Below, piece after piece: positions 1 to 52,425 of a DNA stretch of 52,425 nucleotides. The DNA is from an uncultured beta proteobacterium. Lineage in GTDB: Bacteria; Pseudomonadota; Gammaproteobacteria; Burkholderiales; Nitrosomonadaceae. Every line of letters starts with the position of its first letter. Position 1 is the first letter of the stretch. The translations under genes were made by a program, and so were the position numbers. The notes under the pieces are model-generated. The model worked only from the letters and a program-made list of their open reading frames with translations. It was not told where the DNA came from and did not search any database. The stretch is from positions 1-52,425 of the forward strand of contig CAADGS010000015.1 of NCBI GenBank assembly GCA_900696615.1, in the 5' to 3' direction.

Positions 1-60
1 ATTGGCTTCGCACCCGCCCGACAAGGCAAAATCGATACAGCGTTTCCAATTTTTGAATGA
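1..60 (+). CDS. C-terminal fragment of an upstream CDS truncated by the window edge (reads ...IGFAPARQGKIDTAFPIFE*)
   Basis: Open frame from base 1 to TGA at 58-60; its stop overlaps the ATG of the next ORF (ATGA at 57-60). Confidence 0.5.
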   Translation: MGFAPARQGKIDTAFPIFE

Positions 61-404
61 GCAGTCCATCCTTCACCTGGCCTGGATATAATGACGATGC
101 ACCGGCTCATCGTATGATTACCGCTTACTTGGCCATCGACATACAAAAAAGTCTGGAAAGCGTAAACGAATTAATGGAAAAAATCGATGATGTCCGCACT
201 GGCAAGCTTTCTGATTGGGAACGTATCGGAAACGCCTATTGCTTGCGGCTATCGCCGCATTACGCTGAAATTGAAGAGGATTTTTCGCCAGAACCTGGAC
301 AATCTGCAAGAATCCCGTTGCCTGTCTTTACAGCCGCGGTTTTATCCTGGCGGCAATATATCACCGCTTCTCACCAGAATTCTGATCATTCGTCAAAACT
401 GTGA
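57..404 (+). CDS. Small conserved hypothetical protein, weakly reminiscent of the YacL/UPF0231 family
   Basis: 115-aa ORF, ATGA coupling with the upstream frame; the 'WERIGNAYCLRLSPHYAEIE' stretch resembles the YacL core. Confidence 0.5.
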   Translation: MSSPSFTWPGYNDDAPAHRMITAYLAIDIQKSLESVNELMEKIDDVRTGKLSDWERIGNAYCLRLSPHYAEIEEDFSPEPGQSARIPLPVFTAAVLSWRQYITASHQNSDHSSKL

Positions 405-410
405 TGTGTA

Positions 411-638
411 TCAATCCGCGCCAACAAATCGGGCTGCATCTATGATTGACCACAAATGAAAAATTCCGGCGATCACTGCAGGGATAATTAAAACCCAGAA
501 AAAATATCCCGTGCCGGTAATGACAAAAAATAATATTGCCGCCAGTATGCGTCCTTGTACCAATTGCCCCAAACCCGGAATAAAAAAACTACAAATTGCT
601 GCGAGTACGTTTCCACCCGATCCTTGTCCTGACATCAT
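411..638 (-). CDS. Small membrane protein with two hydrophobic segments (TM2-like)
   Basis: 75-aa ORF with GLGQLVQGR between hydrophobic helices. Confidence 0.6.
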   Translation of the reverse strand: MMSGQGSGGNVLAAICSFFIPGLGQLVQGRILAAILFFVITGTGYFFWVLIIPAVIAGIFHLWSIIDAARFVGAD

Positions 639-668
639 TTCTCCTTGATATCTTGTAACATCTATTTT

Positions 669-1379
669 TTATTGTCGATTGTCGATTGTCGATTGTCGAT
701 TGTCGATTGTCGATTGTCGATTGTCGATTGTATCTTTATCTCCGACAATCAGCTTATAGTCAATACCCACCTCATCCCCAGCCAGCCTTCTTTCCCGAGT
801 TTCTTCCAAATTTCCTAATTCATTAATTTGAATAGATGTCTCTTGAATTAGCCGATTAAGTTTTTGTGTGGATTCTGGCGACAACCCATTGTTTTTACTC
901 ATTTCCAATCTGAAATATTGCATGTTATTCAGAAAATTGCCAACAATATCTTGCACAGTTTGCATGGTTGCCTTTAACACTTTTAACTTCTCTTGCCTTA
1001 CTTCCGCTTTACGGGCTGCTTGTTCGTACTTTAGGTGCTCTGCATGCAGTTGTTTTATGCTATCACGTTGTTTCAAAGCCAGTATCGCAGTAACCCAGAT
1101 AGCCAATATACTCAAAAAACGGTTCGCATAAACTTGATACAGCGCGATTTCGCTGGATGGCGATAACGCAATTCCAATGAAGACCAATAGTGTGCAAGCC
1201 GATGCAACGGCTATCGTAAATTGCTTTTTTGGCGAACGCAGTGAAACCAGTACAACGACTATGTACAGCACGCCCGTAGCAATACCAAGCGGTGTAACGA
1301 TATCCAGCAGCAAAATGATCAATGCCAGAACACCGCAAATGAAATAAATTGCCGGAACGCTCGAGTTGTTTGCATTCAT
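669..1379 (-). CDS. Membrane-anchored sensor-like protein with a coiled-coil/DHp-like region and no kinase ATPase domain; C-terminal tail made of STIDNRQ repeats
   Basis: N-terminal hydrophobic helices, coiled coil, then 'LKATMQTVQDIVGNFLNNMQYFR...'; the last ~20 aa are encoded by a heptanucleotide repeat. Confidence 0.65.
   Translation of the reverse strand: MNANNSSVPAIYFICGVLALIILLLDIVTPLGIATGVLYIVVVLVSLRSPKKQFTIAVASACTLLVFIGIALSPSSEIALYQVYANRFLSILAIWVTAILALKQRDSIKQLHAEHLKYEQAARKAEVRQEKLKVLKATMQTVQDIVGNFLNNMQYFRLEMSKNNGLSPESTQKLNRLIQETSIQINELGNLEETRERRLAGDEVGIDYKLIVGDKDTIDNRQSTIDNRQSTIDNRQ
671..731. repeat. Heptanucleotide tandem repeat ATTGTCG, ~8.7 perfect copies
   Basis: Counted directly: eight full ATTGTCG units at 671-726 plus ATTGT at 727-731. 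Confidence 0.98.
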
Positions 1380-1475
1380 TGATTTTTAATTAGTTGGTTA
1401 GAACTATGTATATCCACATTAAAAAATCATTTGCTTATTCGATTTTAAATAATAAACTGATTATTATCAAAAACT

Positions 1476-2390
1476 TTATTCTTTTGATTTCAGCATCAAT
1501 TTCTCAGCTTCGGTTAGCAAAAATTCGCGAAAAGCATTTGCAACGCCAGACAGCCGCTTGTTTTTTCTATTCACCACATGCCAGTAGCGGATAATCGGAA
1601 AACCCTGTACATCCAACATCTTCAAACGATTCGTTTCAAGTTCCAATTCCGCAGTATGTTGAGACATGATACCCAACCCCATACCTGCTTGCACAGCCTG
1701 TTTGATGGCCTCTGTGGTATCCGTTTCCATACCTTTATTAATTTTGATGCCATGTTCGGCGAAAAATCGTTCCATGGCACCGCGTGTTCCGGAACCCGAT
1801 TCCCGTACCAGGAAAATTTCTTTTTCCAATCGCTTAACAGGAATTTGACGCGCTTGGCATAGTGGATGATTTGGTGGCGCAACCACAACCAAAGGATTTT
1901 CCATAAACGATTCGCTATCGATATCCAAGCCCTCCGGCGGCTGGCCCATAATTGCCAGATCAATCAAATTATCCGCCAATTGTTTCAGCACGGTTTCACG
2001 ATTCGAAACATTCAAACTGACGGTGACGCCTTGATATCTCTGACAAAACTTCGCTAGTAGGTGTGGCGCAAAATAATTGGCTGTCGTCACGACTGAAATA
2101 TTCAATTTGCCACGTTCCATGCCTTTCAACTCATCTAGCGCCGTTTCCATATCAGATAACTGCTGTGCGATTGCCCGACTGTATTGGTAGAGTTCTCGAC
2201 CTGCCTCGGTCAAATAAATCCGCTTACCTAATTGTTCGAATAGCGGTAAACTAACATTGTCTTCAAGTTGTTTTATCTGCATGGAAACAGCAGGTTGAGT
2301 CAGATACAGCTCTTCGGCAGCACGAGAATAGCTTAAATGCCGAGCAACCGACTCGAATACTTTTAATTGACGTAGTGTGACATGCAGCAT
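1476..2390 (-). CDS. cbbR: LysR-family transcriptional regulator of RuBisCO genes
   Basis: LysR HTH 'LRQLKVFESVARHLSYSRAAEELYLTQPAVSMQIKQLE', divergent from cbbL. Confidence 0.9.
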   Translation of the reverse strand: MLHVTLRQLKVFESVARHLSYSRAAEELYLTQPAVSMQIKQLEDNVSLPLFEQLGKRIYLTEAGRELYQYSRAIAQQLSDMETALDELKGMERGKLNISVVTTANYFAPHLLAKFCQRYQGVTVSLNVSNRETVLKQLADNLIDLAIMGQPPEGLDIDSESFMENPLVVVAPPNHPLCQARQIPVKRLEKEIFLVRESGSGTRGAMERFFAEHGIKINKGMETDTTEAIKQAVQAGMGLGIMSQHTAELELETNRLKMLDVQGFPIIRYWHVVNRKNKRLSGVANAFREFLLTEAEKLMLKSKE

Positions 2391-2412
2391 AATTCAATCG
2401 CGCAAGACTGTT

Positions 2413-2428
2413 ATAAGTAATAACTTAT
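2413..2428. promoter_or_regulatory. Candidate CbbR (LysR-type) operator, ATAAGT-AATA-ACTTAT
   Basis: Perfect 6-bp inverted repeat in the cbbR-cbbL intergenic region. Confidence 0.5.
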
Positions 2429-2612
2429 CATAAATATCAGAATTATTGATTTGTTCTTATAGTTTAATCTCGCTATAGTTACATACCAATGATCTGAGAA
2501 GTAACCAAGTAGTCAAGTAAGTAGTTATTTTGTAATGCAACTTCTACTCATTCCGTCTATTGTATCGTGTACCTTGATTGAGATGAGTAAAATTTAAATT
2601 GGAGAAAATATC

Positions 2613-4034
2613 ATGGCCGTTAAAACATACAACGCCGGCGTGAAAGAATACCGGCAAACCTACTGGACGCCCGAATACACCCCTTTGGATACCGATATTC
2701 TGGCATGTTTCAAAATCGTTCCACAACCTGGCGTTGACCGTGAAGAAGCAGCTGCGGCCGTTGCGGCGGAATCCTCTACCGGTACCTGGACAACCGTTTG
2801 GACTGACTTGCTGACCGACTTGGATTATTACAAAGGCCGCGCTTACCGTATCGAAGACGTACCTGGTGATGACACTTGTTTCTATGCTTTCATAGCATAC
2901 CCGATCGATCTGTTCGAAGAAGGATCCGTTGTCAACGTGTTTACCTCCCTCGTTGGCAACGTATTCGGCTTCAAAGCGATCCGTGCGCTACGCTTGGAAG
3001 ATGTTCGCTTCCCGATCGCTTTTGTAAAAACCTGCGGCGGCCCTCCAAATGGTATTCAAGTAGAACGCGACAAACTGAACAAATACGGTCGTGCATTACT
3101 TGGTTGCACCATCAAACCGAAACTGGGTTTGTCAGCTAAAAATTATGGTCGCGCCGTTTATGAATGCCTGCGCGGTGGCTTGGATTTGACCAAAGACGAC
3201 GAAAACATCAATAGCCAACCATTTATGCGCTGGCGTCAACGTTTCGAATTCGTGATGGAAGCCATTCACAAAGCAGAACGTGAAACCGGCGAACGCAAAG
3301 GGCACTATTTGAACGTAACGGCGCCGACTCCGGAAGAAATGTACAAGCGCGCTGAGTTTGCGAAAGAATTGGGTGCGCCGATTATTATGCATGACTACCT
3401 GACAGGCGGTTTCTGCGCCAACACTGGCTTGGCAAACTGGTGCCGTGACAACGGTATCCTATTACACATCCATCGTGCCATGCATGCGGTAATTGACCGT
3501 AATCCGCATCACGGTATCCATTTCCGTGTATTGGCTAAAGCTTTACGTTTGTCTGGTGGTGATCACCTGCACTCCGGAACCGTAGTCGGTAAATTGGAAG
3601 GTGATCGTGCCGCAACGCTCGGATGGATCGACATTATGCGCGACAGCTTCATCAAAGAAGATCGCAGCCGCGGCATTATGTTCGATCAAGATTGGGGTTC
3701 TATGCCCGGTGTTTTCCCGGTTGCATCCGGCGGTATTCACGTATGGCATATGCCTGCATTGGTTGCGATCTTTGGTGATGATGCCTGTTTGCAATTCGGT
3801 GGTGGTACATTAGGCCATCCATGGGGTAATGCAGCCGGTGCGGCAGCTAATCGCGTGGCACTGGAAGCTTGCGTCGAAGCACGTAATCAAGGTGTCGAAA
3901 TCGAGAAGAAAGGTAAAGAAATTCTAACCGCTGCGGCAAAACATAGCCCAGAACTCAAAATCGCGATGGAAACCTGGAAAGAAATCAAGTTTGAATTCGA
4001 CACCGTCGACAAACTGGATGTCGCGCACAAATAA
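2613..4034 (+). CDS. cbbL: Ribulose-1,5-bisphosphate carboxylase large subunit, form IA (green-like)
   Basis: 473 aa; '[24 protein letters not shown]' and '[26 protein letters not shown]' motifs. Confidence 0.99.
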
Positions 4035-4048
4035 ACATTTTATCAAGA

Positions 4049-4071
4049 CCGGCACAAATTGATTGTGCCGG
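4049..4071 (+). promoter_or_regulatory. Perfect stem-loop CCGGCACAA-ATTGA-TTGTGCCGG between cbbL and cbbS, no U-tract
   Basis: 9-bp perfect inverted repeat with 5-nt loop. Confidence 0.7.
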
Positions 4072-4096
4072 ATAACCTAAACTTAGGAGTAACAGA

Positions 4097-4453
4097 ATGT
4101 CAGAAATGTTGGATTATAAAAGCCGCCTCAGCGACCCTGCGAGCCGCAAATTTGAAACCTTTTCTTACTTGCCTTCAATGACTGCCAAACAGATTAAACA
4201 ACAGGTTGAATACATCGTCAAAAAAGGTTGGAATCCAGCAATTGAACACACCGAACCAGAGCACTTGATGGATAACTACTGGTATATGTGGAAATTGCCA
4301 ATGTTCGGCGAAACGGATGTCGATCGCATTTTAGCTGAAGCAGAAGCTTGTCATAAGGCCAATCCTAATAACCATGTACGTTTGATCGGTTATGACAATT
4401 TTTCGCAAAGCCAGGGTACATCAATGGTGATTTACCGCGGCAAAACGGTTTAA
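4097..4453 (+). CDS. cbbS: Ribulose-1,5-bisphosphate carboxylase small subunit
   Basis: 118 aa; '[35 protein letters not shown]' RbcS signature; directly downstream of cbbL. Confidence 0.98.
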
Positions 4454-4623
4454 GCAGCAAACGGGGTTCAAATCTGTGAAGTTGTGAAAAAACCTAATGA
4501 GCATTCCGACCGTAAGGCGGATAAGTCGCCGAAATTCTGAGCCTATTCAAGAAGACAAGGATCGGGTACGCCAAGCAAGCATTACGGATTGAGTAAGCAA
4601 CGGATTGTTTTACAACTTCTGAG

Positions 4624-4659
4624 ACCCCCTTTCCCCTTAACAGGGCGGGGGTTTTTTTT
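4624..4659 (+). terminator. Rho-independent terminator after cbbS
   Basis: ACCCCC...GGGGGT stem followed by TTTTTTTT. Confidence 0.8.
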
Positions 4660-4714
4660 GACCAGAATTCGGATTACAACCATTCGATAAAGACTGTTCT
4701 TACAGGAGTCTGTC

Positions 4715-5521
4715 ATGAGCAAAATCATTGACCAATATCGTATCAAGAAAGAACCTTATTACCATCCCGTCGGGGACGAAGTGAAACTTTATGAAGCCGC
4801 CTATTCAGTACGCATGCCAATGATGTTGAAAGGTCCGACCGGCTGCGGTAAAACCCGCTTTGTCGAATACATGGCATGGAAATTAAAAAAACCTCTGATC
4901 ACTGTCGCATGTAACGAAGACATGACGGCATCGGATCTGGTTGGCCGTTTCTTGCTGGATGCTAACGGCACACGCTGGCAAGATGGCCCATTAGCCGTCG
5001 CTGCGCGTTATGGCGCGATTTGTTATCTCGACGAAGTGGTCGAAGCGCGTCAGGACACCACCGTAGTCATCCATCCATTAACAGATAATCGCCGCGTATT
5101 ACCTCTGGAAAAGAAAGGCGAATTAGTCCAGGCGCACGAAGATTTTCAGATCGTTATTTCGTATAACCCCGGCTACCAAAGCTTAATGAAAGATCTGAAG
5201 CAATCGACCAAACAACGTTTTGGTGCGTTGGACTTCAATTACCCGAGTCATGAAATCGAAAGCGAAATCGTTGCACATGAATCCGGCGTTTCAACGGATA
5301 TTGCCGAAAAACTGGTATCGATCGCCGAACGCGCCCGCAATTTGAAAGGTCACGGCTTGGATGAAGGTATTTCTACACGGATGCTGATTTACGCCGGTAG
5401 TCTCATCGCCAAGAAAGTCGATGCGCATGCCGCCTGCCGCGTGGCCTTGGTACGGCCTATCACCGACGATCCGGATATGCGCGACGCACTGGATGCAGCA
5501 GTCAGCACTTTCTTTAACTAA
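4715..5521 (+). CDS. cbbQ: RuBisCO activation AAA+ ATPase (NorQ/MoxR type)
   Basis: Walker A '[10 protein letters not shown]', Walker B '[10 protein letters not shown]'; downstream of cbbLS. Confidence 0.95.
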
Positions 5522-5575
5522 CCCGGTACGTCATTGTCGGTTTTGATTGTTCTAACTCACTAAACAGGTACTGCC

Positions 5576-7903
5576 ATGAGTGTCAATTTAGACGATTACA
5601 AAGAATTACTTGAAGATCTGCAACCGGAATCGATTGAATTGCTTCATCATGCTTGGCCGGAAGCGGTTAAAGTATTCTCGCCTCGCGGCTTGGATAATTA
5701 TTTAAAGGGTGCTTCAGCCATTCACGGTTTGGGGCGCGGACGCAGTGTTGTCGATTGCTGGATCGATGAAATTCCGCTCGTCGCCAAGGAAATTGGCGAA
5801 GATGTTATTGGTGATTTGGCAACCTCCGTACTTTCACTGGCTTCGAGAACTTCTGGGGCGGTCATAGAGCTAGTTTTGGCAACATCACCAACCGCTGCAA
5901 AACGTCTAGGTGACGCACATCTGTTCCAGAATTACCTGCAATTCCTGAATAACCTCATTGCGCAAGCGCCGCGGGGCATTCGTCCCATGCTTAGTAAACT
6001 GGATATCTTGTTTGGACAGCTTACACTAGGCGGCTTGCGCCGCTGGGCAATGTGGGGGGCACACGCTCACCGAACTGATTACGAAGAGCAAATCAAGTAT
6101 TTCGGATTGGAATCCAAAGAATCACTCGCGGTTTTACAAAAAGAGCGTAAAGGTACGTTGTTTGTCGATATACAGCGCCGCATTAATATGTATTTGCGCG
6201 CGCTGTGGGGACGGGATTTTTTTATGAAGCCCACATCCGGGGATTTTGAAACACGCGAAGGCTATAAACCGTTTATTGAAAACTATTTTATCCATCTACC
6301 GGACGCTTATGACAGTCATGGCGATATTTCCGCCACGGAAGTGTATCGTGCCGCTGCTGCGCATGCTGCTGCACATTTGGTGGAAACCAAAGAAAGAATT
6401 TCCGCAGAAGCATTAAACCCAATGCAGATGGCGGTAATTGCTGTTATTGAAGATGCGCGCATCGAAGAATTGTCGATACGCCGCTTTCCCGGCTTGCGCA
6501 AAACCTGGTCTGCGTTGCATGACGCCACATCGGATATGAACGCCTCCATGGGTGACTATCTCAACCGTTTGGCACGCGCGTTGCTCGATTCAGATTATAA
6601 GGATAATGATCCGTGGATTGCCAAAGGACGCAAGCTGTTTAAATCTGCACAAAATAATCTGTATTGCCATAAAATCTCATGGGATATCGGCGTGCAACTC
6701 GCACACGATTTTATGGATAAAAAGATTCCATACAATCCGCGTACCGACATACAGAACGCGCCTTATCGCGATGACAATCGTTATTTCTGGGAATTCGAGG
6801 AATTTGATTTCGACAAATCGATTTCCGCAGGCTACGATGCTCCGAAGCAAGTACGCAAATACGTCAACGTAATGGAGTTCGCCAACGAAATCGATGTCGA
6901 AACTGCCGGAGACGATGCACAAGAAATCTGGGTTATGGGAAGCGAATTCTTCCCATACGAAGATATGGGTGTCTCATACAATCAGATGGATGGTAAAGAA
7001 CCTGTTTCAGCACCCTACCACTATTCCGAATGGGATTACCAGATTCAATTAGAGCGCCCCGATTGGGCCACGGTCCAGGAAAAACGCGCCAAGCTCGGCG
7101 ATATGCAATGCATTGACGATATTGCCAATCAATATAAACGTGAAATTGCGCGAATGAAATTTTTGCTCGATGCGATGCAACCACAAGGCACACGCCGCAT
7201 CCGTAAACTGGAAGATGGCGATGAAATCGACATCAACGCCGCTATTCGTTCAATGATCGATATCCGTATGGGTATGCAGCCTGATCCGCGCATCATGATG
7301 CGTTCGGTACGCAAAGTGCGAGACATTTCGGTGCTGGTATTGTTAGATTTATCGGAATCGACCAACGATAAAGTCGCCGGACATGACTATTCCGTGTTGG
7401 ATCTGACGCGCCAAGCAACGGTATTGCTGGCCAACGCTATCAACAAAATTGGCGATCCATTTGCGATTCATGGCTTCTGTTCCGACGGCCGTCATGATGT
7501 TGAATATTACCGTTTTAAGGATTTCGATCAACCGTATGACGAGATCCCAAAAGCCAAGCTGGCCGGTATGAGCGGACAACTATCAACTCGCATGGGTGCC
7601 GCAATGCGCCACGCTTCGCATTACCTGAAATTACAAAAATCGGCGAAGAAACTATTACTGGTGATCACTGACGGCGAACCAGCCGATGTTGATGTACGCG
7701 ATCCGCAATACCTTCGTCACGACACCAAAAAAGCAGTAGAGGAAGCCGGGCGCTCTGGCATCATTACTTACTGCATGAGCCTTGATCCGCGCGCGGATCA
7801 ATACGTATCAAGGATTTTCGGTGAACGCAATTATTTGGTGGTGGATCACGTGGAACGATTGCCGGAGAAATTGCCGGTGTTGTATGCGGGGTTAACAAGG
7901 TAA
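5576..7903 (+). CDS. cbbO: RuBisCO activation protein with von Willebrand A domain (NorD-like)
   Basis: 775 aa; C-terminal MIDAS 'VLVLLDLSESTND' and 'LLLVITDGEPADVD'; follows cbbQ. Confidence 0.95.
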   Translation: MSVNLDDYKELLEDLQPESIELLHHAWPEAVKVFSPRGLDNYLKGASAIHGLGRGRSVVDCWIDEIPLVAKEIGEDVIGDLATSVLSLASRTSGAVIELVLATSPTAAKRLGDAHLFQNYLQFLNNLIAQAPRGIRPMLSKLDILFGQLTLGGLRRWAMWGAHAHRTDYEEQIKYFGLESKESLAVLQKERKGTLFVDIQRRINMYLRALWGRDFFMKPTSGDFETREGYKPFIENYFIHLPDAYDSHGDISATEVYRAAAAHAAAHLVETKERISAEALNPMQMAVIAVIEDARIEELSIRRFPGLRKTWSALHDATSDMNASMGDYLNRLARALLDSDYKDNDPWIAKGRKLFKSAQNNLYCHKISWDIGVQLAHDFMDKKIPYNPRTDIQNAPYRDDNRYFWEFEEFDFDKSISAGYDAPKQVRKYVNVMEFANEIDVETAGDDAQEIWVMGSEFFPYEDMGVSYNQMDGKEPVSAPYHYSEWDYQIQLERPDWATVQEKRAKLGDMQCIDDIANQYKREIARMKFLLDAMQPQGTRRIRKLEDGDEIDINAAIRSMIDIRMGMQPDPRIMMRSVRKVRDISVLVLLDLSESTNDKVAGHDYSVLDLTRQATVLLANAINKIGDPFAIHGFCSDGRHDVEYYRFKDFDQPYDEIPKAKLAGMSGQLSTRMGAAMRHASHYLKLQKSAKKLLLVITDGEPADVDVRDPQYLRHDTKKAVEEAGRSGIITYCMSLDPRADQYVSRIFGERNYLVVDHVERLPEKLPVLYAGLTR

Positions 7904-7922
7904 TAACTTAAATTATTATATT

Positions 7923-8162
7923 ATGAGTTGTGCAGATGTGGGATTGCTTCTGAATTTTATGGGTGCCGTCCTACTCTGCTTAACATCGCAATTTGGTATT
8001 GGAGTTGGCTGGGGAGGGAAACAAGTTTGGAAAGAGAAATACTATAGATGGCTTAATTTAGTTGGATGGATTTTACTAATCTTTGGCTTCTTAATTCAGT
8101 TTAAGCCCTTTATGAACTTTTTGCATTTAACTATTTGCCTAACCTCATCTGCGTATTCCTAG
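7923..8162 (+). CDS. Small hypothetical membrane protein
   Basis: 79-aa ORF with two or three hydrophobic segments; 20 nt after cbbO. Confidence 0.5.
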   Translation: MSCADVGLLLNFMGAVLLCLTSQFGIGVGWGGKQVWKEKYYRWLNLVGWILLIFGFLIQFKPFMNFLHLTICLTSSAYS

Positions 8163-8300
8163 AACGGTGGATTAAAGTGAAGAGAGAAACTCCAACATTT
8201 CTTCAAAACTGACTACAACAAAAACTTCACCTTGATTGATTCATAAGAAAACCTAATCGCACTAGGCACTGCGCCGCCTCGCGAAAAAAACAGTTTACTT

Positions 8301-8774
8301 CTATTGCTTACTACCCATCGTAGAAACAAAATTCAAAACTTCTTGTACATGGCCTGGAACTTTCACACCACGCCATTCTTTACGGAGAATTCCTTGTTCA
8401 TCGATTACGAAGGTACTGCGTTCGATACCACGGGCTTGCTTGCCGTACATATTTTTCATCTTCATGACATCGAATAAATTGCAAACTTTCTCGTCTGTGT
8501 CACTAAGCAAATCAAACGGAAATTGCATTTTTTCTTTAAATTTCTCATGAGAGTTGATTGAGTCACGCGAAACGCCAACGATAATGCAATTTTTTTCCGA
8601 AAATGCTGACCAATGATCGCGAAAATCCTGGCCTTCCGTCGTACAGCCGGGTGTATCATCTTTGGGATAAAAGTAAATAACAAGTGTTTTTCCCAAATTG
8701 TCCGCTAAAGAAAAATTGCCTCCACCTGTGGCCGGTAATACAAAGTTTTCTACAGTCTGATCAAGTTTTACCAT
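8301..8774 (-). CDS. bcp: Thioredoxin-dependent peroxiredoxin, BCP type
   Basis: 'FYPKDDTPGCTTEGQDFRD' peroxidatic motif. Confidence 0.95.
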   Translation of the reverse strand: MVKLDQTVENFVLPATGGGNFSLADNLGKTLVIYFYPKDDTPGCTTEGQDFRDHWSAFSEKNCIIVGVSRDSINSHEKFKEKMQFPFDLLSDTDEKVCNLFDVMKMKNMYGKQARGIERSTFVIDEQGILRKEWRGVKVPGHVQEVLNFVSTMGSKQ

Positions 8775-8782
8775 GATTTTGA

Positions 8783-10153
8783 TTAAGGAATTTGCCTATC
8801 AATTACGATTGAAATGTCACTGTATCCCAGTTTGACCGACTCACTAAATCCTTGCAAATCACCGCTTGCAGGAACGGCCTGGCCGGACTTCGAAATCCTA
8901 GCTTCAATTACAATTTCCGGAAAACTTGACATTTTCATCGTTGGCATCATTGCCATATCATCGGTTAATATAAATGTTGCCGGCAAGTCGCTTACCTTCA
9001 AGCGCAAAATCGCTAATGGTACTTTCGGTCCAGTTTTAGCTCGCGCATAAATGAATAATGTGTCGCTGGAGGATGCTTTAGAAGCCAATTCAGGTTTTAG
9101 GGTTACGCGGCCAGATACAGATGTTGAATTTGCCGTGGTACCTGAACTTGCTTGAGCTAGTTGAGTTTCTGGAGCCACAGGTTGATGGTCCGTTTCCACC
9201 GATGAATTATCCTTAGCTGAGGAAGTTGTGTGAACAACTGGTTGCTCAGCCGCTTGTATTTTACCTGTGCCCATTGCCAACAACTTGGCCTCAGCTATGC
9301 TATCTTTAACAGACTTCGCTAAGGGTGAATCAGTAGGAATGGTGGTCAGCAGTTTCTCCCAATGCGCAGATGCTCCCGCATAATTTTCCTGTTCAAATTC
9401 CGCATGACCGGCTAATGCCAATGCTGGTGGAAATTCCGGATCAATCTTTAGTGCATCGTAGAGTAACTCCGCGGGTTTTCCAGCGAGTGTTCCTTGATTT
9501 TTAAGGCCAAGTGCGCGTGCGTAATCGCTAAGTATCTGTGGATTATTGGGCACTAACTCAGCAAGTTTGGCGTAAGTATTACTGGCCTCGGTGAAACGTT
9601 CCATCGCTGTATAGGTACGTGCCAACATCAGCCATCCTTCGACATCTTCGGGATTACTGCTCAACCTTGCAATAAGATTTTCCAGTGCCGCAGAAAAATC
9701 ATGACCATTCATATCATCGCCAATACCAGTACCACCACTTCGATCCATTTGCGTAACACTGGCTAACTGCGCTTGCGGCAATAATCCGCGCGTGTCGCCG
9801 ATATTCAAATACAAAAAAATGGCAGCAAGCGGAAATCCCAGCGTCAGAATCGCAGCTAATGCAATATTTTGAAACTTCTTATTCTTATTTAGTGTTAATT
9901 GTTCATGCCCGCTTACATCTTGCAACATGCGTTGCTGCAATTCTTGCTTACTTTTATTGTACTGCTCCCGGCTTAATATATCGTTCTCCAAGTCTCTATC
10001 GAGTTCAGCGATTTGATCGCGATATACCGTAATGTTGACGGCATCGTGCTCAATATTTGCCAAGTGATTGTCTTTATTACGTAATAGAGTGGGAATTATG
10101 AATAGCAAGGCTGCTACAATGAAGATACCAGAAATTACCCAAAAAGCCGTCAT
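8783..10153 (-). CDS. ccmI: Cytochrome c-type biogenesis protein CcmI (CycH)
   Basis: N-terminal TM region plus TPR region and C-terminal extension; last ccm gene in the run. Confidence 0.9.
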   Translation of the reverse strand: MTAFWVISGIFIVAALLFIIPTLLRNKDNHLANIEHDAVNITVYRDQIAELDRDLENDILSREQYNKSKQELQQRMLQDVSGHEQLTLNKNKKFQNIALAAILTLGFPLAAIFLYLNIGDTRGLLPQAQLASVTQMDRSGGTGIGDDMNGHDFSAALENLIARLSSNPEDVEGWLMLARTYTAMERFTEASNTYAKLAELVPNNPQILSDYARALGLKNQGTLAGKPAELLYDALKIDPEFPPALALAGHAEFEQENYAGASAHWEKLLTTIPTDSPLAKSVKDSIAEAKLLAMGTGKIQAAEQPVVHTTSSAKDNSSVETDHQPVAPETQLAQASSGTTANSTSVSGRVTLKPELASKASSSDTLFIYARAKTGPKVPLAILRLKVSDLPATFILTDDMAMMPTMKMSSFPEIVIEARISKSGQAVPASGDLQGFSESVKLGYSDISIVIDRQIP

Positions 10154-10629
10154 ACTTTTTTACCTTTTTTTTCTTCATCCAGTAATGCTTCCGCTTGTGC
10201 AAGTTGCTCGGGTGAAAGCGCTATGTCTTGAACCTGAACACGACGGCGCCTTAAATGAAAAATCAATGCTCCGAGCGAAATAACAAATAATATAATTGGA
10301 CCAAACCATAACAGAATGGTTGTTGATTTCATAGGAGGGTTATAAAGAATGAAATCTCCGTAACGATCAACCAGAAATTGAACAATTTCTTCATCTGATT
10401 TATTGGCTTTGATCTGCTCCCGAATCTCACGGCGAATGTCATTTGAAAATTCCGCACGGGAGTCCGATATAGGTTCATTCTGACAAACCAGACAACGCAA
10501 ATCCATTGTCAATGCCAGCATTCTTTTTTCAACTTCAGGATCTTCGGCAACAGGTACGGCTTCTTTTGCCCATCCTATCAACGGAATCATCAAAAGTAGC
10601 AAAAAAAACAATAACTTAGCTACTTTCAT
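10150..10629 (-). CDS. ccmH: Cytochrome c-type biogenesis protein CcmH (start probably internal Met at 10629; ORF extends to 10653)
   Basis: 'LRCLVCQNEPISDS' motif. Confidence 0.95.
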   Translation of the reverse strand: MKVAKLLFFLLLLMIPLIGWAKEAVPVAEDPEVEKRMLALTMDLRCLVCQNEPISDSRAEFSNDIRREIREQIKANKSDEEIVQFLVDRYGDFILYNPPMKSTTILLWFGPIILFVISLGALIFHLRRRRVQVQDIALSPEQLAQAEALLDEEKKGKKV

Positions 10630-10689
10630 TACTCCATTTAATTGATATATCATGACAAGGCTAACCTTTAGTGTAGAAATACTTTAATT

Positions 10690-11220
10690 CTATGTTTGCT
10701 GCTGCAATTCTTTGATTAGCGGAATAATAGTTTTTTCCAACGAATCCACTGTTACTGGCCCAATTTGTTTGTGCCTAATGATACCTTGCTTATCAATAAC
10801 GTAAGTTTCCGGTACACCATAAACACCATAATCGATCCCAACTTTGCCTTCAATATCGACGATACTAATGGCATAGGGATCACCATAGCGTTTAAGCCAC
10901 TGTAATGCAGTACTACGTTCATCTTTATAATTGAGACCATAAATCGGCACAATCCCTGACTTCGCCAACTGCACCAATAACGGATGTTCATCACGGCAAG
11001 CAACGCACCATGATGCCCATACATTTAACATCCACACTTTACCAAGATTGTCGTCAGACGACATAGTTTTATCCGGTTCGTGTAATTGATTAAGTTGAAA
11101 TTTTGGTGCTGGTTTGTCGATCAACGGCGAAGGTACCTGCCGGGGATTTAGGGTTAATCCTACAAGCAGGAAAGCTGCCAACACCATAAATGCAAATAGA
11201 GGAATCAGATAGCGCATCAT
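10690..11220 (-). CDS. ccmG: Thiol:disulfide interchange protein CcmG/DsbE
   Basis: Thioredoxin fold with 'WASWCVACRDEHP'; 'GVYGVPETYVID'. Confidence 0.95.
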   Translation of the reverse strand: MMRYLIPLFAFMVLAAFLLVGLTLNPRQVPSPLIDKPAPKFQLNQLHEPDKTMSSDDNLGKVWMLNVWASWCVACRDEHPLLVQLAKSGIVPIYGLNYKDERSTALQWLKRYGDPYAISIVDIEGKVGIDYGVYGVPETYVIDKQGIIRHKQIGPVTVDSLEKTIIPLIKELQQQT

Positions 11221-13259
11221 ACCTTAGTTGTCTCTGTCGCTAATTCAGCCTTAGATACTGCTGGTAATTCTTTAGGCTGTTGAGCTACTTCAACCTCCGT
11301 TGCAGGTACTACTGATTTCTTTTTACTAATTCTCAAACGATAGCGACGATCAGTCACAGAGGTAATGCCACCAATCGCCATCAATAAACATCCAAGCCAA
11401 ATCCAGTCAACAAACGGCTTATGATATGCACGCACTACCCATGCCCCATTCGTCAATGGTTCACCCAACGCTACATAAAGATCACGCAGCAATCCCGTAT
11501 CAATTGCCGCTTCGGTCATTGCCATACCTGAAGCATTGTAAGTACGTTTTTCCGGATACAAATTACGTACGAATTGATTATCTTTAAAAACCCCAATATC
11601 GCCGCGAACCGCTTTGTAATTCGGCCCAATGACATCACTGGTTCCATTGAATTGGAAAGCATAACCGCCAACAGTTACTTTACTTCCGATTTCCATGCGT
11701 ACATCTTTTTCGGTTTCATAGCCATTCACCAATGTGACGCCGATAATAAATACTGCCACACCCAAGTGCGCAAGGTGCATGCCATAATAGCTTCTCGATT
11801 GCTTCGCCAGTTTGGTAAATATGCTACCTTCACCACTCGTGTTCAGACGATGTTTCACACTAACCGCTACACAAACCACAATCCAGAAAGCCAGTAACAA
11901 ACCAAAACTAATCATTGGCTTCCATTCACCCATGAAATACGGCGCAATCAAAGCAGACACTAAACTCACTGCAAACGCCCAACGTAAACGAACCACCAAT
12001 GTTGGCAAACTCATTTGCTTCCATCTGGAAATAGGGCCAATACCTATCAGAAAAATTGCTGGAGTCATCACAGGAACAAAAACTGCTTCAAAATATGGAG
12101 GACCTACTGAAAGTTTTCCCAAACCCAAAGCATCAATAATCAATGGATATAAAGTTCCAAGCAATACACTTGCCGCTGCAACTAGTAACAAGATGTTATT
12201 AGTCAATAACATAGATTCTCGCGAAACCAAATCAAATTTTCCACCTAAACCAACTTTAGGTGCACGCCATGCAAACAATATCAAGGAAAAGCTGATTACA
12301 ACCACCAAGAAAATCAAAATAAATATACCGCGTGCAGGATCGGTGGCAAAAGCATGAACAGAGGTTAGTACACCCGACCGGACTAGGAAGGTTCCCAACA
12401 AGCTCAATGCAAATGCGCATATTGCTAATAAAACAGTCCAACTTTTGAAACTTCCCCGTTTCTCTGTAACAGCCAGCGAATGAACTAAAGCGGTTCCCAC
12501 TAACCAAGGCATGAATGAAGCATTTTCGACAGGATCCCAGAACCACCATCCGCCCCAACCTAATTCATAATACGCCCACCAGCTACCAAGCATAATTCCG
12601 AATGTCAAAAACACCCATGCAACAATCGTCCAAGGGCGAGACCAACGCGCCCAAGTCGCATCAAGCTTGCCACTCATCAATGCTGCAATCGCAAAAGCAA
12701 AAGCAATTGAAAAACCAACATATCCCATATAGAGCATTGGAGGATGAACTACCATCCCTGCATCCTGCAAGAGCGGATTTAAATCGCTGCCTTCAGTAGC
12801 GGCTGGCAACAATCGATCGAAAGGATTAGAAGTAATCAGCATGAATAAGTAGAAACCAATACTGACAAAACCTAATACTCCAAGTACTCGCGCCACAACA
12901 TCATCCGGTAACTGTTTACTGAAAACACTGACTGCCACGGACCAGCCTGCGAGCATCAATACCCATAGTAATAACGAACCTTCATGCGAACCCCAGGTAG
13001 CTGCTAGTCTGTACTGAAACGGTAATTCGGTATTTGAATTTTTGGCTACATTCAGAACTGAAAAATCACTACTGACAAAAGAGTAAGCCAAGCATAGAAA
13101 GGCTATCAATACAAATACGAATTGCCCTTGAACCACTGGTCTTGCAAGTGCAATCCAAGATGAGATACCGCGTGTTGCCCCAATGATGGGTAGTGTTCCT
13201 TGTACAACTGCTAAAAGCAAAGCAAGTATTAAAGCAAAATTACCAATTTCTGGAATCAT
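11217..13259 (-). CDS. ccmF: Heme lyase CcmF
   Basis: WWD domain 'WGGWWFWDPVENASFMPW'; 680 aa multi-TM. Confidence 0.98.
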   Translation of the reverse strand: MIPEIGNFALILALLLAVVQGTLPIIGATRGISSWIALARPVVQGQFVFVLIAFLCLAYSFVSSDFSVLNVAKNSNTELPFQYRLAATWGSHEGSLLLWVLMLAGWSVAVSVFSKQLPDDVVARVLGVLGFVSIGFYLFMLITSNPFDRLLPAATEGSDLNPLLQDAGMVVHPPMLYMGYVGFSIAFAFAIAALMSGKLDATWARWSRPWTIVAWVFLTFGIMLGSWWAYYELGWGGWWFWDPVENASFMPWLVGTALVHSLAVTEKRGSFKSWTVLLAICAFALSLLGTFLVRSGVLTSVHAFATDPARGIFILIFLVVVISFSLILFAWRAPKVGLGGKFDLVSRESMLLTNNILLLVAAASVLLGTLYPLIIDALGLGKLSVGPPYFEAVFVPVMTPAIFLIGIGPISRWKQMSLPTLVVRLRWAFAVSLVSALIAPYFMGEWKPMISFGLLLAFWIVVCVAVSVKHRLNTSGEGSIFTKLAKQSRSYYGMHLAHLGVAVFIIGVTLVNGYETEKDVRMEIGSKVTVGGYAFQFNGTSDVIGPNYKAVRGDIGVFKDNQFVRNLYPEKRTYNASGMAMTEAAIDTGLLRDLYVALGEPLTNGAWVVRAYHKPFVDWIWLGCLLMAIGGITSVTDRRYRLRISKKKSVVPATEVEVAQQPKELPAVSKAELATETTKV

Positions 13260-13337
13260 GATTATATTTTTTCAAGTTAAAAATTTTTCAGGATTAAAAA
13301 ATGAATTCTTCAGAACACATTCATTTCCTTGGGAGAA

Positions 13338-13787
13338 TTACTGCGTTAACGACGCTTTTTGCGCTTTGGCAGCCCTTTCTAAAGCCTCGGCAGCTTCAGG
13401 GGGCATGTAATTTTCATCGTGCTTCGCAAGTACTTCATCAGCTTCAAAAACACCTGCGTTCGAAATTTTTCCTTGCGCCACTACACCTTTACCTTCACGA
13501 AATAAATCTGGCAGAATACCCGTATACACAACAGGGATAGTTTCTGCTGTATCAGTAACAGCAAAATGTACTGTAGTGGATCCGTCTTCGCGTTTAACGC
13601 TACCTTCCGCAACTAATCCGCCAATTCTAAAGCTTTTTCCGATAGGTGCTTCGTTTGCAACAACTTGAGATGGACTAAAGAAAAAAACCAAGTTACTTTG
13701 AAAAGCATTAAGTACCAACATTGAAGCAATACCTAATACAGTAATTCCTGCGACAATGAATGCAAGTTTTTTATGACGGGGTTTCAT
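13338..13787 (-). CDS. ccmE: Cytochrome c maturation heme chaperone CcmE
   Basis: 'HDENYMPPE' heme-binding motif. Confidence 0.97.
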
Positions 13788-13969
13788 TTTTTATCTCTTC
13801 TTATATTAATGTTACGAATGAGACTATATTGCTTTTCTAAAGTTCGGCGACGATTTGAAATTAACCAAATTTCAGCAACTATACAAATTAATGTCACCAC
13901 ATACGAACCCCAAACATAAAGCCCATAGCCTCCCATTGCAAAAAAGTCCGATACACTTGACCAATTCAT
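13784..13969 (-). CDS. ccmD: Heme exporter protein CcmD (start probably 13969; ORF extends to 14005)
   Basis: Small single-TM protein '[18 protein letters not shown]' between ccmC and ccmE. Confidence 0.9.
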
Positions 13970-14712
13970 CGTATAGAATCCTTTTTCTGTAACTCCGCTA
14001 CCCATGCTGTATGACTTTCGCGTTCAATAATAATCACACGCACGCGTTTTAGTATGATTGCAATGGAATACATCCAGCTTGCAAACACCATAATCAACAT
14101 GCCTAACAGCATTGTCGATGCCATAGATGGAGCTTGATTAATACTAACTGACGCCCCCTGGTGCAAGGTATTCCACCATTGCACTGAGAAATAAATAATG
14201 GGAATATTCACTACACCAACTAGCGCAATAATCGCACCAGCTTTGTCAGCGCGACGCGGATCATCAATAGCCGCTTGTAAAGACATAAACCCTATATAAA
14301 GAAATAACAGAATTAATTCGGAAGTTAGCCTTGCATCCCATACCCACCAGGTTCCCCACATCGGCTTTCCCCATAATGAGCCTGTCCAGAGTGCAATGAA
14401 AGTAAACATAGCTCCTGTCGGCGCTATTGCAGTAGCAAACATTGAAGACAGCCTAGTGTTAAATGCCAAGCCAATACCCGCCCAAAAAGCCATCACAACA
14501 TACAGAAACATTGACATCCATGCAGCAGGTACATGGATAAAAATAATCCGATAAGCTTCACCTTGCTGGAAATCCGTAGGCGCCACAAAGAAACCAACAT
14601 AAAGGCCCGCAACTAGCGATATTACTGCGGCGAAAGCAAATATTGGAATCATTTTTCCTGCTAATGAGTAAAAACTCGCAGGAGAAGAATATTTGAACCA
14701 ATTGATCGTCAT
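13966..14712 (-). CDS. ccmC: Heme exporter/handling protein CcmC
   Basis: WWD-type 'GSLWGKPMWGTWWVWDARLTSELILLFLY'. Confidence 0.97.
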   Translation of the reverse strand: MTINWFKYSSPASFYSLAGKMIPIFAFAAVISLVAGLYVGFFVAPTDFQQGEAYRIIFIHVPAAWMSMFLYVVMAFWAGIGLAFNTRLSSMFATAIAPTGAMFTFIALWTGSLWGKPMWGTWWVWDARLTSELILLFLYIGFMSLQAAIDDPRRADKAGAIIALVGVVNIPIIYFSVQWWNTLHQGASVSINQAPSMASTMLLGMLIMVFASWMYSIAIILKRVRVIIIERESHTAWVAELQKKDSIR

Positions 14713-14915
14713 ATCAAATGTTATAATTATTTTAATTAAAAGTAAGCTCTATATCTGAGACTGAATGACTTATTTTTATTTTGTCAATTCTATACTAAAA
14801 ACAAAAAAGAATTGCCTTCTATTTACAAATTCTAAATGCCAAAGATTATCTGGAAACCAATTCACACATTACAATACAAGTAGTAATGAATGCATCTCTC
14901 TTGAAGTGCGCTCAC

Positions 14916-15578
14916 TTATTCCAACGAAACACGGAGAGAAGAGGCCGTTGCCCAAGGAGCAAGCGCCAAGGATGCCAGTAAGAATGCGCCCAATAGCGAC
15001 AGGTGCGCGTCAAACCCAATCCCTGCCATATTTGCCTCTACCGCACCGGCACCAAAAATTAGCACTGGAATATACAATGGCAATACTAATAATGAAATCA
15101 GCACACTTCCACCTCGCAATCCCAATGTCAATGCCGCACCGATCGCGCCGATTAAGCTTAAAACCGGGGTTCCCAGAAGTAGAGTAAGTGTAAGCACCAC
15201 CAATGCTTCGGCTGGTAAATCGTATTGAATTCCTAATATCGGTGCCATTATTACTAGCGGAATACCTGTCACCAACCAATGAGCAAAAGCTTTTCCTAGA
15301 ACCAAGAGTGATAGCGATTGAGGTGATAGCAACATTTGTTCTAACGTGCCATCCATGTAATCATTAGAAAACATTCGGTTCAAAGACAACATTGAAGCCA
15401 ATAATGCAGCTACCCAAACCACACCGGGTGCCATTGCACGTAACATATTCATCTCAGGCCCCACACTCAGTGGAAAAAGACTCACTACGATTACGAAAAA
15501 AAATAGAGTGGTTAAGACATCGGATTGGCGGCGTATAGCTAACAGTAAATCACGTTTAATGATCCACATAATTATCAT
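14916..15578 (-). CDS. ccmB: Heme exporter ABC permease CcmB
   Basis: 220-aa multi-TM; 'DYMDGTLEQMLLSPQSL'; adjacent to ccmA. Confidence 0.97.
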   Translation of the reverse strand: MIIMWIIKRDLLLAIRRQSDVLTTLFFFVIVVSLFPLSVGPEMNMLRAMAPGVVWVAALLASMLSLNRMFSNDYMDGTLEQMLLSPQSLSLLVLGKAFAHWLVTGIPLVIMAPILGIQYDLPAEALVVLTLTLLLGTPVLSLIGAIGAALTLGLRGGSVLISLLVLPLYIPVLIFGAGAVEANMAGIGFDAHLSLLGAFLLASLALAPWATASSLRVSLE

Positions 15579-16201
15579 GCCAATTGAAGTTGCACGATAG
15601 ATGCAGCCGCAATATCAATTTCTTGATGTGTTGTCATCACAACCATGCCATCCTGTTGTAAGTGACGTTCTAATAAACCTTGTATAAACTTAACAGCCAT
15701 CGCATCCAACGCGACCAGAGGCTCATCTAGTATCCATAACGAAGTTTTGCAAGTTAGCAAACGCGCCAATCCTACTCTACGTCGCTGACCTTGAGATAGA
15801 ACCCTCACCAATAGCCGTTCCCTGCCACCTAAACCAAGATTCTCAAGTGCTTCACTTGCTTGATCCTCGCTAATTTCATATCCAGAAAGCGCACTTGAAA
15901 TTCGTAAATTCTCTATGACTGTCAAATCGTCCTTAGTACCACTTAAATGACCGATATAAGTCATGGCGGCAAAATAATCTTCATTTAAAACACGAATTGC
16001 TTCACCGCACCAGAGAATTTCACCTGCTGCAGGACTCGATAATCCGCATAACATACGTAACAAACTGGTTTTCCCACTGCCATTTGGACCACGCACTTGC
16101 ATCAGGCCGCCCGTTCCAAGAGAAAAATTAACATCCTTAAATAGCTCACGATCTCCGCGAGTGCATGCCAAATTAATCCCTTGTAACATTACCTTGGTCA
16201 A
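15575..16201 (-). CDS. ccmA: Heme exporter ABC ATPase CcmA
   Basis: Walker A 'GPNGSGKTSLLR', signature 'LSQGQRRRVGLARL'. Confidence 0.97.
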   Translation of the reverse strand: MTKVMLQGINLACTRGDRELFKDVNFSLGTGGLMQVRGPNGSGKTSLLRMLCGLSSPAAGEILWCGEAIRVLNEDYFAAMTYIGHLSGTKDDLTVIENLRISSALSGYEISEDQASEALENLGLGGRERLLVRVLSQGQRRRVGLARLLTCKTSLWILDEPLVALDAMAVKFIQGLLERHLQQDGMVVMTTHQEIDIAAASIVQLQLA

Positions 16202-16355
16202 TTACTAAATTAAAGCGCAAGATTATAGCTTATGAAGGGATCGATAACAGCAAATTTTAGGTACGAAAAATTCAAGGAGAAATGCTTGAATGTAATTTGA
16301 TAAGAAACCCTTTCGCCGATTAAAAATAAGCATCAATCTTAAAAGGTTATGCGAG

Positions 16356-16378
16356 AACCCCGTTAACAACGGGGGTTT
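16356..16378 (-). terminator. Stem-loop AACCCCGTT/AACGGGG(G)TT 3' of the PEP-CTERM-like gene; possible terminator without a strong U-tract
   Basis: Inverted repeat CCCCGTT-AAC-AACGGGG. Confidence 0.4.
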
Positions 16379-16397
16379 ACAATGAAAAACTGATCGA

Positions 16398-17069
16398 TCA
16401 AATAGAAACTTTGTTCCGCTTACGGTATGCCGCCAGAACACCTAAAAACCCCAAGCCTGTTATGAGCATAAAATAGTGATTGGGCTCAAGCACAGGAGGT
16501 ATATCGGCCAGCGCGGTCTGCATCCGGTCAAAATAAATTCCGTCATCCATAACAGTGCCATAAAAAGTTATCGTAGAAAAAGCAACACTGTCGACTATCC
16601 CCACAAATGACTGACCAAAACTTGTACCCGTGTAGTCAGTAAAGAATGTCGCCGTATTACCATTCGATAACACCGCACTAAAATTGGTTGCACCTCTGGT
16701 ACCAAGATCCCCAACATCAATGGCAAATGCTGTTATTGGCTCCAAGAAGGTAAAGGTAATGCTATCAGGCGTAGCAAAATATACGCCTTGTGCACCATCT
16801 GTCGGCATTATGGCTGATACACCAAAAAATCCCGAGCACCAGGCAGAACCATCGCAAGATACTTCTACCGCAGGCGAAGCGAGCAAAGAAGCACCATTTC
16901 CAGTCGGTAACGACTCAAAACTTTCCATAGTAACCGCTGCAGAACCTAAGGCGGTACTAAAACTTGCCTCATCTGTGTATGTGGTAGTTGCCATTAAATT
17001 ACTATTTACTGCAAAACACGCCATCATTGTCACAACCACATATTTAAGAAAAAGAATTTCAGATTTCAT
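16398..17069 (-). CDS. PEP-CTERM-like sorting-signal secreted protein (start probably 17069; ORF extends to 17093)
   Basis: Signal peptide; C-terminus 'LEPNHYFMLITGLGFLGVLAAYRKRNK' = PEP-CTERM-like motif, TM and basic tail. Confidence 0.8.
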   Translation of the reverse strand: MKSEILFLKYVVVTMMACFAVNSNLMATTTYTDEASFSTALGSAAVTMESFESLPTGNGASLLASPAVEVSCDGSAWCSGFFGVSAIMPTDGAQGVYFATPDSITFTFLEPITAFAIDVGDLGTRGATNFSAVLSNGNTATFFTDYTGTSFGQSFVGIVDSVAFSTITFYGTVMDDGIYFDRMQTALADIPPVLEPNHYFMLITGLGFLGVLAAYRKRNKVSI

Positions 17070-17077
17070 AGCAGTAA

Positions 17078-17830
17078 TCATGGTTGTGGCCATACCTGAG
17101 TTCCATTAAAAATAATAGGCATATCGCGATCAATTTGCGCAGCCGATGGTTTTACAAATACTTCCACTCCTACCCCGCCGCAATTTTCAGGTAAAGGATT
17201 TGCTTCGAGGTCGCGGTTAATTGTAAAGAAAGCTGGCGAATCATAAGCATGGCCGCCTGGCGCTCCATCATATTTCGACCCGACAGCTGGCGTCCATAAA
17301 CTTACTGCATCATCAGTAAAGTCACCAATGGTGGTTATTTTGCATACATCAACGATTGCAACCGCAAACCTTACACTTGTCGCGCAAGATGTTGGCTCAA
17401 GAATTGCCGCACTGACAGTGAAAGGTACATAAGCATTGAGATTGGCCGCGACACCTCGACCGCCACCTGACCAAAATCCAACCACATTACTGGCTGCATC
17501 CAGCTTTTCATCTTGTTCACTAAAAACTGAGCGATTTTGTAATAACTGAAATAAATTTCCCCAATTCTGGACAAAATCTGTTAAGACACCGCTATGCGGA
17601 TCGTTACCCACTGCAATTGTTGAGCTTTCACCATCAGGGAAAACCACACTCGTTCCGATTACAGCTTCACCCTGACAACCATGTCCAATAACAATATTAT
17701 TGGTCATTTTTTTTAGTTCCGTTACTTGTGGTGTTTCCAATACCGTATGCGCCATTACATTAGAAAAAACGCCAACGAAAACTATCAAAACAAATAAATC
17801 CTGAATCGAAAATTTTAATAGCCTATTCAT
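17078..17830 (-). CDS. Secreted YcnI/DUF1775-like protein, predicted mature N-terminal histidine
   Basis: Signal peptide ending 'NVMA' then 'HTVLETPQ...NIVIGHGCQGEAV...VVFPDG', resembling the YcnI domain start. Confidence 0.6.
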   Translation of the reverse strand: MNRLLKFSIQDLFVLIVFVGVFSNVMAHTVLETPQVTELKKMTNNIVIGHGCQGEAVIGTSVVFPDGESSTIAVGNDPHSGVLTDFVQNWGNLFQLLQNRSVFSEQDEKLDAASNVVGFWSGGGRGVAANLNAYVPFTVSAAILEPTSCATSVRFAVAIVDVCKITTIGDFTDDAVSLWTPAVGSKYDGAPGGHAYDSPAFFTINRDLEANPLPENCGGVGVEVFVKPSAAQIDRDMPIIFNGTQVWPQP

Positions 17831-18278
17831 TTTTATTACTACCCCCCAATAATCTTGACTACCTCATAATTTGAATCGGAAAAATGCTTTAGTTTGTCTA
17901 CGTACTTGATAACTAGAAAAGTTCCATTAATAAAAAAATTATCAAGAACTTGATGCACTACCAACTAACGAAACTCTTAAATAACAATCACTCGGACAAA
18001 AAATGAAAGCCATACTGTTATTTATTGATCACCTATCACACTCGAATGATCAAGAAGAATGGTTGGCAGAACTACTTTAAACAAAGACGAAGGCATTTTC
18101 GTAGATAATAAAGCGTAAGACAATGCGGCATAATGTCGCACCACAACCTGACATAGCGCCCATAACGCAATCGGCTCCAGGAACAAATAAAGAAAAATTT
18201 ACTGAACTAAACCATGTATGCTGGGTTAATGGATAATAATCCGAGAATCGCTGTAGGGATGTGGTACGAATAAAAAAA

Positions 18279-18755
18279 TTAAGCGACAAGCTTAGCCTTT
18301 CGCGTATCGAGATCAAATACGGCTCCTAAAATGTGAATACGCTTATGAGCGCGATGAATCTCTAAAGCAGGCGCTTAATTTCTTAATCTTTTGACGGTTA
18401 TCGTGACATTGACCCGCGAAACCGTTCATTAGACAATTGGCTGATTCATGGCCATAACCATTATCAATGGTGTAATGAGTACTTCAACAGAATATTAAGT
18501 TGTTGTTGTATTACTACTGGTCGAGTAATTACCCGCATTGCGCGCACCAAACAAATCTTCTTGCGCATCGTCAGAACTAGGTTCCGGGCTTTTACGTGAA
18601 TACGAACAACTCGCTTTGGTGATGTATGAGTTCTGCCTGGCAATTAGCACCGCTTGAATATCATGAAAATCTCACGGCTTAGCAATTTCTTATCCATAGT
18701 GTTTACTACCACGATTCAACTTTTCTACTGCCTGGTCAGGCAATAACACATTTTA
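18279..18755 (-). pseudogene. Decayed beta-class carbonic anhydrase
   Basis: Manual minus-strand translation gives PDQAVEKLNRGSKHYG*EIAKP*DFHDIQAVLIARQNSYITKASCSYSRKSPEPSSDDAQEDLFGARNAGNYST, then TPLIMVM/GHESANC across a frameshift, then PALEIHRAHKRIHILGAVFDLDTRKAKLVA*. Order and motifs match beta-CA (CxDSR, PE.IF, GDLFvvRNAGN, plivvlGHesCGA, C-terminal G.vydl.tG.v). Confidence 0.8.
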
Positions 18756-19145
18756 AGGTTAAGGTGGTAACTTAGGCGCAACATTTATCACAGCACTTTA
18801 ATCCGGCTGCGCGATTCTATTGCGAATTACCAAAAGCGCCAAAGCGGCTGCAACTTCCAGTTATCAAAGCTAAATATACAACTTCGTTATTTCAAAAAAA
18901 CTGAAAAAATTTTATAAGAAATAATAAAAACTATTCAATTGATACTTTCAATAAATTACTTGTTGATCAAATCCGACTGCATTGTTTATCTTTTGGATTA
19001 TTTACAAAAATAATTTTCAATAATGTTCAGAATCCGAATTTCAAGTATACTGCCCCGCTGCAAGAATTTTTCAGTAAAAAATAAAATTATCTGGAAGCAA
19101 TATATATGTTTATAAATAAGAATTGGCATTTGCCAGGGAGATTTC

Positions 19146-19589
19146 ATGCATAAATTATTATCGAGTGCTTTATTATTTTTAATACTTGTTATCCCATGCA
19201 GTGTTTTTTCACATGAAGGTGAAGATCACAGTCAAGACGAGTCTGATACCAATTCCTCGCCACAATTGGAAGGCGGCAATGGCTGGCAACTTGTTCGTTC
19301 ACTAGAAATGGGTACATCCGGAAAATTTGTTCATATGGTACTCATCGATCATAGCGTATACACCGACAAAACAATTTACAGCGCGGCCATAAACAGGCTG
19401 TGCCGTTCTACGGACGAATTCTGCAGAATCAGATTCTGGAGCCAAGAGCGCTTTATACCTGAAACCGTTGCATTAACCGTAGAGCAAAATAAGCAATTAC
19501 GAGCGGATTATCTAGTAAATAAAACAGCTGGAATTCATCACTTACGCTGGTCTTGTAGTGTTGATCCCGATAAAAGTCATTGTTTTTAG
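19146..19589 (+). CDS. Secreted hypothetical protein with His/acidic mature N-terminus
   Basis: Signal peptide followed by 'SHEGEDHSQDESD'; 147 aa. Confidence 0.65.
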   Translation: MHKLLSSALLFLILVIPCSVFSHEGEDHSQDESDTNSSPQLEGGNGWQLVRSLEMGTSGKFVHMVLIDHSVYTDKTIYSAAINRLCRSTDEFCRIRFWSQERFIPETVALTVEQNKQLRADYLVNKTAGIHHLRWSCSVDPDKSHCF

Positions 19590-19657
19590 TATTTAGGTGT
19601 CACTCTAATTGTTTAAAATCCGGATAAGCGGTGCGTGATAATGGCAAATTTTTATTT

Positions 19658-21121
19658 TCAAATGTGCAAAGCACGCTTATCCACTCCAAGAGCAGCTTCG
19701 TGAAGCACTTCTGATAAGGACGGATGGGCATGAACAATACAAGCGATATCTTGGCTACTGGCTGAAAACTTCATAGCCATAACTGCTTCCGAAATAAGCT
19801 CAGAAACATGTGGACCGATCATGTGTACTCCCAATACACGGTCAGTTTTTTCATCAGCCAATACTTTGATAAATCCGCTGGTTTCGCCCATTGCACGCGC
19901 ACGGCCATTTGCAATAAAAGGAAATTGCCCCGATTTATAAGCAATACCGGCAGCTCTTAATTCCTGCTCATTTTTTCCTACCCAAGCAATTTCGGGAGCA
20001 GTATAAATAACCCACGGTACCGTATTAAAATCGATCGCTTCATTTTGACTTGTCTGACTTTTTTTCTCGATCTGCGCAATCATTTCAGCGATGGTTACAC
20101 CTTCTTCTGACGCCTTATGCGCCAGCATTGGGCCTCGCACAACATCGCCTACAGCATAAACATTGTGCAAGTTAGTGCGACAGTATTGATCAACGACAAC
20201 AAAACCACGCTCATCCAGCAATAATCCGTTTTCACTAATTCCGAGTCCTGCGGTATTGGGTACTCTGCCAATTGCAACAATTAATTTGTCTACCTCCAAA
20301 ACCTGTTCCTGATTATTGGCATCACTATACCTCACAGTCACAACATTGTTCGAAGCTTCGACCACTTTAATCGTTACACCGGTATTAATTTGCAAACCCG
20401 GTTCTTTAGTAAAAATATTTCTGGCTTCTTTAGCGATTTGTTCATCAGCCGCCATGAGAAATCCAGGCATGGCTTCAAGAATGGCAACTTCAGATCCAAG
20501 CCTGCGCCATACACTACCCATTTCAAGTCCGATCACACCAGCACCGATAACACCCAATCGCTTAGGTACTTCCGATAACGCCAGGGCACCCGCATTATCT
20601 AATATCAGATTATTATCAATTGGTGCAAACGGCAACGAACGTGGCACCGATCCTGTCGCCACAATCACGTGCTTTGCCCGGACAGTCTCAGTATTGCCGT
20701 TATCATCAATTTTTATTTGCCAATCATCTGCCGATTCATCACGCTTTAATAATATTCCTCTGCCGTGCATCGATTTAACCTTATTTTTCTTGAACAACGA
20801 GGCAATGCCGGCTGTAAAAGTGGTTACAATTTTGTCTTTACGTGCGATCATGGCAAGAATATCCACAGACACATGTTCAGCCGTAATGCCGTGAGCGGAA
20901 AATTTGTGTTTTAGTTGGAAATATTTTTCGGAAGATTCCAATAAAGCTTTGGAAGGAATGCACCCGACATTCAAGCAAGTTCCACCGAGACTTGCCTTAC
21001 CCTTGGCATTTTTCCATTCATCAATACATACCGTATTCAGGCCAAGTTGCGCACAGCGAATGGCGGCAACATACCCCCCCGGCCCCGCACCAATGATTGC
21101 TACATCAAATATTTCTGACAT
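19658..21121 (-). CDS. lpdA: Dihydrolipoyl dehydrogenase
   Basis: 'GGTCLNVGCIPSKALL' redox motif; FAD/NAD motifs; C-terminal 'HAHPSLSEVLHEA'. Confidence 0.97.
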   Translation of the reverse strand: MSEIFDVAIIGAGPGGYVAAIRCAQLGLNTVCIDEWKNAKGKASLGGTCLNVGCIPSKALLESSEKYFQLKHKFSAHGITAEHVSVDILAMIARKDKIVTTFTAGIASLFKKNKVKSMHGRGILLKRDESADDWQIKIDDNGNTETVRAKHVIVATGSVPRSLPFAPIDNNLILDNAGALALSEVPKRLGVIGAGVIGLEMGSVWRRLGSEVAILEAMPGFLMAADEQIAKEARNIFTKEPGLQINTGVTIKVVEASNNVVTVRYSDANNQEQVLEVDKLIVAIGRVPNTAGLGISENGLLLDERGFVVVDQYCRTNLHNVYAVGDVVRGPMLAHKASEEGVTIAEMIAQIEKKSQTSQNEAIDFNTVPWVIYTAPEIAWVGKNEQELRAAGIAYKSGQFPFIANGRARAMGETSGFIKVLADEKTDRVLGVHMIGPHVSELISEAVMAMKFSASSQDIACIVHAHPSLSEVLHEAALGVDKRALHI

Positions 21122-21216
21122 GTTGAAAACCTTTTGAGAAAAAACCTATGAATGGAGTAATTTTAAAGTAAAAAGTAAAGTGCTGTGGCTGATTCTGCTG
21201 CAGATTTGTGAAGCTA

Positions 21217-22266
21217 CTACAATGGAAGCTCTTCGCTTCCGTACCCAATCACTCCAATCTCGCGCACAGCCTGCACATAATCGCCATTTTCGTGTAATTT
21301 TGTCAGCGAACCAAAGCTGTTTCTGGCATGCATGCGTGCAAGGCGGGAAAGGCTTACCGCTGTCATTTGCCACTCTAATCCAGTTAAAATTTCATCTGCG
21401 CCAACGGGATTATTGCAAACCAAAATCATATCGCAGCCTGCGGCAAGTGCCGCTTGCGCTCTCGATAGCATTGATTCCAGATTTGCTCCGGCCCCCTGCA
21501 TACTCAGGTCGTCACTGAATATGCACCCTTCAAATTGTAGTTCCGTGCGAAGTATCTTTTGCAGCCAAATAGTTGAAAATCCAGCTGGCATAGCGTCAAT
21601 TTCAGAATAAATAACATGTGCAGGCATAATTCCGGCTATGCCATGACTAATCATGTGCTGAAATGGCATCAGATCATTTATTTCGATATCAATGTAGCGG
21701 CGTTGGTCGACTGACTTTTCCACATGCGAATCGGCTTGAATATATCCATGACCGGGAAAATGTTTACCTACAGCCTGCATGCCGCCTTTTTTCAAACCAA
21801 GCATCAATTGATATGCAAGCTCGGAAACGGCATCAGGATCACAATGAAAAGCACGATCTCCAATGACGCAACTGTGTCCATGGTCAAGATCCAGCACAGG
21901 TGTGAAGCTGAAATCGACACCGCAAGCATTTAACTCAGCAGCCAAGACAAAACCAAGCTGTTTGGCTAGATGACGCGCACCGGCAGGATTCTTATCCCAG
22001 ATTTTTCCTAACTCACGCATCGCGGGTAATTCTGTAAAATCTTTGCGGAAGCGTTGAACTCGTCCACCTTCATGATCGACGGCAATCAACAAATGGGGAT
22101 TACGTAATGCGTGAATCTGCTGCGTCAATCCTGCCAACTGGCGGTGATTGGAATAATTTCTTGCAAAAAGGATGACGCCACCGGTGAGCGGATGCGACAA
22201 TCTTTTGATATCGCTGTCGGTCAATTGTGTACCGGCAATATCTAGCATCACGGGGCCAAGCGACAT
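21217..22266 (-). CDS. nagZ: Beta-N-acetylhexosaminidase (start probably 22266; ORF extends to 22296)
   Basis: '[17 protein letters not shown]' GH3 motif; '[13 protein letters not shown]'. Confidence 0.95.
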
Positions 22267-22268
22267 AA

Positions 22269-22646
22269 TTACTTCTCCAGCACGACAAAAGCACAAACCA
22301 TACTGATTTCATCACTGATCGACAGATGGTGCTGCGTGATACCTTTAGCTTGCATCAATCGACTGAGTTCGGGATGAAATTGAAAAAACGGTTTACCTAG
22401 GTCGTCATGCGCAACCGAAACATAAGTCAAATTCACCGGATGCCGCAATCCCGTACCAATGGCCTTTGATAATGCTTCTTTAGCGGCAAAGCGGCTGGCC
22501 AAAAACAAGACTGGCTTACTGCTTAGATGATATTCCGGCCATTCGTTTTCGGTTAAGATCCGCCGCGCGAACCGCTCGCCGAAGCGCTCCAGTGATTGCG
22601 CAATCCGCGTTGATTGCACGATGTCAGTACCAATACCATAAATCAT
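22269..22646 (-). CDS. acpS: Holo-[acyl-carrier-protein] synthase
   Basis: '[12 protein letters not shown]' and '[19 protein letters not shown]'. Confidence 0.97.
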
Positions 22647-23371
22647 GCCCGGGCATCCACCATAAGCTGCTTCATTTCCTGCACCGCTTGCTTCAATCCG
22701 ACAAAGATAGCGCGAGCAACAATGGCATGACCGATATTCAGTTCTGAAACATCAGCAATGGCAGCGATGCGCTGCACATTCTCATAGTGCAAGCCATGTC
22801 CAGCATTTACCTTGAGACCAAGGTCAATACCGAGCGCAACCGCTTGTTGTACTGCACCATAATGTTTCTCTCGCGCTTCCGTTGTTGCTGCATCGGCATA
22901 ACTTCCTGTGTGAATTTCAATCACAGGTGCGCCCGCACGGGCTGCTGCTTCGATTTGCGGTGGATCGGCATTAATAAATAATGACACACGTATTCCGGCA
23001 TCTTTCAATTGTTGGCAGGCACGATAAACTTGATCAAAGTGCCTTACAACATCGAGGCCTCCTTCCGTGGTTAATTCTTCACGTCTCTCAGGCACCAAGC
23101 ACATATCATGAGGTTGTATTTTAAGTGCAATGCCAATCATTTCATCTGTTATTGCACTTTCCAGATTCATTCGGGTCGTTAGCCGGTCACGCAAAATCTC
23201 AACATCACGATCTTGAATATGACGCCGGTCTTCACGTAAATGCAATGTAATGGCATCCGCTCCTGCGGATTCTGCAACCAGTGCAGCTTGAATTGGATCT
23301 GGATATACAGTGCCGCGCGCCTGCCTTAAAGTTGCCACATGATCAATGTTAACACCCAATTCAATTCGCAT
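22643..23371 (-). CDS. pdxJ: Pyridoxine 5'-phosphate synthase
   Basis: '[17 protein letters not shown]' and '[14 protein letters not shown]'. Confidence 0.98.
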
Positions 23372-23410
23372 TCATTTTCTCCGTCTGCCTATAGAAAAGC
23401 TCGTAACAAA

Positions 23411-24304
23411 TCATTCATAGCCCAGATTTCTTAGCACACTTTCATCATCAGCCCACCCACTTTTTACTTTAACCCAAACTTCCAAATACACTTTTCCACC
23501 CAGCAACGACTCCATATCTTTTCGAGCCTCACTGGCTATTTGTTTGAGTCTCTCGCCTTTCTTACCAATGAGAATTGCTTTTTGATTCGGCTTCTCGACT
23601 AGAATCGTGGCATAAATTTTGTATAAACGACCTACTTGTTTAAATTGATCCACTACGACACTGGATGAATAAGGAATTTCATCACCGATCAAACGAAATA
23701 GTTTCTCACGAATATATTCTCCGACTATAAAGCGCTCACTCCGATCGGTCATGTCATCCTTACCATACAAAGGCGGATTAGCTGGCAAAAAATCACGTAT
23801 TGTATCAAGGAGTTGTGGCAACTGAACATTGTTCCTGGCGCTAACCGGTATCATGGCAGCGAATTTAAACGTTTCCGCCATGTTGCTTAAAAATGGCAAT
23901 AAGGAATTTTTGTCAGCCAACTTGTCAATTTTATTGATTACCAAAATCACCGTTACATTCCCAGGCAGAATTTTGAGCACCTCTGCGTCGCGCAGATCGA
24001 AATGCATTGCTTCAATTATAAACAATATCACATCGACATCTTGTACGCTTTGCGTCACCACCCGGTTCATCGCGGTATTTAAGCGATTGTTATATTGCTT
24101 TTGGAAACCAGGAGTATCGACAAAAATGAATTGTGTCTGTTGTTGGTTAAGAATACCGCTAATGCGAAAACGTGTAGTTTGCGCTTTTTTCGAGGTTATA
24201 CTGATTTTTTGTTGAATGAGCTTATTCAGTAAGGTTGATTTACCAACATTTGGACGACCAATAATCGCGATATAGCCAGTACGGAAATCATCACTAATGG
24301 TCAT
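23411..24304 (-). CDS. era: GTPase Era
   Basis: '[12 protein letters not shown]', 'DTPGFQ', KH domain '[17 protein letters not shown]'. Confidence 0.98.
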
Positions 24305-24348
24305 TCTAGGAAAGAATAAATTTTAAGTCGTTGCTATTAATCATAGGG

Positions 24349-25056
24349 TTATTGATATGGACAAATTTCTTCATAGGCCAGCTTTGCGGCTTCTTGCTCA
24401 GCACGTCGCCGACTGGTACCCTCACCAACTGTGCGAACATTCAAGGTGGATAAAGTACATTCGACTTTAAACTTTTGCTTATGTGCCTTACCGCTCGTCA
24501 TAACCACGGTATACTCAGGTAATGCCATTTTTTGACCTTGCAAAAACTCTTGTAGTAGCGTTTTGGAATCTTTGCCTTGCGATTTTGGGTCAATACTCTG
24601 CATCAGTGGTAAGAAAATCGCCATAATCACTTCTTCTGCCTGAGCATAATTACTATCCAAATAAATGGCCCCGAGAACGGCTTCTAGAGCATCCGCAAGT
24701 ATCGAAGGGCGGCGATCACCGCCATTTTTTAATTCGCCCTCGCCCAAGCGTATTAACTTATCCATTTGCAACTTAAGCGCGATGTCTGACAATGCCTTTT
24801 GATTGACAAAATTAGCCCGAAGCCGCGACAAATACCCTTCTGGTAAATCGGGGAAGAATTTATAAATTAACCCAGCGATCGCACAATTCAATACGGCATC
24901 GCCTAAAAATTCAAGGCGTTCGTTATGAGGTGTACCGTGACTTCGATGTGTCAATGCTTCGCGTAGTAATTCAGGTTGCGAAAATGAATATCCTAATCGC
25001 TCACAGAATAAATCTATTAACAATTTATTGTTGCTTTGCCCAGCTTCTTTTAGCAT
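24349..25056 (-). CDS. rnc: Ribonuclease III
   Basis: 'NERLEFLGDAVL' signature; dsRBD at the C-terminus. Confidence 0.98.
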   Translation of the reverse strand: MLKEAGQSNNKLLIDLFCERLGYSFSQPELLREALTHRSHGTPHNERLEFLGDAVLNCAIAGLIYKFFPDLPEGYLSRLRANFVNQKALSDIALKLQMDKLIRLGEGELKNGGDRRPSILADALEAVLGAIYLDSNYAQAEEVIMAIFLPLMQSIDPKSQGKDSKTLLQEFLQGQKMALPEYTVVMTSGKAHKQKFKVECTLSTLNVRTVGEGTSRRRAEQEAAKLAYEEICPYQ

Positions 25057-25068
25057 AACTTCTCGGTA

Positions 25069-25470
25069 TCACTCACTTGCAACTTCAAAATCAATTAGTA
25101 AGGATACATTGGAAAATAAAGGTATTTTTGTTGAGTAATTCACACTCAACACCGAGCGCCCTTTTTCTCTATTGATTTTAATGTCTTGCCCACTAATCGT
25201 TTTAATGCCATCGATCTGAGCTCGCTTAGCAAATGACACTCTGATGTTGCTCAGATCAGTGTCCTGAGAATTTGATTCCTTTGCTATTGCAGTCAGATTT
25301 TTCTTAATAGCAGAATATTCAATATAAGCAGGCAAAACTTTAAATCCCAAAAGCGCGACTAGAATCAAAACTACAGACCATATGAGCATACCTGACAAGC
25401 TGATGCCTCTTTGTTCATAGAGAGCTTTATAAAATCTCATGCTTATACCTCCATAATTGGAAACTAGCAT
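25069..25470 (-). CDS. DUF4845 membrane protein
   Basis: 'RGISLSGMLIWSVVLILVALLGFKVLPAYIEY'; usual position between lepB and rnc. Confidence 0.85.
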   Translation of the reverse strand: MLVSNYGGISMRFYKALYEQRGISLSGMLIWSVVLILVALLGFKVLPAYIEYSAIKKNLTAIAKESNSQDTDLSNIRVSFAKRAQIDGIKTISGQDIKINREKGRSVLSVNYSTKIPLFSNVSLLIDFEVASE

Positions 25471-26273
25471 TATTTGATTGACAGTCCAATACGACTAAAA
25501 TCACCAAAATTCCACCAAATCATAAAAGCTTTACCAACAATGTTTTCTTCCGGAACAAATCCCCAATAACGGCTATCGCTGCTACTGTCGCGATTATCGC
25601 CTAGCGTAAAATAATTACCCGGCGGTATTTCGCAGGTAAACCCAGTACTTCTGTACTTGCAATTTTCCCGGAATTGAAATTGCCTAACATTTGAAAATTG
25701 TATTCCTTTCACATCCTGATTAATAAGTATGAAATGGTTCTGATCGGTTAAATATTCGGAGAAACGATCGGAGTAAATATAACCAAAACCCGATTCTATA
25801 TATTTATAATCGCCTTCATATTCGGTCCTTACTGGTTCTCCATTAATAATCAGCCGCTTATTATGATATGTGATCACATCGCCGGGTAACCCGACAATGC
25901 GTTTAATATAGTCAATAGACGGGTCTTCAGGGTAGCGGAACACCAACACATCGCCGCGCTTCGGTTCATTAATATCCAGTATTTTTTGATTGATAACCGG
26001 AAGCCTAATACCATAAGTATATTTATTGACCAAAATAAAATCGCCTACTAACAGCGTAGGTATCATTGATCCCGACGGGATTTTAAACGGCTCGATCACA
26101 AACGACCGTAAACTAAAAACAATCAAGATAATCGGAAAAAAACTTTTTGGATACTCGATCCACCAAGGCTCATTGTCGCCTGGTTCACGTTTCTTTTTCC
26201 AGAAGATAATATCCAATAACCAGATGCTGCCTGTAACGACAAGAAGGATAAAGAGAATCAAAGGAAAATTCAT
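25470..26273 (-). CDS. lepB: Signal peptidase I
   Basis: 'IPSGSMIPTLLVGDFILVNK' and 'GDNRDSSSDSRYWGFV'. Confidence 0.98.
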   Translation of the reverse strand: MNFPLILFILLVVTGSIWLLDIIFWKKKREPGDNEPWWIEYPKSFFPIILIVFSLRSFVIEPFKIPSGSMIPTLLVGDFILVNKYTYGIRLPVINQKILDINEPKRGDVLVFRYPEDPSIDYIKRIVGLPGDVITYHNKRLIINGEPVRTEYEGDYKYIESGFGYIYSDRFSEYLTDQNHFILINQDVKGIQFSNVRQFQFRENCKYRSTGFTCEIPPGNYFTLGDNRDSSSDSRYWGFVPEENIVGKAFMIWWNFGDFSRIGLSIK

Positions 26274-26376
26274 ATTAATTCCTTTGCCGATATCAAATCA
26301 GAAAATTCCTGTGCTATACAAAATTTACTAAACTTCAATCGATTACTTGAAAAAAACGAGTTGCTTTTTTTAATCA

Positions 26377-28170
26377 TTACTTATTATCAACCTGCAGAAT
26401 TGCTAGAAATGCTTCTTGCGGGATTTCCACATTTCCCACCCGCTTCATCCTCTTTTTACCTGCTTTTTGTTTCTCCAGCAACTTTCGTTTACGCGTTATG
26501 TCGCCACCGTAACATTTTGCCAACACATTTTTGCGTAACGCCTTGACAGTTTCACGCGCGATAATATGTGCACCAATCGCTGCTTGTACGGCAATATCGA
26601 ACATTTGGCGAGGAATTAATTGACGCATTTTCTGCACCAACTCACGTCCCCGGTATTGACTGCTAGTTCTATGAACAATCAAAGATAATGCATCGACTTT
26701 ATCGCCATTAATCAATATATCAAGCTTTACGAGATCAGACGCGCGAAATTCTTTGAATTCATAATCTAATGACGCATATCCACGGCTTGTTGATTTCAAC
26801 TTGTCAAAAAAATCCATCACCACTTCATTAAGCGGCATCTCATATGTAAGCATGACTTGCTTACCCATATACTGCATATTGACTTGAGTACCGCGTTTGT
26901 TCACACATAAAGTAATCACAGCGCCCACATATTCTTCAGGGACTAATATTGTGGAAGTAATAATGGGTTCACGAATTTCAGCAATTTTCGATAAGTCCGG
27001 GATTTTTGACGGATTCTCTATTTCCACAATCGAACCATCTCGCATTAATACCTCATAAACCACCGTTGGTGCAGTAGTGATTAGATCCATATCATATTCA
27101 CGTTCCAATCGCTCCTGCACAATATCCATATGCAATAAGCCGAGAAAACCGCAACGAAAACCAAAACCTAATGCTTGAGATACTTCCGGTTCAAAATGCA
27201 GTGATGAGTCGTTCAATTTCAATTTCTCTAATGCTGAACGTAATGCATCATATTGATTGGATTCAACAGGATATAAGCCTGCAAACACTTGGGGTTTAAT
27301 TTCTTTAAAACCTTGCAATGGCATGTCCGCTGGCCGGTTTGCTGAGGTAACGGTATCACCGACTCTTGCAACATCGAGTTCTTTAATACCGGAAATAATG
27401 AAACCGACCTCCCCCGCACTCAGCGAATCACGAAAAACCGATTTCGGTACAAAAACACCCACCTGTTCACATAACTGCACAGCCTTACTAGCCATCAATA
27501 GAATCTTTTCCCCCGGCTTAAGCGTACCATCGATTACCCTGACCAAAATAACGACGCCTACATAATTATCGAACCAGGAATCAATAATCAATGCTTTTAA
27601 TGCTGCATTGGGATCCCCTTTTGGAGCGGGAATTCTGGCAATTAACGCTTCTAGAACATCCACGACACCTTCACCAGTTTTTGCACTAACCTTTACTGCA
27701 TTCTGCGCATCGATTCCGATCACTTCCTCGATATTCTTGATAACGCGCGCTGGATCGGCTGCTGGCAAATCAATTTTGTTCAGAACCGGAATGACTTCAA
27801 CACCTTGCTCAATTGCAGTATAACAATTGGCTACAGTTTGCGCCTCAACGCCTTGTGAGGCATCCACCACGAGAAGCGCTCCTTCACACGCAGCTAAGGA
27901 GCGGGAAACCTCATAAGAAAAATCGACATGCCCAGGTGTATCGATTAAGTTCAATAGGTAAGTTTCACCGTTTTTTGCTTTATAGCTCAACGCAGCAGTT
28001 TGTGCTTTGATAGTGATGCCTCTCTCACGTTCCAGTTCCATGGAATCTAACACTTGTTCTTCCATTTCACGATCAGACAAACCACCACACAAGTGAATAA
28101 TCCGATCTGCTAGTGTAGATTTGCCATGATCTATATGAGCGATAATAGAAAAGTTTCGAATATGCTGCAT
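26377..28170 (-). CDS. lepA: Elongation factor 4 (start probably 28170; ORF extends to 28215)
   Basis: '[22 protein letters not shown]', 'DTPGHVDF', LepA C-terminal domain. Confidence 0.98.
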
Positions 28171-28272
28171 CACGATATTAATAATAAGCTTTTGTGGGCA
28201 TGGAAAAACGATCAATCGCCTATATCACACCGCACTTTAAGATATTGTACAGTCAATTAAAAAGGCAGCATT

Positions 28273-28563
28273 CTAGCGAAATTTGCTCAGATAATCATCT
28301 AAAGCGGCTAAGTCTAGAAAATGATGACAAATTTCCTCGTTGGTGTGAGTTGATACAAGAACCGGAACTTTCTCCCCATACTGCACTGCTAGTTCAGGTT
28401 GCGTATCAATATCGATAATCAGCAACTCAAACAATGTTTGTTTTTGCAGATTCCGTAGCGCAAGAATCATATCATGACAAAGATGACAATCTTGACGACC
28501 GAATAAAGTCAGTGAAAGTGTTTGTTCCAATGCAACTGACATGTGCTTATTTTTTTGATTCAT
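28273..28563 (-). CDS. Glutaredoxin family protein
   Basis: 'LFGRQDCHLCHDM' CxxC motif in a short thioredoxin-like fold. Confidence 0.85.
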   Translation of the reverse strand: MNQKNKHMSVALEQTLSLTLFGRQDCHLCHDMILALRNLQKQTLFELLIIDIDTQPELAVQYGEKVPVLVSTHTNEEICHHFLDLAALDDYLSKFR

Positions 28564-30010
28564 TATCAGTCAGTTTCATTGTAATGAAGGTTGTAACGTC
28601 TCCTCTTTTCACAAGTAAAGCAATATTCTTTCCACTTTTAACTTGATTGAGTAACTCATTGAATTGCTGCACACTTGTTACATCTTTACTGTTAAAACCG
28701 AGAATAATGTCTCCACTACGAATCCCTGAGCGGCCAGCAATACCGGGTTGCACGTTTTCCACCAATAATCCATTAGCAATTTCCAGTTGTTTTTTTTGCT
28801 CAGCGGTAATTTCGCTCAGTGCCAGTCCTAGCCGATTTGAAGTATCTGTTTTTTTACCTTGCCTAAGTTTACGATTATCGGCAGCATCATCGGAAGATAT
28901 TTCTCCCACTTCTACCTTGACTGTTTTCAAAGAGCTATCTCGCCACACTTTAACAGAAACTCTTGAATTCGGCTTGGTATTACCCACTATACGCGGCAAA
29001 TCGGCGGAAACGGCAACTTCTTTCCCGTCAAAATCTAAAATAATATCTCGCGCCTTTATCCCCGCCCGATCAGCGGGACCATCTTTCTCTACCGATACAA
29101 CTAGTGCCCCTTTATTATCCGTTAATCCAAAAGAATCAGCTAATTCTCTGGTAACTTCCTGAATCATAACGCCGATCCTTCCACGGCTTATTTTACCACT
29201 CACTTTTAATTGATCAGCAATCTCAGTTGCGACATTAATTGGTATTGCAAATGACAATCCCATGAAACCGCCGGTTCGACTGTAAATTTGCGAATTAATG
29301 CCGACCACCTCCCCTTTCATATTAAACAATGGTCCACCTGAGTTACCCGGATTTATCGCCACATCGGTTTGTATAAACGGTACATAATTTTCTTGCGCCA
29401 AGGAACGACCTTTAGCGCTTACGATACCTGCTGTCACGCTGTGTTCAAATCCAAATGGAGATCCAATTGCAATCACCCATTCACCCACTCTGAGTTTCTC
29501 CGGATCTCCTTGTGTCACCATAGGTAGATCAGTTGCATTAATTTTGATCAGAGCAATATCGGTTTTCCGATCAGTGCCAATCACTTCTCCGACAAATTCC
29601 CGTTTATCGTTAAGCTTAATCGTGATTTCATCGGCCGCTTCAACAACATGCGCATTTGTTAAAATATAACCATCCGAACTAATGATAAAACCTGAACCCA
29701 ACGATTTAGGTTCAGATCTTCTTGGCATAGAAAATGGCTGCATATGCTTCTTAAAAAAATCATAGAATGGTGAATTCTCAGGAATGCCGGGAATTTCCGG
29801 AAATACTTGACCATTTAGTGAGGCTTGAGCTTGTACGGCACTAATATTAACTACCATGGCGCCATGCTTCTCTACCAATCCTGTAAAATCAGGTAGCTCA
29901 TTCATTTGAGCAAATGCCGTCGGCGATGCTATTAATAATAAAGCCAATAGCCTGAGTATTGAAGAAATCTTACCCATTAAATTTTTATATGTAATCATTA
30001 TCTTGTTCAT
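28547..30010 (-). CDS. mucD: Periplasmic Do-type serine endoprotease (DegP/MucD)
   Basis: 'NPGNSGGPLFNMKGEVVGIN', two PDZ regions; adjacent to rseB/rseA/rpoE. Confidence 0.95.
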   Translation of the reverse strand: MNKIMITYKNLMGKISSILRLLALLLIASPTAFAQMNELPDFTGLVEKHGAMVVNISAVQAQASLNGQVFPEIPGIPENSPFYDFFKKHMQPFSMPRRSEPKSLGSGFIISSDGYILTNAHVVEAADEITIKLNDKREFVGEVIGTDRKTDIALIKINATDLPMVTQGDPEKLRVGEWVIAIGSPFGFEHSVTAGIVSAKGRSLAQENYVPFIQTDVAINPGNSGGPLFNMKGEVVGINSQIYSRTGGFMGLSFAIPINVATEIADQLKVSGKISRGRIGVMIQEVTRELADSFGLTDNKGALVVSVEKDGPADRAGIKARDIILDFDGKEVAVSADLPRIVGNTKPNSRVSVKVWRDSSLKTVKVEVGEISSDDAADNRKLRQGKKTDTSNRLGLALSEITAEQKKQLEIANGLLVENVQPGIAGRSGIRSGDIILGFNSKDVTSVQQFNELLNQVKSGKNIALLVKRGDVTTFITMKLTDNESKK

Positions 30011-30199
30011 CTAGTTACTAAAATAAAATTGGGAAATATATTTAGAAATCGCCAGGGATAATATTGAAGAAAAAACAAACGGCTAAATAATAAACCTATT
30101 GCGTTATCTTAAAGAACCGTTTCAATATTAAGTTATAACGATAACAGTCGCAATATAAAGCTTTGCCAATGAATCTAGATTGAATTCACTAGCCAATAT

Positions 30200-31186
30200 T
30201 TATTCTTGCTTAAAAACGGAATCGCCAATTAGCTTTATGGTTTTCAACGGCACTTCTCCTACCGTTGTTATCTTGTTATCACCTAAGATGCGAACATAAA
30301 TGTTGATTGCGCCACGACTTGTGAAAAAACCGGGTACCGGCGTGGGCGCATCCTTAGCAAGGGGTTCAATAAAAATAGAAACTGTTGCCACACCATCCGA
30401 TAACGCAATATGATCAATCAGTGTGGATTTATCAATCAAATTGCGTTTCATTTCGATTAATTTCTTAAAACCCGAAGGCAATGAACGAATCTGCCACTTT
30501 AATTCACCTTCTTTTAGAACTGATGAAACCAAATTAATAACTTGCCAATTTTGTGCCTGTAGTGATAGATCAGGTTTCAACAAATCTGAGTGGATTTCAT
30601 TATTGATATCTAATTGCACGAAAGCAAATTGCTCAATAATATTGTCACCATTTACAACTGCTGCTTTAAGCAGCAATCCCGTTTGCGTATCAACCCAATA
30701 TTGCTGACCATAACGAAATGTATCCCTCGGCATTAACAATAAAACTTGAGAATCATGATTGGCAACCCGCTCACGTTTGAGTTCTTTTACGTAATAATTG
30801 TCATTTACACTACTAGATGATTGAGGGAGAAGATTGGGAAAGAATTTACGGAACCAGCGTTTCTCATTATAGATTTTCTTCGTATCAGGAAGATAGCACT
30901 TCATTTCATCATTATTGCGAAAGACTATGCGCGGCGTTCCATCGAGGACTTCGATTTTTTCATGTTCTCCAAGTTGATCGATTTTATGAATGACATTCGA
31001 AGCTTCAATATGGCCATCCGCGTAATACACAAATGTTCCAGCATAATTTAATTGATGTGGAGCATCTGCAATTTTTTTTAGCCAAATTAGCGCACTTTCT
31101 GACGAATGCGGCAAATTTTCCGCTACCGCAGCTTTAAAACCAAACACGAACAAAAAAAATAGCGCAATAATCTGAAGATTAATCAT
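30200..31186 (-). CDS. rseB: Sigma-E factor regulatory protein RseB/MucB
   Basis: 'LNYAGTFVYYADGHIEASNVIHKID' MucB/RseB domain; position. Confidence 0.93.
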   Translation of the reverse strand: MINLQIIALFFLFVFGFKAAVAENLPHSSESALIWLKKIADAPHQLNYAGTFVYYADGHIEASNVIHKIDQLGEHEKIEVLDGTPRIVFRNNDEMKCYLPDTKKIYNEKRWFRKFFPNLLPQSSSSVNDNYYVKELKRERVANHDSQVLLLMPRDTFRYGQQYWVDTQTGLLLKAAVVNGDNIIEQFAFVQLDINNEIHSDLLKPDLSLQAQNWQVINLVSSVLKEGELKWQIRSLPSGFKKLIEMKRNLIDKSTLIDHIALSDGVATVSIFIEPLAKDAPTPVPGFFTSRGAINIYVRILGDNKITTVGEVPLKTIKLIGDSVFKQE

Positions 31187-31740
31187 CTACCATATCTTTC
31201 GTGATATTCATTTCCACCATTTATATGGGTGATTTGTCCACGGATGTTGGTTCCTGGAGAGAACTCACGATGAACAAATAAGTATTCATTCATTTCAACA
31301 GGCGAAAAATTATTAAATGCAGCGGGGGATGAAACCATTACAGGCATTGCAGCCTCTGGCAATTTGCTGCCATTTTGATTTGGATTATCTGCAAGCATTG
31401 TCCGCTCTGTCATATTGGAAGGTGTATGAATTACTAACCACGCGGAAATTGCAACGACCAATGAGGCCGCTAGCGAAACCGCAAATACTTTATATTTTTG
31501 CTGTTGAAGTGTGGTGGTTTTTTTGGGGGATAGTACAGTGGGTTCTGCTATTAGTTTTTGGTTTACTTTTTGAGATACATCGGTTGATAATCGTGAAGAT
31601 TGCCTTAGCGTATCACCGATAAGATGATATGTTTGCCATTTTATTCGTAACTCATCATCCTTTCGTAATACCTCAAGAACACTTGAGACATCGTGTTTTT
31701 CTAATTCGCCATCCATTAACGCTGATATTTTGCTTTTCAC
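31183..31740 (-). CDS. rseA: Anti-sigma-E factor RseA/MucA
   Basis: 'KISALMDGELE...WQTYHLIGDTLR'; single TM; adjacent to rpoE. Confidence 0.93.
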   Translation of the reverse strand: MKSKISALMDGELEKHDVSSVLEVLRKDDELRIKWQTYHLIGDTLRQSSRLSTDVSQKVNQKLIAEPTVLSPKKTTTLQQQKYKVFAVSLAASLVVAISAWLVIHTPSNMTERTMLADNPNQNGSKLPEAAMPVMVSSPAAFNNFSPVEMNEYLFVHREFSPGTNIRGQITHINGGNEYHERYGR

Positions 31741-31741
31741 C

Positions 31742-32341
31742 TTACCACCTCTTGTCTTTACTCGTCCCTAACAAGGGACGCAATTGTTCAGATATAGCTT
31801 CACGCGCACGAAATATTCGCGAACGTACGGTACCAATCGGGCAATTCATTATATTTGCAATTTCTTCATAACTTAATCCATCAATTTCTCTTAAAACTAT
31901 CGCAGTGCGCAACTCTTCAGGCAACAAATCTAATGTATGATTAACGGTTTGAGCTATTTGCTTACTCATCAGTTCACTTTCAGGGGTATTCATCTCCTTT
32001 AAAATACCGCCATCTTCAAAATTCTCGGCATCTTCATTATCAAATTCTTGCAATGTGGGCACTTTTCGCCCCTGAGACACCAAGAAGTTTTTTGCCGTAT
32101 TGATACCGATACGATATAACCACGTATAAAAAGCACTATCACCACGAAACGAAGGCAATGCTCTATACGCTTTAACAAAAGCTTCCTGCGTCACATCTTC
32201 AACTTCAGCAGCATCGCGAATGAAATGTGAAAGTAAACGAGCTAGCTTACGTTGATATTTGATAACCAGTAGATCGAATGCATGCTTATCTCCGCCTTGA
32301 ACCCGTTCTACTAATTGTTGATCGACTTCCCGATCACCCAT
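31742..32341 (-). CDS. rpoE: RNA polymerase sigma factor RpoE/AlgU
   Basis: ECF sigma: 'DVTQEAFVKAYRALPSFRGDSAFYTWLYRIGINTAKN' and 'EIDGLSYEEIANIMNCPIGTVRSRIFRARE'. Confidence 0.98.
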   Translation of the reverse strand: MGDREVDQQLVERVQGGDKHAFDLLVIKYQRKLARLLSHFIRDAAEVEDVTQEAFVKAYRALPSFRGDSAFYTWLYRIGINTAKNFLVSQGRKVPTLQEFDNEDAENFEDGGILKEMNTPESELMSKQIAQTVNHTLDLLPEELRTAIVLREIDGLSYEEIANIMNCPIGTVRSRIFRAREAISEQLRPLLGTSKDKRW

Positions 32342-32632
32342 ACTTCTTGATCCCTGAGCATTTTTTGAAAGAGTGCCTGATTTATTCTTGTTCTATTTTG
32401 TAAAGTAACGACACGAATAGAATAAGTATATCCGTTCAAACTGATCTCGGGAACTAGATAATTTAATATCAATTGCATTAATGACAATTAAGACAGTTAA
32501 TTAGTTCATAACTTAAGCTGGAATCAACTCCAAATTCTCCAAATTGCTATAAGCAAGGACATGAACTTTAGTGAGTCTGTTATCATTGAAAATTTAGCGC
32601 TTTCCTATATTACTAAAATTTCTTTCAGTTTG

Positions 32633-34234
32633 ATGGTTAACAATTATTTTGATACGCTGATCATTGGTAGTGGTTTAGCTGGATTTGCACTTGCGCTTTA
32701 TCTAGCCCCATATAAGAAAGTTTGCATCGTCACCAAACAAGCCGTCGATTCTGGTGCTAGCTCATGGGCACAAGGCGGTATTGCGGCCGCTTTATCAAAT
32801 ATCGACACACCATCGCAACACACTCAAGATACATTAATTGCCGGGGCCGGTTTATGCGATAGCGAGATTACGCAATATGTCACAGAACATGCGGTCAGTG
32901 CTATACGTTGGCTGATAGAACAAGGAGTTATTTTTACTGGTGATACAACCAGTGACACTGGATTTCATCTTACCAAAGAAGGCGGTCATAGCGTGCGGCG
33001 TATTATTCACAGTGGCGACGCAACTGGCAAAGCGGTTCAACAAACACTCTTAGAAAAAATCAGAGCTCATTCAAATATCTGTGTATTAGAACATCACATC
33101 GCCATCGATTTGATTACCAGCGATAAGCTATCTGACTATCATTCAAAAATGCAAAATAGGCGATGCTTTGGAGCTTATGTGTTGGACAAAAACAAGGGTC
33201 GTGTTCGCACATTCACAGCTCAAAATACTGTACTGGCAACCGGTGGTGCAAGTAAAGTCTACCTCTATACCACAAATCCGGATACAGCCACTGGCGATGG
33301 CATCGCAATGGGTTGGCGTGCAAGTTGCAGTATCGCAAATATGGAATTTATCCAGTTTCACCCTACTTGTCTCTATCATCCCCATGCAAAATCATTTTTA
33401 ATCAGTGAAGCTGTCCGCGGTGAAGGCGGCTTATTAAAACTTCCAACTGGCGAACGTTTTATGCCTTGGCACGATCAGCGGGCTGAACTGGCGCCTCGGG
33501 ATATTGTTGCCCGGGCCATCGATTTTGAAATGAAGAAAAGAGGACTGGATTGCGTTTACCTTGATATATCTCATAAATCCGCTGCTTTTTTAAAAGAACA
33601 CTTCCCGACGATCCATGCCCGTTGCTTGAAATTAGGGATCGATATCACGAAAGAGCCCATTCCTGTTGTACCTGCCGCTCATTACACGTGTGGCGGCATT
33701 ATGACCGACAAAAATGGCAAAACTGAATTACATAACCTTTATGCCATTGGGGAAACCGCCCATACCGGATTGCATGGCGCTAATCGGTTAGCCAGCAATT
33801 CGCTATTAGAATGTTTAGTATTAGCTCACGCCGCAGGAAACGACATCATCAATCAGTCTGCACATGCACTACCGCGGCTCGCCGATTGGGATGAGAGCCG
33901 CGTTACTGATGCCGATGAAGAAATTGTGATCGCTCATAACTGGGATGAATTGCGTCGCTTCATGTGGAACTACGTTGGCATTGTAAGAACCACAAAACGT
34001 TTACAACGTGCACAACGAAGAATAGAACTGTTGCGTGAAGAAATTAATGAATACTATACCAACTTCCGCGTCACCAGTGATTTATTGGAGTTACGTAATC
34101 TGGTCGATAGCGCCGACTTAATCGTACGCAGCGCCATGTTACGTCATGAAAGCAGAGGATTGCACTATAGCAAGGACTATCCGGGTACGCTGCCCATTGC
34201 TGTAAATACCCTATTGAAAAAAGAAACGGGCTAG
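32633..34234 (+). CDS. nadB: L-aspartate oxidase (start probably 32633; ORF extends to 32561)
   Basis: 'DTLIIGSGLAGFALAL', 'SSWAQGGIAAAL', 'ALYGETAHTGLHGANRLASNSLLE'-type motif present as 'AIGETAHTGLHGANRLASNSLLE'. Confidence 0.96.
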   Translation: MVNNYFDTLIIGSGLAGFALALYLAPYKKVCIVTKQAVDSGASSWAQGGIAAALSNIDTPSQHTQDTLIAGAGLCDSEITQYVTEHAVSAIRWLIEQGVIFTGDTTSDTGFHLTKEGGHSVRRIIHSGDATGKAVQQTLLEKIRAHSNICVLEHHIAIDLITSDKLSDYHSKMQNRRCFGAYVLDKNKGRVRTFTAQNTVLATGGASKVYLYTTNPDTATGDGIAMGWRASCSIANMEFIQFHPTCLYHPHAKSFLISEAVRGEGGLLKLPTGERFMPWHDQRAELAPRDIVARAIDFEMKKRGLDCVYLDISHKSAAFLKEHFPTIHARCLKLGIDITKEPIPVVPAAHYTCGGIMTDKNGKTELHNLYAIGETAHTGLHGANRLASNSLLECLVLAHAAGNDIINQSAHALPRLADWDESRVTDADEEIVIAHNWDELRRFMWNYVGIVRTTKRLQRAQRRIELLREEINEYYTNFRVTSDLLELRNLVDSADLIVRSAMLRHESRGLHYSKDYPGTLPIAVNTLLKKETG

Positions 34235-34256
34235 GCCGCTACCAAATTTGCAGTAG

Positions 34257-36065
34257 GTGTTATCAATCATTATGTGCAGCAATCCATTCTATTTACGATC
34301 ATCATACCTATACCTTGTGCTGATAAGCCTACTGATATGGAACGGTGTTACATTGGCGCTTGCACAAGATTATTCATGTGAAATCCGAGGCAAAACGCAT
34401 ATTTGGATTTCACCCTTAAATCCAACATTTGAAGAACCCATCAAAATCATGGCAGTATCAACCGATGGCGCAATATCAGAGTTAATTCTGACCGACAGTC
34501 GAGGCCACCACATAACACTCCAGTCACGCTACCGGGGTGGCCCGCCCTGGAGCATATCAAGCGTGCTACAAAAACTGGATCAGGGCCATTATAGAGTGAC
34601 TGCGAACCGAAATGGCGAGACGATTGCTTGTCATCAGTTCACGATAGAATCGACTGCCGAACGGGCAGTACCCAAGGAATGGAATCTTGCGACAGAAGCC
34701 TTTTACGCTGCTTGGATTGAAGAGTTGTTTGGCGCACCGCATGAGGAAAATTTAAGTTTTAATTCGTTAGAACCTGTGTTACGCAATCGTGAACGCAACT
34801 TTCTCTATAATTATCATGGCCGCAATGAAGACAAGGACTTGCCGCTAACCCCTGATTGCGCCGATTTGCCCTATACTTTGCGTGCTTATTTTGCCTGGAA
34901 AATTGGATTGCCCTTTGCTTATCGAACGTGCGGGCGTGGTTCGATCAAATCACCGCCACAATGCGGCAATGCAACGATCATGTCGGAATTTACACGTAAC
35001 ATCAATGCGCAAGGCAGCTTCAAGAAATTTAGCAGACTATTGGTGGATACTGTTCATTCCGGTTCACTACGAACCGGTTTCGAAGAAGAATCGACGGACT
35101 GGTATCCCATCGCTTTTAACCGTGAAACATTATGGCCAGGAACTATATATGCTGATCCGTATGGCCATGTTCTAGTATTAGTCGAATGGGTTCCACAAAC
35201 AAGCAGCCAACCGGGTACATTATGGGTTGTCGATGCACAGCCGGACAATTCAATTGCACGAAAGCGAGTATGGGAAGGTACGCTACTGTTTACGAATACT
35301 GAGAGCGCAGGACCTGGTTTTAAGAATCTCCGGCCCGTGATAAGAACAACTGCAGAAAACTGGCACATACTAACCAATAAAGAATTGGTTGATCAATCGG
35401 ATTTCGCTTCTTTTTCGTTGGAACAAAGCCAACTATCGCGCGAAAAATTTTATGTCAAGCTAGCCAAGCTGATCAACCCGCATGGACTGAATCCTACGCA
35501 AGCTTATGAAACAACCTTGGATGCTTTGGTAGAACAACTTGAGACGCGCGTAAACTCTGTGGAAAACGGAGAAGCATATTTCCGCAAAAAACCGCGCAGT
35601 GTCATTCCAATGCCCAATAGAACGGCAATTTTTCAGACGCTTGGCCCATGGGAAGATTACTCCACACCTTCTAGGGATATGCGCTTACTCATCGCTATCA
35701 ACGTATTGCTGAGTTTGCCCGAAAAAATAATCCGTTATCCGGAATTATTCGTATTAAACGGAAAAAGTCCGGAACAAGCTAAAATGGAAATCGAGGACTA
35801 TCACAACAAGCGTATTCAAGAACGCAGCATCGTTTATACACGTAGCGACGGTAGCCCATGGGAGCTGTCTTTAGCCGAAATACTGGCACGAAAACCGGCT
35901 TATGAAATCGCTTATAACCCGAATGATTGCGCCGAAACGCGCTGGGGCGCCCAGCCAGACACTGAAGAATATTCCACTTGCCGCCGCCACGCACCAGCAC
36001 AGCAACGGACAAAAATGGAACAATACCGGTCGTGGTTTCGAGACACACAAAGACCGACTTATTAA
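34257..36065 (+). CDS. Large secreted hypothetical protein with a candidate papain/transglutaminase-like Cys-His-Asp signature
   Basis: N-terminal hydrophobic signal; 'PDCADLPYTLRAYFAWKIGLPFAYRTC', 'YADPYGHVLVLVEW', 'LWVVDAQPDN' in the order expected of a Cys-His-Asp triad. Confidence 0.6.
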   Translation: MLSIIMCSNPFYLRSSYLYLVLISLLIWNGVTLALAQDYSCEIRGKTHIWISPLNPTFEEPIKIMAVSTDGAISELILTDSRGHHITLQSRYRGGPPWSISSVLQKLDQGHYRVTANRNGETIACHQFTIESTAERAVPKEWNLATEAFYAAWIEELFGAPHEENLSFNSLEPVLRNRERNFLYNYHGRNEDKDLPLTPDCADLPYTLRAYFAWKIGLPFAYRTCGRGSIKSPPQCGNATIMSEFTRNINAQGSFKKFSRLLVDTVHSGSLRTGFEEESTDWYPIAFNRETLWPGTIYADPYGHVLVLVEWVPQTSSQPGTLWVVDAQPDNSIARKRVWEGTLLFTNTESAGPGFKNLRPVIRTTAENWHILTNKELVDQSDFASFSLEQSQLSREKFYVKLAKLINPHGLNPTQAYETTLDALVEQLETRVNSVENGEAYFRKKPRSVIPMPNRTAIFQTLGPWEDYSTPSRDMRLLIAINVLLSLPEKIIRYPELFVLNGKSPEQAKMEIEDYHNKRIQERSIVYTRSDGSPWELSLAEILARKPAYEIAYNPNDCAETRWGAQPDTEEYSTCRRHAPAQQRTKMEQYRSWFRDTQRPTY

Positions 36066-36357
36066 GATGCGATAGCGGTATTTCCAGTAGTAGATGAAAT
36101 ACTCTATTTTTATCATTCCAGTCAGAATTGAATGAAACTATGCTAATAGTTGACAATCCACAAACCCTTCGATAGTCTCAGCGCACGCACGAAACTTTGT
36201 ATAGTTATACGCTCGCCGTACCCTGATTAAACTAAATGAAACATTGGCACGAATAGATTGATCATTCCATGCCTTTTTTCTGAAGTTTGTCAGGATTGAT
36301 TTTTGTGCGATTAAAAATAAATATACTTACGCTCGTAAAATTAAAAAGGAGAAAATA

Positions 36358-36777
36358 ATGGAACTGAAAGGGTCTAAAACTGAGGGAAATTTAAAAGCCG
36401 CTTTTGCGGGAGAATCACAAGCTAATCGCCGCTATTTATATTTCGCGGCAAAAGCCGATGTAGAAGGTCAAAATGATGTTGCAGCGGTATTTCGTTCTAC
36501 TGCAGAAGGTGAAACGGGCCACGCGCATGGACATCTTGAATATTTGGAGAATTGCGGCGACCCTGCGACTGGCATGCCTTTTGGCTCTTCACGAGATAAC
36601 CTAAAAACCGCCATTGCAGGTGAAACACATGAATATACGGACATGTACCCAGGCATGGCAAAAACGGCACGTGACGAAGGCTTTGATGAAATTGCCGACT
36701 GGTTTGAAACACTTGCTAAAGCAGAACGCTCTCACGCCAACCGTTTTCAGCGCGCACTGGATAGCTTGACTGATTAG
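36358..36777 (+). CDS. Rubrerythrin (ferritin-like diiron domain only)
   Basis: '[30 protein letters not shown]'; 139 aa with no C-terminal rubredoxin cysteines. Confidence 0.93.
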
Positions 36778-36871
36778 TATGATAAAGGGGTTTAGCCAGG
36801 CAAAGCTCTGATTAAGCCCCGTCACCGTCAAACTAACAATCCTTATAATAAGCACTGAGATCGATTCCTTT

Positions 36872-38212
36872 ATGCCTATTCGTGAAGGTAGCCTAGAAGC
36901 CCCTAAACGCCATCCAATTGACTGGAAACATCCAGATTTTTATAACGAAGCTAGCCTGACTCAGGAAATGGAGCGGGTTTTCGACATCTGCCACGGCTGC
37001 CGGCGCTGCGTCAATTTGTGTACAGCATTCCCGCGATTATTCGATCTCATTGACGAAAGCTCGACCGGTGAACTCGATGGCGTCAATAAAAATCAATTCA
37101 CAGAAGTCGTGGATCATTGTTATTTGTGTGACATGTGTTTCATGACTAAATGCCCTTACGTACCGCCGCATGAATGGAACATCGACTTTCCGCATCTGAT
37201 GTTACGTGCCAAGGCAGTGAAATATAAAAGCAAGGGTGCAAGGTTTCGAGATAAGCTGCTATCGAATACCGATTTGATGGGTAAACTGGCCACCATTCCC
37301 GTTGTCGTACAAACTGTCAATGCCGTTAACAAAACGCCAGCCACACGCAAATTAATGGATACCATGTTAGGAATCCATGCAGATAGAAAGTTGCCTGAGT
37401 ATAGTGCGAATACATTTCGTGCAAACGCAAAACCTAACGCTACTTTTGCCGTCGTGAATGGCATCAAGACACCGGGCAAAGTTGCGATTTATGCCACGTG
37501 CTATATTAATTATAACGAACCAGGCATCGGTCACGATTTGTTAGCGATACTGGAACATAACGAAATTCCCGCTTGTTTGGTGAAAAACGAAGCCTGTTGT
37601 GGCATGCCGAAGCTCGAACTGGGTGATTTGGAAGCAGTGGAAGCCTTGAAAAACAAAAATATCCCACCATTACTAAAATTAGCGCAAGAAGGGTACGCCA
37701 TCATTTCCGCAGTACCCTCCTGCACGTTGATGTACAAACAAGAATTGCCACTCATGTTTCCGCATGATGAAGCGGTACAAGCCGTTTCTGCCGCTATGTT
37801 TGATCCATTCGAGTATTTATCATTGCGTAACCAAGACAACCTGCTCAAAACAGATTTTAAAAATTCATTGGGGAATGTTGCATACCATATCCCATGTCAT
37901 CAGCGCGTGCAGAACATCGGAAAAAAGACGCGCGATATTTTGCAGCTTATTCCAAATACAACCATCCATGTGGTGGAGCGGTGCTCAGGCCACGATGGTA
38001 CCTGGGGCGTAAAAAGTGAATTCTTTGCCGATTCTATGAAAATCGGCCGCCCGGTTTTTAAACAAATGGCTACCGCAAACCCGGATTACATCAGTTCCGA
38101 TTGTGCAATTGCCGCACGGCATATTGAGCAAGGTATCGGCGAAAACAAAGCATTAAAATCGCACCCGCTCACTTTATTGCGTATGGCTTATGGAGATCCC
38201 TTCGATCAGTAA
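36872..38212 (+). CDS. (Fe-S)-binding oxidoreductase, GlpC/heterodisulfide reductase-like
   Basis: 'CHGCRRCVNLCTAFP' and 'CYLCDMCFMTKCPYVPP' clusters; CCG-type 'NEACCGMP'. Confidence 0.9.
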   Translation: MPIREGSLEAPKRHPIDWKHPDFYNEASLTQEMERVFDICHGCRRCVNLCTAFPRLFDLIDESSTGELDGVNKNQFTEVVDHCYLCDMCFMTKCPYVPPHEWNIDFPHLMLRAKAVKYKSKGARFRDKLLSNTDLMGKLATIPVVVQTVNAVNKTPATRKLMDTMLGIHADRKLPEYSANTFRANAKPNATFAVVNGIKTPGKVAIYATCYINYNEPGIGHDLLAILEHNEIPACLVKNEACCGMPKLELGDLEAVEALKNKNIPPLLKLAQEGYAIISAVPSCTLMYKQELPLMFPHDEAVQAVSAAMFDPFEYLSLRNQDNLLKTDFKNSLGNVAYHIPCHQRVQNIGKKTRDILQLIPNTTIHVVERCSGHDGTWGVKSEFFADSMKIGRPVFKQMATANPDYISSDCAIAARHIEQGIGENKALKSHPLTLLRMAYGDPFDQ

Positions 38213-38268
38213 ATGGAAATTTCCTATAATCAATCGGTTGCCTCAGCCACTTCAATGGATAAAAAAAC

Positions 38269-38859
38269 ATGACGCCCATTACACGTGACAGTCTGCTGAC
38301 ATTGGAAGCGTATGCCAAGATACGCAAAGATTTTCGCGCCAAAGTTATGGCGCATAAAAAAACGCGCAAAATCTCATTGGGAGAAAATATCACACTGATT
38401 TTCGAAGACGAACTGACAATTCGTTACCAAATTCAGGAAATGCTTCATGTCGAACGCATCTTCCAAGAACAAGAAATCATTCATGAATTGGAAACCTACA
38501 CGCCGCTCGTGCCCAATGGTAGCGATTGGAAGGCCACGATGATGATCGAATACCCTGATCCGGCAATACGAGCAGCCAGACTTGCCACGATGGTGGGCAT
38601 TGAGGACAAGGTATGGGTAAGAATTGACGCGCACGCACCAGTTTATGCGATCGCTGATGAAGATCTGGAACGTGAAAATAATGGAAAAACCTCATCAGTT
38701 CATTTTTTACGCTTTGAACTTAGCGCAGACATGATTCATTCCCTGCGTCAGGGTGCACCCCTCAGTATGGGAGTGGATCATCAAGCTTATCAGGCACGTA
38801 TAGATATTACCGATGCCAGCATTCGAGACTCATTATTAAATGATTTAACCATTATATGA
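38269..38859 (+). CDS. DUF3501 family protein
   Basis: 'MTPITRDSLLTLEAYAKIRKDFRAKVMAHKKTRKISLGENITLIFEDELTIRYQIQEML'; follows the Fe-S oxidoreductase. Confidence 0.85.
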   Translation: MTPITRDSLLTLEAYAKIRKDFRAKVMAHKKTRKISLGENITLIFEDELTIRYQIQEMLHVERIFQEQEIIHELETYTPLVPNGSDWKATMMIEYPDPAIRAARLATMVGIEDKVWVRIDAHAPVYAIADEDLERENNGKTSSVHFLRFELSADMIHSLRQGAPLSMGVDHQAYQARIDITDASIRDSLLNDLTII

Positions 38860-39368
38860 GACGAACGCTAATTACTCTGATTTGTATCTTATTTTTGTTT
38901 GCCTGCGCCAAACCGCCATTCAAAGATGAATTCGAAAGTGACAAACCATGGATTGAGCAAATGACACAATTACCTGCTTATCCAGATACAAAAAATCTGC
39001 TGGCATTCGATGCAGGTGCTGCTACCAGTAATCATTACATGGTCGATACAACTTCGATCAAAATTGGCGGTGATGGTGTCATTCGCTTCAGTCTCGTGAT
39101 CCAATCACCTAACGGTGCGGAAAATGTCAGTTACGAGGGTATACGCTGCGCAACCAACGAAAGAAAACTATATGCACTCGGAAGGAATGACAAAACATGG
39201 GCACAACCTCGCATTTCTGAGTGGCAAAAACTTGATTTTGTACGGCAATTTTATGCACAACGAGAACTCTCCAAAAATATCTTCTGTCCACACCGTCAAA
39301 TTGTCGGTAGTAACGAAGAAGCCATTCAGGCATTGAAAGCTGGCATGCATCGAAGCATTATCCGTTAA
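38856..39368 (+). CDS. CNP1-like family lipoprotein
   Basis: Lipobox 'LFLFACAK'; 'ENVSYEGIRCATNERKLYALGRNDKTWAQPRISEWQ'. Confidence 0.8.
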   Translation: MRRTLITLICILFLFACAKPPFKDEFESDKPWIEQMTQLPAYPDTKNLLAFDAGAATSNHYMVDTTSIKIGGDGVIRFSLVIQSPNGAENVSYEGIRCATNERKLYALGRNDKTWAQPRISEWQKLDFVRQFYAQRELSKNIFCPHRQIVGSNEEAIQALKAGMHRSIIR

Positions 39369-39669
39369 GAAAAAAACAACTTGAAAATGGTTAGCTATCC
39401 GACAAAGCATAGAAGTAACCATATAAAGGTAAACGTGCAAACAGACTGTTTCTCGAGATCATGCAACCCACACTCCTATTTTTATGATTATGATTTAGGT
39501 TGTTATCTTTCTAAATCGCCTCGTTATTGCGTAATCATGGGTCTTGTCGGTCAAACCAAATCGCAGTCTTTTAAAGAACTACAGCCATTAGGTTCTGAGT
39601 TGGTTACCGTGAAATTAATAACCAGCATACGCACCCATCAACACTAATTAGCAAAGAACGATCTTTCCT

Positions 39670-39853
39670 GGCAACGTGCTGACCGAAAAGATTAACGGAT
39701 TACATAAGACTATAAACGAGGCAGTATGGCATTGCCCCTGCTAGTTCAAGATTGACGGTGTCGAATTTTCTACTTTGAAAAGGTTGGAGTGGTTCAATAA
39801 TGACCGTGGAGCCGATTAGAAATATGCAACAAGCAGAATCTGGAATGGCATAG
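39670..39853 (+). pseudogene. Decayed IS3-family transposase (orfB C-terminal remnant)
   Basis: Manual translation: GNVLTEKINGLHKTINEAVWHCPC*FKIDGVEFSTLKRLEWFNNDRG, then +1 frame VEPIRNMQQAESGMA*; matches IS3 orfB '(D)NALAE.INGLYK...vE.ATLeWvdWFN.RRLLEPIGNIPPAEaE'. Confidence 0.75.
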
Positions 39854-39959
39854 CATCGGCCAAATAAAGGGATTAGTAAATCCAGCTTATCCCGAAAAAT
39901 ATGGCTCTGGAAAAATCGTGATGACACACTGAATATTATTGACAATGGTTTATTTGAGA

Positions 39960-40679
39960 CTAGGGCTGAACCTCTACGATTGAATTAATTCGAGCAATTC
40001 CACTGATAATCCGCCCAGATTTGTTACGAACTTGAACAACTTGACCTTCTGCTGCATCAGCTAAAGCGATGCCTTCCGAACTGACACTAAACCCCCGTCC
40101 TTGGATAACTAAATTAACTTTCTGTCCACGTGAGATAACATAAGGTGCGCGCAGCATTTGTTGTCGCAATGGCTGACCGGCACTTAGATTGGTAGTGGCG
40201 ACTTTGCCGATTACATGATCCGCACTGGTAAATATACCGTCTGGCATTTGTGTCAAATTGACATTTTGAAATGTTATATCTTCAAAAGTTAGGGGTTGCC
40301 CGGATGAAACAGGTCGCGCAATATGCAATACACTGGTCATTACATTTACTTCAGCTTGAACGTAAATCGTCCAAATGACGTCTTGATGATTGCAACGGAC
40401 GCCAACCGAAGTTTTACCCCATAAGCGACTACCAGTTGGAATAAAAGGCTCTAATACTGGACAGTTAGGTAGATTAAGGTGGTTGTCAATTTTATCAATA
40501 TTAACTATTACCTCTCCTGGTAACGTTGACGTATTGCGGTATATAAAGTTCTCAACTGCGGTTTTTATCACAGCAATATCTTGCTGCTGCGCTACTGTCC
40601 TGGTCTGGGATGCTAACAGATCCGATGTAAAGAATGTCGTCTTGAGCAAACAAAGCATTATCACTAAGCAGCGTATCAT
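39960..40679 (-). CDS. flgA: Flagellar P-ring assembly chaperone FlgA
   Basis: SAF-domain features 'IARPVSSGQPLTFEDI', 'QPLRQQMLRAPYVISRGQKVNLVIQGRGFSVSSEGIALADAAEGQVVQVRNKSGRIISG'. Confidence 0.95.
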   Translation of the reverse strand: MIRCLVIMLCLLKTTFFTSDLLASQTRTVAQQQDIAVIKTAVENFIYRNTSTLPGEVIVNIDKIDNHLNLPNCPVLEPFIPTGSRLWGKTSVGVRCNHQDVIWTIYVQAEVNVMTSVLHIARPVSSGQPLTFEDITFQNVNLTQMPDGIFTSADHVIGKVATTNLSAGQPLRQQMLRAPYVISRGQKVNLVIQGRGFSVSSEGIALADAAEGQVVQVRNKSGRIISGIARINSIVEVQP

Positions 40680-40830
40680 AATTTATCCGATCATTCGTTT
40701 TTGCCGTCGCCGGCAATAATTGCCGCAATTATTTTATATCAAGCAAGCATTCAGCTAGTTATATTTAAAGATAGGATCTATTTCATGCTTTGTTCGCTGA
40801 TTGATAGATGAATCACTGCATTTATTATAC

Positions 40831-40847
40831 TTGGCATGCAAAATGCT
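40831..40847 (+). promoter_or_regulatory. Candidate sigma54 (-24/-12) promoter TTGGCATGCAAAATGCT upstream of flgB
   Basis: GG-N10-GC spacing and close match to TTGGCACGNNNNTTGCW. Confidence 0.5.
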
Positions 40848-40886
40848 CATAAATAAACTGTGAGTAAATTATTCAGGATTCATACT

Positions 40887-41297
40887 ATGATCAATAAGTT
40901 AGAGAAAGAATTAAATTTTCACCATCAAGCTTTGAATTTAAGGGTTGCGAGGCAGGAATTACTTTCAAGTAACGTAGCCAATGCAGATACTCCAAATTTT
41001 AAAGCAAAAGACATTGATTTTTCTAGTGTGTTAAACGAGAAGCTTTCAGCGGCCACAAATTCCAGTATCGTAAATTTAAATACAACATCTCCATCCCACT
41101 TTGGTTCTGTTAACGAAAGCGTTTTTGGAGATAGTCTGTTGTACCGTGTTCCGTTACAACCGAGTGCCGATGGTAACACAGTAGATATGGACATGGAACG
41201 TACTCGATTTGCTGATAATTCAATCAAGTATGATGCGAGCATTACTTTTGTTAATAATGAGTTTAGAAACCTAATGTTAGCTATGCAGGAGAGATAA
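40887..41297 (+). CDS. flgB: Flagellar basal-body rod protein FlgB (start probably 40887; ORF extends to 40860)
   Basis: 'SNVANADTPNFKAKDIDF' motif. Confidence 0.97.
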   Translation: MINKLEKELNFHHQALNLRVARQELLSSNVANADTPNFKAKDIDFSSVLNEKLSAATNSSIVNLNTTSPSHFGSVNESVFGDSLLYRVPLQPSADGNTVDMDMERTRFADNSIKYDASITFVNNEFRNLMLAMQER

Positions 41298-41298
41298 T

Positions 41299-41703
41299 AT
41301 GTCTTTATTTAATGTATTTGATATTGCAAGTTCAGCGATGTCGGCTCAGTCGCAGCGTTTGAATGTTGTAGCCAGTAATCTCTCAAATGCTGACAGTGTT
41401 ACCAGTTCAACGGGTGAACCTTATCGTGGCCGTCAAGTCGTGTTTAGCACATTACAGGCTGCGGAAAATGGCGCCAGTGGCGTTAAGGTCGCCGGTGTTG
41501 TTCACGATCCTTCACCAATGCGTCAGACTTTCAATCCAAAACATCCACTGGCAGACAAAAACGGGTATGTAACAATGCCAAACGTTAACGTTGTGGACGA
41601 AATGGTCAATATGATGTCGGCGTCACGTTCGTATCAAAATAGTGTAGATATGATGAACACTACCAAGTCATTGTTACAAAAAACCCTGACTATCGGTCAA
41701 TAA
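41299..41703 (+). CDS. flgC: Flagellar basal-body rod protein FlgC
   Basis: 'MSLFNVFDIASSAMSAQSQRLNVVASNLSNADS'. Confidence 0.97.
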   Translation: MSLFNVFDIASSAMSAQSQRLNVVASNLSNADSVTSSTGEPYRGRQVVFSTLQAAENGASGVKVAGVVHDPSPMRQTFNPKHPLADKNGYVTMPNVNVVDEMVNMMSASRSYQNSVDMMNTTKSLLQKTLTIGQ

Positions 41704-41714
41704 AGGAGTAAATA

Positions 41715-42383
41715 ATGAGTTTAATTCAACAAACTAGTTCTCAATCTGCCTCCCCAGTTACAACTACAGGAGGCGTGAGTTCTAAAAAAGCTGCTGAAAA
41801 TCCGCAAGATCGTTTTCTCAAGCTTTTAGTTACTCAGATGAAAAACCAGGATCCGCTGAAACCGTTAGATAACGCAGAAGTTACAAGCCAGTTAGCACAA
41901 ATTAGTACGGTAACCGGGATCGACAAATTAAATACTACACTTCAACTCTTGAATTCTGATATAGAAGATAGCTTGTCAGTGGAAGCAACAAACATGATAG
42001 GACGCGGTGCATTTGTACCAGGAAATACTATTGTACTGGAACAAGGTTCGGCAAGCATGGGCATTGAATTAGAACAGCCTGTAGATCAATTAACTGTAGC
42101 GATTAAAGATAGTTCTGGTGTCGTTGTTCGGAATTTGGATCCTAAAGCTTATCCAGCAGGTGTCAGTGTAATCTCGTGGGATGGAAAAACAGACAGCGGC
42201 TCAGTTGCAGCCGATGGAGATTATTCGTTTGAGGTAAGCGCACAACAGGGTGGAAATGACATTAAAGTCACTGCGTTGTCCTTTGGTTTAGTAAAGAGCG
42301 TCTCAACTGGTGAAGACGACACATTACTTGATATGGGTAAATTAGGACTTGTCAATTTATCTGATATTAAACAAGTATTTTGA
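41715..42383 (+). CDS. flgD: Flagellar hook assembly protein FlgD
   Basis: 'DRFLKLLVTQMKNQDPLKPLDNAEVTSQLAQIS'. Confidence 0.97.
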   Translation: MSLIQQTSSQSASPVTTTGGVSSKKAAENPQDRFLKLLVTQMKNQDPLKPLDNAEVTSQLAQISTVTGIDKLNTTLQLLNSDIEDSLSVEATNMIGRGAFVPGNTIVLEQGSASMGIELEQPVDQLTVAIKDSSGVVVRNLDPKAYPAGVSVISWDGKTDSGSVAADGDYSFEVSAQQGGNDIKVTALSFGLVKSVSTGEDDTLLDMGKLGLVNLSDIKQVF

Positions 42384-42396
42384 TCAGGAGATTAAC

Positions 42397-43659
42397 ATGA
42401 GTTTTCAACATGGATTAAGTGGATTAAGTGCTGCATCAACCAATCTAGATGTCATTGGCAATAATATTGCCAATGCAAATACAGCTGGATTCAAGCAATC
42501 TCACGCACAATTTACAGATATTTTGGCAAATTCACTAGGCGGATCTGGTTCATCACAAGTAGGTATTGGTTCTAAAGTTTCTACCATCGCTCAGGCATTT
42601 GATCAAGGAAATATTTCACCAACCAATAATCCATTGGATATCGCAATCAATGGTCAAGGTTTTTTTCGTTTCGATCAGGGCGGAGTTGTCAGTTATAGCA
42701 GAAATGGTCAATTTCGTGTGGATGAGGCTGGTTTCCTAGTTAACGCGAATGGAGCAAATCTCACAGGATACGCTGCTGATGAGAACGGAGCCATCGATGC
42801 AAGTAAACCTACTAATCTCAGATTAACCACTACTGACCTTCCCCCTCAAGTAACATCGAATTTTGAATGGGGATTTACTTTAGATTCCCGCAAGGCTGTA
42901 CCCTCGGATACTACTTTTAGTATCAATAATGGAAATAGCTACACTCACACATCATCAGGTGAAATTTTCGATAGTTTAGGAAATCCCCATGTTATTGCTA
43001 TATATTTCCAAAAATCAGCTACCGCGAACACTTGGAACACCTATGTAACAATTGATGGGCAGGCTGATAATGCAGGTCTGCCGATTGGTGTTACGTTAGA
43101 CGGCGGTACTTCAAAAACACTCGAATTTAGTGGAACTGGAGAAATGCTTACTCCCGCAGATCCAATTGCCGTATCAGTTGATTTGACTGCAATAGATCCT
43201 ACTTTAGGCGCTACTTCGCCGTTAGATTTTACTTTGGATTTGACCGCTACTAAACAATATGGATCGGATTTTGGCACAAACTTAATTACCCAAGATGGCT
43301 ATGCTTCGAGTAGATTAGCTGGCTTTACTACTTCCGCTACGGGTGAAATTCAAGGTAATTACAGTAATGGTCAGTCCAAAACAATTGGGCAAATTGTTTT
43401 AGCTAATTTTATTAATCCACAAGGATTGAGCCCAATTGGCGATGGTCGCTGGGTAGAGTCTGCAAGTTCCGGTCAACCTTTGGTTGGGGCACCTAAAACT
43501 GGAACCTTAGGTGTACTCCAGCCGTCGGCGATTGAAGATGCTAATGTTGATTTAACTACAGAATTAGTAAAAATGATCACCGCACAGCGGATGTATCAAG
43601 CAAATGCAAAATCTATTGAAACTCAAGATGCGATTTTGCAAACATTAGTTAATCTTTAA
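42397..43659 (+). CDS. flgE: Flagellar hook protein FlgE (start probably 42397; ORF extends to 42349)
   Basis: 'MSFQHGLSGLSAASTNLDVIGNNIANANTAGFK'. Confidence 0.97.
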   Translation: MSFQHGLSGLSAASTNLDVIGNNIANANTAGFKQSHAQFTDILANSLGGSGSSQVGIGSKVSTIAQAFDQGNISPTNNPLDIAINGQGFFRFDQGGVVSYSRNGQFRVDEAGFLVNANGANLTGYAADENGAIDASKPTNLRLTTTDLPPQVTSNFEWGFTLDSRKAVPSDTTFSINNGNSYTHTSSGEIFDSLGNPHVIAIYFQKSATANTWNTYVTIDGQADNAGLPIGVTLDGGTSKTLEFSGTGEMLTPADPIAVSVDLTAIDPTLGATSPLDFTLDLTATKQYGSDFGTNLITQDGYASSRLAGFTTSATGEIQGNYSNGQSKTIGQIVLANFINPQGLSPIGDGRWVESASSGQPLVGAPKTGTLGVLQPSAIEDANVDLTTELVKMITAQRMYQANAKSIETQDAILQTLVNL

Positions 43660-43682
43660 TATTTGATTTTAGGCAAAAAATT

Positions 43683-44426
43683 ATGGATCGACTTATTTAT
43701 ACATCAATGACTGGCGCAAACCATACGCTGAGCCAGCAGGCTACGGTTGCGCATAATCTTGCTAACTCTGCAACTACAGGTTTTCGCGCCGAAAATAATG
43801 CGTTTCGTGCGGTTCCGGTATTTGGAGATGGCTTGCCTACTCGTGCATTTGTAGTCGATTCTACCGTCGGTGCAGATTTTACACCTGGTCCATTACAAAC
43901 CACTGGCCGTGACCTCGATGTTGCAATCAAAGGTTCTGGCTGGATTACCGTACAACTTGATAATGGCGAAGAAGCTTATACTCGAAATGGAAGTCTGCAA
44001 ATTAGCCCCAATGGGATCTTGTTAACGCAAAATGGACTGATAGTAAAGGGGGAAACTGGTTTTATAACCATACCTCCAGATACACGTATCACAGTTGGTG
44101 TCGATGGCACTGTATCTTCTGTTCCTATCAATCCTCAACCTAATACCGTGGCGACAGTAGGTCGAATTAAACTGGTAAATCCACCTGAGGAAAATCTTGT
44201 AAAGGGTGCTGATGGTTTGTTTCGCCTTAAAGATGGAAGTCAGGCACCGATTGACGCCAGAGTTAGGCTTATAGATGGAACGCTTGAAGGTAGTAACGTA
44301 AACGTTGTACATGAAATGGTCAGCATGATTGCGCTTGCTCGCCAATTTGATATGCAAATGAAAATGCTGGAAAGTGCGCAGCGTAATGCAGAACAAGCTA
44401 GCGAAATAATGGTTGTAAGAGTTTAA
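43683..44426 (+). CDS. flgF: Flagellar basal-body rod protein FlgF
   Basis: '[37 protein letters not shown]'. Confidence 0.97.
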
Positions 44427-44454
44427 TTTAATAAAATTCAATAGGTTACCTATT

Positions 44455-45237
44455 ATGATACGTTCACTATGGATTTCAAAGACAGGACTTGATGCACAAC
44501 AAACTAAAATGGATGTGGTTGCCAATAACCTGGCCAACGTTAGTACAAATGGATTCAAACGAGCTCGTGCAGTTTTTGAGGATTTGTTGTATCAAAATAT
44601 ACGTCAACCAGGGGCACAGTCTTCTCAACAGACCCAACTACCTTCTGGCTTGCAATTAGGAACGGGTGTTAAACCAGTAGCAACTGAAAACATATTTACT
44701 CAAGGAGATCTTCAGAAAACTGATAATCCTCGGGATGTCGCAATTCGAGGTATAGGTTTTTTTCAGGTATTGCTACCAGATGGCACCGCAGCTTATACAC
44801 GTGACGGTGCTTTTCAATCAGATCTTAATGGTCAACTTGTAACATCGAGTGGATATCCAGTTCAACCAGCAATTGTTGTGCCACCCAATACTATAAATAT
44901 CACAATAGCTCGTGATGGTACAGTATCTGCAACTGTTGCAGGATCTACTACACCGATTCAAGTAGGTAATATTCAGTTAACAAGTTTCATTAATCCGGCA
45001 GGATTGCAAAAAATGGGTGAAAATTTGTATATGGAAACAGCATCGAGTGGCGCACCGAATCAGAATGCTCCAGGCACCAATGGACTCGGTCTATTAGAAC
45101 AAAACTTTGTCGAAACTTCTAATGTAAATGTCGTGGAAGAATTGGTTAGTATGATTCAAACACAACGTGCTTATGAAATGAATTCCAAATCGATTGAAAC
45201 TTCAGATCAAATGTTACAAAGATTAGCGCAACTGTGA
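44455..45237 (+). CDS. flgG: Flagellar basal-body rod protein FlgG
   Basis: '[36 protein letters not shown]'. Confidence 0.98.
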
Positions 45238-45264
45238 TTTGACTAAATTTACTGGAGTAATGAC

Positions 45265-45981
45265 ATGATCAAAGCTAATCTGACAAAACAAAATCTGAAT
45301 CATTTAATTTATCTTCTAATTGTTAGTCTGCTGGGATCAGGTTGCGCAATGACACCTTCAACAACTACTTATCAGCCTTATTCGCTTCGACCGCCTCAAT
45401 CAGCTAGTGGAGTAATCCAACCCAATGGAGCGATATTTCAGTCTGTTAACAGCACTATAAATGGAATTCGATATACACCTTTATTCGAAGATCGGAGAGC
45501 ACGAAGCATTGGCGATACGATCATTGTAACTTTAAGAGAAAAAACAAATGCCAGTAAGAGTTCAGGAAGTAGTGTCGATCGCGCTGGAGGCATTGATTTT
45601 TCAGTACCTAACCTTTTGGGCGTACCGTTAAGTCTTTTGCAGAAAAATGCAACAATTGAGGCTAACTCTAACAATAAGTTCGAAGGCAATGGTGCGAGTT
45701 CTAGTAAAAACGATTTTACTGGGACAATTACAGTAACAGTCATAGAAGCTTTACCGAACGGCAATCTAGTTGTTAGTGGAGAAAAACAGATCGGGATTAA
45801 TCAAGGACACGAATTTATAAGGCTGTCGGGTGTGATCAATCCGATTCATATTATTGGAAATACAATTTCTTCGACGCAAATTGCTGAAGCGCGTATTGAA
45901 TATCGCGCGAATGGTTATATAGATGAAGCGCAAACGATGGGATGGTTGTCACGTTTCTTCCTTACAGTCTCGCCTTTTTAG
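45265..45981 (+). CDS. flgH: Flagellar L-ring lipoprotein FlgH
   Basis: Lipobox 'LLGSGCAM'; '[28 protein letters not shown]'. Confidence 0.97.
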
Positions 45982-46029
45982 AAACTGTATATAACTAAAA
46001 ATAATAGTTATACGTCGAAATTAACAATT

Positions 46030-47139
46030 ATGAAAGCACAAACTCTAATTACTTGCCTTTTTCTTATCATTATTATTTTTTTCTCTAGTCTTTGCATTGC
46101 GGATCGTATCAAAGATCTAACATCCATTCAGGGAGTTCGCAATAATCAAATAATTGGCTATGGGTTAGTTGTAGGCCTGGACGGCAGTGGCGATATGACG
46201 ACCCAAACACCATTTACGGTACAGAGCATCATTAATATGCTTGGGCAATTAGGTGTTAATTTGCCGCCAGGCACAAATTTACAGCTTCGTAATGTTGCTG
46301 CTGTAATGGTAACAGCGACAATACCTGCATTTGCTAAACCTGGCCAACATATTGATGTCACCGTATCTTCAATGGGTAATGCGAAAAGTTTGCGCGGGGG
46401 AACATTGTTGATGACGCCTCTCAAGGGTACTGACAATCAGGTTTACGCAATGGCCCAAGGTAATGTTCTGGTCGGCGGAATTGGTGCTGCCGCAGGTGGA
46501 AGTAGTGTACAAGTTAATCATTTAAGTGTCGGACGAATTAGTGGCGGCGGGATAATAGAACGCGAAGTTCCTACAACTATTGGACAAGGTGATTATATCA
46601 ACCTTGAACTTAATTCAACTGATTTTACAACAGTACATCGTATTGTTGATGCCATAAACGGAATTTATCCCTCTGCGGCCACTGCAGTTGATGGCCGAAT
46701 GATCCAAGTAAAAGCACCGATTGATACGAGTCAGCGTATTTTGTTCATCTCTCGAATTGAGAGTCTCGATGTAATGCCTGCAAAAGCCTCAGCAAAAGTT
46801 ATTGTTAACTCTCGAACAGGTTCGGTAGTTATGAATCAAGCTGTAACACTTGAGAGCAGCGCGGTTGCACATGGTAATTTGTCAATAATTATCAATACTG
46901 AGCCTGTAATCAGTCAACCTGGCCCATTTGCACAAAGAGGCGAAACAGTAATTACTCAGCGATCTCAAATTGAAATTCGCTCGGATGAGGGAAATTTAAT
47001 GCTTTTACCTAATGGAGCAGATCTGGGAGAAGTTGTAAAAGCATTAACTGCGATTGGTGCAACTACGCAAGATTTGCTATCTATACTCCAGGCTTTAAAA
47101 GCATCAGGTTCATTACGTGCCGATCTAGAGATTATTTAA
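46030..47139 (+). CDS. flgI: Flagellar P-ring protein FlgI
   Basis: '[30 protein letters not shown]'. Confidence 0.98.
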
Positions 47140-47160
47140 TTATAGGGTGCATATAAGAAA

Positions 47161-48168
47161 ATGATTATTTCGCCAGATACCTCGAGTAAACTTGCGATTG
47201 ATACCAAGAGTATTAATGACCTACATCTCTTAGCAAAGCAAAATCCGGATGAAGCTTTGCATCAAGTAGCACAACAATTTGAAGCGATATTTATGCATAT
47301 GCTACTAAAAAGCATGCGTGACGCCACACCAAAAGATGGATTATTTGATAGCCAACAAACTCAATTCATTACTCAGATGTACGATCAGCAGCTGGCTCAG
47401 CACATTTCTTCTAAAGGAGTAGGTATTGCCGATATGATGGTTAAACAGTTAGCTCGAGCAAATGATGGAATTGAGTTGGAAACTTCTTTTAATAAAGCAG
47501 ATGCTATTTTAACAACGATTAATACTATTAGTCACTCGCCAATAATTAACAATAAACATCCAAATGATACGTCAAGGCAACTATGGGCCAACTCTCAAGC
47601 CTCGACTAATTCAGAGGCTTCACTAAGCACAAGTAATTTCGTTGCCAAAGAGTCTTCTATCGCTTCTCAATCAGAAGATAAGGTTAGAAAACTATCTAAC
47701 AATTCATCAAATTTTATCGATAAATTGTTACCACATGCAAAAAATGTATCGCAAACCACCGGTATTCCACCTCATTTCATGCTTGCACAAGCTGCACTAG
47801 AAAGCGGCTGGGGTAAACATGAGATTCGCAGAGCAGATAATAGCCCAAGCTACAATTTATTCGGTATCAAAGCAGGTACAAACTGGAAAGGAGATGTGGT
47901 TGAGACAATAACCACTGAATATGTCAATGGTAATCCTCGCAAAATGATTGAAAAGTTTCGTGCTTATAATTCATATGCTGAAGCATTTAATGATTATGCC
48001 AGATTGCTGCTCGACAATCCACGTTATATCAACGTTGTAAAATCCAATGATGCTGCAACATTTGCAAACGGCTTGCAACGCGCAGGATATGCAACTGATC
48101 CACTTTACGCAGAAAAGTTAATTCGGATACTTAATAGTGAAATTTTACAACGTCGAGAAGTAATTTGA
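47161..48168 (+). CDS. flgJ: Flagellar rod-cap protein/peptidoglycan hydrolase FlgJ
   Basis: Rod-binding N-terminus 'QFEAIFMHMLLKSMRDATPKDGLFDSQQTQFITQMYDQQLAQ' plus glucosaminidase 'MLAQAALESGWGKHEI'. Confidence 0.96.
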   Translation: MIISPDTSSKLAIDTKSINDLHLLAKQNPDEALHQVAQQFEAIFMHMLLKSMRDATPKDGLFDSQQTQFITQMYDQQLAQHISSKGVGIADMMVKQLARANDGIELETSFNKADAILTTINTISHSPIINNKHPNDTSRQLWANSQASTNSEASLSTSNFVAKESSIASQSEDKVRKLSNNSSNFIDKLLPHAKNVSQTTGIPPHFMLAQAALESGWGKHEIRRADNSPSYNLFGIKAGTNWKGDVVETITTEYVNGNPRKMIEKFRAYNSYAEAFNDYARLLLDNPRYINVVKSNDAATFANGLQRAGYATDPLYAEKLIRILNSEILQRREVI

Positions 48169-48183
48169 TAAGTATCAATTAAA

Positions 48184-48210
48184 TTAACTCTTTTTTGAAT
48201 TTGCCGATAT
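48184..48210 (+). promoter_or_regulatory. Candidate sigma28 (FliA) promoter TTAACTCT-N11-GCCGATAT upstream of flgK
   Basis: -10 matches GCCGATAA at 7/8 positions with correct 11-nt spacing to a TTAACTCT -35. Confidence 0.6.
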
Positions 48211-48253
48211 TAATCCATATAAGCTTTGTACAAATTAAGAATAAATATACATC

Positions 48254-50170
48254 ATGGGAAATAGTATTCTTGACATCGGAATTACTGGTTTATTAGCTGC
48301 CCGGAATCAATTGCAAACAACTGGTCATAACATTAGCAATGCTAATACGCCAGGTTTCAAACGTCAGCAAGTAATTCTTAACACAAATATTGCACATTCT
48401 ACGGGCGCTGGATTTATTGGGAGTGGCGTTCATACAAATACGGTACAACGAATCTACAATCAGTTTCTCGTTAATCAATCATTACAAATTCAAACGCAAA
48501 GCCAATCATTGGATAGTAATTATGCACAAATAAAACAATTGGATAACATGTTTTCCGAAGCCACTTCTGGACTTTCTCCAACACTCCAGAAATTTTTTAG
48601 TGCCATACAAGATGTAGCAACTAACCCTTCAGTGATTCCGTCACGTCAGGCGATGGTAAGTAATGCAGAATCGCTCGTATCACGCTTCCAGAGTTTAGAT
48701 CAACGTATTTCCCAAATCCGTGAAAACGTAAATTCTCAAATTACAAGCAGTATTGTTGAAATAAATTCAGTGGCTGGCCAAATCGCGGAAACTAACCATC
48801 AAATTTTGCTTGCAGAAGGCGCAGCTGGGGGTCAACCAGCAAATGATTTATTGGATAAAAGAGATGAGCTTATTAATCAATTAAGTAAGTTGATTAATAC
48901 TGATACGGTGAGGCAAAGTGATGGATCAATAAATGTTTTTGTAGGCAATGGACAAGCACTAGTTGTAGGATCTCAAACATTATCATTACAAGCTATACCA
49001 TTTCCGGATAATCCTGGAAATTTAACAATTGCTTTAGCTAGCGGCAGTAATAGTATTCAGTTGCCAGAAAATCAGATTACAGGCGGAACTTTAGGAGGAA
49101 TGCTCGCCTTTCGAAATTCTTCGTTGGATAGTGTACAGAACTCTCTCGGAAGAATCGCTATCACTCTGGCACAAACATTTAATGAACAACATCAGTTAGG
49201 TATTGATCTAAATGGAAAAATGGGAGAAGAATTTTTTGTTGTACCTTCTCCCAAGATTATCTCTTCAACCACTAATGACTCATCGTCTGAAATTGCTGTA
49301 AGCATAAGTAATTTTGGTGCATTAACAACAAGTGATTATCGATTCTCATATGATGGAACAGACTATACACTTACACGATTATCTGATAATAGTTCCATTA
49401 GTACTTCATCCACTCCAACATTGATGTCACCGCTGACAATGGATGGCGTTTCAATTACAAATGCCAATCTGCTAGCGAATGAAAGATTTCTTATTCAACC
49501 AACTGCTAATGGTGCTAAAAATATATCAGTAAATATTACAGACACAAATAAGATTGCTGCAGCTAGCCCTAATCGAACTAATGCAGCTTTGACAAATATA
49601 GGTACAGGAACAATCAGTGCAGGAACTGTAGACTCGTTCCCGGTTGATACCAATCTTCAACAGCCGCTAGCTATCACTTTCCATTCACCCTATGATGGAC
49701 AGTATGATGTCGTCGGCATAGGTACCGGATTACCTGCCACAAATCAAGTATATACTGCTGGAGCGGATATTAGCTTTAATGGATATACTTTTCAAATTAA
49801 TGGCGATCCAGCTGCAGGTGATGTTTTCACAGTTACTCCTAATAATAGTGGATCAGCTGATAACCGGAATATTTTATTGCTGAGTGGGTTGCAGTCGATT
49901 AATACGATGGAGAATGGGGCTGCAACGTTTCAATCGGCTTATGGACAGCTTGTGAGTAGAATTGGTAATGAAACTCGCGAACTGGAAGTAACCAGTAAAG
50001 CTCAAGCAAATTTACTGGCACAGACAGAACAGTCAATTCAGTCAATATCGGGTGTTAATTTGGATGAAGAAGCAGCCAATCTACTACGTTTCCAACAAGC
50101 TTTTCAAGCTTCGAGTAAGATTATCGATATCAGCAATACACTGTTTGATTCAATATTAAGAATTGGTTAA
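48254..50170 (+). CDS. flgK: Flagellar hook-associated protein FlgK
   Basis: 'ILDIGITGLLAARNQLQTTGHNISNANTPGFKRQ' and 'GVNLDEEAANLLRFQQAFQASSKII'. Confidence 0.97.
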   Translation: MGNSILDIGITGLLAARNQLQTTGHNISNANTPGFKRQQVILNTNIAHSTGAGFIGSGVHTNTVQRIYNQFLVNQSLQIQTQSQSLDSNYAQIKQLDNMFSEATSGLSPTLQKFFSAIQDVATNPSVIPSRQAMVSNAESLVSRFQSLDQRISQIRENVNSQITSSIVEINSVAGQIAETNHQILLAEGAAGGQPANDLLDKRDELINQLSKLINTDTVRQSDGSINVFVGNGQALVVGSQTLSLQAIPFPDNPGNLTIALASGSNSIQLPENQITGGTLGGMLAFRNSSLDSVQNSLGRIAITLAQTFNEQHQLGIDLNGKMGEEFFVVPSPKIISSTTNDSSSEIAVSISNFGALTTSDYRFSYDGTDYTLTRLSDNSSISTSSTPTLMSPLTMDGVSITNANLLANERFLIQPTANGAKNISVNITDTNKIAAASPNRTNAALTNIGTGTISAGTVDSFPVDTNLQQPLAITFHSPYDGQYDVVGIGTGLPATNQVYTAGADISFNGYTFQINGDPAAGDVFTVTPNNSGSADNRNILLLSGLQSINTMENGAATFQSAYGQLVSRIGNETRELEVTSKAQANLLAQTEQSIQSISGVNLDEEAANLLRFQQAFQASSKIIDISNTLFDSILRIG

Positions 50171-50192
50171 ACATAGAAAGAGGAATCCTAAT

Positions 50193-51401
50193 ATGCGCCT
50201 TAGTTCAAATACAATTTATGAGACAGGTACAAACTTAATGCTTCAGCAACAAGAGGCTTTGATTAAAACTCAACAACAACTTTCTACGGGTAGACGTATT
50301 TTAACGCCTTCAGATGACCCAATTTCTTCTGCACAAGCATTAAATATTTCACAGGCGGCAGCATTAAATGACCAATACTCAGTTAACCGTACCAGTGCAA
50401 GCGCTTCGTTAAGTCTGGAAGAAAATATCTTAAAAGAAGTAACTTCGTTACTGCACGATGTACGTGAATCAGCAGTTAATGCCGGAAACCCATCTTTTAC
50501 TAATACTGACAGAAAGCTTCTGGCCATAGAGATACGCAGCCAATTGGAGTCACTTGTGGGGCTTGCTAATACCACTGATGAAAAAGGACAATATCTTTTC
50601 TCAGGATACCAAGGAAATACAAAACCATTCGCACAAACTGGATTAGCTGTGCAATACATGGGTGATCAGGGTCAAAGACTTCATCAGGTTGGACCGTCTC
50701 GGCAACTCGCAGTTAGCGATTCAGGAACAAATATTTTTGAACGCATCAAGAATGGAAATGGTGTTTTCGCAACTGAAGCCAACTCGCAAAATACGGGTAC
50801 AGGTATCATCGATGTTGGTTCGGTTATTACACCAGCAAGTCTTACTGGAAGTAGCTATGAGATAAACTTTACCGTGACGAGCGGTATTACAACTTACGAT
50901 ATTCTTGACACAACTACAGGAGTAACAGTGTCATCAGGAAATTCCTATGTTAATAACAGTACAATTAGCTTTGACGGAATACAAGTAAATATTAAAGGTG
51001 ATCCAGATAATGGGGATAGATTTACTGTATCTCCAAGTAGAAATCAAAGTGTTTTTGAAACAATTTCTAGTTTAATTACAGCACTTGAAGCACCTTCAAG
51101 TGGCCAACCAGGGGGAACTCGTCTAGCAAATATTTTAAGTTCAACACTTCAGAATATTGATAATAGTATGGACAATATTCTTGAAAAGCAATCTTCTATT
51201 GGTGCAAGACTTCAAGAAATAGATAGTTTGGAAAATGTCGGAAGCGATCAAGACATTCAATTTGAAAAATTACTTTCAGATTTGCAGGATGTTGACTTTG
51301 CTAAAGCTATTTCTGACTTACAGAGACAGCAGCTCTATCTCCAAGCTGCACAGCAATCCTATATTAAAATTTCTAGTCTTACTTTATTCGACTTCATATA
51401 G
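50193..51401 (+). CDS. flgL: Flagellar hook-associated protein FlgL (start probably 50193; ORF extends to 50163)
   Basis: 'MRLSSNTIYETGTNLMLQQQEALIKTQQQLSTGRRILTPSDDPISSAQAL'. Confidence 0.96.
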   Translation: MRLSSNTIYETGTNLMLQQQEALIKTQQQLSTGRRILTPSDDPISSAQALNISQAAALNDQYSVNRTSASASLSLEENILKEVTSLLHDVRESAVNAGNPSFTNTDRKLLAIEIRSQLESLVGLANTTDEKGQYLFSGYQGNTKPFAQTGLAVQYMGDQGQRLHQVGPSRQLAVSDSGTNIFERIKNGNGVFATEANSQNTGTGIIDVGSVITPASLTGSSYEINFTVTSGITTYDILDTTTGVTVSSGNSYVNNSTISFDGIQVNIKGDPDNGDRFTVSPSRNQSVFETISSLITALEAPSSGQPGGTRLANILSSTLQNIDNSMDNILEKQSSIGARLQEIDSLENVGSDQDIQFEKLLSDLQDVDFAKAISDLQRQQLYLQAAQQSYIKISSLTLFDFI

Positions 51402-51427
51402 TTATATGGAATATTTAAGTTTAATCA

Positions 51428-51500
51428 CCTCCGGCAAAGCCGGAGGCTTATATTTGTTAGCCCCTCAAAGGGGCGAAGGCTGGCGCTGCCTAAAGGCAGC
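51428..51500. terminator. Three consecutive stem-loops downstream of flgL (51428-51446, 51460-51474, 51485-51500)
   Basis: CCTCCGGC-AAA-GCCGGAGG; GCCCC-TCAAA-GGGGC; GCTGCC-TAAA-GGCAGC, all perfect stems. The terminator role is inferred from position. Confidence 0.65.
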
Positions 51501-51550
51501 ATCAGATACCAAGTTTGAGTGAGTTATAGTCAAATCTGGCGTATGGAGAA

Positions 51551-52300
51551 TCAAGCGGCTTGCTGTTTTTGATCTCCATTTTGTTTAACACTGTTAACGA
51601 ACTTGATGCCCTGCACAACATCCGCTAAAAATTTATAACCCCTTAGTCGGAACCATTTTTTCTGTGCTACTTCCATCAGTTTGAACGCCATTGTCAAAGT
51701 GGTCGTCCGGCTTCCACAGTTTTTAGTTTTGGCTGTTCTCAGCCGAACCGTTGCAAAGACAGACTTGAACGGGTTGGTTGTTCTAATGTGCTGCCAGTTT
51801 TCTGCAGGGTAGTCATAGAAGGCCAGTATGGAGTCTTTATCCTTTTCCAGGCACTGCATCGCTTTTGGATATTTCGGGCTGAAGCGCTCAATACAGTTAT
51901 CAAATGCTTCATACGCTTTTTCCCGTGTTTCCGCCTGCCAGATATTGTGTAGCACTTCCTTGACCTTGGTCTGCATGGCTTTGGACAGTTTTTCCAGCAC
52001 ATTGGCAGTTTTATGTACCCAGCAGCGCTGTTGGTCGGTATCTGGCCAACATTTGGCAACAGCTTTCCACAATCCCAGTGCGCCGTCACCGACAGCCAGT
52101 CTAAGCGCTTTTTCAAGGCCACGCTGTTTCAGGTCCATCAACACTTCCGTCCAACTCGCTTCTGACTCACGATAATCGTCAGACAACACCAGTAATTCCT
52201 TACGTCTGGTTTCATCTGAACCGATAATCACCAGAAGACATAACCGGTCATCCATTCTCACGGTGCTGTAGATTCCATCAGCCCAGACATAAACATACTG
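51551..52300 (-). pseudogene. IS256-family transposase, 5'-truncated (ORF track extends to 52327 through IS3-derived sequence)
   Basis: 'YVYVWADGIYSTVRMDDRLCLLVIIGSDETRRKELLVLSDDYRESEASWTEVLMDLKQRGL', 'WVHKTANVLEKL' (IS256/mutator type); ~258 aa, much shorter than a full ~400-aa transposase and lacking the N-terminus. Confidence 0.85.
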
Positions 52301-52425
52301 AGGTGTGCTGTCAAAAATGGAGTCCATGTGTTTAAGCAGCGGCTAGCTTTGCATAGTATCGCTGCGTAAATTGTGCTGGTGACAGATAACCTAATCTTTC
52401 CTGCCTACGCTGCCTGTTATAGAAG
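52301..52425 (-). mobile_element. 3' end of an IS3-family element: orfB C-terminus plus probable terminal inverted repeat
   Basis: Minus-strand frame to stop at 52332-52334 reads FYNRQRRQERLGYLSPAQFTQRYYAKLAAA* (typical IS3 orfB C-terminus), followed by ACATGGACTCCATTTTTGACAGCACACCT. Confidence 0.85.

Follow-up and report, generated by a model that had tools for sequence, protein, structure and literature searches.

A probable decayed MITE and a conserved predicted terminator between cbbS and cbbQ in Nitrosomonas

The spacer between the genes for the RuBisCO small subunit and the RuBisCO activase subunit in a Nitrosomonas operon raises the question of which of its elements could set the expression of cbbQO relative to cbbLS. 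We analysed a window of 52,425 nt (the whole stretch of DNA under study), which is one contig of a 2.58-Mb, 159-contig Nitrosomonas assembly. The genes of the locus, which we take to be cbbL, cbbS, cbbQ, and a cbbO-like gene from the first-pass annotation, gene order, and family knowledge, are listed with the other features in Table 1. Homologues of cbbQ were found in 85/85 genomes of the genus, and a second cbbQ-like AAA+ gene with 53% identity is present in the same genome (G000:C75:3156–3911).

Table 1. Features of the cbbS–cbbQ junction and neighbouring genes in the window
Feature	Position	Strand	Basis or remark
cbbL	2613–4034	same direction as cbbS, cbbQ, and cbbO-like	ORF
cbbS, form IA RuBisCO small subunit	4097–4453	+	ORF; homologues in Nitrosomonas
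cbbS stop codon TAA	4451–4453	+	
Segment A, CGGGGTTC, candidate antiterminator 5′ arm	4462–4469	+	Complementary to the terminator 5′ arm
Left putative target-site duplication, CTGTG	4474–4478	+	4/5 match to the right copy
Probable decayed 140-nt MITE, AAGTTGTGAAAAAA...TTTTACAACTT	4479–4618	+	Homology to the L193/L263 family; empty site in relatives
Left terminal inverted repeat	4479–4490	+	Equals the 5′ arm of the first-pass stem
Right terminal inverted repeat	4607–4618	+	Equals the 3′ arm of the first-pass stem
Right putative target-site duplication, CTGAG	4619–4623	+	Last 3 nt also begin the terminator stem
Predicted intrinsic terminator, hairpin and U run	4621–4659	+	Fold −18.0 kcal/mol; conserved in relatives
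Terminator 5′ arm (B)	4621–4629	+	
cbbQ, RuBisCO activase AAA+ subunit, downstream gene	4715–5521	+	ORF
cbbO-like gene	5576–7903	same direction as cbbL, cbbS, and cbbQ	ORF

The spacer and its predicted fold

The cbbS–cbbQ spacer is 261 nt in length (4454–4714) and free of ORFs of 60 aa or longer, in agreement with the ORF-free spacer of about 260 nt described in the first-pass annotation. That annotation proposed a structured RNA of about 117 nt closed by a stem between GAAGTTGTGAAAA (4478–4490) and TTTTACAACTTC (4608–4619), with GGCG (4516–4519) and CGCC (4527–4530) as inner self-complementary segments, and a strong intrinsic terminator behind it. All of these positions were correct. The terminator was also present, with a 9-bp outer stem, a 4-bp inner stem, and a U run of 8 T (4652–4659); a GC-rich hairpin is followed by a U run, as expected of an intrinsic terminator.

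The closing stem was predicted to form (P about 0.96), but the fold of the 261-nt spacer was not more stable than those of dinucleotide shuffles (z = −0.54), and the same applied to the 150-nt part closed by the stem (z = −1.30). A search of Rfam gave 0 matches at the gathering score and no credible match at E values up to 10. No sigma-70-like promoter was found in the spacer.

Two further observations were made on the genes of the window. At loci L004–L013, cbbQ was 97–98% identical to that of the window, yet cbbS was just 82–83% identical; in other genomes, cbbS was 94–97% and cbbQ about 95% identical. These contrasting identities suggest that some members of the genus have had their cbbS, perhaps cbbLS, replaced through recombination. 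The ORF at 669–1379 on the minus strand ends at its C-terminus in a tandem repeat (STIDNRQ, three times) and is therefore probably an ORF read through a DNA tandem repeat.

Anatomy, relatives, and decay of the insert

We collected cbbS–cbbQ spacers from Nitrosomonas loci and from those of other autotrophs. Most Nitrosomonas spacers were 105–130 nt in length and lacked the insert; a typical spacer consisted of a leader of about 20–40 nt, the terminator, and a region leading to the cbbQ start. The window and genome G021 carried an extra stretch of about 125–145 nt before the terminator. When the insert alone was searched against the 85 genus genomes, it was found in its own genome (G000) and in only one of the 84 others (G021), in addition to weak partial matches.

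The insert has the anatomy of a MITE: it is short and without an ORF, carries terminal inverted repeats of 10–12 nt (AAGTTGTGAAAA and TTTTACAACTT), is flanked by a target-site duplication, and faces an empty site in relatives. The duplication CTGTG/CTGAG has one mismatch in five positions, which lies in the left copy. One of the weak partial matches, an intergenic 139-nt element of genome G070 (L193), aligned end to end with the insert, with a z of 11.4 against dinucleotide shuffles (0 of 1000 shuffles scored as well) and a z of 6.0 when only the interior was aligned, i.e., with the terminal 16 nt removed on each side. Relatives of L193 occur in G070 (several copies), G002, and G003. Terminal repeats were likewise found in L193, L263, and L264, and these elements are flanked by 5-bp target duplications, which are perfect in L193 (CAAAG/CAAAG) and L263 (CAGAG/CAGAG) and read CTGAG/CTGAA in L264.

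A profile search with the family HMM gave its best match at the right place with an E value of just 0.023, because the window copy has diverged strongly and the alignment of the family is poor. After this weak result, we scanned all 180-nt windows of the 52 kb on both strands with the family consensus. The insert scored 95.9, the best of 5,226 windows, against 54–61 for the next unrelated places and a background mean of 23.7 (sd 8.9). The consensus interior alone also scored best at the insert (60.8 vs 51.7). The exact subfamily is single-copy in its own genome, and a search for the exact terminal-repeat pattern across the genus gave no match. A literature search for MITEs in Nitrosomonas found none described. 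The insert is homologous to dispersed repeats with terminal repeats and 5-bp duplications, which indicates that the two arms of the stem in the first-pass annotation are terminal inverted repeats.

The core of L193 and of the window insert also occurs in a larger repeat family whose ends are different (CTAAGGAAACGCTGATTAATT...). This third family (L232–L260) is multi-copy in many genomes, with as many as 84 first-look candidates in one genome, and is represented in the own genome by one core-related copy (G000:C116:16557–16638).

Other sequences have entered the same junction. G035, G036, and G040 carry a different, high-copy MITE (GTTGAAAAACG...GTTTTTCAAC) at this position; MITE-like copies of this family (L005:1251–1400 and others) were found in 73/85 Nitrosomonas genomes, with as many as about 100 first-look candidates in one genome. 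Common family membership of the window insert with L005 was not supported (z 1.8 overall and −0.6 for the interior), and the corresponding z values for the G021 insert were 4.8 and 1.9. L014 (in G034) and L181 (in G009) have additional sequence too, located downstream of the terminator. Sequence comparison indicates that repeats of different kinds have inserted at the cbbS–cbbQ junction in several lineages of Nitrosomonas.

We compared the insert with its only orthologue, in G021. The interior was 76.7% identical with 18 gapped bases, whereas the terminal repeats were 93.8% identical (30/32) and the flanks were better kept than the interior: 95% in the leader, 92.7% in the terminator, 96.4% in the rest of the spacer, and 96.9% in cbbS. 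By this comparison, the insert interior behaves as unconstrained DNA. The better conservation of the terminal repeats, seen in one comparison, might be a sign that the stem has some use.

These data bear directly on the proposal that the 4478–4619 stem, together with the sequence it encloses, is a conserved attenuator or leader RNA acting on the terminator. The stem is predicted and its terminal repeats are conserved in the sole orthologue, but the insert is absent from 83 other Nitrosomonas genomes, is homologous to dispersed repeats, faces empty sites, folds no better than shuffles, decays in its interior, and has no credible Rfam match. We consider this proposal very improbable; the supposed 117-nt structured RNA appears to be a lineage-specific MITE copy present in 2/85 Nitrosomonas genomes.

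The cbbS 3′ UTR as far as the terminator could also be released as a small RNA with a role of its own. A terminated transcript would have a structured 3′ tail, which the folded terminal repeats and terminator could protect. The insert sequence is, however, not conserved beyond G021, and neither a sigma-70-like promoter in the spacer nor an Rfam small RNA was found, so that we regard this as an unlikely account.

We therefore favour, with a probability of about 0.88, the reading that positions 4474–4623 represent an old insertion of a 140-nt MITE beside a conserved, probably functional terminator, and that the MITE probably plays no part in regulation by itself. The MITE would have been inserted between the cbbS stop and a terminator already in place; the CTGTG/CTGAG flanks would be its target-site duplication and the predicted stem its terminal inverted repeats.

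The terminator and a candidate antiterminator

A strong hairpin with a U run was found in 148/215 distinct cbbS–cbbQ spacers of beta- and gammaproteobacteria under uniform criteria, with the hairpin starting at most 50 nt from the cbbS stop; the MITE-bearing spacers were left out of the 148 because of this distance limit. Relatives without the insert retain the terminator, which indicates that it is independent of the insert. In a few lineages (L103, L136, L314, L315, L323, and L324), the spacer is 11–12 nt in length and without a terminator. The conservation of the terminator at this position across beta- and gammaproteobacteria suggests that the junction probably lowers cbbQO relative to cbbLS. 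Much of the cbbLS transcript most likely stops at the terminator, with a fraction reading on into cbbQO. The suggestion of the first-pass annotation that the spacer could set cbbQO against cbbLS is supported by conservation in regards to the terminator, and not in regards to the closing stem.

The idea of attenuation persists in another form, through a segment that the first-pass annotation did not name. Segment A begins 9 nt past the cbbS stop and is complementary to the terminator 5′ arm (B), and its sequence varies among lineages together with that arm: the pairs include GCGACGGG/CCCGTCGC, CGCGCGGCGG/CCGCTGCGCG, CGGGCAGGG/CCCTGCCCG, CGGAACA/TGTTCCG, CGGACA/TGTCCG, and CGGCCACGG/CCGTCGGCCG. 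We propose tentatively, at somewhat less than even odds, that A pairs with B as an antiterminator in an intercistronic attenuator: a ribosome finishing cbbS would hide A and permit termination, and a free A would allow more readthrough into cbbQO. This proposal complements the MITE reading, because the MITE sits between A and B.

We examined the coevolution of A and B in loci L062–L141 and L276–L404, with the stop codon set to TAA in every sequence. In the first swap test (20 clusters), A:B pairing exceeded that of shuffles, with no significant gain over swapped pairs. After this test, 110 spacers were added with the idea unchanged. In the resulting 53 clusters of beta- and gammaproteobacterial sequences, which are not phylogenetically independent, each cluster's own A:B pairs were better than permuted pairs (sum −646 vs −526; z = −7.2; p = 5e-5). 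The advantage of own pairs was also observed within the CCCCTG-type (z = −4.4) and CCCCCG-type (z = −2.7) terminators, and no effect was observed in a small control set of 21 terminators from the same kinds of genomes (z = −0.4). Against composition shuffles, the cluster mean z was −1.43, compared with −0.04 in the 21 controls (p = 1.7e-5). The swap test thus points to a mutually exclusive, coevolving structure, among related clusters and with modest pairing in Nitrosomonas (cluster median p 0.06).

Counted from the stop, the first base of A that pairs has a median position of +4, which a ribosome at the stop codon would cover. In 38/53 clusters, five or more A:B pairs are expected while the 3′ arm is still missing. 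A:B pairing is absent in some clusters, e.g., L068, L108, and L141, and the complete terminators are far more stable than A:B. The coevolution of A and B, absent in the controls, makes a switch plausible in which the antiterminator overlaps with a ribosome positioned at the cbbS stop. A literature search found no attenuator described at cbbS–cbbQ.

In the window, the A:B duplex has a predicted energy of −10.6 kcal/mol, and A and B are kept apart by the MITE; in five genomes, a MITE puts about 145–165 nt between them, which speaks against the attenuator. Before the 3′ arm is present, the MITE stem and A:B are both predicted (mean P of 0.72 over A). With the 3′ arm (C), the terminator is predicted to prevail (B:C 0.96; A:B 0.01).

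The simultaneous prediction of A:B and the stem, together with the terminal repeats that are better kept than the gapped interior, would fit a co-opted MITE, whose stem would bring A and B close together and thereby preserve the switch despite the insertion. This comparison comprises two sequences only, and shuffled inserts still permitted A:B in 26/60 cases in the window and in 11–14/60 in the other MITE-bearing genomes, although in just 2/60 in G021. A requirement for the MITE stem to hold A and B together is thus not supported beyond shuffles, except in G021, and we judge co-option unlikely.

A wider claim is that an intercistronic attenuator whose antiterminator arm is covered by the ribosome at the cbbS stop codon is common to the form IA RuBisCO operons of beta- and gammaproteobacteria, so that finished translation of cbbS tunes cbbQO; we regard it as possible though doubtful. 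The attenuator idea merits testing with segment A instead of the stem first proposed.

Comparison with known systems

Our analysis removes a false regulatory-RNA candidate, which is most probably the relic of a mobile element. Its replacement, a conserved and coevolving candidate terminator/antiterminator, should set the ratio of RuBisCO to activase, which matters too when cbb operons are moved to other hosts.

The insert resembles bacterial MITEs in its length of 140 nt, the lack of an ORF, its terminal repeats and 5-bp target copies, its genus-dispersed relatives, and the empty sites. It is unlike them in that the window copy is strongly decayed and is the sole member of its subfamily in its genome.

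Classical terminator/antiterminator attenuators likewise have two exclusive hairpins that share the terminator 5′ arm and, as predicted here, arms that coevolve. The candidate switch, deduced from sequence, differs from them in that it sits between two genes and not in a leader, and has no leader peptide. Operon-internal intrinsic (rho-independent) terminators have a GC-rich stem and a U run between co-oriented genes, as observed here; the cbbS–cbbQ terminator is distinct in its conservation over beta- and gammaproteobacteria and in the complementary segment at the stop codon.

The cbb2 operon of Acidithiobacillus ferrooxidans has the same gene order (cbbL2-S2-Q2-O2), and its transcriptional stops were predicted with Transterm (PMC2942843). 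In the available portion of that report, no antiterminator is described and no predicted stop is placed at cbbS–cbbQ. RT-PCR showed that cbb2 is one transcription unit (PMC2942843), and continuation from cbbS into cbbQ therefore occurs in at least one such operon.
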